This document shows positions 1 to 41,709 of a stretch of DNA of 41,709 nt, in pieces; position 1 is the first letter of the stretch; each line of letters opens with the position of its first letter. The notes under the pieces were generated by a model, which was given only the letters and a program-made list of their open reading frames with translations, was not told the origin of the DNA and ran no database searches. The DNA comes from an uncultured cyanobacterium (GTDB lineage Bacteria > Cyanobacteriota > Cyanobacteriia > PCC-6307 > Cyanobiaceae). The translations under genes were made by a program, and so were the position numbers. The stretch covers positions 1 through 41,709 of the forward strand of contig CAIZOZ010000364.1 of assembly GCA_903934745.1 (NCBI GenBank), in the 5' to 3' direction.

Positions 1-726
1 CAGCCATTCCTGGGGAACGGAGCTGGAGCCATGCATCACCAGGTGGGTGTTGGGGATGGCCTTATGGATCTCGGCGATGCGGCTGATCGCCAACACTTCA
101 CCGGTGGGCTTGCGGGTGAACTTGTAGGCGCCGTGGCTGGTACCGATGGCGATCGCCAGGGCATCAACCTTGGTTTTGGCGACGAAATCAGCCGCCTCGG
201 CCGGGTCGGTGAGCAGCTGGGAGTGGTCGAGGGTGCCCTCAAAGCCGTGGCCGTCTTCCGCTTCGCCCTGGCCGGTTTCCAGAGAACCAAGGCAACCCAG
301 TTCGCCCTCGACGCTCACACCGATGGCATGGGCCACGTCCACCACTTCCTTGGTGACGGCCACGTTGTACTCGTAGCTGGCCGGCGTCTTGGCATCGGCT
401 TCGAGCGAGCCGTCCATCATCACGGAGGTGAAGCCGTTGGCAGCGGCGCCGTAGCAGGTGGCGGGGCTGTTGCCGTGGTCCTGGTGCATCACCACCGGAA
501 TTTCGGGATAGGTTTCCACCGCCGCCAGGATCAGGTGGCGCAGGAAGCTTTCGCCGGCGTACTGGCGGGCACCGCGGGAGGCCTGCAGGATGACGGGGCT
601 GTCCGTCTCGGCGGCCGCCTCCATGATCGCCTGCACCTGCTCCAGGTTGTTGACATTGAAGGCCGGAATGCCGTAGCCGTTCTCGGCGGCGTGGTCAAGC
701 AGCAGCCGAAGCGGGACGAGCGCCAT
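1..726 (-). CDS. fba: Class II fructose-bisphosphate aldolase (C-terminus beyond window)
   Basis: Reverse-strand translation [38 protein letters not shown]...[11 protein letters not shown]...SVMMDGS...GVSVEGELG...[11 protein letters not shown]; typical class II FBA. Truncated by window edge, so absent from the ORF track. Confidence 0.95.
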
Positions 727-871
727 GGAAAACCTCGCGGGAGTGGGTGAAACGGATGGTCGACGGCTGACGGAATCATTCCGCCGCTTGTCTGGCGGCG
801 AGTCTAGGGGATGCCCGCTGCGCTCCTGGCGCCGCCGCTGCGAAGGGGCTGCAAACCGGTAGGCCGACCCA

Positions 872-896
872 GAAAAAAGCCCCGCGTAGGCGGGGC
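872..896 (-). terminator. Rho-independent terminator downstream of the 37-aa small ORF
   Basis: Minus strand GCCCCGC-CTAC-GCGGGGC followed by TTTTTT (plus strand aaaaaagccccgcgtaggcggggc). Confidence 0.85.
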
Positions 897-929
897 GAAG
901 CAACGGATCCGATCGAACCGCAGCGGCGT

Positions 930-1043
930 TCAGCCGATCAGCTCCTGCTTGCGCAGGTTCTGAACGCTGAACGCGAGCTCCCGGGCAGCGCGGCGGGCCG
1001 CTTCGGCCTGACGCACCAATTGCCTGGCGATGGTGATGGACAT
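930..1043 (-). CDS. Riboswitch-linked small Arg-rich protein, 37 aa ([37 protein letters not shown])
   Basis: ATG to TGA open frame preceded by a strong Shine-Dalgarno (CACCGGAGGCACTTCCATG); flanked upstream by a structured leader and downstream by an intrinsic terminator. Below the ORF-track length cutoff. Confidence 0.75.
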
Positions 1044-1090
1044 GGAAGTGCCTCCGGTGAAACCCTGGGACCTGAGTCCAAGGTGGGTGG

Positions 1091-1174
1091 ATGGCGCGTT
1101 GCTTCGGGGGAAGAACCGGAACCCGGCCTCCCCCTACTTCCGCCGGGCGAACAGGACGCCGACCGGTCAACGAT
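1091..1174 (-). promoter_or_regulatory. glnA / Downstream-peptide family glutamine riboswitch
   Basis: Minus strand ATCGTTGACCGGTCGGCGTCCTGTTCGCCCGGCGGAAGTAGGGGGAGGCCGGGTTCCGGTTCTTCCCCCGAAGCAACGCGCC. Shows CGTTG/CAACG closing pairing, GGCG..CGCC hairpin, the GGAAGTAGG core, GGGGGAG..CTTCCCC helix with inner CCGG..CCGG, and terminal CGAAGsAACGC. Confidence 0.82.
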
Positions 1175-1180
1175 GGCTAA

Positions 1181-1186
1181 ATAGTA
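1181..1186 (-). promoter_or_regulatory. Candidate -10 element (TACTAT) for the riboswitch/small-ORF transcript
   Basis: TACTAT on the minus strand lies just upstream of the riboswitch 5' end. Confidence 0.4.
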
Positions 1187-1312
1187 GCGGTTGTTACCGA
1201 ATTTAGGCGCTGTTGGCGGCTACCGGTTTTCGGTCAATCATCTCCATGCAGGCAGACCTTGGCCTGCCTGCTTCACTCAGGCGACCGTGGGCTTCGCCGT
1301 TGGCTGCTGGAT

Positions 1313-2410
1313 TCAGGAAACTGGCACTGGGCCCCGGGCCTGATCGCAGCCGTACTGGCTGCTCGCCGCCTCCGCCAGCCCGGGCACCATCGGCCGCCCC
1401 TGCTGAATCGCCTCCGCCCACCAACCGATCAGCCGTCGCACCGGGGCAATGCGCCCGTCCGCCCAGGTGCGGGGGAAGGCCAGCTCGGGGCTGGGCTCGA
1501 TGGGGCGCAACGCCTCGCCCGGTTTGGCCAGCCACAGCTGGAAACCATGCACATAGTCGTTCTGATTGTTGGAACCCAGCACCAGCGTGGCCTCGCTGCC
1601 GTAGAGCTCTAGCCAGCAGCCTCGCCCCTGGCGAGCCACCGAGCTGAGGGTGAGCTGGGCTGGCACCGAGCGACCCCAGCGATCGTGCAGATCCAGTTGG
1701 ATCAGGGCCAAGTCCTCAGCATCAACGGCGGCCAGGCTGCCTGGCGATGCGGGAAGCGGTCGCTGGCGAATTGCCGTGCTCAGCCGGGCCTGAACCTGGC
1801 TGCTGGGGCCGATCAGCCAGTGCAGGATGTCGAAGGCATGGGTGCCGAGGGCGCCGAGCACCCCACCACCGCTAGCCGCCTCGGAATACCAGTTGAAGGG
1901 GCGGCTGGCATCGGCGCGGCTGCTCATCAGCCAGTCGAACTTGACCAGCCAGGGCTCCCCCAACACGCCGTCATCCAGCAGCAGCGCCAGTTGCTGGAAC
2001 AGCGGTACCGCCCGATATTCAAAATCCACCGCCACACAGCGGCGCTGCTGAATCGCCAGCCGCTGCAGCTCCGCCACCCCAGCAGCATCGAGGGCCACGG
2101 GCTTTTCGAGCAACAGGTGCTTGCCGGCTCGGAGGGCGGCACTGGCCAGGGCCTGGCGTGGTGCCGGCGGCGTGGCGATTACGATCGCGTCGATGGTGGG
2201 ATCGGCGAGCAGGGCCTCGAAATCCGTGGTGCCTGGCAAGCCGGAGCTGGCGCAGGCGACATCGAGACGCTGCTGGCGCGGATGCCAGAGGGCCACCGGT
2301 TCGGTGGCAGGGCAATCGCGCAGGGCGGGTAGATGCACTTTTTCGCCGAAGCCAAGGCCGGCGATCGCCACCCGCAGTGCCCGCGGTTGCTCCAGGCAGA
2401 GGCTGGTCAT
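1313..2410 (-). CDS. Gfo/Idh/MocA family oxidoreductase
   Basis: N-terminal Rossmann VAIAGLGFGEKVHLPALRD, EKPVALD motif, GGGVLGALGTHAFDILHWL. Confidence 0.9.
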   Translation of the reverse strand: MTSLCLEQPRALRVAIAGLGFGEKVHLPALRDCPATEPVALWHPRQQRLDVACASSGLPGTTDFEALLADPTIDAIVIATPPAPRQALASAALRAGKHLLLEKPVALDAAGVAELQRLAIQQRRCVAVDFEYRAVPLFQQLALLLDDGVLGEPWLVKFDWLMSSRADASRPFNWYSEAASGGGVLGALGTHAFDILHWLIGPSSQVQARLSTAIRQRPLPASPGSLAAVDAEDLALIQLDLHDRWGRSVPAQLTLSSVARQGRGCWLELYGSEATLVLGSNNQNDYVHGFQLWLAKPGEALRPIEPSPELAFPRTWADGRIAPVRRLIGWWAEAIQQGRPMVPGLAEAASSQYGCDQARGPVPVS

Positions 2411-2859
2411 GCCGGCGCCGCCGCACAGGCCTCACGCAGCACCTCGGCCGTGAGGTCGTCGTTACCGACCGGCAACCATTGCGGCCCGAACTGGGGCAGG
2501 CCATTAACCGAAGTATCCCGGTACAGCCCTTGGTCGCAATCCAGTTCCATCACATAGAGGCGGGCATCGAGGCGCGGGGCTGGCCGAGCCGCAGCCGCTG
2601 CACTCGTCGTCGTCGCTGGGGCCTCGTCTTCCGGAGGCCTGGACTGGAAGCGGCTGAGCACGGTGACGTTGCCCTCGCGATTGCGGCGCAGGCTGCCGGA
2701 ATCCCACCACTGCCGCCCTTCCGCCGTGGCCGTGACCTCCTGCCAACTCACCGGGCCGGCCCAGGCAGCCGGCACCACCAGCAGCTGGAACACCAGCACC
2801 ATCGCCAGCAGCAGCTCTCTGGCTCGGGCCCAGGTGGCTGCAGTCATCGCCTTGCTCAT
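2407..2859 (-). CDS. Conserved cyanobacterial hypothetical protein with signal peptide
   Basis: 150 aa; hydrophobic N-terminus [20 protein letters not shown] with AWA cleavage-like site; overlaps both neighbours by 4 nt (ATGA coupling). Confidence 0.7.
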
Positions 2860-3764
2860 GGGGTCAGACCGGCGGCAGCCGCCACCGGCTGGAGCCGGCG
2901 GGCCGGGTCATGCAGCCGCAGCAGGGTGGCGAGAGTGGCTCGCAATTGGGTGCGGGGCACAATCGCATCCACAAAGCCGTGATCACGGAGATACTCCGCC
3001 GTCTGGAAGCCCTCGGGCAACTTTTCGCGCAGGGTCTGCTCAATCACGCGCCGCCCGGCAAAGCCGATCAGCGCCTTCGGTTCGGCCAGAATCAGATCGC
3101 CCAGCATGGCGAAGCTGGCGGTGACTCCGCCGGTGGTGGGGTGGGTGAGCAGGGGCAGATACAGCAGTTCCGCCCGGCGATGGCGCTCCAGGGCGCCGGA
3201 GATCTTGGCCATCTGCATCAGGCTCAGCATCCCCTCCTGCATGCGGGCCCCCCCCGAGGCACAGACGATCAGCAGCGGATAGCGGCGGGCGGTGGCCTCC
3301 TCGATCAGCCTGGTGAGTTTTTCGCCCACCACCGAGCCCATCGAGCCCCCCATGAAGCGGAAGTCCATCACCCCCAGGGCCAGGGGCATCCCCTCCAGCC
3401 GGCAGAGGCCTGTCACCACCGCATCGCGCAGCCCCGTCGCCTGCTGGCTGTCCCGGATCCGATCGACATAGCTGCGTCGGTCCTTGAAGGCGAGGGGATC
3501 GGTGGGAGCCAAGTCGTTGTCAAGACCTTCAAAGCTGCCCTGATCCGCCAGCAAACGGATGCGCTCAGCGCTGTCGATGCGGTTGTGGTGTCCGCAGCCA
3601 GCGCAGACACTGGCGTTGGCCACCAGATCCTTGCGATACACCACCTGGGAACACTCCGGGCACTTGCTCCACAGCCCATCGCCTTCATCGGTTTCAGCGC
3701 CCTGATTCGGACGCACCACCGGGGCGTTCTTGCGGCGATCAGCGAACCAGTCGAACAGCGACAT
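2856..3764 (-). CDS. accD: Acetyl-CoA carboxylase carboxyltransferase subunit beta
   Basis: [12 protein letters not shown], zinc-finger CPEC...[32 protein letters not shown]. Confidence 0.95.
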
Positions 3765-3800
3765 CGGGGTGGGTTGGTAGGGAGATCAGGAGTGAATCCA

Positions 3801-4661
3801 TTAAACGCCGGCAGAGAAGCCGGCCACGGCCATCCAGAAGGGTTCACCCAGAACCCAGACCGCCACGGTACCGAGGGCCAGAAAGGGGCCGAAGGCGAAG
3901 GGTTGGTGGCGATGCAGCCGTCCACTGAGCCGACCGAGAGCGCCGATCAGGGCGCCGGCGACCACGGCCAGGCCCACCGCCAGCAGCAGGCCGATCGGGC
4001 CCAGCCAGGCACCCATCAGGGCGGCGAGCTTGGCATCGCCGAGCCCCAGGGCCGGACGGCCCATCAGCTTTTGCGCCAGGGCACTGAGGGCTTCAAACCC
4101 CAGCAGCCCAGCGGCTGCGGCGATCAGGTGGGACAACAGCAGCGCCTTGCCCGTGGCGGCACCCTGGGACAGGCCCAGCAGGGCGGTGACGGCAATGCCG
4201 AGCAGCAGTCCGAAGCGGCAGAGGGGTTCCGGCAGCCACAGACTGTCGAGATCGATCAGCACCAAGGGCAGCAACCAGCTGACCAGCAGCCATCCGGCCA
4301 ACAGCAGGGGCAGGGAGGCCGGGTTTGCCCCCATGGCGTCGGGATGACCCAGCAGCACCGCCACCCAGAGACCGGCACTGAGCAGTTCCACCAGCGGATA
4401 GCGCTGAGACACGGGCTGGTGGCAATGGCGACAACGGCCCCTCAGGGCCAGCCAGGCGACGATCGGCACGTTCTCGAACCAGGCCAGCGGCGTGCCACAG
4501 CGAGGGCAGTGGCTGCCGGGCCCCAGCAGCGACTCCTGGCGCGGCAGCCGCCAGGCCACAACATTGACAAAACTACCGATGCAGGCGCCAAGCACCGCCA
4601 CCAGCACAGGCAGGAGGTGGGTCAGTGGATCGGCTGTGATCGGGGGCGGGACAAAAGCCAT
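3801..4661 (-). CDS. pilD: Prepilin peptidase (A24 family)
   Basis: CPRCGTPLAWFENVPIVAWLALRGRCRHCHQPVSQRYPLVELL; GLGDAKLAALMGAWLG. Confidence 0.93.
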   Translation of the reverse strand: MAFVPPPITADPLTHLLPVLVAVLGACIGSFVNVVAWRLPRQESLLGPGSHCPRCGTPLAWFENVPIVAWLALRGRCRHCHQPVSQRYPLVELLSAGLWVAVLLGHPDAMGANPASLPLLLAGWLLVSWLLPLVLIDLDSLWLPEPLCRFGLLLGIAVTALLGLSQGAATGKALLLSHLIAAAAGLLGFEALSALAQKLMGRPALGLGDAKLAALMGAWLGPIGLLLAVGLAVVAGALIGALGRLSGRLHRHQPFAFGPFLALGTVAVWVLGEPFWMAVAGFSAGV

Positions 4662-4665
4662 GACC

Positions 4666-5022
4666 TCAACGGGCAGGGCGGGAAACCTGCAACCGGCTGC
4701 GCCGTTGCCCGGGGAAGCGCTGGGCCCTGGCTGACAACAGCTCCAGGGGAACGAACTGTTCGTCGGGCAGCAGGATCGGCACTGAAAACACCACCCGGCC
4801 CCGCGTCAGTCCCCCACCCTCACGTTCTCCGTCCGACAGAACAACCCCTAAGGGTTCGGGGCCATCGGGGCAGCTTTCCATGTGCCGAAACATGACAGCA
4901 CGGGCCATGGCAAACAGTTCGCGGCTGTTGACCCGATCCAATCGCAGCGCAGGGATGGGATCGCCACCGGCTCCGCGGATCTGAAATGAGGGGCTGAAGC
5001 TGATGGCTGTCCCCGCTGCCAA
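4666..5022 (-). CDS. Conserved hypothetical protein (118 aa)
   Basis: Open frame immediately upstream of pilD in the same direction; protein-like central segment (LDRVNSRELFAMARAVMFRHMESCPDGPEPLGVVLSD). Confidence 0.55.
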   Translation of the reverse strand: MAAGTAISFSPSFQIRGAGGDPIPALRLDRVNSRELFAMARAVMFRHMESCPDGPEPLGVVLSDGEREGGGLTRGRVVFSVPILLPDEQFVPLELLSARAQRFPGQRRSRLQVSRPAR

Positions 5023-5142
5023 TCTCGGAAGTTTAAACCGGCGAGAGAGAGAACAAGTTGCACGGCTGGAACGGGATTGACCCTGGCGCCGCCAAGGCTC
5101 AATCCCGGTGGGGGTGTGAGCGATCGCTGGGAGCCAGCAGCA

Positions 5143-6045
5143 TCAGCTGACGGACTTTTTGTCCTCGATCATGCGATGAATGATCGGCGTGAGAATCAGC
5201 TCCATGGCAAATCCCATCTTGCCACCGTTGACCACCAGGCTGGTGGGACTGGACATGAAGGAGTCGTGGATCATGTCAAGCAGATAAGTGAAGTCGATGC
5301 CCCACTTTTCCCGTGCTCCCTTGCGGAAGTGGATGATCACGAAACTCTCGTCCGGGGTGGGGATGTTCCGGATCATGAATGGGTTGGAGGTGTCCACCGT
5401 GGGCACCCGCTGGAAGTTGATGTCGGTGCGGCTGAACTGGGGGCAGATGTGGTTGATGTAGTCCGGCATCCGCCGCAGCATCGTGTCCACCGTGGCTTCG
5501 GCGGAATAGCCCCGTTCGGCGTTGTCGCGGGCGATCTTCTGGATCCACTCCAGGTTGACGATCGGCACCACGCCCACCAGCAGATCCGCCAGGCCGGCGA
5601 CGTCGTAACCGTCACCCTGGACGCCACCGTGCAGGCCTTCGTAAAAGAGCAGGTCGGTGCCGCTGGGGATCTGCTCCCAAGGCGTGAACTGGCCGGGTTG
5701 CAGGTTGGTGCCGAGGCGGCCGTTGTGATCGGCGGCTTCCTCGACGGAGTGCAGGTAGTAGCGCTTCTCGCCGCTGCCGGTTTCGCCGTAGCTCTGAAAC
5801 AGTTCGCCGAGCTTGTCGAACAGATTGGCTTCCGGACCGAAGTGGGAGAAGTTCTCACCCTTGGCCAGGGCGGCGCCCATCGCCTCCTTCATCGGACCGC
5901 GTTCGTAGCGGTGGTAGCTGTCGCCTTCGACCACCGCCGGGGTGATTCCCTCGCGTTTGAAGATCTGCTCGAAGGCGCGCTTGACGGTGCTGGTTCCTGC
6001 GCCGGAGGAACCGGTGACGGAGACGACCGGATGACGCTTCGACAT
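5143..6045 (-). CDS. prk: Phosphoribulokinase, class I (proteobacterial-like) type
   Basis: MSKRHPVVSVTGSSGAGTSTVKRAFEQIF..EGDSYHRYE..FSHFGPEANLFDKL..LLFYEGLHGG..VPIVNLEWIQKI..PQFSRTDINFQRVPTVDTSNPF. Confidence 0.93.
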   Translation of the reverse strand: MSKRHPVVSVTGSSGAGTSTVKRAFEQIFKREGITPAVVEGDSYHRYERGPMKEAMGAALAKGENFSHFGPEANLFDKLGELFQSYGETGSGEKRYYLHSVEEAADHNGRLGTNLQPGQFTPWEQIPSGTDLLFYEGLHGGVQGDGYDVAGLADLLVGVVPIVNLEWIQKIARDNAERGYSAEATVDTMLRRMPDYINHICPQFSRTDINFQRVPTVDTSNPFMIRNIPTPDESFVIIHFRKGAREKWGIDFTYLLDMIHDSFMSSPTSLVVNGGKMGFAMELILTPIIHRMIEDKKSVS

Positions 6046-6145
6046 CGACGCAGGGGGCGGGGATTGGATTGAGAGTTTCGCAGATCGCCGGACCCCGACC
6101 CGGCGAGGGCCTCGGGCGAGGCGGGGAGCGAGGCGCCCACCGGGC

Positions 6146-7225
6146 TCAGGCCGGCAGGGCCTGCAGCAGGGCCTCGCCCATGGCCCGGCAGCCCAGCAGG
6201 GTGCAGCCCTCGCCCAGCAGATCGCCGGTGCGCAGGCCAGCGGCCAGCACCCGGTCCACCGCCGTCTCCAGGTCGGCGGCGGCACCGTCCTGGTGCAGAC
6301 CCACCCGCAGCAGCATCGCCGCCGAGAGCACCATCGCCATCGGGTTGGCCTTGTCCTGGCCGGCGATGTCCGGAGCTGAGCCGTGGACAGGCTCGAACAG
6401 CCCCGGCCCGCTTTCGCCCAGGGAGGCCGAGGGCAACATGCCGATCGAACCCGTGAGCATGGCGGCCTCATCGCTGAGGATGTCGCCGAAGAGATTGCTG
6501 GTGAGCAGCACGTCGAACTGGCGGGGGGCACGCACCAGCTGCATCGCGGCGTTGTCCACGTACATGTGGCTGAGCTCCACGGCCGGAAACTCGGTGTGGA
6601 TCGCTTCGACCCGATCGCGCCAGAGCTGACTCACATCGAGCACGTTGGCCTTGTCCACCGAGCAGAGCCGGCCACGGCGGGCTCGGGCCAGGTCAAAACC
6701 CACCCTGGCGATGCGATCGATCTCCCAGTCGAAATAGGCCATGGTGTTGAAGGCCCGCACGGCCCCATCGGCTTCCACCCGCCCTTTGGGGGTGCCGAAA
6801 TACACCCCGCCGGTGAGCTCGCGCACCACCAGCAGATCGACCCCCTCGATCACCTCCGGCCGCAGGCTGCTGGCGCCGATCAGGGCAGGGATGATCTTGA
6901 CGGGCCGGAGATTGGCGAACAGGCCCAGGCCGGAGCGCAGTGCCAGCAGGCCGCTTTCGGGCCGCAGCTGCCGCGGCAGGCTGTCGCAGCGCGGATCGCC
7001 GATCGCGGCCAGCAGCACGGCCTCGGCGTTGCGGCAGGCCTCCAGGGTGCTCTCCGGCAGGGGAACGCCATGGGCGTCGATCGCCGCCGCGCCAATGAGC
7101 CGTTCGTCGTAGCTGAGGCTGAAGCCATGGCGCGCTGCTACCGCATCGAGCAACTGGCGAGCCACCGCCGTGATCTCCGGGCCGATGCCATCGCCTGGCA
7201 GGAGGGTGATCCGGTGGCTGGTCAT
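6146..7225 (-). CDS. leuB: 3-isopropylmalate dehydrogenase
   Basis: [88 protein letters not shown]. Confidence 0.96.
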
Positions 7226-7253
7226 CAGAGGGCGGTCGACGCAACCGGCGAGG

Positions 7254-8339
7254 CTACTGGGCCGGTTCGCGGCTGACGGCCGCCGTGCCCCCCTCGCCGG
7301 CCGCCTTGAGCTGCCGCAGGGTGCGGGCCATCTCCGGCAGCTTGTTGAACACGGCTGAGCAGCGCAGCCAGAGGCGATTGGGAATGGCCGGGTAGCCGCT
7401 CACCACTTCGCCGGCGGCCACTTCGCCGTGGATGCCGGATTTCGAGGAGGCGATGGCGCGATCGCCGATCACCGCCCGGTTCGCCACCCCCACCTGGCCG
7501 GCCAGGATCACCCCCTGGCCGAGGCGAGCGCCGCCGGCGATGCCCACCTGGGCCGCCAGGGCACAGCCCCGGCCCGTGATCACGCCATGGCCGATGTGAA
7601 CGAGATTGTCGATCTTGGTGCCGGCGCCGATGCGGGTCTCACCCACCGAGGGACGATCGAGGGTGCTGCCGCAGCCCACCTCCACCCCGTCCTCGAGCAC
7701 CACCAGTCCGGTCTGGGGCATCTTGCGCCAACCAGCGGCGGTGGGTACAAACCCGAAGCCTTCCGAGCCGATCACCGCACCGGAGTGCACGACACAAGCG
7801 CGGCCCAGACGACTGCCGGGGTGGAGCACCGCCTGGGCATGGAGCTCGCAGTCCGGTTCCAGGATCACGTCCTCGTAGAGCACCACGGACGGATGCAGGA
7901 TGCAACCGTCGCCGACGCTGCTGCCGGCCCCCACCACGACGTGGGCCCCCAGGTGGACGTTGCTGCCGAGCCTGGCCGTGGCATGGACCACAGCTGTGGG
8001 ATGGACCCCCGGCTCGGGACGGCTCCGGGGATAGAGAGCCTCGAGCGCCTCGGCGAAGCCCAGACGCGGATTGTGCAGCGCCACCCAGGCGAGATTGCGC
8101 TCGGTGGCCTGCTGCTGCAGTACTGCCGCATCTTCACCTCGGGCCGGGATCAGCACGGCGGCAGCACCACTGGCGGCCAGCGCAGCCGTCAGGGCGTGGC
8201 CTTCCTCCAGAAAGCTGAGCTGGGTCGGACCAGCCGCATCAAGGGCCTGGGCGCCGCTCAGGTCCGGATCTTCACCCAGGTGTCTGGGGGTGGCGTCGCT
8301 CACCTCGCTGAGCAGGCTGAGCAGGCTGCTGAAACGCAT
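7254..8339 (-). CDS. lpxD: UDP-3-O-acylglucosamine N-acyltransferase
   Basis: Left-handed beta-helix hexapeptide repeats, [43 protein letters not shown]. Confidence 0.92.
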
Positions 8340-8379
8340 TCCCCGGTGTCCAGATCGGGCCGGATCGTAGGGCCAGCGC

Positions 8380-9504
8380 TCAGCCGTTGAGGACGAGCAC
8401 CAGTTGGTCGCGATGGATCACCGCATCACCCACGTCCCCCAGCCGGCGGCGGATCTCGCCGGTGCCCAGGCCGATGATCGCGGTGAGCTCCTCACTGTTG
8501 AAACTGCTCAGTCCCCGCGCCAGTTCGCGGCCGTCGCTGGCGAGCACCCGCACCGCTTCGCCGCGCTCGAACAGGCCCTCCACCGCTTGGATGCCCACGG
8601 CCAGTAACGACGCGCCGCGTTCGACCAGAGCCCGTTCGGCGCCCTGATCGATGCGCAGGCTCCCCTTGGGCAGCAGCGCATGGGCCAGCCAGCCCTTGCG
8701 ATCGGTGAGGGGGGTGGGACTCGGTTGGAACACGGTGCCCAGCGTCTCGCCGGCCAATAACGCTTCCAGCACGGCGGGATCACGGCCATCGGCCAGGCGC
8801 ACCCGGATGCCGCTGGAAGTGGCGATCCGGGCGGCGGTGAGTTTGGTGGTCATGCCGCCGGTGCCCCACTGGCCGCCGCCGGTGGCGACACCGCGCAAGC
8901 GTTCAAGCTCAGCCAGATCGCGAACTTCAGCGATCGGACTGGCCTGGGCGTCGGTGCGGGGATCGCCGGAATAGAGGCTGTCGACATCGGTGAGCAGCAC
9001 CAGCTCATCAGCACCGATCGCCACCGCCACCAGGGCCGAGAGGGTGTCGTTGTCGCCGAAGCGCAGCTCGTCGGTGGCGAGGGTGTCGTTTTCATTGACG
9101 ATCGGCACCACGCCCCACTCCAGCAGTTGTTCGAGGGTGCGACAGGCCCGCTGATAGCGGCGGCGGGAGGCAAGATCACCGCGGGTGAGCAGCACCTGGG
9201 CCACGGTGAGGGCGCAGAGCGCGAAGGCGTCCTGATAGAGCGCCATCAACCGGCCCTGGCCCACGGCGGCGGCGGCCTGCAGGGCGGCCACTTCTGTCGG
9301 GCGCTTCTCGATCTTCAGCAGCTCACAGCCGAGCCCGACCGCACCACTGGTGACCAGGGCGATACGTTCGCCGCGGCGCTGCTGGCGACTCAGACTGGCC
9401 GCCAGATCAGCGATCACGGCGGCGGTGGGGCGATCGGCATCACCCCGCAGCAGGCTGGTGCCCACCTTGATCACGCGGCGAATGGGCCTGGACGTGTCCC
9501 CCAT
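8380..9504 (-). CDS. proB: Glutamate 5-kinase (AAK plus PUA domains)
   Basis: [64 protein letters not shown]. Confidence 0.95.
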
Positions 9505-10013
9505 CAGAGCGTTCCGCTGCCCAGCCAGCGAGCCAGGCGCAGTTCCAGATTCTGCAAGCGGTCATGGCGGCAAGGCAGGCCGTGCGGATCGATCGGCTTC
9601 ACCAGCACGGTGAACAGGCCGAGGCGGTTGCCCACCAGGACGTCGGTGAAGAGCCGATCACCCACCAGGGCCACCTGGGACGGCGGCAAGCCCAGTTCGT
9701 TGAGCACCCGGCGCAGCGCTGAACGGCGCGGTTTCCCGGCCGAGGTGGTGTAGGGCAGCCCCAGCTGGTCGGCCACGCTGCCGATCCGGTGGCGGGAGGG
9801 ATTGTTGCTGAGCAGATGGATCGGCAGCTGCAGCAAGGCATGACGCAGCCACTGCTCGGCGACAGGCGGGATGGCCGTGCAGCGTCTGGGCAGCAAGGTG
9901 CGATCGACGTCAAGTACCAAAGCGCGGATGCCGCGCTCGAGCAGCTGCTCGAGCGGCAACTGGGCCAGGGTGGTGGTCGCCAGCCAGTCGGGAGTGAGCA
10001 GCTGCCGCAGCAT
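9504..10013 (-). CDS. YqeG family HAD IIIA-type phosphatase
   Basis: RALVLDVDRTLLPRR, LLSNNPSRHRI, KPRRSALRRVLNELGLPPSQVALVGDRLFTDVLVGNRLGLFTVLVKPI. Confidence 0.9.
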   Translation of the reverse strand: MLRQLLTPDWLATTTLAQLPLEQLLERGIRALVLDVDRTLLPRRCTAIPPVAEQWLRHALLQLPIHLLSNNPSRHRIGSVADQLGLPYTTSAGKPRRSALRRVLNELGLPPSQVALVGDRLFTDVLVGNRLGLFTVLVKPIDPHGLPCRHDRLQNLELRLARWLGSGTL

Positions 10014-10567
10014 CAGTCGCCCAGCTCCCGCTCTTCGAGTTCCGCCTCGATCCGTCCCTGCACCCGTTCGAACTCTTCGCCTTCGACCAGGATCGCCTCA
10101 CTGCCGTTGAGCCGGGCCACCACGAAAAAGGGATCGAGCGGGATGTAGAGGCCATATTCCTGCTCACCGGCCATGAAGCTGACCAGCAATTCGTAGGTTT
10201 CGCTCTCCTCGTCGGCAGCGTCCTCCTCATCGAGCTCGTCGGGGTCGGGTTCATCCAGCTCGCCACTGACGGTGAGCGTGATCGCCGACCGCACCAGGGT
10301 GAGGTCGTGTTCCTGCAGCACCACATCGGCCACCGAGAGCACCGGCTCAGTCGCTTCAAGGGTTTCGATCAATTCCGGTTCGTCATCGTCCTCGCCGAGG
10401 CGAAACAGGCAGACCGGGGTGTCCACCGGGGTGAGCAGGGCATAGTCGTGGCCATCGAGCGGGATCAGTTCCTCGAGGAAACAGAGCAGTTGACGACCGT
10501 TGCTATCGCGCACCACCAGGGTGGGCACATCTCCAGAGGCCGGCATGGCAGGGGACTCGGCGTTCAT
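10013..10567 (-). CDS. DUF3727 domain-containing protein
   Basis: LLCFLEELIPLDGHDYALLTPVDTPVCLFRLGEDDD... and a second YELLVSFMAGEQEYGLYIPLDPFFVVARL repeat-like domain; start chosen at MNAESP. Confidence 0.8.
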   Translation of the reverse strand: MNAESPAMPASGDVPTLVVRDSNGRQLLCFLEELIPLDGHDYALLTPVDTPVCLFRLGEDDDEPELIETLEATEPVLSVADVVLQEHDLTLVRSAITLTVSGELDEPDPDELDEEDAADEESETYELLVSFMAGEQEYGLYIPLDPFFVVARLNGSEAILVEGEEFERVQGRIEAELEERELGD

Positions 10568-10586
10568 GGGGCAGGCGCGTGTCGTC

Positions 10587-11153
10587 TCAGAATGGAGCAA
10601 CGACCGGCCGCTGTCCGGCCGCGATGGTCGCCGTTACGACCGGTTCGGCGGCAGGGCCATCGCTGAGCCACTGCTCCAACAGCAGCATGGCGGCGGCGCT
10701 GTCCAGTCGGCCGCTGCGATCGCCATGCAGGCCGAAGCGTTCGCCGGCGGCCCAGCTGCTGCTGTGTTCGTTCACCCAGGCCACAGGCAGATTCAGACCG
10801 GCTGCAGCCAGGGCCCGGCCCAGCCGCAGCCCATAGCGCCGGCAGTGGAGCGCCTGCCGTGTCGCTTGCTGGTTGGCGTCCAGGGGCAGCCCCACCACCA
10901 GAGCTTGCACCCGCCGCTGCTGCACCAGGACTTGGAGATGGAGCAGATCCCGTTCAAACGGGCCCCGCAGCAGGGCAGGCAAGGGGGTGACCGTGAGGCC
11001 GAGGGCATCACAACCAGCCAGGCCGATGCGGCGCTGGCCCACATCCAGGGCCAGCGCTGAGCAGGGTCCCAGCAGCCGAGCGGCGGCCGGGTGCTGATCG
11101 GGGACGGGTTGCTGAGCGGGGATAGGGCCCACTTCGTCAGCCGCGGCAACCAT
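10587..11153 (-). CDS. ruvX: Putative Holliday junction resolvase RuvX/YqgF
   Basis: ALALDVGQRRIGLAGCDALGLTVTPL, VVGLPLDANQQATRQA, VNEHSSS, DSAAAMLLLEQWL. Confidence 0.88.
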   Translation of the reverse strand: MVAAADEVGPIPAQQPVPDQHPAAARLLGPCSALALDVGQRRIGLAGCDALGLTVTPLPALLRGPFERDLLHLQVLVQQRRVQALVVGLPLDANQQATRQALHCRRYGLRLGRALAAAGLNLPVAWVNEHSSSWAAGERFGLHGDRSGRLDSAAAMLLLEQWLSDGPAAEPVVTATIAAGQRPVVAPF

Positions 11154-11155
11154 GG

Positions 11156-12265
11156 TCAGAGTTGGCGGGGCCCGCTACCCAGGGGGCCCACCGGAGTGGG
11201 CAGGGGACGGCGGCGGGGTTGGAACTGTTCGAGCACGGCCTCGATCCGTCGGGCGGCGCGTTCGGCCGGCTGGGGGCCATGACGGCGCCAGACACTGCGG
11301 GCCATCAGCACCTGTTCGCCCTGGGGTTCGGCACCGAGCCGCTGCAGCCAGTCGTGGCGTGCCGTATCGGCCACGTCACTGACCAGCCAGAGCGTGGATC
11401 CCGGTGCGGCATAGCGCCGCAGCAGCAGCTCGCCAGCTGGGCCGAGCCAATGCAGCCAGGCCGGATGCAGCGTGAACTCCACCCGCTGGCCGCCACCGGG
11501 CTGATCCGCCAGCCAGCGCACGCCAGCGACCGCTTCGTTGCGGCTGGTGTCCACCAGCAGCCAGCCGCGGCTGCCGCTCTGGTCAAGCAGGTCTTCGATG
11601 CGGCGATCCAGCAACTGGCGCAGCTGGGCGGGGCAGGTGGCCTGCTCGAGATGCCACAGCAAAGAGGCACTACGCCGATTGAGCGAGCGCAATTGCAGCT
11701 GGGCCGGCAGCGCCGGCGGCGGGGAACCGGTGGCGCCATCGGCTTGCCAGCGCCAGAACTGATCGGTGCGCTGGGGTTGGAAGCCCTGCTCGCGCAATAC
11801 CGCCAGGCGAGTGCTGTCGAGGCTGGAGGCGGTGGCCATCCAGCTGGTGGCACTCCGGGCCCGCTGGATCGCCTCGCGCAGCAGGGCTGCCGCCACCGCA
11901 TGACGGGTCGGCGCTGCCGGATCGTCCTGGGTCAACAGGGCAAGCCGCAGATGGTCTACCTGCCAGCTGGTGCCGCTGCGATTGAGGCGACGACAGATGA
12001 TCAGACCCAGCGCCTGGTGGCGACCGGAGGGAAGGATTCGCAGCGCCACCAGCACGTCGGAGGCCAGCGGCGGGCGGTGAACCAGGGCGGTGAGCAACCG
12101 TTCCGGCACCGACAACAGCAGGTTGCGCTGCAGCAGGGGTTGGAGTGGCAGGAAGGCGGGGTCGTCCAGCAGGGGCAGATGCCATCCCTGCAACGATTGA
12201 AGAGTCCAGTGCGCGCTGTTGGCTTCCGGCCCCCCCGCCTCGGCCGGTTGGCCCGGCACTGACAT
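11156..12265 (-). CDS. Conserved cyanobacterial protein, possible GNAT-like fold
   Basis: Long frame directly upstream of ruvX in the same orientation; LRLALLTQDDPAAPTRHAVAAALLREAIQRARSATSWMATASSLDSTRLAVLREQGFQPQRTDQFWRW is acetyltransferase-like. Start chosen at MSVPGQ. Confidence 0.65.
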   Translation of the reverse strand: MSVPGQPAEAGGPEANSAHWTLQSLQGWHLPLLDDPAFLPLQPLLQRNLLLSVPERLLTALVHRPPLASDVLVALRILPSGRHQALGLIICRRLNRSGTSWQVDHLRLALLTQDDPAAPTRHAVAAALLREAIQRARSATSWMATASSLDSTRLAVLREQGFQPQRTDQFWRWQADGATGSPPPALPAQLQLRSLNRRSASLLWHLEQATCPAQLRQLLDRRIEDLLDQSGSRGWLLVDTSRNEAVAGVRWLADQPGGGQRVEFTLHPAWLHWLGPAGELLLRRYAAPGSTLWLVSDVADTARHDWLQRLGAEPQGEQVLMARSVWRRHGPQPAERAARRIEAVLEQFQPRRRPLPTPVGPLGSGPRQL

Positions 12266-12334
12266 GGTGGTGGGGGAAGGCACAGGCAGCAATGAAGGGG
12301 TTGTGAGGAAATTCGACAATCCTTATCAACGACT

Positions 12335-13513
12335 TTAGGCGGGACGGACCAGCACCAGGGGCGTGCGCTCGTTGGCATTGCCGGCTGGATTGGGCTTCAG
12401 GGCCCTGTACAGCAGCTCCTCGTCACAGTCCCGGCTACTCGCCAGCACCTTCACCCGGCCCAGGTCATTGACATCGACCACAGCCACGGCCACTCCAAGG
12501 GCCGCCGCGACCCGATGGCAGAACAGTTCAGGCGCCTCGGGGCCGAGCACCAGGGTCTGGTCATAGGGAGGGGTGGTGCCGGTGACATCGTCGATCAAGC
12601 GAGCCTGATCGCCGGCGAGGCGATAGAAACCTCCCTTGACGCCGATCAGCTTCAGAGCGCTGCCCGCCAGCCAGGCACAGAGCACCCGGGCCGGGCCGAC
12701 GATGTCAATCAGGGTCTGGAGTCCGCAGGCGGTGGCCAGGCTGCTGGTGGGGTGGAACACCCGACAGAGCAGCCGCGAGAGCATCGAGGGCTCCACCATG
12801 GAAGGGTGGTGATAGCGGCCCTGCATCACCGCCAGCGGTGTCTCGCCGATGGTGAGCACATCACCCGGTTGCAGCAGATGGCCGGTGTAGTGCTCCAGCA
12901 CCTGTTGTGGATCATCGAGGACCCCGAGCAGATGGGTTTGCACCGGCAGCACCCGGCAATGGTCGCCGTCCCGCCAGCTGGCGATCGCCGCCGGAGTCGG
13001 CTCCGGTTTCTGCACCGGCACCAGAATCCCGTCCCGTCGCCACAACCGACCGAAAGGTCCGTAGTTGATCCACTGGATGTCCAGCCAAACCGTGTCGATC
13101 AGACCTTCGAGGTCGGTGCCGGCCGGACCGATCAGGTTGATGCGCAGCTGGGCCGCTGTGCTTTTGTGCGCCTTGACGATGTAAGCGGCCCAGTAGTGGT
13201 CGGGGCGGGCTTCCTCATCGGGATGGAGCGGGGTGATACGCACCTCGGAGCGCACCTCGGTGAGATCGGCCCGGCCCAGCAAGACGGGCTGCACGCTGAT
13301 CTCCGGCACGAACACCTCCATACGGCCATGGGGGTTGCGGATCGTGATCTCGCCGCTGAGCTCCAAGCCCTGGGCCTTGCGTTTCACCTGAAAGGGTCCG
13401 GGCAGCAGGCGTAGTGGGGAGGCCGGGCGCAGGCGGTGGCGTAACTCCAGCCACAGCAGGCTGAGGCCGCACAGCAGCAGCAGAACGAGAAAGAGGGAAA
13501 TCGGGAGCGGCAA
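12335..13513 (-). CDS. F420-0:gamma-glutamyl ligase (CofE)-like protein with N-terminal TM helix
   Basis: N-terminal TM (LPISLFLVLLLLCGLSLLWLEL); C-terminus with GDVLTIGETPLAVMQGRYHHP and GVAVAVVDVNDLGRVKVLASS. Start codon uncertain. Confidence 0.75.
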   Translation of the reverse strand: MPLPISLFLVLLLLCGLSLLWLELRHRLRPASPLRLLPGPFQVKRKAQGLELSGEITIRNPHGRMEVFVPEISVQPVLLGRADLTEVRSEVRITPLHPDEEARPDHYWAAYIVKAHKSTAAQLRINLIGPAGTDLEGLIDTVWLDIQWINYGPFGRLWRRDGILVPVQKPEPTPAAIASWRDGDHCRVLPVQTHLLGVLDDPQQVLEHYTGHLLQPGDVLTIGETPLAVMQGRYHHPSMVEPSMLSRLLCRVFHPTSSLATACGLQTLIDIVGPARVLCAWLAGSALKLIGVKGGFYRLAGDQARLIDDVTGTTPPYDQTLVLGPEAPELFCHRVAAALGVAVAVVDVNDLGRVKVLASSRDCDEELLYRALKPNPAGNANERTPLVLVRPA

Positions 13514-13602
13514 GCCAGAAACCCATCGGGTCGCGAACTGCCGGAGCGTAGAGGCGTCAGCGGTCTTCGGTTCCCAGCCAGGGAACCGGCAACGCGACTG
13601 GC

Positions 13603-14022
13603 ATGCGCAAAAGCTTCGTTCTGGACACCAACGCCCTGCTGCACGGCCCAACGCCCTGACCAGGTTTCAGGACCACAAGGTCGTGGTGGCCGATGAACAT
13701 CTCGATGACCGGCTGCTCGTGATGCAAACGGTGATTCCCCTGACTAAGGAACATCGGCTTTCTGCCCGGCAATCCACAGAAAAAGATGGGTCCTTGGATA
13801 CAATCAATTATCGCCAATCTTGATTTTCTGCTGGGAATGGAGCTGCCAGGAATGGAAGCAATCAGCTCTATCCGCGGCCGCCTAATTCCCCGTCAGTCCA
13901 TGGTGATGGATGAGGCCCAGAACCTCACGCCCCATGCGCTCAAGACGATCGTGGCCCGGGTGAGTCAGGGCACCAAAATCGTGCTGAGGGATGGCAGGCG
14001 CCAGCGCCGGCCTGCAGCGTGA
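13603..14022 (+). pseudogene. Decayed PIN domain-PhoH family ATPase (YlaK/PhoH2-like) remnant
   Basis: MRKSFVLDTNALLH then stop; frame-shifted PNALTRFQDHKVVV; later NIGFLPGNPQKKMGPWIQSIIANLDFLLG and AISSIRGRLIPRQSMVMDEAQNLTPHALKTIVARVSQGTKIVL then divergence. Middle of the gene missing. Confidence 0.88.
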
Positions 14023-14042
14023 ACGGCGATCGGTGCCGTTCA
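14020..14042 (-). repeat. Hairpin at the 3' end of fumC
   Basis: Perfect 8-bp arms TGAACGGC / GCCGTTCA with 7-nt loop, overlapping the fumC stop codon; no U-tract seen. Confidence 0.45.
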
Positions 14043-15467
14043 GACCATGGAGTCGGGCCTGACCCACTGGTCAAACTGCTCGGCACTGATCTCACCGAGG
14101 ATCAGGGCTGCTTCGCGCAGGCTGAGCTGGTTCTGGTGGGCATGTTTGGCGATGGCGCAGGCGCGGTCGTAGCCGATGGCGGGGGTAAGGGCCGTCACCA
14201 GCATCAGGCTCTGATCCAGCAAATTCTGGATGCGGCCCACATCGGCCTTCAGACCTTCGATGCAGTGGGCGCGGAAGCCATCGCAGCCGCCGCTGAGTAG
14301 CGCAATGCTTTCGAGCAGATTATAAGCAATCAGGGGTTTGAACACGTTCAGTTCAAAATTGCCCTGGCTCGCCGCCAGCTGCACCGCCGTGTTGTTGCCC
14401 ATCACCTGCACGGCCACCATGGTGAGGCTCTCGCACTGGGTGGGATTGACCTTGCCCGGCATGATGCTGGATCCGGGCTCGTTTTCGGGCAGCACCAGCT
14501 CGCCGATGCCGCAGCGGGGGCCGCTGCCCAGCCAACGGATGTCGTTGGCGATCTTCATCAGGCTGCCCGCCAGCACGGTGAGAGCCCCATGGGCGGCGGC
14601 CAGCGGTTCATGGCCCGCCAGCGCCTGGAATTTGTTAGGGGCACTGCTGAACGGCAGCCCGATGCGCTCGGCCAGCCGGGCGGCCACCGCCTCACCGAAA
14701 CCGACGGGGGCATTGAGGCCGGTGCCCACCGCCGTGCCACCGATGGCCAATTGCCACAGCTGCGGCAGGCACTGGCGCAAGGTGGCGACACCCAGTTCCA
14801 GTTGGGCGACGTAGCCACTGAATTCCTGGCCGAGGCTGAGCGGTACGGCATCCTGCAGGTGGGTGCGACCGATCTTGATGATCGGCGCGAACTCCACGGC
14901 GCGCTTGCTCAGGGCCGCAATCAGCTGCTCCAGCGCTGGCAGGAGGCGGCGCTGCAGTTCGATCGCCACAGCCACGTGCATCGCCGCCGGGAAGGTGTCG
15001 TTGCTGGATTGGCTGAGGTTGACGTGGTCGTTGGGATGCACCGGGCTCTTGCTGCCGAGGAGGCCACCGCTGCAGGCGATCGCCCGGTTGGCGATCACCT
15101 CGTTGACATTCATGTTCGTCTGGGTGCCGGAACCGGTCTGCCAGACGCGCAGCGGGAACTCCTGATCGAGTCGGCCCGCGGCCACCTCCTCGGCTGCCGC
15201 CACAATCAGCTCCTGCAGCGCCGGCTCGAGCCGGCCCATGGCGCCATTCACCTCGGCACAGGCCGCCTTGAGCTGGCCGAAGGCCCGGATGATCGGCGGC
15301 GGCATCGGTTCGCCAAAGGCGAAATAGCGCAGGGAGCGCTGGGTCTGGGCGCCCCAGAGGTGCTCGGCCGGCACGGCGACCGTGCCGAGGCTGTCACTCT
15401 CCAGCCGTGTCGGTGGATCCTCCTCGCCAGCCTGCAGCGCTCCGGACTCGTGCGGGGAAGCCGCCAT
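14040..15467 (-). CDS. fumC: Fumarate hydratase class II
   Basis: [80 protein letters not shown]. Confidence 0.96.
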
Positions 15468-16192
15468 CAGCTGGACGGCACCACTTCGCTGTTGAGCTCG
15501 TTGAAGCTCACCGTGGTGCTGTTGCCGCTGCGCGGCGCCATCGGGATGCCGGTGGCTGCACTGATCACACTGTTGATGGCATCCACGTTGACCTGGCCGC
15601 TGGCATCGAAGACCAGCTTGCCGTTGCTGTCGAAGATCACCACCTGGGGGATCGTGCCGTTCCAGTAGCCAGCCGGATCGGCTGGCCCTTCAATCGGGCG
15701 GTTCTGCAGCGGGTCGGTGACCAGGGGAATCAGTTCGACCGCCTGTCCCCAGAGTCGTTGCAATTCCGAGACCACCGGCGCAAAGCGCTTGCTGGCGGAG
15801 CTGTCGTCGAGGTAATAGACCAGCACGGTGACGCGGCCGTCTAACTGGGCCTGGGCCAGGCTGCTGCGGGGCGGCACCAGGGAGCCGTTGCCGGCATAGA
15901 GGGCGAAGATATTGCCGTCGTAGCGATCATCATCCAGAGCGGCGGCCGCTGGTGCCGCCAGGGCGCTGATGCTGCCGACCAGCAACAGCACGATCGCCAG
16001 CAGCGAGCCCAGAGCCCGGGCCAGCCGTCGGACCCCAGCGCTGGTGCGCGCCGAGTGAACAGGGAACAAGCCAAGGGGCCGGCCCTGGTGATCGCTCCTG
16101 ATCGGTGCCACAGGCTGGGGATGGGTTGGGCCAGCCTGCAGGCCGGTGGTGGGGCCAGGGTGCTGGAGGGCCGGGACTGGAGCTCGCATCAA
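15467..16192 (-). CDS. Thylakoid membrane photosystem I accumulation factor-like (thioredoxin-fold) protein
   Basis: Hydrophobic segment [21 protein letters not shown] followed by [79 protein letters not shown]. Confidence 0.75.
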
Positions 16193-16231
16193 GTCATTGT
16201 GCCCTGCGACCCCATGGGCTGCGACCTCGAT

Positions 16232-17887
16232 TCAGCTGCGACCGACGCTGCGGCCCATGCCCTGAAGGATGCCCCGTCCGATCAGGCCGATGGCCCGGCC
16301 CACCACCTGGGTGAGCAGCATCACCAGCAGATTTCCCAGCCCCCGCACCAGGCTGCGCAGTTGGGGCGCCAGGGCATCGCGGCTTTCCAGCGCCAGGGTG
16401 ACGGCCTGCTGCAACCAGCCGAGCTGACGCAACTCCTGGTCCCGCGGTTCCAGCAGATCGACCGTCTGGATGGCCCCGTGCTCCAGTCGGTAGAGGGGCC
16501 GGCGGCTCTCGTACACCTGGATCGGTCGCTCGAACCAGCTGCTCCAGCGCTGGCGGGCGTTGAGCTGGTTGCGCAGGCGTTCGAGATTGCGGGTGGCGAG
16601 CAGCTCCGGCCGCAGCAGGTAGCGACGCAACTCAGGCCAGTCGGCGCAGGCGGCGAGCACTTCGGCGCTGATCAACTCGGCGCTGCGCACCAGCCAATTG
16701 CTGAGCAGCAGTTCGAGATAAAGCAGCGCCTGGGGCTCATCGGGGGCCAGCAGCCGACCTTCGACCAGCAGGGGCCGGGCCTGGATCAACGTGCCGAGCA
16801 TCGGCACCGGATCGGGCAGGTCGCCGTCCAGCAGGGTCAGCTCACTGCTGGCCATCAGGATGGCCGCCACCGGGCGCAGATCGCCTTGCCAGGGCAGCTG
16901 CACATAGCTGCCTGCCATGTGGCGAAGCGCCTGGCGCCGCAGTTCGGGCTGCAGATCCTGCCAGCGTTGCAGCAGGGTCTCGCCGCCGACGCCATCGTGT
17001 TGCAGGCGCTGACGCAATTGCTCGAACTGTTCCAGCAGGGCCAGCAGCAGATCGCGGCGCCGATCGGGGTGGAGTCCGTCGAGGGCAAGCAACTGGCCGT
17101 GGTCCGGCAGCGCCGGCGCCGTGGCGGACTGGTTGAGGCGCTCGCGCAGCGCCTGCCACAGACCATCGGCACTGCGTTGCCGCAAGGTGATGGTCACGCC
17201 CCTGGCCGCAGGCGGCGGCGGTTGCTCCCGCCCATCGGTGCTGCCAGACCAAGCGAGGCCCAGCGGACCCCAGAGCCAGAGCAGCAACTGGCGGGCCGCC
17301 GCCAGTTCCCGCAGCCGGCCCAGCAGCAGCAGTTCGGCCAGCCAGGCTTCGGGGGGTGGATCCAGCAGGCGCCGGCAGACACGGGTTTCGGCATCGATCT
17401 GCTGCAGACCGCTGATCAACAGCCACTGGCCCAGGCCCAGGGCGGCCACGGCGTCCTGGCCACGCTCCGCCGTTGCAGCGGCGCCCAGCTCCACCACCCG
17501 GCCGCCACCGAGCAGGGTGGACACCGCCAGGCGCAAGCCGGCGGCATCGGGCTGGTCCAGCAGACCCTGGAGCGGGAGCTGCAGCAGAACACTCGTGGGA
17601 TAGCGATGGGCCTGGGGCAGCAACAGCAACACCGGTGCTGGCTGCCAGCGCTCCTGCAGCTGCTGCAGTTCGGCAGCCAGGGCCGCGGGCTCGGGCTGGG
17701 CACTCAGGCTCCAGATCACCAGCTGGGGAGCACCTTCAAGCTGCTCCGGCGCCGTGACCGGCTTCCAGGCTCCATCGCCCGCCGCCAGCCAGACCAGCAG
17801 ACCATCGCGTTGCAGCGGCTCAGCAAAAACCAGCAACTGGGCCGGAGACTGCGGCTGGGTTGGGACCGTTGGGTCGCGGCGGGCCAC
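16232..17887 (-). CDS. DUF3685 (Ycf55-like) domain protein
   Basis: 551 aa, N-terminal receiver-like segment, C-terminal YLLRPELLATRNLERLRNQLNARQRWSSWFERPIQVYESRRPLYRLEHGAIQTVDLLEPRDQELRQLGWLQQAVTLALESRDALAPQLRSLVRGLGNLLV. Confidence 0.72.
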   Translation of the reverse strand: MARRDPTVPTQPQSPAQLLVFAEPLQRDGLLVWLAAGDGAWKPVTAPEQLEGAPQLVIWSLSAQPEPAALAAELQQLQERWQPAPVLLLLPQAHRYPTSVLLQLPLQGLLDQPDAAGLRLAVSTLLGGGRVVELGAAATAERGQDAVAALGLGQWLLISGLQQIDAETRVCRRLLDPPPEAWLAELLLLGRLRELAAARQLLLWLWGPLGLAWSGSTDGREQPPPPAARGVTITLRQRSADGLWQALRERLNQSATAPALPDHGQLLALDGLHPDRRRDLLLALLEQFEQLRQRLQHDGVGGETLLQRWQDLQPELRRQALRHMAGSYVQLPWQGDLRPVAAILMASSELTLLDGDLPDPVPMLGTLIQARPLLVEGRLLAPDEPQALLYLELLLSNWLVRSAELISAEVLAACADWPELRRYLLRPELLATRNLERLRNQLNARQRWSSWFERPIQVYESRRPLYRLEHGAIQTVDLLEPRDQELRQLGWLQQAVTLALESRDALAPQLRSLVRGLGNLLVMLLTQVVGRAIGLIGRGILQGMGRSVGRS

Positions 17888-18042
17888 AAGGTGAGGCGAA
17901 TCAATTCACGTTAACGAGACTGGCGCTGCGAATCCAGCTCCCCCAGGAACTTGGCTGGAATGGCACAGGGAACAGCGGGAACGTGCCCGGTGGCTTGGCG
18001 GGATCTAGCCCGGCTTGAGCCGAACTCATTCGTTTCAGATCC

Positions 18043-18561
18043 TCAGTGGCCCTTGGGCCGGCCACAGAGATGCAGGGTGTAGGACTCAATTGTGAAGCCG
18101 GTGAGAGCTTCAATCTGGCGGAGCAATTCAGCAGGCAAGCTCACATCCAAATCCTGAATGGCACCGGACTGACTGCAGATCAGATGGCTGTGGGGATCGG
18201 CCCGATAGCCATACAGCCGGCCACTGGCGCGATCCAGGCATTCGATCACGCCAGCTGACTGCAGGGCTTCGAGGTTTTGGTAAACAGACGTGTGGCCGAT
18301 GTTGCGACCCTGATTATTGAGCTTTTCGAAGATATCCCGGGCACTGAGGTGGCTTTTTTCGGCCCAGAGCAGATCGAGCACCATGCGCCGTTGGCGGCTC
18401 AGGCGCATGCCCAGTTCCCGGCAACGGCGATAGACGTCTTCGACGCCTTGCAAAGCCGCCGGCCCTGCGGGGTTGGATTCGCCGCCGCAAAGCTCGCCGC
18501 TGGCAGGGTCCAGGTTAAAGCCGCTTTGGCTGGCGGGGGTAGGGATGGTGGCGATAGCCAC
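18043..18561 (-). CDS. Fur family transcriptional regulator
   Basis: RLSRQRRMVLDLLWAEKSHLSARDIFEKL..GHTSVYQNLEALQSAGVIECLDRASGRLYGYRADPHSHLIC. Confidence 0.92.
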   Translation of the reverse strand: MAIATIPTPASQSGFNLDPASGELCGGESNPAGPAALQGVEDVYRRCRELGMRLSRQRRMVLDLLWAEKSHLSARDIFEKLNNQGRNIGHTSVYQNLEALQSAGVIECLDRASGRLYGYRADPHSHLICSQSGAIQDLDVSLPAELLRQIEALTGFTIESYTLHLCGRPKGH

Positions 18562-18652
18562 GCGCGCGACCGGGGCAGTAAAGCCTGTTATAGGAGAACG
18601 ATTCCGGCGCTGCCGGGTTGAGGCTCAGGCCAACTGGCGCCCTGCAGGCCCT

Positions 18653-19414
18653 TCAAGCCACAGGAAGGCTGACGGGATCCTGCAGCCGTTCGGGACCGAT
18701 CGCCTGCAGGGCTTCGGCCAGATCGAGGCGGCCGTCGTAGAGGGCGCGGCCGACAATCACCCCCTCCACCCCCAGGGGGGCCAGGCTCAACAGCGAGAGC
18801 AGGTCGGCCAGATCGCCGATGCCACCTGAGGCAATCACCGGGATCGAGCTGGCCTCAGCCATCGTGCGCAGGAACGCCAGATTCGGACCGGCCAGAGTGC
18901 CGTCGGTGGCGATATCGGTGGTGATCAGGGCGGCGACCGCCGAGCCTTCGAGGCTGCTGGCCAAGGCGCTGGCTTCCACCGTGCTGGCCTCGATCCAGCC
19001 CCGGGTTGCCACCCGGCCATCCTTGGCATCGATGCCCACCACAATGCGGCCGCGATGGCGGTCGGCCAGTTCGCGCACCAGCTCCGGCTGTTCCACCGCC
19101 ACCGTGCCGAGAATCACCCGATCCAGTCCGTAGGCCAACAGGGCTTCGGCCCGTTCAGCGCTGCGCACGCCACCGCCGAGCTGGACGGGAATCGAAAGAG
19201 CTGCAGTGATGGCTCGCACCACCCGATCATTGATCGGCTGTCCGGTGCGGGCGCCATCGAGATCCACCAGATGCAGCCGCTGGGCCCCCTGCCGCTGCCA
19301 CTCCAGGGCCTGGGCGATCGGATCATCGCTGAAGCGGGTCACCTGGCCGTAATCCCCCTGATGCAACCGGACGCACTGTCCGTCGAGCAGATCGATGGCA
19401 GGGATGACTTGCAT
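18653..19414 (-). CDS. hisA: 1-(5-phosphoribosyl)-5-[(5-phosphoribosylamino)methylideneamino]imidazole-4-carboxamide isomerase
   Basis: MQVIPAIDLLDGQCVRLHQGDY, LHLVDLDGA, QLGGGVRS, VGIDAKDGRVATRGW, IVGRALYDGRLDLAEAL. Confidence 0.95.
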   Translation of the reverse strand: MQVIPAIDLLDGQCVRLHQGDYGQVTRFSDDPIAQALEWQRQGAQRLHLVDLDGARTGQPINDRVVRAITAALSIPVQLGGGVRSAERAEALLAYGLDRVILGTVAVEQPELVRELADRHRGRIVVGIDAKDGRVATRGWIEASTVEASALASSLEGSAVAALITTDIATDGTLAGPNLAFLRTMAEASSIPVIASGGIGDLADLLSLLSLAPLGVEGVIVGRALYDGRLDLAEALQAIGPERLQDPVSLPVA

Positions 19415-19536
19415 ACGGCTCGCGGTGCACTGGCCCCATCATCAACCGTGCCCGTTGGCCCAGCGGATCGCCAACGTGGCCGGCGCGAGCGGCCCGCCCG
19501 AGCGTTTGAATGGCCAGGCATGGTTGGGGCTGGCTG

Positions 19537-20457
19537 ATGAAAATCCTGGTGATGGGCGGCACCCGCTTTGTCGGCCGACCCCTGGTGGCCCATCTGCTCG
19601 CAGCGGGTCACACGCTCACCCTGTTCACCCGCGGTCGCCAACCGCTGCCTGCAGGGGTGGAACATCTGGCCGGGGATCGCAGCAGCGAGGCGGGGCTCCT
19701 GGCCCTGGAGGGCCGGCGGTTCGATGTGATCGTCGACAGTTCCGGGCGCAGTCTTGACGACAGCCGGCGGGTGATCGAGCGCACCGGTGCCCCCAGCCAT
19801 CGCTTTGTTTACGTGAGTTCTGCCGGTGTCTATGCCGACAGTGAACTCTGGCCATTGGATGAAGAATCGCCGCTTGATCCGGCCAGTCGTCATGCCGGCA
19901 AAGCTGAAACCGAGGCCTGGTTACGGCAGCAGGCCATCCCGTTCACCAGCTTCCGACCCACCTACATCGTCGGCCCGGGCAATTACAACCCGGTCGAGAG
20001 CTGGTTCTTCGATCGCATCGTCCATGGCCGTCCCGTGCCCTTGCCCGGCGATGGCAGCACGATCACCCAGCTGGGCCATGTGGCCGATCTGGCAGCGGCC
20101 ATGGCCCGCTGCATCGAAGTGGAGGCCGCGACCAACCGGATCTACAACTGCAGTGGTGCCAAAGGAGTGACCTTCCATGGTCTGGTGAACGCCGCGGCCA
20201 GGGCCTGCGGCAAGGATCCCAGCCGTGTGGAGATTCGCTTCTTTGATCCGGCCGACCTCGATAAAAAAGCCCGCAAAGCCTTCCCCTTGCGGCTGGCCCA
20301 TTTCCTCACCGATATCCAGCGGCTGCGCCGGGAGCTGGCCTGGGAACCGGCCTTCGACCTCGAAGCCACCCTGAGCGACAGCTTTCAGCACGATTACAAC
20401 CTGCAACCGCCAACCCAGCCGGATTTCAGCGCCGACGCCGCCCTGTTGGCCCGCTGA
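19537..20457 (+). CDS. NAD-dependent epimerase/dehydratase (CSP41-like)
   Basis: MKILVMGGTRFVGRPLVAHLLAAGHTLTLFTRGRQP; FRPTYIVGPGNYNPVESWFFDRIVHGRPVPLPGDGSTITQLGHVADLA. Confidence 0.92.
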   Translation: MKILVMGGTRFVGRPLVAHLLAAGHTLTLFTRGRQPLPAGVEHLAGDRSSEAGLLALEGRRFDVIVDSSGRSLDDSRRVIERTGAPSHRFVYVSSAGVYADSELWPLDEESPLDPASRHAGKAETEAWLRQQAIPFTSFRPTYIVGPGNYNPVESWFFDRIVHGRPVPLPGDGSTITQLGHVADLAAAMARCIEVEAATNRIYNCSGAKGVTFHGLVNAAARACGKDPSRVEIRFFDPADLDKKARKAFPLRLAHFLTDIQRLRRELAWEPAFDLEATLSDSFQHDYNLQPPTQPDFSADAALLAR

Positions 20458-20523
20458 GCCGGCAGGGAGCCTGACGGCTCAGCGTGGTCGTTGTCGATGG
20501 TCACGGCCACCGGTTCGCGCCGT

Positions 20524-21174
20524 TCAGCTGCCGTTGTCCCGCCTGCCCTGCTGCAGGTAGCCAAGGGCTGAGCTGAGGGCCAGGAGCAGCGAGGGCCAGA
20601 ACAGCCACCAGCCGATCGCCCGCAGCAGCAGCGGCAGCTCGAAGCCCGCTGCACCGAAGCCGCCCGCCAGGGTCCAGTCGGCCGGCCAGAGCAGCAACAG
20701 CAACGCCAGGAACTGCAGGATCGTTTTGGCCTTGCCTCCCCAAGAGGCGGGCCCACCACTGCCCTGGCCGGCGCGCCAGCCCGAGATCAACAGTTCCCGC
20801 GCCAGCAGCAGCCAGATCGCCCAAAGCGGCAGGGCCCGCTCAGCGGCCAGCCAGAGCAGGGGGGCCGTCACCAGGATTTTGTCGGTGAGCGGATCGAGCC
20901 GCGCACCCCACACCGAACCGCCGCCACTGCGGCGGGCCAGGGCCCCATCGGCGGCATCGCTGAGCCCGCCCAGGAGCAACAGCACCCAGGCCAGAGCCTG
21001 ATGGCCGCCGGCCAGGGCCAGCAGCAGCGGCAGCCCCAGCAGCGCCCGGCTGATGGTGAGCAGATCGGCGAGGCGGCGCAGCTGGGGCTCCTGGAGACAG
21101 ATCGAGCCATTCTCACTGCTCAAGGCACGAGCAAATCGCGATCTCCAGCCGGCGCCGCAGCAGAATGCCCCCAT
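20524..21174 (-). CDS. pgsA: CDP-alcohol phosphatidyltransferase (probable phosphatidylglycerophosphate synthase)
   Basis: CDP-alcohol PTase motif DAADGALARRSGGGSVWGARLDPLTDK with multiple TM helices. Start codon uncertain. Confidence 0.85.
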   Translation of the reverse strand: MGAFCCGAGWRSRFARALSSENGSICLQEPQLRRLADLLTISRALLGLPLLLALAGGHQALAWVLLLLGGLSDAADGALARRSGGGSVWGARLDPLTDKILVTAPLLWLAAERALPLWAIWLLLARELLISGWRAGQGSGGPASWGGKAKTILQFLALLLLLWPADWTLAGGFGAAGFELPLLLRAIGWWLFWPSLLLALSSALGYLQQGRRDNGS

Positions 21175-21188
21175 CCGGAAAATCCCGC

Positions 21189-21656
21189 ATGGTTGTCGAG
21201 CGCTCCGTTGCAGAGGTGATGAGCAGCCCCGTGCTGCAGGTGCGGCGCGATACGCCCCTCCAGGAGGCGGTGCAATTGATGAGCGACCATCACGTTTCCG
21301 GCCTGCCGGTGCTGGCCGAAACCGGTGAGCTGGTGGGCGAACTCACCGAAAAGGATCTGATGGTGAGGGAGAGCGGTTTCGATGCCGGCCCCTACGTGAT
21401 GCTGCTCGATGCCGTGATCTATCTGCGCAATCCGCTGCAGTGGGATCGGCAGGTGCATCAGGTGCTGGGCAATCTTGTCGGTGATGTGATGGGCACCCAT
21501 CCCCACAGCTGCAGCCAGCAGACCAGCCTGCCCGCTGCCGCCCGCCAGCTGCATGAAAACGGCATCCAGCGCCTGTTTGTACTCAATGAGGCCGGCCAAC
21601 TCGCGGGCGTGCTCACCCGCGGCGATGTGGTGCGGGCCCTGGCCGCCGAGGCCTGA
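21189..21656 (+). CDS. CBS-domain-pair protein
   Basis: VAEVMSSPVLQVRRDTPLQEAVQLMSDHHVSGLPVL..GELTEKDLM..LPAAARQLHENGIQRLFVLNEAGQLAGVLTRGDVVRAL. Confidence 0.92.
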   Translation: MVVERSVAEVMSSPVLQVRRDTPLQEAVQLMSDHHVSGLPVLAETGELVGELTEKDLMVRESGFDAGPYVMLLDAVIYLRNPLQWDRQVHQVLGNLVGDVMGTHPHSCSQQTSLPAAARQLHENGIQRLFVLNEAGQLAGVLTRGDVVRALAAEA

Positions 21657-21677
21657 CCCAGGCGCCGCACTCGGGGC

Positions 21678-22448
21678 TCAAGCCTCGTGCCTGGCAGTTG
21701 CGGCGATCGTTTTGGCTGCTGTTCTGGCTGGGGTTCTGGCCGCTGGCCAGGCGACGATGGCGTCCTCGGCCACAACCCAGAGCTCGGCGGGCTGCGGGTA
21801 GGCATGGCCGCCCGTGAGGCGGCCGAAGGAGGGCAGCACCAACTGCTGGCGGCGCCGATCCAGGGCGAAGCAAGGCAAGCGCAGGCGATCACCGCCGCCA
21901 GCGAGCTGCACCACCGGATGCAAATGGCCACAGACATTGAGCAGGCCCGGGCGGGGATCGGGAGCATGGCTGAGCCAGAGGGGGCCGCTCGCCTGGGCTG
22001 GCTCCTGGGGCAGGCCCTCATGCCACTGACCACGGTCGTGGTTGCCACCGATCAACCGCAGGGGACAGCCAAGCAACGCCGGCAATGCCGCCAGCTTCTG
22101 CCGCAGGCTGCCGGTGAGACCCAGGCGGTCGTGGACCAGATCACCGAGCACGATCACCTGCTGCGGTCGCCACTGGTGGGCAAGCTCCAGCAGAGCATTA
22201 AGGGTTTGGGCGTCGCCGTCACTGGGCAGGGGAATGCCGTGAGCCTGGAAACTTTCGGCCTTGCCCAAATGCAGATCTGCCAGTAGCAGCAAGGACTGGG
22301 CTGGATCCCAGAGGGCCCGGGCGGCCAGCAGCTCCAGTCGATGGCCTTGCCAGACCAAGGCCGCCCGACTGGCGGGCGCGGAGCCTGGGGGTAGGGCCGA
22401 AGACTCGTTGGCAGGCTCTGGGGAAGGCTGCGTGACAGCAGGGGCCAT
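21678..22448 (-). CDS. pdeM: Ligase-associated DNA damage response endonuclease PdeM
   Basis: LLLADLHLGKAESFQAHGIPLPSDGDAQTLNALL, VIVLGDLVHDR, LIGGNHDRGQW, VCGHLHPVVQ, LPCFALDRRRQQLVLPSFGRLTGG. Confidence 0.88.
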   Translation of the reverse strand: MAPAVTQPSPEPANESSALPPGSAPASRAALVWQGHRLELLAARALWDPAQSLLLLADLHLGKAESFQAHGIPLPSDGDAQTLNALLELAHQWRPQQVIVLGDLVHDRLGLTGSLRQKLAALPALLGCPLRLIGGNHDRGQWHEGLPQEPAQASGPLWLSHAPDPRPGLLNVCGHLHPVVQLAGGGDRLRLPCFALDRRRQQLVLPSFGRLTGGHAYPQPAELWVVAEDAIVAWPAARTPARTAAKTIAATARHEA

Positions 22449-23062
22449 CAGCGCTGGCCCATCGCCAGCTGGTAGGCGGGCCGTTGCCGGGTGGCTTCGA
22501 TGCTGGCCTGCACGTGGGGGAAGGGGGCCAGATCCACCTGGGGGCAGAACAGGGGCAGGTAGGCCAGATAGGACTGGATGGCGCAATCGGCCGCTCCCCA
22601 GCCCGCCGCGGCGTCAGATCCGCAGCCGCCCAGCAGTGAAGGGCCAGCGCTGAGCAAGGAATCGAGGGTGGTCAGTTGCCGCTCCAGGTCCTCCGGTTTG
22701 GCGGCGGCCTGGATCAGGGCGGGCCCGAAACTGGCATTGGCGAACAACAGCCACTGCAGCGTCAACGAACGCCGAGCCGCACCAGCAGCCCCGACAAATT
22801 CCTGGCCGTGCTGTTCGGCCAGATGCTGGAGAATCGCGCCGCTTTCAAAGAGTTTCAGAGGCTCCCCATCCGGCCCGGCCAGGCTGTCGTCCACCAGGGC
22901 CGGCACTTTGCCGAAGGGATTCATCGCCAGGAAGGCTGGTTGCCGATGCTCGCCGGCGCCGAGATCGAGGCTGATCCACTGGTAGGCGATCCCCTTCTCC
23001 TCGAGATACCAGCGAACCATCGAGGCCCGACTGCGGGCGGCGCCATAGAGGGTCAGGCTCAT
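22448..23062 (-). CDS. Glutathione S-transferase family protein
   Basis: MSLTLYGAARSRASMVRWYLEEKGIAYQWISLDL..QPAFLAMNPFGKVPALVDD..LFESGAILQHLAEQ. Confidence 0.92.
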   Translation of the reverse strand: MSLTLYGAARSRASMVRWYLEEKGIAYQWISLDLGAGEHRQPAFLAMNPFGKVPALVDDSLAGPDGEPLKLFESGAILQHLAEQHGQEFVGAAGAARRSLTLQWLLFANASFGPALIQAAAKPEDLERQLTTLDSLLSAGPSLLGGCGSDAAAGWGAADCAIQSYLAYLPLFCPQVDLAPFPHVQASIEATRQRPAYQLAMGQR

Positions 23063-23089
23063 CGTGAAGCTGGAACGGCCAACCCATCA

Positions 23090-23119
23090 TCCACGGTCCA
23101 GAATCGAAGCAGCCGTGGA
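23090..23119. repeat. Inverted repeat TCCACGG-N16-CCGTGGA in the divergent intergenic region
   Basis: Perfect 7-bp arms between the GST start and the candidate GTG start of the AAA+/Fe-S gene. Confidence 0.5.
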
Positions 23120-23125
23120 CTTGTT

Positions 23126-25327
23126 GTGACATCGGCTTCCCAGGACTGCGGGCCGGCCCACGAGCAGCAGCTTGAGCCCTTGGTCGGGCCGCGCAGCGAG
23201 CCGGCGGCCGACTCGGCGGCCTGTCTGCTGCGCCTCGCCCCCCATCTGCTGGGCCGCGCCCGCCGCGGCATCGTCGGCAGCAGCCGCTATGCCCAGAACC
23301 TGCGGGAGTCGATTCGCCGGGCCGCCGCTGCCGTCGATGGCAGGGCGGTGCTGATCAGCGGTGAGCCCGGCCTGGAAAAAGACAACATCGCCGCCTTGAT
23401 CCATTTTGGTTCTTCAGCCCGGAAGCAGCTGCTGGTGCGCCTCAATGCCGCCCTGCTGCGGCCTGATGGCGCCGAATTATTCGCCAGCGGCGCCGGCGAG
23501 CTGTCCTTGCTGGCCTGTCTCGGAGCCGGCTCGCTGTTGATCGATCAGGTGGATCTGGCCCCGGCGGCGTTGCGACCGCTGCTGCTGCAACTGGCCCGCG
23601 ATGGCAGCTGGAGTGATCCGGATCAACCGGGCCGACGCTTTGTTTTCCCGGGGCGCGTCTTTTTCACGGCGGAGAAAGCGCTGCCGGATCTGGACGGCTG
23701 CTGCCAGCTGATTCGGGTGCCGCCGCTGCGGGTGCGCCGCCAGGACCTGGGGGAATGGCTGCGCTACGGCGTACGCCAGAAGGCCCTCAGCCTGGGCTGG
23801 AGCCGGCCACCCAGCGTCAGTGAGGAGCTGGTCAAGCGGCTGCAGACCTACGACTTCCCCGGCAATCTGCGCGAGTTGTCGCAGCTGATTGAGCGGGCCC
23901 TGCGGCAGTGCGGCGCCGGCCGTTATCCCGAGATGCTGCCCGACGACGTGTTCTGGACCGGCCGGCGCGGACCGCAACGGACCCGCTTCGACCTCTGGCG
24001 CTGGAAACCACAACTGCGCGACTGGATGCGCTCCCCCCGGCTCTGGAACGGCCTGCTGTTCGGCCTGGTGAGCTGGGTGTTCGTGCTGGTGAATCTCTGG
24101 CTCTGGCTCGGCCCCCAGGATCGCCAGCACAACGGCGCCCTGAATCTGTTTTGGGCCTGGTGGTGGCCGTTGATCCTGCTGGCCTATCCCCTGGTGGGCC
24201 GGCTCTGGTGTTCCTTTTGTCCGTTCATGGTGTGGGGCGAGATCAGCCAGCGGCTGGCGCGACGCCTGGGCTATCAGCCCCAGCGCTGGCCCCGCGGTGA
24301 AACCGATCGCTGGGCCGCGCCAGCCCTGGCCGCTGGTTTCGCCGCGATCCTGATCTGGGAGGAGCTGGGGGATCTGGTCAACACCGCCTGGCTGAGCAGC
24401 TGCCTGCTGCTGCTGATCACCGCCGGTGCGGTGATCGGTTCCCTGCGCTTCGAGAAACGCTTCTGGTGCCGGTATCTCTGCCCGATCGGCGGCATGAATG
24501 GGCTGTTCGCCAAGCTCGCGATCAGCGAACTGCGGGCCCAGGTGGGCACCTGCAGCGGCAGTTGCAGCAGTTACGCCTGCTTCAAGGGCGGGCCGGCAGC
24601 AGGGGAAGGGCTGGCCACGGAGGGTTGCCCGCTCGGCACCCATCCCGCCCATCTCGATGACAACCGCAACTGCGTGCTCTGTCTCACCTGTGCCCAGGCC
24701 TGTCCGCATCGCTCCGTGCAGTTGCGGCTGCGGCCGCCCGCCGCCGATCTGCAACGCGAGATGGCACCGCCGGCGGGGGAGGCGGGATTGATCCTGGTGC
24801 TAGCCGGTGGCCTCAGCCTGCAGCACTGGAACCGATTGCTGGGCTGGTTGCCCCTGGCGCCGGACTCCCTGCAGAGCGGTTTCCTGCTGCCGCGCCTGGC
24901 CTTCGCCATGCTGGCCCTGGCCCTGCCGGCGGTCCTATGGCTGCTGCTGCAGTGGACCGGACGGTGGCAAGACTGGCTCGGTCGTGCTGCGGCCGGCCGC
25001 GCCTGGCTGCTGCTTTACGCCCTGCTGCCGCTGCTCTGGGCGCTGATGCTGGCCCAGCACCTGCCGCTGGGCATGGCGGAAGCGGGGCAACTGCTGCCGG
25101 TGGCGCTCGCACCGCTGGGGTCCGGCTCGCTGCTGAACGGCTGGCAATGGAGTGCGGACGGTCATGTGATCGCCTTCTGCCAGAGCCTGGTGGTGGCGCT
25201 CGGGGTGCTCGCTTCGATCGTGCTGTTGCGCCGTCTGCTGCAACTCGAGTTCCGCCACTGGCTCTGGCTCAGTGGCTTGCCCCTGCTGCTGGGAGCCGGC
25301 GGGCGCTGGCTGGTGGCGGCGTTCTGA
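23126..25327 (+). CDS. Fusion of a degenerate NtrC-like (sigma-54 activator type) AAA+ domain and a NapH/NosR-like multi-TM 4Fe-4S protein
   Basis: AAA-like: AVLISGEPGLEKDNIAALIHFGS, GSLLIDQVDLAPAALRPLLLQLARDG, IRVPPLRVRRQDL, YDFPGNLRELSQLIERAL. Fe-S/membrane: RLWCSFCPFMVWGEI, CRYLCPIGGMNGLFAK, CVLCLTCAQACPHRSV plus several TM helices. GTG start at 23126 is a guess. Confidence 0.85.
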   Translation: MTSASQDCGPAHEQQLEPLVGPRSEPAADSAACLLRLAPHLLGRARRGIVGSSRYAQNLRESIRRAAAAVDGRAVLISGEPGLEKDNIAALIHFGSSARKQLLVRLNAALLRPDGAELFASGAGELSLLACLGAGSLLIDQVDLAPAALRPLLLQLARDGSWSDPDQPGRRFVFPGRVFFTAEKALPDLDGCCQLIRVPPLRVRRQDLGEWLRYGVRQKALSLGWSRPPSVSEELVKRLQTYDFPGNLRELSQLIERALRQCGAGRYPEMLPDDVFWTGRRGPQRTRFDLWRWKPQLRDWMRSPRLWNGLLFGLVSWVFVLVNLWLWLGPQDRQHNGALNLFWAWWWPLILLAYPLVGRLWCSFCPFMVWGEISQRLARRLGYQPQRWPRGETDRWAAPALAAGFAAILIWEELGDLVNTAWLSSCLLLLITAGAVIGSLRFEKRFWCRYLCPIGGMNGLFAKLAISELRAQVGTCSGSCSSYACFKGGPAAGEGLATEGCPLGTHPAHLDDNRNCVLCLTCAQACPHRSVQLRLRPPAADLQREMAPPAGEAGLILVLAGGLSLQHWNRLLGWLPLAPDSLQSGFLLPRLAFAMLALALPAVLWLLLQWTGRWQDWLGRAAAGRAWLLLYALLPLLWALMLAQHLPLGMAEAGQLLPVALAPLGSGSLLNGWQWSADGHVIAFCQSLVVALGVLASIVLLRRLLQLEFRHWLWLSGLPLLLGAGGRWLVAAF

Positions 25328-25370
25328 GGCGAAAAGGGGGCACCGCGGCGGCGGTCTCAACGGGCGCGGC

Positions 25371-26024
25371 TCAACGGGCGTTGTCGCAGGCCCGCTGCAG
25401 ATCGCTTGCGGCGTAGAGAGCCACGGGGGCTTGCGGGGGGCTCTGCTGCAGGCGCTGCAGCTTGGTGAGGTAGTGGGCGGCGCCGATCTGGTTGCCGAGC
25501 TCAATGCGGCTGACGCCCTGGCTGCGCTGCCAACGGTTGCAGGCGGCCAGGCCGGTGTCCGCCCGCAGGCTGGCCGGGGCCAGCGCCCCAAGCAGGGCAC
25601 TCAGCAGGAGCAGCAGGGCTGGCCAGCACCCGGCCGCCAGCCTCGGCCCATGCCGCACCTGGTGGGGCTGGCCGAGATAGACCCAGGCCAAGCGGCCATC
25701 GAGCAGCACCAAGCGCTGGCGCTGGTAGAGCCGCGGCACCCCTTCGAGCCGATCCAGCCGCTCCAGGGTTTCGGCCTCAACGGCAAACAGTTCGCCCGAC
25801 ACCGGAACCGTCTCGGGATCCGTTGCAGATCCTGTCTCGGACGGGGCCGCGGCGATGGCCATCGGGAAGGGACCGAGGTCATGAAGGCTGAGCCCAGGGG
25901 CCTGGGCTTCCCCTTCAAAGCGCGCCGTGGCGAGCAGGTGGTGATTGGACTGGCCGCGCTTGAGGCTGCCGTAGACGAACACCAGATCCAGGGTTGGAGC
26001 TCCGCGGCCAGGGTGCTCCTCCAT
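25371..26024 (-). CDS. Gamma-glutamylcyclotransferase family protein with a C-terminal membrane/extension region
   Basis: LDLVFVYGSLKRGQSNHHLLATARFEGEAQAPGLSLHDLGPFPMAI..GELFAVEAETLERLDRLEGVPRLYQRQRL; then hydrophobic CWPALLLLLSALLGALAPASL. Start may be 26057. Confidence 0.8.
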   Translation of the reverse strand: MEEHPGRGAPTLDLVFVYGSLKRGQSNHHLLATARFEGEAQAPGLSLHDLGPFPMAIAAAPSETGSATDPETVPVSGELFAVEAETLERLDRLEGVPRLYQRQRLVLLDGRLAWVYLGQPHQVRHGPRLAAGCWPALLLLLSALLGALAPASLRADTGLAACNRWQRSQGVSRIELGNQIGAAHYLTKLQRLQQSPPQAPVALYAASDLQRACDNAR

Positions 26025-26049
26025 AATCCCGTGCTGATGAGGCCCCGAG

Positions 26050-26133
26050 ATGACCATTGCCCTGTTGATCGCCCTCGCTGTTTCGATGGGGCTGATGGTG
26101 ACGATCGTGCGCCGGCTCGAGAAAGCCTCCTGA
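26050..26133 (+). CDS. Candidate single-TM small protein, 27 aa (MTIALLIALAVSMGLMVTIVRRLEKAS)
   Basis: ATG to TGA frame; one hydrophobic helix followed by RR/K-rich end; sits between the GGCT start and the helicase 3' end. Only weak SD (AGG at -8 region). Confidence 0.45.
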   Translation: MTIALLIALAVSMGLMVTIVRRLEKAS

Positions 26134-26152
26134 TCGTCCGGACCGCCCTGGC

Positions 26153-28867
26153 TCACGGCTCCAGTCGCTCCGCCTCGGCCCGTAGGCGGGTCAGACGGTC
26201 CAGCAGCGATTCGTTGCTGAGGCGATTGTTGAGGCGTTCGGCCAGCAACGGAAAGGCGAAGGGGCCGGCGCGCGCCGTGCGTTGCAGCAGCAGCTCGCAC
26301 TGCTGCAGCCGGGTCAGGGCCGCCTGCAGCCGGTGGCGCTCCAGCTGCTCATCGAGCACCTCCTGGCGCGCCTGGGCCAGCAGCCGGTTGGCCGGTTCGT
26401 GCTGCAGGAAGACGTCGTAGAGCAGGGCGGCACTGATCTGCAGCTGGCTGCCGGAGCGGGCCTGGCCGAGATAGCCGTTCAGCACCAGCCCACTCACCTG
26501 GGCAATGGCGCGAAAGCGACGGCGGCAGAGCTCCGAGAGGTTGATCGCCTGCTGCAGGTCCGCGTCCAGATCGGCGTCGCTGAGCAAGGCAGCAGCGTGC
26601 TCAGACACCAGGGCCTCGAACGGATAGCCCCTGGGGGCCAGCAGCTCGAAGCCGTAGTCGTTCACTGACACCGTGATCGTGCCGGCCTGGTGTCGCGCCA
26701 ACCGCCAGGCCCAGAGAAAGCCCAGCCCTTCGTGCACGAAGCGGCCCTCGAAGGGATAGGCATAGAGATGGCTGCCCTCACGGCTGGGGCAGACCTCGAT
26801 CAGCAGCTGATGGAGCCGGGGCAAGCAGGAGAGGTCGGCCTGACGCCGCAACAGCGGTTCCAGAGCCCGCAACTCCGGGCTGTCCAGCCTGGGGGGGGCC
26901 AGCTTGGGCTGGTCCGACGTGGTGTTGTCCGGCTTGGGGTTGGCCGGCTTGGGGTTGGCCGGCTTGGGACAGTGCCGATCGGAATCGTCCAGAGCGGCCG
27001 GGTTGTTCCGGTGCGAGGGATCGTTGAGGTTGAGGTTGGGGTTGGGGTTGATGTTGGCGAGGGCCTGGGAGCAGCGATCCACCTCCTGGCGCAGGTGCTG
27101 ACTGAGCAGATCGGAGATGGCCAGCTGGCCGCCGGACCAGGCCGGCACCGTGCTGCTCTTGCGACTGCTGGCCTTGACCATGGCGGTCATCTCCCGAAGC
27201 CGCACGAATTCCAGCTGCCGGCCAGCAAAGAAAAAGACATCGCCCGGGTGCAATCGCGAGATGAAGGCCTCCTCCACATGGCCGAGCACGGCACCGCGCA
27301 CAACGCGCACCGTGACGGCCCGATCAGCGGTGATCGTGCCGATGTTGAGCCGGTGCAGCCGGGCCAGGGCCGGTGCCATGACCCGATAGCGGAAGCCGCT
27401 GCCGGGGCCCTCGGCCTCGCTGACGCCAGCCTCCGACCCGGGTTCCCGTTCGAGCTTGCGGTAGCGGGGATAGGCACCGAGGCAGTCGCCGCCTTGCTCA
27501 AGAAAGCGCAGGCACCAATCCCAGGTGTCCGCATCGAGCTGGCGGTAGCTCCAGCAGCTGCGCACGGTTTCCAGTTCCAGCTTGGGGTCGAAGCCGGGGC
27601 CGCAGGCCAGGGTCACCAGATGCTGCAGCAGCACATCGAGCGGCTGGACCGGAGGCGAGCGATGTTCCACCAGGCCCGCCGCCAATCCCCGGCGGATCGC
27701 CGACACCTCCAGCAGCTCCAAGGCATGGGTGGGCATGAACAGCAGCTGGGAGGTGCCGCCGGGGCAGTGGGCGGAGCGGCCGGCGCGCTGCAACAGGCGG
27801 GCCAGGTTTTTGGCGGAACCGATCTGCACCACCGTCTGCACCGGCTGGAAATCGACGCCCAGATCCAGCGAGCTGGTGCAGACCACCCAGCGGATCTCGC
27901 CGGCCTTCACCGCCGCCTCGATCGCCTCGCGCCGGCTGCGCTCGATCGAACCGTGGTGCAGGGCCAGGGCCCCCTCCATCTCAGGAGCGGCGTAGCGCAG
28001 GCACTGGTGCCAGCGTTCGGCCTGATTACGAGTATTGGTGAACAGCAGGGTGGAAACCTCGGGCTCCAGCTGCGCCACCAGCTGCTCGTGCATGCGCAAG
28101 CCCAGATGGCCGGCCCAGGGGAAGCCGTCGATGCTCTCGGGCAACAGGCTGCGGATGGTGGTGCGGCGCTGCAGGCGGGCGGTGATGATCGTGGCGGCTG
28201 CGGCCGGGGTGCGGCTGCCGCCGGTCCAGCGGCTGACGCCCGTAGCCGCCTGGGCCGCTTCGGCGAGATTGCCGATCGTGGCGCTGATCGCCCAGGTGCG
28301 CAGCTCCGGCCGCTGCCGCCGCAGCCAGCTCAGGGCCAGCTCGCACTGGCTGCCGCGCTTGCTGCCCATCAGTTCATGCCATTCATCCAGCACCACCGCT
28401 TCCAGGCCGCCGAACAAGCTGGGAGCCGCCGGGTTGGCCAGCAGCAGACAGAGGGATTCGGGTGTGGTGATCAGGATTTCGGGTGGTTGGCGCAGCTGCT
28501 TGCTGCGAACGGAGCCGCTGGTGTCGCCATTGCGCAGGCCCACCCGCAACGGCCAACCCATGGCGTTGATCGGCGCTTCGATCGCCAGCTGTAGATCGCG
28601 GCTCAAGGCGCGCAGGGGCGTCAGCACCAGCAGGCGCAGGCCGAGGGGGGTGCTGCCCTTTGGCGCTTGCGCCTGCTGGGCCAGCATTTCGGCGATCGGT
28701 CCCATCACAGCGGCGTAGGTTTTGCCGCTGCCGGTGGGCACCTGGATCAGGCCGCTTTCACCGCGCCCATAGGCCTGCCAGCACTGGCGCTGAAACGGCA
28801 TCGGCCGCCAGCCCTGGTGCGCGAACCAGGCTTCGATTGGCGCCAGCAACTTCGGCTGCGCCTTCAT
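26153..28867 (-). CDS. Ligase-associated DNA damage response DEXH-box helicase (Lhr-core type)
   Basis: GLIQVPTGSGKTYAAVMG, VLTPLRALSRDL, VVLDEWHELMGSKRG, AISATIGN, TNTRNQAERW, VCTSSLDLGVDFQPV, LLQRAGRSAHCPGG. Confidence 0.94.
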   Translation of the reverse strand: MKAQPKLLAPIEAWFAHQGWRPMPFQRQCWQAYGRGESGLIQVPTGSGKTYAAVMGPIAEMLAQQAQAPKGSTPLGLRLLVLTPLRALSRDLQLAIEAPINAMGWPLRVGLRNGDTSGSVRSKQLRQPPEILITTPESLCLLLANPAAPSLFGGLEAVVLDEWHELMGSKRGSQCELALSWLRRQRPELRTWAISATIGNLAEAAQAATGVSRWTGGSRTPAAAATIITARLQRRTTIRSLLPESIDGFPWAGHLGLRMHEQLVAQLEPEVSTLLFTNTRNQAERWHQCLRYAAPEMEGALALHHGSIERSRREAIEAAVKAGEIRWVVCTSSLDLGVDFQPVQTVVQIGSAKNLARLLQRAGRSAHCPGGTSQLLFMPTHALELLEVSAIRRGLAAGLVEHRSPPVQPLDVLLQHLVTLACGPGFDPKLELETVRSCWSYRQLDADTWDWCLRFLEQGGDCLGAYPRYRKLEREPGSEAGVSEAEGPGSGFRYRVMAPALARLHRLNIGTITADRAVTVRVVRGAVLGHVEEAFISRLHPGDVFFFAGRQLEFVRLREMTAMVKASSRKSSTVPAWSGGQLAISDLLSQHLRQEVDRCSQALANINPNPNLNLNDPSHRNNPAALDDSDRHCPKPANPKPANPKPDNTTSDQPKLAPPRLDSPELRALEPLLRRQADLSCLPRLHQLLIEVCPSREGSHLYAYPFEGRFVHEGLGFLWAWRLARHQAGTITVSVNDYGFELLAPRGYPFEALVSEHAAALLSDADLDADLQQAINLSELCRRRFRAIAQVSGLVLNGYLGQARSGSQLQISAALLYDVFLQHEPANRLLAQARQEVLDEQLERHRLQAALTRLQQCELLLQRTARAGPFAFPLLAERLNNRLSNESLLDRLTRLRAEAERLEP
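26929..26968. repeat. 15-bp tandem repeat (CCGGCTTGGGGTTGG), about 2.7 copies, inside the helicase gene
   Basis: Direct reading of the sequence; encodes the in-frame PKPANPKPANPKP stretch. Confidence 0.9.
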
Positions 28868-30504
28868 GGCCGGCAGCCCATCAGCGCCAGGGCCGCTGCC
28901 AGCGTGTCCGCCTCGCCGGCCGGCTTGTCGCGCCGCCAGCGGCTGATGCGCGGGAAGCGCACGGCCAGGCCGCTTTTGTGGCGTTTGGACGGCCCAATCC
29001 CCTCGAAGGCCAGCTCGAACACCTGCAAGGGTTCCACGGCCCGCACCGGTCCGAACCGCTGGAGCGTGTGGCTGCGGATCCAGCGATCCAACGCCACGAT
29101 CTCCTCATCGCTGAGGCCCGAGTAGGCCTTGGCGAAGCTGACCAGCGCCGCTGGCTGGCCGGGCTCCCCCTCGCCCGCCGCGACGCTCGGGTCGCTGGGG
29201 CGGTCCCAGAGGCCGAAGGTGTAGTCGGTGTAGAGATTGGCGCGCCGACCGCTGCCGGCCTGGGCGTAGAGCAGCACCGCATCCAGCCGCAACGGTTCGA
29301 GCTTGTGTTTCCACCAAGAGCCGCGGCGGCGGCCCACCAGGTAGGGGGAGTTCAGATCCTTGAGCATCAGCCCTTCGGCTCCGGCAGCGGCGGCGCCAGC
29401 GCGCAGCGCCTCGAGGGCCTGCCAGTGGGGCAGGGCCAGGGTGCTGGAGAGGCGCAAGCGCCCGGCGCCAGCGGGGAAGGGCGCCGCCAGGAGCTGCTGG
29501 TGCAGATCCTCCAGGGCGGCGCGGCGTTGGCGCAGGGGTTCAGGGCGCCGATCGCAGCCCCCCAGTTCGAGCAGGTCGTAGGCCACGAAGGCCGCCGGCA
29601 ACTCGGCCAGCAGCGAACGGCCGGGAGCCTTGCGGCCCAGGCGCCGCTGTAGCTCGCCGAAGGGCCGCGGGCCAGGAGCATCCGGCTCCCAGATGATCAC
29701 CTCGCCATCGAGCGCCAGCCCATCGGGCAGCGCCTCGCCCAGGCGAATCAGCTCCGGGAAAGCGGGATTGATCAGTTCCTCACCCCGGCTCCACAGCCAG
29801 CAGGCGCCGCCGCGCCGGATCAGCTGGGCGCGGATGCCATCCCATTTCCACTCCACCTGCCAGTTGGCTGGTGTTGTGTCGTTGAGGCGTTCAGGATCGA
29901 GCGGGCAGGCCAGCTGGAAGGGATAGGGACGGCTGCTGAGACTGGCGTCGTCATCGGCGGCATCAAGCAGGGCGGTGAACTGGGCGGCCGAAGGCAGAAA
30001 GCCACCCATCAGCCGGTGGCGCAGCCGGGCCGGTTCGAGGCCCGAGAGCTGGGCCAGGGCCTGGATCACCAGCCCTTGGGCCACTCCCACCCGGAAACCG
30101 CCGGTGAGCAACTTGTTGACCACCAGCAGCTCCATGGGCTCCAGGCCCTGCCACAGCGCCTGCATCGCCACGGCCTGCTCGTCCGGTTGCAGGGCAGCCA
30201 GCGGTGGTAGCAGCTCCTCCAGCCACTGCTGCAGTGAGGCCTCGGCGGCCGGGGACGGGGGCATCCTCTCGGTTGCGCCGTCCGAGCGCTGCCGCCACAG
30301 CAGCGCGATCGTTTCGGCGCTGTCCCCCACCTGGCGGTAGCAATCGTCAAAGAGCCAGGCGGGCAGGCCCGTTCCCTCCAAGCAGATCTGACGCAGCCGC
30401 AGGCTGCTCAGCAAGCGGCGACGCTGGTTGCCGAGCAGCATCTGCAGGGCCCAGGCCCCATCACCCGGCGGCACCTCCCCGAAATACTCCACCAGGGCCC
30501 GCAC
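28864..30504 (-). CDS. ATP-dependent DNA ligase (ligase of the Lhr-core cluster)
   Basis: Nucleotidyltransferase motif I EWKWDGIRAQLI, LDGEVIIW, LEDLH, GLMLKDLNSPYLVGRRRGSWWKHKLEPL; 4-nt ATGA overlap with the helicase. Confidence 0.94.
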   Translation of the reverse strand: MRALVEYFGEVPPGDGAWALQMLLGNQRRRLLSSLRLRQICLEGTGLPAWLFDDCYRQVGDSAETIALLWRQRSDGATERMPPSPAAEASLQQWLEELLPPLAALQPDEQAVAMQALWQGLEPMELLVVNKLLTGGFRVGVAQGLVIQALAQLSGLEPARLRHRLMGGFLPSAAQFTALLDAADDDASLSSRPYPFQLACPLDPERLNDTTPANWQVEWKWDGIRAQLIRRGGACWLWSRGEELINPAFPELIRLGEALPDGLALDGEVIIWEPDAPGPRPFGELQRRLGRKAPGRSLLAELPAAFVAYDLLELGGCDRRPEPLRQRRAALEDLHQQLLAAPFPAGAGRLRLSSTLALPHWQALEALRAGAAAAGAEGLMLKDLNSPYLVGRRRGSWWKHKLEPLRLDAVLLYAQAGSGRRANLYTDYTFGLWDRPSDPSVAAGEGEPGQPAALVSFAKAYSGLSDEEIVALDRWIRSHTLQRFGPVRAVEPLQVFELAFEGIGPSKRHKSGLAVRFPRISRWRRDKPAGEADTLAAALALMGCRP

Positions 30505-30560
30505 CCGGGCGCTGCTGGCCTTGCTGCGATCGAGCAGCTCGAACAGGCGGCAGAAGCGCT

Positions 30561-31598
30561 TCAGGGGAGTGCCTCCCCGGGCTCGCCATCGGGGTTGCCC
30601 CGTTCCGCCAGGCCGCCGCCCTGCAGGGGCTCGGCGGCGATGCCCTCCACCTCGCGCAGATAGCGGGCCAGCACCTCGCTCTGGCCGTGGGTCACATACA
30701 CCTGGCGGGCGCCGGATTGGCGGGCGGTGGCCACCAGGGCCGGCCAGTCGGCATGGTCGCTGAGCACGAAACCGCGCTCGCAGCCACGCCGGCGCCGGGC
30801 GCCGCGCACCGCCATCCAGCCACTGGCAAAGCCGGTCTGGGCGCCGCGCAGCCGTTTCATCCAGGGGGAGGCCTGGGCCGCAGGCGGCGCCAGCACCAGC
30901 CGACCCTCCAATCCCTGATCACGGGGGAGCTCCGAGAGGGGCCGCGTCGGCACCATGGCGATGCCCTGCTGGCGGTAGGGCTCGATCAAGGCCGCGACGG
31001 CGCCATGCAGCAGCACCTCCTGCTCCACCCCAAGGGCGTGCAGTTCGGCCAGCAGCCGCTGGGCCTTGCCGAAGGCATAACAAAAGAGCACCGAGGGGCG
31101 CTGGGGGCAGCCTTGCCACCAGTCGCGGATTTCGGCGGCCACCTCGGCTCCGGGTGGCCAGCGGTAGATCGGCAGCCCGAAGGTGGCTTCGCTGATCAGC
31201 ACATCGGCGCGCACCGGCTCAAACGGCGCACAGCTGGGGTCGGCATCGCGCTTGAAGTCGCCGCTGATCAACCAGCTCTCGCCGCCGGCCTCCAGGCGGA
31301 TCTGGGCGGAGCCCAGCACATGGCCGGCGCTGTGGAACGACACCTGAGCGTCCTGAAGCTGCAGCGCCTCGCCGTAGTTGAGGCTGTGCAACTCAATGCC
31401 CTGGCCCAGGCGCCGGCGCAGGATGCCGGCACCGGCACCGATCGCCCAGTAGGCACCGCAGCCCGGTCGGGCATGGTCGGCGTGGCCGTGGGTGATCAGG
31501 GCGCGGGGCACCGGCCGCCAGGGATCGATCCAGGCGTCGGCAGCACGGCAGTAGAGACCCTGGGGGGTAAGGGTGATCAGCCCGTCAGGCGGCAGCAT
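30561..31598 (-). CDS. Ligase-associated DNA damage response exonuclease (metallo-beta-lactamase/beta-CASP type)
   Basis: ALITHGHADHARPGCGAYWA, FHSAGHVLGSAQIRLE, LISGDFKRDADPSCAPFEPVRADVLISEATFGLPIYRW, LSDHADWPALVATARQSGARQVYVTHG. Confidence 0.92.
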   Translation of the reverse strand: MLPPDGLITLTPQGLYCRAADAWIDPWRPVPRALITHGHADHARPGCGAYWAIGAGAGILRRRLGQGIELHSLNYGEALQLQDAQVSFHSAGHVLGSAQIRLEAGGESWLISGDFKRDADPSCAPFEPVRADVLISEATFGLPIYRWPPGAEVAAEIRDWWQGCPQRPSVLFCYAFGKAQRLLAELHALGVEQEVLLHGAVAALIEPYRQQGIAMVPTRPLSELPRDQGLEGRLVLAPPAAQASPWMKRLRGAQTGFASGWMAVRGARRRRGCERGFVLSDHADWPALVATARQSGARQVYVTHGQSEVLARYLREVEGIAAEPLQGGGLAERGNPDGEPGEALP

Positions 31599-31605
31599 CC
31601 GCGCC

Positions 31606-32571
31606 TCAGGCGCTCATTGCCAGCATCCGCTCGATCGGCGCCAGGGCCCGTTGGCGCAGGCTCTCCTCCAGTTCGATGCCGGGTTCGAGCTGATCGAGGC
31701 AGCGCCAGAGCTTATCCAGGGTGTTGAGCCGCATGTAGGGGCAGGTGTTGCAGCTGCAGCCATCACTGCCGGGCACATCGTGGAAGCTTTTCTGCGGGGC
31801 GCGCCGCCGCATCTGGTGCAAAATGCCGGGCTCGGTGAGCACGATGAAGCTCTCGGCGGAGCTGCTGGTCACCCGCTCCAGCAGCTTGCTGGTGGAGCCG
31901 ATGAAATCGGCCAGATCAAGCAGATGCTGCTGGCATTCCGGATGGGCGATCACCTCGGCTTCGGGATGCTGCAAGCGCAGCTGCAGCAGCGCCTGCTCAC
32001 TGAAGCTTTCGTGCACGATGCAGCTACCGGGCCAGAAGGTGAGTTCCCGCCCCGTCTGGCGGGCCACCCAGCGGCCGAGGTTCTGATCCGGAGCGAACAG
32101 GATCGGCCGCTCCGCTGGCAATTGGTTCACCAGGTGAACGGCATTGCTGCTGGTGCAGATCAGATCGCTCTGGGCTTTCACCGCCGCTGAGCAATTGATG
32201 TAACTCACCACATAGTGGTCGGGATGCTGGGCGCGGAAGGCGGCGAAGGCTTCGGCGGGGCAGGCGTCAGCCAGGCTGCAACCGGCCTCCAGATCCGGCA
32301 CCAGCACGGTCTTGCCGGGATTGAGGATCTTGGCGGTTTCCGCCATGAAGTGGACGCCGCAGAAGACGATCACTTCGGCCTCGGTGCTGGCGGCCTTGCG
32401 GGAGAGCTCGAGCGAATCGCCGATGAAGTCGGCGACATCCTGGATGGCGTCGTCCTGGTAATAGTGCGCCAGAATCACCGCCTGGCGCTCCCGGCAGAGC
32501 TCCCGGATGGCAGTCCGCAGCTGCGGGGCCGGCGGCGTGGAGTGCGGGGCAGAAATCTGGGAGAAGACCAA
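31606..32571 (-). CDS. nadA: Quinolinate synthase
   Basis: [79 protein letters not shown]. Start inferred as TTG at 32571. Confidence 0.92.
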
Positions 32572-32622
32572 CCGCTTCCTCGGCTCGGGCAGGATGGGCC
32601 AAAGACTAGGAAGAACGCCGGC

Positions 32623-33483
32623 TTGGCAGACCTCAACATCGCCATCGCCGGCGACCTCCATGACCAGTGGGATGCCTCCGACCATCTGCTGCTGGATCTG
32701 ATCCGGCCCGATGCCCTGCTGCTCGTCGGCGATTTCAGCGATGGCCACAGCCGTATTCCCACCCTGCTCACGGAGCTGGAACTCCCGGTCGCCTGCATCG
32801 CCGGCAACCACGACACCGGCAAAGATGGCAGTGGTCAGCGGCTGCGCCAACAGCTGGAGCTGCTGGGGGAGCTCCATTGCGGCTGGGGGCTGCGGCAGCT
32901 CACTCCCCCCGGTTTAGCCGTGGTGGGCTGCCGGCCGTTCACCGCCGGGGGTGGTTTCACCCTGTCGCGGGCCGTTCGTGCGGTCTACGGACCGGTGACC
33001 CAGCAGGAGTCGGCCGAGCGCATCTGTCGGGCGGCCCTGTCAGCCGATCCGGCGCTACCAATGGTGCTGCTGGCCCATTCCGGGCCCACGGGCCTGGGCA
33101 CCCAGGCCGGCTCGCTCTGCGGTCGGGACTGGAAAAGCCCCTCCTGCGACTGGGGCGATCGCGATCTGGCCCTGGCGATCACCCGCATCCGCCGCCACCG
33201 CTCCGTGCCCCTGGTGGTGTTCGGCCACATGCATCACACCTTGCGGCGCTTTCTGGGCGAACGGCAGAGCTTCCATCGCGATGAGGAAGGCACCGCCTAT
33301 CTCAATTGCGCCTGCGTGCCCCGCCATGGCTCCGATGATCGCGGCCGCTCGCTGCGCCATTTCAGCTGGATTCGCTTCCACGATGGTGAGCTCAGCCAGG
33401 TCAGCCATCGCTGGTATGGGCTGACGGGCGATCTGCTCTATGAACAGACCCTCTGGAGTGCCGCCGCCCTGAGCCGATGCTGA
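32623..33483 (+). CDS. TIGR04168-type metallophosphoesterase
   Basis: [56 protein letters not shown]. Start inferred as TTG at 32623. Confidence 0.85.
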
Positions 33484-34541
33484 TTTATGCCTGCATCAGC
33501 AGCCACGGTTTTGGCCATGGTTCGCGCAGTGTGGCAGTGCTGCAGCAGCTGGCGCGGCTCAGGCCCGATTGGCGCCTGGTGCTCTCGACGGGCTTGCCTC
33601 CTTCCTTTCTGAGGCTCGCCTTCGGCCATGGCGGCGTTGAGCAACGTTGCTGCCGCTGGGATGTGGGCGTGGTGCAGGCCAATGCCCTGGAGGTGGATCC
33701 CCAGGCCACCCTGCGCCAACTGGAAGCCCTCGAGGCCAGCCTGCCCGCCCAGATCACGGCTGAGGTGGCCTGGCTGGAGCGCCAGGGGCTGCCGGTGCTA
33801 GTGCTGGCGGATGTGCCACCGCCCGCGGCCCTGATCGCCGCTCGCCTCGGAGCACCGTTGATCTGGCTGGCCAGCTTCGGCTGGGATGCGATTTATGGAG
33901 CAATGGGGCCGGAGCTGGCCGACTACGGCCAGGCCGCCCGCGAGCTGTATGGCCAGGGCGATCTGCTGTTGCGCTGTCCCCTGAGCCTGCCGATGGACTG
34001 GGGCTTGCCGGTGCAGCCGATCGGGCTCACCAACTCCGAGCCCCGGCCGCTCGATGCCGCCGTGCTGGCGCAGCTGGCCCTGCCCGCCGAGCGCGATCGC
34101 TGCGTGCTGATCAGTTTCGGTGGCCTGGGCCTGAGCCTCGATCCGGCCCTGCTGGCCCGCTGGCCTGAGCACGTGTTCATCGGCAGCGACCCGGCCCTGG
34201 CCGAGGCCGACAACGGTCGCCTGCTGCCGGCGGATCTGCGGCCGCTGGATCTGATGCCCCATGCCGGCCGGCTGATCACCAAGGCGGGCTACAGCAGTTT
34301 CTGCGAGGCCTTCAGCCAGGGAGTGGGGATCCATCTGGTGGAACGGCAAGGCTTCGCCGAAGCGCCTGTGCTGGCGGAGGCACTCCAGAACCATGGCCGC
34401 CATCGGCTGCTCAACCGCAGCCAGCTGGACCAGGGCGAGTGGCAACTGGATCAACCGCTGCTGGCGGCGCGCCAGGGGCCACTGCCCGGCGGCGGAGCCG
34501 AGGCGGCAGCGAAGGCAATCCTGGCGCTGCTGTCCGGCTGA
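33477..34541 (+). CDS. GT-B-like glycosyltransferase-fold protein
   Basis: YACISSHGFGHGSRSVAVLQQLARLRPDWRLVLSTGLP.. ISFGGLGLSLDPALLARWPEHVFIGSD.. MPHAGRLITKAGYSSFCEAFSQGVGIHLV. Confidence 0.8.
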   Translation: MLIYACISSHGFGHGSRSVAVLQQLARLRPDWRLVLSTGLPPSFLRLAFGHGGVEQRCCRWDVGVVQANALEVDPQATLRQLEALEASLPAQITAEVAWLERQGLPVLVLADVPPPAALIAARLGAPLIWLASFGWDAIYGAMGPELADYGQAARELYGQGDLLLRCPLSLPMDWGLPVQPIGLTNSEPRPLDAAVLAQLALPAERDRCVLISFGGLGLSLDPALLARWPEHVFIGSDPALAEADNGRLLPADLRPLDLMPHAGRLITKAGYSSFCEAFSQGVGIHLVERQGFAEAPVLAEALQNHGRHRLLNRSQLDQGEWQLDQPLLAARQGPLPGGGAEAAAKAILALLSG

Positions 34542-34550
34542 TCAGCAGTT

Positions 34551-34565
34551 CCGATCAGTGATCGG
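34551..34565. repeat. 15-bp palindrome CCGATCA-G-TGATCGG
   Basis: Direct reading; lies at the 3' ends of the glycosyltransferase gene and the opposing 72-aa ORF. Confidence 0.8.
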
Positions 34566-34773
34566 CGCCAGGTTCGATCTTCTGTACATCCAAAAGCGCC
34601 CAAGCTTCTTGGTCACAGTGATCTGAACTGATCAGGTGCTTTTGGCTACCTGTGGACACTTGTGTGATCGTCACAAAAACGATCGCGTCTCCGAGCGTTG
34701 ATGGGCAAAGTGGCGCGAACTTCATTTTTTCTCCGCTTTCGATCTCGGGAACAGTTTCAACCTCAGTATTCAT
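34555..34773 (-). CDS. Candidate small protein, 72 aa
   Basis: MNTEVETVPEIESGEKMKFAPLCPSTLGDAIVFVTITQVSTGSQKHLISSDHCDQEAWALLDVQKIEPGADH: balanced globular-type composition, unlike most spurious ORFs here; no clear SD. Confidence 0.4.
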   Translation of the reverse strand: MNTEVETVPEIESGEKMKFAPLCPSTLGDAIVFVTITQVSTGSQKHLISSDHCDQEAWALLDVQKIEPGADH

Positions 34774-34918
34774 TGCTGTCTTGCTTTGAAACTCAAATGA
34801 CTCCCCGAGATCAGCCTTCAGAACTGGATTTCTCCCTGTTGTCTCTCTCCCTCCAAGGGCGGAAATTGATCGGGTTTCAACTCCAGAGCCTGCAGGTCTG
34901 TCCTCCGCTCGAATCGTC

Positions 34919-35689
34919 TTGTCGTTCCTTCAGCGCTCCCACCTGGCTCTCCTCTTGGTCGGAGCCGCCTTGGCCATCGCCTCCCCTGCGCGTGCCACTG
35001 AGAAAGACGACCCCTGGTCCTTCGATCCTGTGCCACCCCCGGTGCCCCAGCTGGCTGTGCTGCCGCCGCTGCCGGAAGCCCCCCGTTTCTTTGCGATCAC
35101 GCCGGAACGCAAGGCATTGCTCAACACCATCCGCTACGCCGAAGGCACCTGGAAGCAAGGCCATCCCGTGGGCTATCGGGTGATGTTCGGCGGCAGCTAC
35201 ATGCCCTCGCTCGATCGCCATCCGAATCGGGTCAACTACACCCCCGGCTATGCCAGCGCCGCCGCTGGGGCCTATCAGTTCATGCCCTTCACCTGGAACC
35301 TGGTGGTTCAGAAACTGGGTCTGAGCGACTTCCAGCCCCCCGCCCAGGATCAGGGCGCCCTGTTCCTGATCCAGCGCCGTGGTGGCCTGTCCATGGCCGA
35401 TCGCGGTGAACTTTCGCCAGAACTGGCGGCCAAGCTGGCGCCCGAATGGGCCTCCTTCCCCACCCTGGCAGGCAACAGCTATTACGGCCAGCCGGTGAAG
35501 CGCTACGAGGAGCTGCGCCGCTTCTACGAGGAGAATCTCTCCCAGCTGCGCCAGAACGGCGTTGAGCCATGGGAAAACGTGGCGATCCGCCAGGTGCCCC
35601 GTTGCAACGACGACAGCCTCAGCTGCCGGTTGGAATCGATTGGTTACCGCGGCAAGTCCCGCCTTCAGCCTGAAGTGCGCTCGTACTGA
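34919..35689 (+). CDS. Exported lysozyme-like (GH104/lambda R-type) protein
   Basis: Signal peptide LALLLVGAALAIASPARA; LLNTIRYAEGTWKQGHPVGYRVMFGGSYMPSLDRHPNRVNYTPGYASAAAGAYQFMPFTWNLVVQKLGLSDFQPPAQDQGALFLIQRRGG. TTG start as given in the track. Confidence 0.85.
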   Translation: MSFLQRSHLALLLVGAALAIASPARATEKDDPWSFDPVPPPVPQLAVLPPLPEAPRFFAITPERKALLNTIRYAEGTWKQGHPVGYRVMFGGSYMPSLDRHPNRVNYTPGYASAAAGAYQFMPFTWNLVVQKLGLSDFQPPAQDQGALFLIQRRGGLSMADRGELSPELAAKLAPEWASFPTLAGNSYYGQPVKRYEELRRFYEENLSQLRQNGVEPWENVAIRQVPRCNDDSLSCRLESIGYRGKSRLQPEVRSY

Positions 35690-35764
35690 AGCGCCGCCAA
35701 CCCCCAGTGCAGTCTTTCTGAGCTGAAGCCCCCATCAGTCCAGGCTCAGGCCAGGCAGCGCCCT

Positions 35765-35818
35765 TGAATCCCCAGCCCATCAGTCAGCGCAACGCGCCGC
35801 TGGTGAGGTGGGGATTCA
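35765..35818. repeat. Long inverted repeat TGAATCCCCA-N34-TGGGGATTCA between convergent genes
   Basis: Perfect 10-bp arms; interior contains an additional GCGC/CGC-rich hairpin. Confidence 0.75.
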
Positions 35819-35861
35819 GCGTTATCAGTTCAGGGTTGCTCGGCCGTTTGCTGAGAGCCCC

Positions 35862-36680
35862 TCAAGTTTCGCCGCTGCTCTTGAGATAGCGACCCAGGGT
35901 CTGCTGGGCGATCAGATAGGCCGCTGCCGCACCCCCCACAAAACCCAGGGCGTTGCGCAGCAGCGGCAGCAGGTCGTTGGTGCGGGTGATGATCGGCGCC
36001 ACCCCGAACACACCGAACAGAATCAGCCACAGGGGGGAAAGCAGCAGCACCCAGGCCCATTCGAAGCGGCGGCCGGCTTTGCGCGGAAAGGCCGCAAAGC
36101 CCACGATCAAGCCACCCAGAATGGAAGTGGCCAGGGTGAGCAACCATTGTTCCTGGGGCAGCCCCGGCACCACCTGGCAACCGCCGATCGCCAGACAGCC
36201 TTTGACGGCATGGAGCGAATCGAGCACGGCCGCATCCTGGCCGTTGTCACGCACATAGAACTGGTTGCCGTAGCGGGTCTGCAGCTCCACCCAGAAGGTG
36301 CGGGGCATCAAGGCGAACAGGGCATCGCCGACGTTGAAATTGAGCAGATTGCCGCCCCGTTCATCGGCCACCAGCAGCAGGCTGCGCTCATCCAGCCCCC
36401 AGAATTCGCGGATCGCCAGACCAGGGGTGCGGTCGTACTGGGTGAGCACCCGTAACTTCCAGCCGCTGCTGGCTTCAAAGTCCACCAGCTCCTGCTCCAG
36501 GGCTGTGCGCTGGCCGTCGGTGAGCAACTTGGCCAGATCGATCACCGGCGTGGGCTGGGCGGGCAGCAGGTCCGGGTTGTCGTAGGCCCAGGCCGGCTGG
36601 CTGGCAACGGGGGCCAGCAGTAGCAACAGCAGCAGCGCCAGGCTGCAGAGCCGTACCAGGCCCTGCCTTAGGCCCGCCAT
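35862..36680 (-). CDS. TPM domain protein (Psb32/TLP18.3-like)
   Basis: Signal peptide LALLLLLLLAPVASQPAWA; YDNPDLLPAQPTPVIDLAKLLTDGQRTALEQELVDFEASSGWKLRVLTQYDRTPGLAIREFWGLDERSLLLVADERGGNLLNFNVG; C-terminal TM helices. Confidence 0.88.
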   Translation of the reverse strand: MAGLRQGLVRLCSLALLLLLLLAPVASQPAWAYDNPDLLPAQPTPVIDLAKLLTDGQRTALEQELVDFEASSGWKLRVLTQYDRTPGLAIREFWGLDERSLLLVADERGGNLLNFNVGDALFALMPRTFWVELQTRYGNQFYVRDNGQDAAVLDSLHAVKGCLAIGGCQVVPGLPQEQWLLTLATSILGGLIVGFAAFPRKAGRRFEWAWVLLLSPLWLILFGVFGVAPIITRTNDLLPLLRNALGFVGGAAAAYLIAQQTLGRYLKSSGET

Positions 36681-36860
36681 CGCCCTACCCAGCCTCGGTT
36701 GGTGGCGCCCGGCGCTTCCCGAACAGGACATGGGGTTCGGCATGGCGCGGGCCGCAGGCGATTGGCCCTGCATTCTCCCTCCCACGGGCCAGGCGCCGTG
36801 AGGGCTGCACCTAGCCTGCTCAAGCGTTCCGCAGCGATGTCCTCCGCTGGCGCCCCCTCG

Positions 36861-37250
36861 ATGAAGATCCTTTCCGTCTGCATCCATCCCCATGAGCCGG
36901 CCCGGCTGCGCGGCAGTGTGCGGCTGTCGTTGGCGGATCTCAGCGCTGATCCCACCGATCCTGTGGATCTGCAGCAGGGACGGGTGATCGGCAGCGGGCC
37001 CTTCCGCGGTCTGCCCTGCGTCAGTGTGGCGCTGCGACGCTTCACGATTTCAGTCGCCGATGTCAGCGGTGGCGCCTTCAACGATGTGGATCTCAATCTC
37101 GACCACGCATTTGAGCCCGCCGACTCCGACACCCCCACCCACCTGCGGGTGTCGTGGGATATCAACCACCGCATCCACGAGGGATCGACGATCTACCTGC
37201 GCCAGGAAGGCATCCGCGAGATTTCAGTGCTGATCATCGGTGAGCTCTGA
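36861..37250 (+). CDS. Conserved cyanobacterial hypothetical protein
   Basis: MKILSVCIHPHEPARLRGSVRLSLADLSADPTDPVDLQQGRVIGSGPFRGLPCVSVALRRFTISVADVSGGAFNDVDLNLDHAFEP; overlaps the next gene start. Confidence 0.7.
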   Translation: MKILSVCIHPHEPARLRGSVRLSLADLSADPTDPVDLQQGRVIGSGPFRGLPCVSVALRRFTISVADVSGGAFNDVDLNLDHAFEPADSDTPTHLRVSWDINHRIHEGSTIYLRQEGIREISVLIIGEL

Positions 37251-38406
37251 GCTGCCGGACTGGCTACGGCAACGGCTGCTTGCCGCGGGCGGCAGCGTGC
37301 CCTTTGCCATTTATATGGAGTGGGTGCTGCATGATCCGGACCACGGCGCCTATGGCAGCGGCCGCCTGCGCATTGGCCGCCAGGGGGACTTCGTCACCGC
37401 CCCCAGCCTCAGCGCCGACTTCGCCGCCCTGGTGGCCCGCCAGCTGATCGCCTGGCTGGAGGCGCTGCTGCCGCACACGGCTGAGCGCCTCAGCCTGGTG
37501 GAAACAGGCCCCGGCGAAGGGTCGTTGGCCCTGGATCTGGCCACCTGGATCAGCGCCGAACGGCCCGAACTGGCCCAGCGGCTGGAGCTGGTGCTGGTGG
37601 AGCCCAACCCGGGCATGGCCGCCCGCCAACGACTGCTGTTGCAAGCCTGCCCCTGGCCAACACGCTGGGTGTCCTTTGGCGAACTCGCGGCGGATCCGGT
37701 CACGGGCGTGGTGCTGGCCCATGAAGTGCTCGATGCCCTCGCGGTGGAGCGGATCGTGGCGGACGGGTCGCTCTGGCGCCGCCAGATGGTGACGCTCCAC
37801 GGCGAACAGCTGCGGCTCGAAGCGGGCGAGCCCCTGGAGCCGCAGCTGCTCGCCCAACTCGAGCCCCTGGGCTTGGCTCAGCCGGGTCCCCAGCGCCAGG
37901 CGCCCTGGTGCAGCGAACTCCATCCTGGCCTGGCTCCCTGGCTGGCGGCGTGCGGTCGCGGCCTGCGTTGCGGCCAGCTGCTGGTGATTGATTACGCCCA
38001 GGAGGCCTGGCGTTACTACGCCCCCCAGCGCTCGAACGGCACGCTGCTGGCCTATCGAGCCCAACAGGCCAGTGATGATCCGCTGCGAGAGCCCGGTGGC
38101 TGGGATCTCACCGCCCATCTCTGTCTGGAGAGCCTGCAGCAGGCAGCGGCAAGCTCCGGTTGGCGGCCGCTCGGCCAATGCCGCCAGGGCCAGGCGTTGC
38201 TGGCCCTCGGCCTGGCCGAGCGACTGCATGGGCTGCAACAAGAGCCAGAGCTGGGGCTGGAGGTGTTGTTGCAGCGGCGGGAGGCGCTACTGCGCTTGGT
38301 GGATCCGGCGGCGCTCGGCGATTTTCGCTGGGTGGCCTTTGCCAGAGGCATGGAGGTCGACAACGCTCCCCCACCCCTGTTCGCCCGTGAGCCCCACCAT
38401 GACTAA
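37240..38406 (+). CDS. SAM-dependent methyltransferase, NDUFAF7/MidA family
   Basis: VPFAIYMEWVLHDPDHGAYGSGRLRIGRQGDFVTAPSLSADFAALVARQL; SLVETGPGEGSLALDL; VVLAHEVLDALAVERI; LLVIDYAQEAWRYY. Confidence 0.9.
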   Translation: MSSELPDWLRQRLLAAGGSVPFAIYMEWVLHDPDHGAYGSGRLRIGRQGDFVTAPSLSADFAALVARQLIAWLEALLPHTAERLSLVETGPGEGSLALDLATWISAERPELAQRLELVLVEPNPGMAARQRLLLQACPWPTRWVSFGELAADPVTGVVLAHEVLDALAVERIVADGSLWRRQMVTLHGEQLRLEAGEPLEPQLLAQLEPLGLAQPGPQRQAPWCSELHPGLAPWLAACGRGLRCGQLLVIDYAQEAWRYYAPQRSNGTLLAYRAQQASDDPLREPGGWDLTAHLCLESLQQAAASSGWRPLGQCRQGQALLALGLAERLHGLQQEPELGLEVLLQRREALLRLVDPAALGDFRWVAFARGMEVDNAPPPLFAREPHHD

Positions 38407-38742
38407 GCCAGCCAGCGGCTGAACGAGCAGCTGTTGCCGGGGCGCAGCGCTGGCTTCGGCCTGCAGAACCTGGCCCAATCAAAACCAGTCAACCGCTGGA
38501 CGCAACTGCCGTGGCCAGCATTGACGCCATCAAAGATGTCATCGATGACGCCATCTGCGATGAAATCATCGATGGATCGGACCAGGTTCAAAGCAAGTCT
38601 GGCCTGCAATCCGCTGGCTCTTCAGTCAAACCTTCCAGTCGCTGCGATCGGAACGTTGCGTGGGCGAGCTTCGACGCAGGCCTCAAGCTCAGGCTATGGC
38701 CGAAGATCCAGGATTGGGGGATATCACGATACAGCGCCGGCC

Positions 38743-38760
38743 ACGTGTCGGAGGACACGT
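38743..38760. repeat. Perfect hairpin ACGTGTC-GGAG-GACACGT upstream of the membrane-protein ORF
   Basis: Direct reading; 7-bp arms with 4-nt loop. Confidence 0.7.
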
Positions 38761-38808
38761 TGAGCAAGCTGTGCCGCTTGTTAAAGTGAATGGCAAGTTT
38801 ATTCAGCA

Positions 38809-39621
38809 ATGACCCTTCTGAAAAGATTGGCGAAAACAAGACGCTTTGCCGTGATGGCAAAAGTTTGCGCACTTGTTGGGGGAATAGCGGCAATAAAAAT
38901 AGTTATTCATTACCTTGGGCTCGAGGTGATCTCGTTCAATCCCTTGTTCTCAGCCCTGGTTGCATCATGCGTTTTCCTATTCGGTTTTCTGCTTAATGGT
39001 GTCTTGGCTGACTACAAAGAAAGCGAAAAGATACCGGCGGAGATCTCCTCCGCTCTTGAGCTGATCGCCAGGGAGATCAGTGCCATACCTCTCCATCATC
39101 AAGAGGCAGTTGTTGCCGCCGATCTGGCTTCCGTAGGCGATCTGGGTCGCGCCATCATCGCCTGGATCCAAGGCGAACTATCCACGGAGCGGATGATGGT
39201 TGTCTACGACGAAACCCATGATCACGTGGTGCTTTCCAGCCTCTGGCTCAGCCATTCATCGCTGAAGGGGAGATTGATGATTGAAATGGGCTCAGTTCTC
39301 CGATCTATCAATCGGATTGACGTGATCAGGGAAACCGACTTCGTGAAGATGGTTTATTACCTTGCCTACACCGCGACCTTCCTGCTCTGCACGGGGCTTG
39401 TTTTTACGAAAACTGACGTAATAATTGAGGCGTCTTTCTTTCTGATGGTGATATCATTTTTACTGGTTTTCTTGTTGCATTTAATAGCAGATCTTGACAA
39501 CCCTTTTGGCTATGGCGACTCCGACTCGATTGAAGATGTTTCGATTGACACCATGATCCTTGCCCAAGGTCGCATCGAGCGGATTGCCGCCAAACATTTC
39601 GAGCAGTTTGGCGCTCCTTGA
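38809..39621 (+). CDS. Integral membrane protein, possibly bestrophin/DUF4239-like
   Basis: FNPLFSALVASCVFLFGFLLNGVLADYKESEKIPAEISSALELIAREI; two C-terminal TM helices; LIADLDNPFGYGDSDSIEDVSIDTM tail resembling bestrophin-type endings. Lower GC than surroundings. Confidence 0.7.
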   Translation: MTLLKRLAKTRRFAVMAKVCALVGGIAAIKIVIHYLGLEVISFNPLFSALVASCVFLFGFLLNGVLADYKESEKIPAEISSALELIAREISAIPLHHQEAVVAADLASVGDLGRAIIAWIQGELSTERMMVVYDETHDHVVLSSLWLSHSSLKGRLMIEMGSVLRSINRIDVIRETDFVKMVYYLAYTATFLLCTGLVFTKTDVIIEASFFLMVISFLLVFLLHLIADLDNPFGYGDSDSIEDVSIDTMILAQGRIERIAAKHFEQFGAP

Positions 39622-39623
39622 CT

Positions 39624-40754
39624 TTAGTTTGTATTTGTGATCGCAAAGATTGATTCAAGCGTCACATCATCATGAATGGCCACGGCGCCAATCGCTGATG
39701 GCAGTACAAAGCGAATCTGGCCTGCCTTCACCTTTTTATCCCCCTGCAGGCATTGCACCAGGGCCTCGCGTTGAAGGGGCGGAAAGCGCAGCGGTAGTCC
39801 GGCTGCCTGGATCAAGCGCTTCTGCCGGGCCTGATCCTCGTCAGCCCAGAGGCCCATCGCCAGGCTCAGTTCACCGGCCGCCACCATGCCGATGGCCACC
39901 GCCTCGCCGTGCAGCCAGGTGCCATAACCACTCAAGGTTTCCACCACATGGCCAAGGGTGTGGCCGTAATTGAGAATCGCCCGCAGGCCGGCTTCGTGCT
40001 CATCGGCGGCCACCACCCTGGCCTTGGCCGCGGCGGAGCGCTCCAGCAACAGCTCCAGCAGTTCGGGGCCCACCGCCGCCAGGCTGGCCAGACCCGCCTG
40101 GGGATCCCGCCGGGCCGCCATCTCCAGCTCAGCGAATAACTCCGGGTCGCCAATCACGCCGTACTTGATCACCTCCGCCATCCCGGCCCGAAACTCCCGC
40201 TCCGGCAGGGTGGTGAGCACGGTGGGATCGATCAGCACCAGCCGCGGCTGATGGAAGGCGCCGATCAGGTTCTTGCCACCGGGGTGGTTCACGCCCGTCT
40301 TGCCGCCGATCGCGGCATCCACCATCGCCAGCAGGGTGGTGGGCACCTGCACCACGGCAATGCCCCGCAGCCAGGTGGCGGCGGCAAAGCCAGCCATGTC
40401 GCCCACCACGCCACCACCGAGGGCGACGATCAACGAGCCCCGCTCCAACCTGTGAGCCAGGGCAGCGTCGTGGATCAGGGAGACGGTGGCTGGAGTTTTC
40501 TGCTCCTCCCCCGCCTCGATCACCAGGCTGCTGGCTTCCAGGCCGGCACTCTGCAGGCTGGCCAGGGCCGTGGCCCCGTAGTGCGCCTGCACCACCGCGT
40601 TAGTGACCATCAACACCTTGGTGCCGGCCCGGATGCCCTGGGCGCGGATCTGCTCGCCCAGCTGGGCCAGGCTGCCCGCCCCGATCACGATCGGATAGGG
40701 GTTGGCGCTCAGCTCCACCCGGATGGTGCGGATCGCGGAGGGCGCAGCGGTCAT
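39624..40754 (-). CDS. aroB: 3-dehydroquinate synthase
   Basis: [89 protein letters not shown]. Confidence 0.96.
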
Positions 40755-40845
40755 GGCTGGGGTCAGGGAAGTACTGAGGCTACGGCGGCTGCGGCTGCTG
40801 CCTTGTTGCCTCCTCGATCTCTATTTTTGCCTGCAGGATGGGAGC

Positions 40846-41568
40846 TCAGGCTCGGTTGTCGTGCACAACACCGTCGCGGACCTCATAGATCCGGCGGAAA
40901 CGAGGCATGATTTTCTCGTCGTGGGTCACCACGATCACGCTGGTGCCGATCTGGCCGGCAAGCCGCTCCAACAGATCCATCACAGCCATCGCCCGTGGAG
41001 TGTCGAGCGGCGCCGTGGGCTCATCGGCCAGCAGGATCGGGGGGCGATTGATCAGGGCACGGGCGATCGCCACCCGCTGCTGCTCGCCACCGGAAAGCAT
41101 GGCCGGCATCGCCTCGGCCCGGTGGGCAACGTCGAGATCGGCCAAGAGCTGATCGGCGGCGGCACGCGCCTGGCGATTTGGGCGGCCCAGCAGCATCGGC
41201 AGCAGGGCCACGTTGTCACGCACGTTGAGAAACGGCAGCAGATAGGGCGACTGGAAGATGAAGCCGATCTGCTCGCGTCGCAGGCGGGTGAGATCGCTGG
41301 TGAGCCAGTGGTCGCCCTCAAACACCGGGATGCCACCGAGGGCGATGTAGCCGCCACTGGGGGTGAGCACAGCGCCTAGACACTTGAGCAGGGTGCTCTT
41401 GCCCGACCCAGATGGCCCCACCAGGCCCACCACTTCCCCAGGCTCCACCCGCATCTGCCCATCCCGCAAGGCATCAACAGCGGCAGGGCCACGGCCATAG
41501 GTCTTGCGCAGGCCGCGCACCTCAATCCCAGCTGGTGCCGTTGGCGATGGCGCCGGGGGAGCGCTCAT
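40846..41568 (-). CDS. ABC transporter ATP-binding protein (DevA/LolD-like)
   Basis: GLVGPSGSGKSTLLKCLGAVLTPSGG, QSPYLLPFLNVRDNV, LSGGEQQRVAIARALINRPPILLADEPTAPLD, VIVVTHDEKI. Confidence 0.93.
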   Translation of the reverse strand: MSAPPAPSPTAPAGIEVRGLRKTYGRGPAAVDALRDGQMRVEPGEVVGLVGPSGSGKSTLLKCLGAVLTPSGGYIALGGIPVFEGDHWLTSDLTRLRREQIGFIFQSPYLLPFLNVRDNVALLPMLLGRPNRQARAAADQLLADLDVAHRAEAMPAMLSGGEQQRVAIARALINRPPILLADEPTAPLDTPRAMAVMDLLERLAGQIGTSVIVVTHDEKIMPRFRRIYEVRDGVVHDNRA

Positions 41569-41709
41569 TGGATGGCCTCCGCCGGATCCACCGCCAGGGC
41601 CACCTTGACCCCCACCAAGCTCGCCAGACTGCTGCTGGCCAGAGCCACCATCGCGGCGGCGAGCAGGTCCCGTTGCTGCAGCACCACATAGCGGGGAAAG
41701 CGCGGCGCC
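41565..41709 (-). CDS. ABC transporter permease (DevC/FtsX-like), C-terminal fragment at window edge
   Basis: Reverse translation RRFPRYVVLQQRDLLAAAMVALASSSLASLVGVKVALAVDPAEAIQ*; stop overlaps the ATP-binding subunit start (ATGA). Confidence 0.8.
   Translation of the reverse strand, partial: APRFPRYVVLQQRDLLAAAMVALASSSLASLVGVKVALAVDPAEAIQ

What the first reader, a model, noticed from the sequence alone, without database searches (positions are those of the whole stretch)
930..1174. Glutamine-riboswitch-controlled, unannotated 37-aa Arg-rich peptide with its own terminator
Seen in sequence: minus-strand leader carries the core of the glnA/Downstream-peptide RNA family (GGAAGTAGG; CGAAGsAACGC), with closing helix CGTTG/CAACG and two internal hairpins. 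It is followed by a strong SD, a 37-codon ORF and a rho-independent terminator (872-896), making a compact monocistronic unit upstream of fba. Established knowledge: glnA and Downstream-peptide RNAs bind L-glutamine; in Synechocystis a glnA RNA controls the glutamine synthetase inactivating factor gene gifB. Inference: the basic, Ala/Arg/Gln-rich helical peptide ([18 protein letters not shown]) may be a nitrogen-status effector, for example a minimal glutamine synthetase inhibitor or another enzyme-binding peptide.
Basis: partly seen in the sequence, partly recalled or inferred. Interest (0 to 1): 0.85.

Follow-up and report, generated by a model that had tools for sequence, protein, structure and literature searches.

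The report
Glutamine-riboswitch-controlled 37-residue picocyanobacterial peptide
Freshwater picocyanobacteria carry an apparently undescribed, conserved 37-residue helical peptide whose production appears to be switched on only when nitrogen is plentiful, by a glutamine-sensing RNA plus an NtcA-repressor site, and it may take the place of the small nitrogen-enzyme inhibitors that this lineage lacks.

Summary
The minus strand at 1174-1093 is a glutamine-I riboswitch (Rfam RF01739, 40.6 bits, cut-off 35), the only glutamine riboswitch found in this genome. It precedes a 37-codon ORF (1043-930) with a strong SD and a terminator (896-879). The ORF is a real gene: 38 of 401 family genomes (6 genera) encode an intact homologue, exactly 37 codons wherever read, under purifying selection (dN/dS about 0.33), beside the same neighbour, fba. 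One genus (10 genomes) carries a related 39-residue version elsewhere. All 44 loci examined have GTAN8TAC overlapping a TAN3T -10 element, the geometry of an NtcA-repressed promoter; the window contains this motif only here. A conserved helix pairs the sequence just after the aptamer with the SD. NtcA repression plus a glutamine ON switch means expression in nitrogen excess, the logic of gifB/IF17. Tests did not place the peptide in IF7/IF17, PirA or DUF4278. IF7 and PirA were not found in about 90 genomes of this family, and this genome has no DUF4278. The peptide is predicted to be one basic helix. GS inhibition is plausible but unshown; a PII target is the main rival. New small-protein family under a known riboswitch class.

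The parts
1184..1197 (-). NtcA-type box GTAACAACCGCTAC (GTAN8TAC)
   Evidence: Only GTAN8TAC in the window; present in 44 of 44 homologous loci while most of the inner 8 bases vary.
1181..1186 (-). Putative -10 element TACTAT overlapping the NtcA box
   Evidence: TACNNT in 44 of 44 loci. Not found by the sigma-70 scan, as there is no -35; overlap with the box suggests NtcA acts as repressor (inference).
1093..1174 (-). Glutamine-I (glnA) riboswitch aptamer
   Evidence: RF01739, 40.6 bits > 35, E 1.5e-5; P1 and core invariant or nearly so in the alignment of 31 leaders.
1089..1095 (-). Anti-SD strand GCC-A-TCC immediately 3' of the aptamer P1
   Evidence: Helix with the SD: 88% of cells paired across 31 leaders, G-C to A-U double change in 7 sequences; with P1, slid registers pair 29-53%.
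1050..1055 (-). Shine-Dalgarno sequence GGAGGC
   Evidence: Seen directly; conserved a few bases before ATG in the homologues.
930..1043 (-). 37-aa small-protein gene (peptide P0001)
   Evidence: 22 homologues of exactly 37 codons in the first set, no indels, median dN/dS 0.33; 38 intact homologues in 401 family genomes; predicted single helix, pLDDT 94.
879..896 (-). Intrinsic terminator GCCCCGC-CTAC-GCGGGGC followed by T6
   Evidence: most homologous loci have a GC hairpin with a T run after the ORF.
1..726 (-). fba, class II fructose-bisphosphate aldolase (downstream neighbour, runs off the contig)
   Evidence: PF01116, E 3.7e-76; syntenic.
1313..2410 (-). Gfo/Idh/MocA oxidoreductase (upstream neighbour)
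   Evidence: PF01408, E 1.5e-24; syntenic in most loci.

Best explanation
This is a free-standing nitrogen-excess gene. Under nitrogen starvation NtcA bound to 2-oxoglutarate sits on the box that overlaps the -10 element and blocks transcription (inferred from site geometry). When nitrogen is ample the mRNA is made; its leader folds into a glutamine-I aptamer, and the sequence just after the aptamer's P1 pairs with the SD. Glutamine binding at the terminal P1 G:C pair, whose G can be the first base of the anti-SD strand, frees the SD and turns translation on (the helix is shown by comparison; the switching is inferred). The product is a 37-residue basic amphipathic helix that binds and damps a nitrogen-assimilation protein, replacing in these picocyanobacteria the IF7/IF17 and PirA regulators that they lack. 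The likeliest target is glutamine synthetase (about 35%), then PII (about 20%). The confidence given is for 'nitrogen-excess-induced small-protein effector', not for the target.
For: Riboswitch above Rfam cut-off, the only one found in the genome. Conserved 37-codon gene, dN/dS about 0.33, fixed synteny. NtcA box on the -10 in 44/44 loci; the pirA and gifA/B promoters have NtcA sites close to the TSS with a repressive role (PMC8092223). The anti-SD helix is conserved, with double changes in two separate groups of sequences. IF7 and PirA profiles find nothing convincing in about 90 family genomes but strong hits in most other cyanobacterial families; no DUF4278 in this genome. In other families the same riboswitch precedes IF17-type and DUF4278-PirA genes. 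The related 39-aa peptide in another genus, at a different place, has the same promoter-riboswitch-peptide layout. The literature reports glutamine riboswitches as ON switches (PMC6316151, PMC6698751).
Against: No expression, binding or activity data. No sequence similarity to any known nitrogen regulator. The cassette was lost cleanly in two clades of the genus, so it is dispensable there. Three loci keep an intact peptide without the aptamer. Simple folding does not show P1 and the anti-SD helix excluding each other; forcing P1 even raises anti-SD pairing in many leaders. The TSS is unknown.
Confidence: 0.72

Rival explanations
1. The peptide is a PirA analogue: it binds PII and alters its partners (NAGK, PipX/NtcA) instead of inhibiting GS.
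For: PirA is a small, NtcA-repressed, basic protein (PMC8092223); PirA-domain genes sit behind glutamine riboswitches in at least 14 genomes outside this family.
Against: No similarity to PirA above shuffles, hhalign 0.5%. PirA is reported absent from marine picocyanobacteria, which lack parts of the ornithine-ammonia cycle.
Confidence: 0.2
2. The peptide targets another nitrogen-assimilation or transport protein, or a membrane, as NirP1 targets nitrite reductase.
For: Other small cyanobacterial proteins act on nitrogen enzymes other than GS (NirP1, PMC10907346, abstract); the helix is amphipathic.
Against: The direct glutamine sensor points to the GS product as the cue; nothing else singles out such a target.
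Confidence: 0.2
3. The ORF is incidental; the transcript acts as a regulatory RNA or as a leader that gates fba.
For: Short transcript with terminator, directly before fba.
Against: Exact 37-codon conservation and dN/dS about 0.33; fba has its own intergenic region in cassette-less genomes; the 39-aa version is not next to fba; a terminator separates the two genes.
Confidence: 0.06
4. The peptide is a distant true member of the IF7/IF17 family, diverged beyond detection.
For: Both are small basic proteins; A-R-x-L with a basic residue 11 positions after the R occurs in both (seen by eye).
Against: Not above shuffles with an IF profile; no C-terminal IF domain; the NCBIfam IF7A model does not match.
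Confidence: 0.08

Closest known systems
gifB/IF17 unit of Synechocystis (glutamine-I riboswitch + NtcA repression)
   Same: Same riboswitch class, same promoter logic, small basic product.
   Different: IF17 is 149 aa with a DUF4278 N-terminus and an IF7-like C-terminus; this peptide is 37 aa with neither.
PMM1846-type DUF4278 genes under glutamine riboswitches (marine picocyanobacteria)
   Same: Picocyanobacterial small protein after a glutamine riboswitch, with an NtcA motif in the promoter.
   Different: Those encode DUF4278 of about 7 kDa; this is a 37-mer predicted all-helical, under glutamine-I.
PirA (PII-interacting regulator, 51 aa)
   Same: Small, basic, NtcA-repressed type of promoter.
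   Different: No sequence similarity; the 51-aa PirA of Synechocystis is not reported as riboswitch-controlled in the paper read.
Downstream-peptide (glutamine-II) ORFs of 17-100 aa (Weinberg 2010)
   Same: Short unassigned ORFs behind a glutamine aptamer.
   Different: Different aptamer class; here the peptide family is defined and traced.

Membership tests
Glutamine-I riboswitch (RF01739) | Covariance-model score above gathering cut-off | tested here: met
   40.6 vs 35 bits, full length.
Glutamine-I riboswitch (RF01739) | P1 closing helix and invariant core | tested here: met
   CGTTG/CAACG paired in 31 of 31 leaders; core invariant or nearly so.
Glutamine-I riboswitch (RF01739) | Selective L-glutamine binding | not testable with these tools
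   Needs in-line probing or ITC.
Glutamine-II riboswitch (RF01704) | Covariance-model match at the locus | tested here: not met
   Own-genome search: best 14.7 bits, elsewhere.
IF7/IF17 GS-inactivating factors | IF7-type core (NF052599 or IF profile) | tested here: not met
   No NCBIfam match; hhalign 0.2-0.5%; peptide scores mean 0.8 vs shuffles 1.3 bits.
IF7/IF17 GS-inactivating factors | NtcA-repressed promoter | tested here: inconclusive
   Box overlaps -10 in 44/44 loci; no TSS or binding data.
IF7/IF17 GS-inactivating factors | Binds and inactivates GS | not testable with these tools
   Bench assay needed.
DUF4278 (PF14105) | Pfam match | tested here: not met
   No Pfam hit for the peptide; none in the genome.
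PirA | NF050139 or PirA-profile match | tested here: not met
   No NCBIfam hit; profile scores mean 1.9 bits, best 4.9, against a shuffle 95th percentile of 4.5 and maximum of 12.4; hhalign 0.5%.

The most novel reading that the evidence does not exclude
Freshwater picocyanobacteria replaced the IF7/IF17 and PirA regulators with an unrelated 37-residue single-helix inhibitor of glutamine synthetase (or a PII ligand), gated both by NtcA and by a glutamine riboswitch: a second, convergent and much smaller kind of nitrogen-enzyme brake.
Probability: 0.4. Interest if true: 0.82.

Novelty: new variant of a known kind. Interest (0 to 1): 0.64.

Why it matters
Published work states that GS regulation in marine picocyanobacteria is unclear and that IFs and PirA are absent from them (PMC6316151, PMC8092223). 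This cassette gives freshwater relatives a concrete, short candidate regulator with a built-in glutamine sensor. A synthetic 37-mer can be tested directly on purified GS and PII.

Tried and rejected
IF7/IF17 kinship by hhalign and by profile against shuffles: none. PirA kinship: none. Solved structures: only chance-level helical matches. Viral contigs: no relatives, so no evidence for a phage-borne copy. Wider class: no hits outside the family (class genomes only at E > 0.1). A simple P1-versus-anti-SD thermodynamic switch was not reproduced. Leader gating of fba: rejected. Klahn 2018 (PMC6212724) and Tolonen 2006 (PMC1682016) are not held, so I could not check whether this ORF was listed there.

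Full report
The observation. The window's only Rfam hit is the glutamine-I riboswitch RF01739 at 1174-1093 on the minus strand, 40.6 bits against a gathering score of 35. In the whole assembly it is the only RF01739 match, and the glutamine-II model has no match above its cut-off. It is followed by SD GGAGGC (1055-1050), a 37-codon ORF (1043-930) and a terminator (896-879).

Is the ORF a gene? Among 150 relatives, 22 genomes (this one included) carry it, each with a start, exactly 37 codons and no indels. Invariant residues are M1 T4 A6 Q8 R11 Q12 A13 R17 R18 L30 R31, and median dN/dS is about 0.33. Of 401 genomes of the same family, 38 hold an intact homologue (E below 1e-18) in six genera, one has a diverging copy without aptamer (G170) and one a decayed remnant without a start (G180). 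A class-wide sample of 393 genomes found none outside the family. A pattern-based scan of 85,488 species genomes gave 22 loci, including Cyanobium spp. CH-040, FACHB-13342, T1B-Tous, FGCU6, FGCU52 and Prado107. No viral copy was found.

Position and history. Wherever contigs allow, the 37-aa gene lies directly upstream of fba, usually with the Gfo/Idh oxidoreductase on the other side; in one subgroup (for example L049-L052) the oxidoreductase is not seen in the flank. In 20 members of the same genus without the gene, the oxidoreductase end runs straight into the fba upstream region, with no NtcA box, aptamer or ORF. A tree of the oxidoreductase puts these 20 in two clades, so two losses of the whole cassette from an ancestral state is the simplest reading. 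Three loci (G196, G244, G280) keep the promoter box and an intact peptide but have lost the aptamer.

A cousin. One other genus (10 genomes) encodes a 39-aa peptide such as MSIITVHYLQRHREEAARRAKELAYRRRVDLHEQSVSLG. In the six loci read it lies behind its own NtcA box and glutamine-I riboswitch, away from fba. The 37-aa profile scores three of these peptides at 14-17 bits; none of 5,961 shuffles reaches the lowest of them. The reverse search weakly recovers the 37-aa gene in G021 and G022 (E 0.009 and 0.045).

Promoter. All 44 loci inspected have GTAN8TAC, and 43 of them have it 10-12 bases before P1 (the other, G170, has no readable P1). The TAC forms the start of TACNNT, a TAN3T -10 element. 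Nine different hexamers and 18 different boxes occur, yet GTA, TAC and the final T never vary. The window holds GTAN8TAC only here. NtcA activates from about -41.5 and represses from sites such as those of gifA/B and pirA nearer the TSS (PMC8092223); a box on the -10 element fits repression. This is inference: no TSS or NtcA binding is known. The loci are related, so 44 is not 44 independent tests.

Expression platform. Immediately after P1 the conserved GCC(A)UCC can pair with the SD GGAGGC. With P1 included, 93.5% of cells pair in register against 29-53% when slid; the SD helix alone pairs 88%; one pair changes G-C to A-U in seven sequences from two groups. However, the shuffle control is mixed (fewer pairs with double changes than shuffles, more cells), and folding does not show P1 and the SD helix as exclusive. 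Glutamine contacts the terminal G:C pair of P1 in glutamine-I (PMC6698751), and that G can extend the anti-SD strand in the 39-aa group, so competition at this base is a reasonable but unproven switch. Published glutamine riboswitches are ON switches.

What the peptide is. No Pfam or NCBIfam match. AlphaFold predicts one helix over residues 2-36, pLDDT 94, without an alignment. It carries 7 Arg/Lys against 3 Asp/Glu and is amphipathic. It is not detectably IF7/IF17, PirA or DUF4278.

Why a nitrogen effector. In other cyanobacterial families the same riboswitch precedes DUF4278-IF7 (IF17-type) proteins and, as seen here, DUF4278-PirA proteins. IF7 and PirA profiles give strong hits in most of those families but only weak, partial hits (best E 0.01 and 6.5e-4) in about 90 genomes of this family. 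This genome also lacks DUF4278. The 37-mer is thus the only product found behind a glutamine riboswitch in this assembly, which is about 95% complete. Shown: riboswitch class, gene reality, conserved promoter box and anti-SD helix. Inferred: NtcA repression, glutamine-ON translation, and the target. I put GS at about 35%, PII at 20% and other targets at 20%.

Novelty. The riboswitch class and the regulatory logic are known; the protein family I could not find in the held literature, but Klahn 2018 was not readable. The paper library covers only open-licence papers, so an earlier mention cannot be excluded.

Noticed in passing
G147:C376 (L011), G108:C1 (L010), G102:C2, G115:C1, G129:C58, G142:C13, G141:C27, G134:C1, G121:C100, G139:C80, G123:C90, G136:C3, G094:C1, G096:C64: Glutamine-I riboswitches lie a few hundred bases upstream of PirA-domain genes in at least 14 genomes; those read (L010, L011) encode DUF4278 fused to a C-terminal PirA-like domain, parallel to IF17. 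The PirA paper called such extended PirA forms elusive and possibly misannotated.
   Followed up: partly
L003 (G139:C58:26333-25962, minus): One glutamine riboswitch precedes a 49-aa truncated IF7-like ORF and then a separate 50-aa PirA ORF, an apparent two-gene effector operon.
   Followed up: no
G102:C2:1066802-1067466 and G147:C360:12605-13269: Three RF01739 copies spaced about 300 bases apart in a row.
   Followed up: no
Upstream of the NtcA box in 22 of 44 loci (e.g. G035, L046): A second degenerate site GTATC...AAC, often GTAN8AAC, some 26 bases upstream of the main NtcA box; pirA also has two NtcA sites.
   Followed up: no
L142, record CALPNT020000003.1: A MAG titled Bifidobacterium breve carries this cyanobacterial locus with a 95% identical peptide; the record name is evidently wrong.
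   Followed up: no
L023 and L024 (G142:C76, G129:C51): Glutamine-I riboswitch upstream of a 140-aa protein with no evident relation to IF17, DUF4278 or PirA (not scanned against family libraries).
   Followed up: no

Follow-up and report, generated by a model that had tools for sequence, protein, structure and literature searches.

A real gene lies at 23126-25327 of the window, the whole 41,709-nucleotide stretch of uncultured cyanobacterial DNA analysed here, and its product is a cyanobacterial membrane iron-sulfur protein joined to a dead-looking AAA+ ATPase domain. The family to which it belongs is widespread in cyanobacteria and very probably already described, as FesM, rather than an oddity of one lineage, and the window protein appears to be an alpha-cyanobacterial variant of FesM that has no N-terminal cNMP-like domain ('alpha' denotes the window's own family, and 'beta' the other families of Cyanobacteriia). 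A sequence-only reading of this DNA had proposed a pseudo-ATPase fused to a NapH-like module in an organism without sigma-54; that description stands, while the widespread FesM family and the apparent loss of the cNMP-like domain had escaped it.

The open frame (forward strand, as are all features described within it) translates into 733 amino acids with no internal stop. The frame stays open upstream as far as 22676, and the GTG at 23126 is the likely start, in agreement with homology. Pfam places Sigma54_activat at residues 49-114, AAA_lid_14 at 202-265 and two Fer4_5 stretches above their cut-offs, and together with similarity to NCBIfam families and the structure match described below this bears out the initial view that a single open reading frame combines an NtrC-type AAA+ domain with a polytopic 4Fe-4S membrane module. 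The neighbouring genes lie outside the system: a divergent glutathione S-transferase (GST)-like gene (22448-23062, reverse strand), in conserved synteny, and a convergent gamma-glutamylcyclotransferase-like (GGACT) gene (25371-26081, reverse strand). Because the adjoining genes are divergent and convergent to it, the FesM-type gene is probably its own transcription unit. Within the clade, genes for a CDP-alcohol phosphatidyltransferase-like protein, a CBS protein, a metallophosphatase and the GST are conserved before it, and GGACT and an Lhr-like helicase frame, so named from a reading of its letters, after it. This conserved synteny with unrelated genes includes no operon partner pointing to a pathway.

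The AAA+ core (residues 45-195; 23258-23710) is NtrC-type but catalytically degenerate, as identified by Pfam, phmmer and Foldseek, and is followed by a lid (residues 196-272; 23711-23941; AAA_lid_14) that contains PPLRVRRQDL and DFPGNLREL. An AlphaFold model of the window protein, built with 42 sequences (mean pLDDT 77, pTM 0.62), matches NtrX (E=2.8e-10) and NtrC1 (3m0e, E=8.5e-10, TM-score 0.73 on target length) in the PDB. All 50 Foldseek matches listed are AAA+ activators, so the search is uninformative on the membrane half. Among NCBIfam families, the AAA part is nearest to NtrX, PspF and NorR, all far under the family cut-offs. The altered Walker A, GEPGLEKDN (residues 79-87; 23360-23386), was read as such from the letters and appears likewise in the orthologue alignment, with the refinement that its Lys is kept. 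An acidic residue after this Lys is common in NtrC-type proteins, so only the changes of T to L and G to E are abnormal. The altered Walker B, LLIDQVD (residues 137-143; 23534-23554), lacks the catalytic Glu, as had also been noticed, and keeps its Asp, which is Asn in most beta orthologues; across the alignment the motif is mostly LL(I/L)D(Q/K/N) in alpha and LxLNN in beta sequences. The reported absence of a GAFTGA loop and arginine-finger segment is matched in an alignment of an orthologue with FleQ, where gaps occupy the place of the loop and FREDLYYRL is replaced by NCQDLVHHI, and the sensor II-like GNLREL and the PPLRxR motif are still present. An intact ATP site or GAFTGA loop, either of which would have refuted the initial view, was not found, and the predicted structure has the AAA+ fold of bEBPs.

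The window protein therefore shares the AAA+ core and lid fold with bEBPs (NtrC, NtrX, PspF, FleQ) but differs from them in the missing Walker B Glu, GAFTGA, arginine-finger segment, DNA-binding domain and sigma-54 partner. A search of the window's own genome with Sigma54_DBD (PF04552) gave no match, while the positive controls (E. coli, B. subtilis, C. vibrioides and a Bacteroides) all matched, in keeping with the original remark that cyanobacteria lack sigma-54 and that a canonical activator role is not expected. A search for rpoN in a class sample of 145 genomes returned two matches, each in a short frame and covering 33-38 positions of the profile, which we take as chance or fragments. A working sigma-54 activator would account for the Sigma54_activat match over its cut-off and for the fold match to bEBPs; with no rpoN in the genome and with GAFTGA, arginine-finger segment and HTH all lacking, we rule this role out and assign it almost no probability. 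Judged from its motifs, the AAA+ domain seems to have lost hydrolysis and sigma-54 contact and to have been retained for regulation or oligomerisation, and its conservation without catalysis points to oligomerisation or nucleotide sensing.

Degenerate motifs, and the splitting of the gene into two frames in four genomes (G025, locus L054; G046; G144; G156), are also what decay into a pseudogene or a chimeric assembly would produce. The splits may be frameshifts, sequencing errors or true splits; in G046 the frame breaks around residue 330, not far from where the AAA and membrane parts meet. Against decay or misassembly, the fusion recurs in 202 of 291 genomes of the class Cyanobacteriia with the window protein as query, and a full-length copy 97% identical to it is present in another assembly. 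Twelve cysteines (362, 365, 448, 452, 476, 480, 485, 501, 516, 519, 522 and 526) are present without exception in all 117 distinct sequences, and dN/dS of the AAA and lid part is 0.06-0.13 in close pairs, similar to that of the Fe-S core and lower than that of the C-terminal helices (the most distant pair, L133/L137, was saturated and left out). We accordingly rule out chimera and decay, which retain hardly any credence, and the joining of the two halves by assembly error, raised at the outset as a possible refutation, does not apply to a fusion found in hundreds of genomes. The P-loop itself is conserved in its altered form: all nine residues of GEPGLEKDN recur unchanged in 86 of 95 alpha and in 15 of 20 beta orthologues, and seven others carry GEPGLGKDN. 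This conservation and the low dN/dS indicate, at the level of sequence, that the altered ATP site is a maintained state. The 97% identical copy, with the same neighbours, lies in L065 (CALPNT020000003.1), titled as a Bifidobacterium breve MAG, a title that is probably wrong given the identity and the shared neighbours.

The C-terminal part of the protein (residues 304-730; 24035-25315) is a polytopic membrane module with approximately nine TM helices predicted from the model and topology. It holds a CxxCP motif (C362-P366; 24209-24223) and a CxxxCP motif (C448-P453; 24467-24484), both on the predicted cytosolic side, four likely 4Fe-4S ligands (C476, C480, C485 and C501; 24551-24628) and a ferredoxin motif CxxCxxCxxxC(P) (residues 516-526, with P at 527; 24671-24703), for which Fer4 scores below cut-off and whose cysteines are among the invariant set. 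The two Fer4_5 stretches, the predicted helices and the twelve cysteines agree with the earlier description of C-terminal TM helices with CxxC(P) motifs and a ferredoxin-type cluster motif. Judged by helix order and positive charges, every cysteine loop lies on the side of the AAA domain, predicted to be the cytosol or stroma; the loop at 471-518 has low confidence in the AlphaFold model. Two 4Fe-4S clusters would fit in the 476-526 loop, with possibly a further centre at the membrane-edge CxxCP and CxxxCP motifs. The Fe-S core, including these motifs and the ferredoxin-type cysteines, resembles that of the NapH/MauN family (TIGR02163; E=2e-10 over residues 350-533), albeit at 40.6 bits against a cut-off of 213.05, and the window protein differs in its fusion to an AAA+ domain and in an extra bundle of helices at the C-terminal end. 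A PDB sequence search with the membrane half gave weak ferredoxin-motif matches and nothing else.

Genome searches with the window protein found matches in 81 of 200 genomes of the order and 62 of 146 genomes of a phylum sample. The family is usually single-copy and full-length only in the class Cyanobacteriia, part of the cyanobacteria have no FesM-type gene, and the matches listed from outside the class are weak, partial and mostly to the Fe-S part. A Deinococcus ficus plasmid gene (L064:7977-9335) is a stand-alone Fe-S membrane module with no AAA domain, and the 308-aa gene upstream of it has no Pfam match.

Reportedly, FesM was described by Xu, Liu and Zhao in 2005 (Plant Physiol 138:1586) as a membrane iron-sulfur protein needed for cyclic electron flow around PSI in Synechococcus (Picosynechococcus) sp. 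PCC 7002. A relative of that strain was picked by means of a 7,930 bp stretch of the PCC 7002 plasmid pAQ7, which is found at 96% identity in genome G347; by this sequence match G347 is a close relative, not shown to be the strain itself. Its one family member is 840 aa long, carries cNMP, AAA+, lid and Fer4_5 domains and shares 44% identity with the window protein across 685 residues; both Fer4_5 matches of the entire genome fall in this single gene. As the only Fer4_5 gene there, it is the best candidate, short of proof, for the 'membrane iron-sulfur protein'. FesM of PCC 7002 is itself reported to have an architecture of this kind, with an N-terminal cNMP-binding-like domain, and from this and the elimination in G347 we infer that the window's family is FesM. 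The order of AAA+ followed by Fe-S is common to the window protein and to FesM as represented by this relative, whereas Walker B reads DQ in the window protein instead of NK/NN. A literature search by domain description for an AAA/4Fe-4S/cNMP protein found nothing relevant, and PMC12265555 was a false match ('FeSMo').

An N-terminal cNMP_binding domain is present in beta orthologues and in a paralogue, and is absent from the window protein and the alpha clade, whose sequences start at a conserved linker, an (L)RPYLV-like motif immediately ahead of the AAA core. Identity to the beta orthologues differs by region: 41% over the AAA core, 64% over the Fe-S core and 30% over the C-terminal helices. 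A maximum-likelihood tree puts alpha sequences and the paralogue each to one side of a 100/100 branch, and although the root is not fixed, loss of the domain in alpha is the simplest reading because both the paralogue and the beta proteins have it. Judged by eye on an alignment, the beta domain (N-terminal ~120 aa; L041-L061, L150) has no conserved phosphate-binding Arg, which makes cAMP binding doubtful.

The paralogue, here called FesM2, occurs on cyanobacterial plasmids and chromosomes, and two of its carriers belong to the window's own family. It has the three-part architecture of the beta form and differs in a near-canonical GxxGxGKT P-loop and in forming a separate clade (support 100/100). 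It lies directly upstream of cysK in five of six loci examined (L062:6930-10621, L063:6942-10579, L145:7688-11354, L146:6942-10616 and L148:6815-10557; L147 is the exception). Copies of petC and psbA are present as well in the two loci that lie on plasmids, and the L063 locus has DsrE and rhodanese genes. This context suggests a tie of FesM2 to sulfide or cysteine.

The window gene is probably, though far from certainly, an alpha FesM orthologue whose product acts as an Fe-S carrier from ferredoxin or PSI to plastoquinone, with a regulatory or oligomerising pseudo-AAA+ domain. Under such a mechanism, the cytosolic (stromal) NapH/NosR-like module would accept electrons from the PSI acceptor side or from reduced ferredoxin and hand them on toward the plastoquinone pool of the membrane, which would support cyclic electron flow, and the bEBP-derived AAA+ domain would serve as a regulatory or oligomerising part without hydrolysis. 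In beta proteins a cNMP-like domain precedes it, which the window lineage appears to have lost. NapH-type proteins move electrons in the reverse direction to such delivery. Both the path of the electrons and the function of the AAA domain are proposals. A paper citing the FesM work states that PCC 7002 without FesM is impaired in cyclic electron transfer around PSI and in mixotrophic growth on glycerol (PMC9003380), a role with which the early guess of an 'electron-transfer regulator' agrees. A 2026 review, absent from the literature matches for FesM, considers cyanobacterial cyclic electron transport most likely exclusive to NDH-1, with other pathways possible (PMC13331136), and the requirement for FesM in cyclic electron flow could be indirect.

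Such an indirect effect would follow if the protein served maturation or assembly, as CcoG does and as NosR does for nitrous oxide reductase, with its Fe-S module supplying electrons while the cofactors of a thylakoid complex are put together. The early reading had likewise offered an assembly factor, or a scaffold, as possible roles. Fer4_5-type polyferredoxins include assembly proteins, the distant relatives outside Cyanobacteriia match mostly the Fe-S part alone, and the window gene is in no operon with a quinone oxidoreductase; set against this, there is no co-localised client gene and the reported mutant phenotype is one of cyclic electron flow and photoheterotrophy, and we regard an assembly role as unlikely, if still deserving of some weight. 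A membrane-bound redox sensor, signalling through the AAA domain to another protein with no bulk electron flux, would suit the domain order of sensor, AAA+ and Fe-S, the conservation of a non-catalytic AAA domain, and a conserved Lys and sensor II-like motif that could still bind nucleotide. The protein has no DNA-binding or partner domain, and the class sample has no sigma-54 except for the two short fragment matches, which leaves a sensor distinctly improbable.

Returning to the Fe-S carrier, a more specific, speculative and rather improbable version casts the bEBP-type AAA+ ring as a non-hydrolysing, nucleotide-sensing gate on ferredoxin-to-plastoquinone transfer, which in alpha-cyanobacteria would operate without cNMP-like input. 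Cyclic electron flow would then be governed by the level of adenylates.

It is an open question whether a ferredoxin-plastoquinone route exists in cyanobacteria alongside NDH-1 (PMC13331136), and a class-wide, usually single-copy membrane Fe-S protein, linked in 2005 to cyclic electron flow and with few citations since (two citing papers in the library searched), offers a direct handle on it. The family is very probably a known one; the parts worth attention are the shortened alpha form, a natural deletion of a putative sensor domain, and the conserved pseudo-ATPase domain, an obvious place to test whether adenylates control electron flow.
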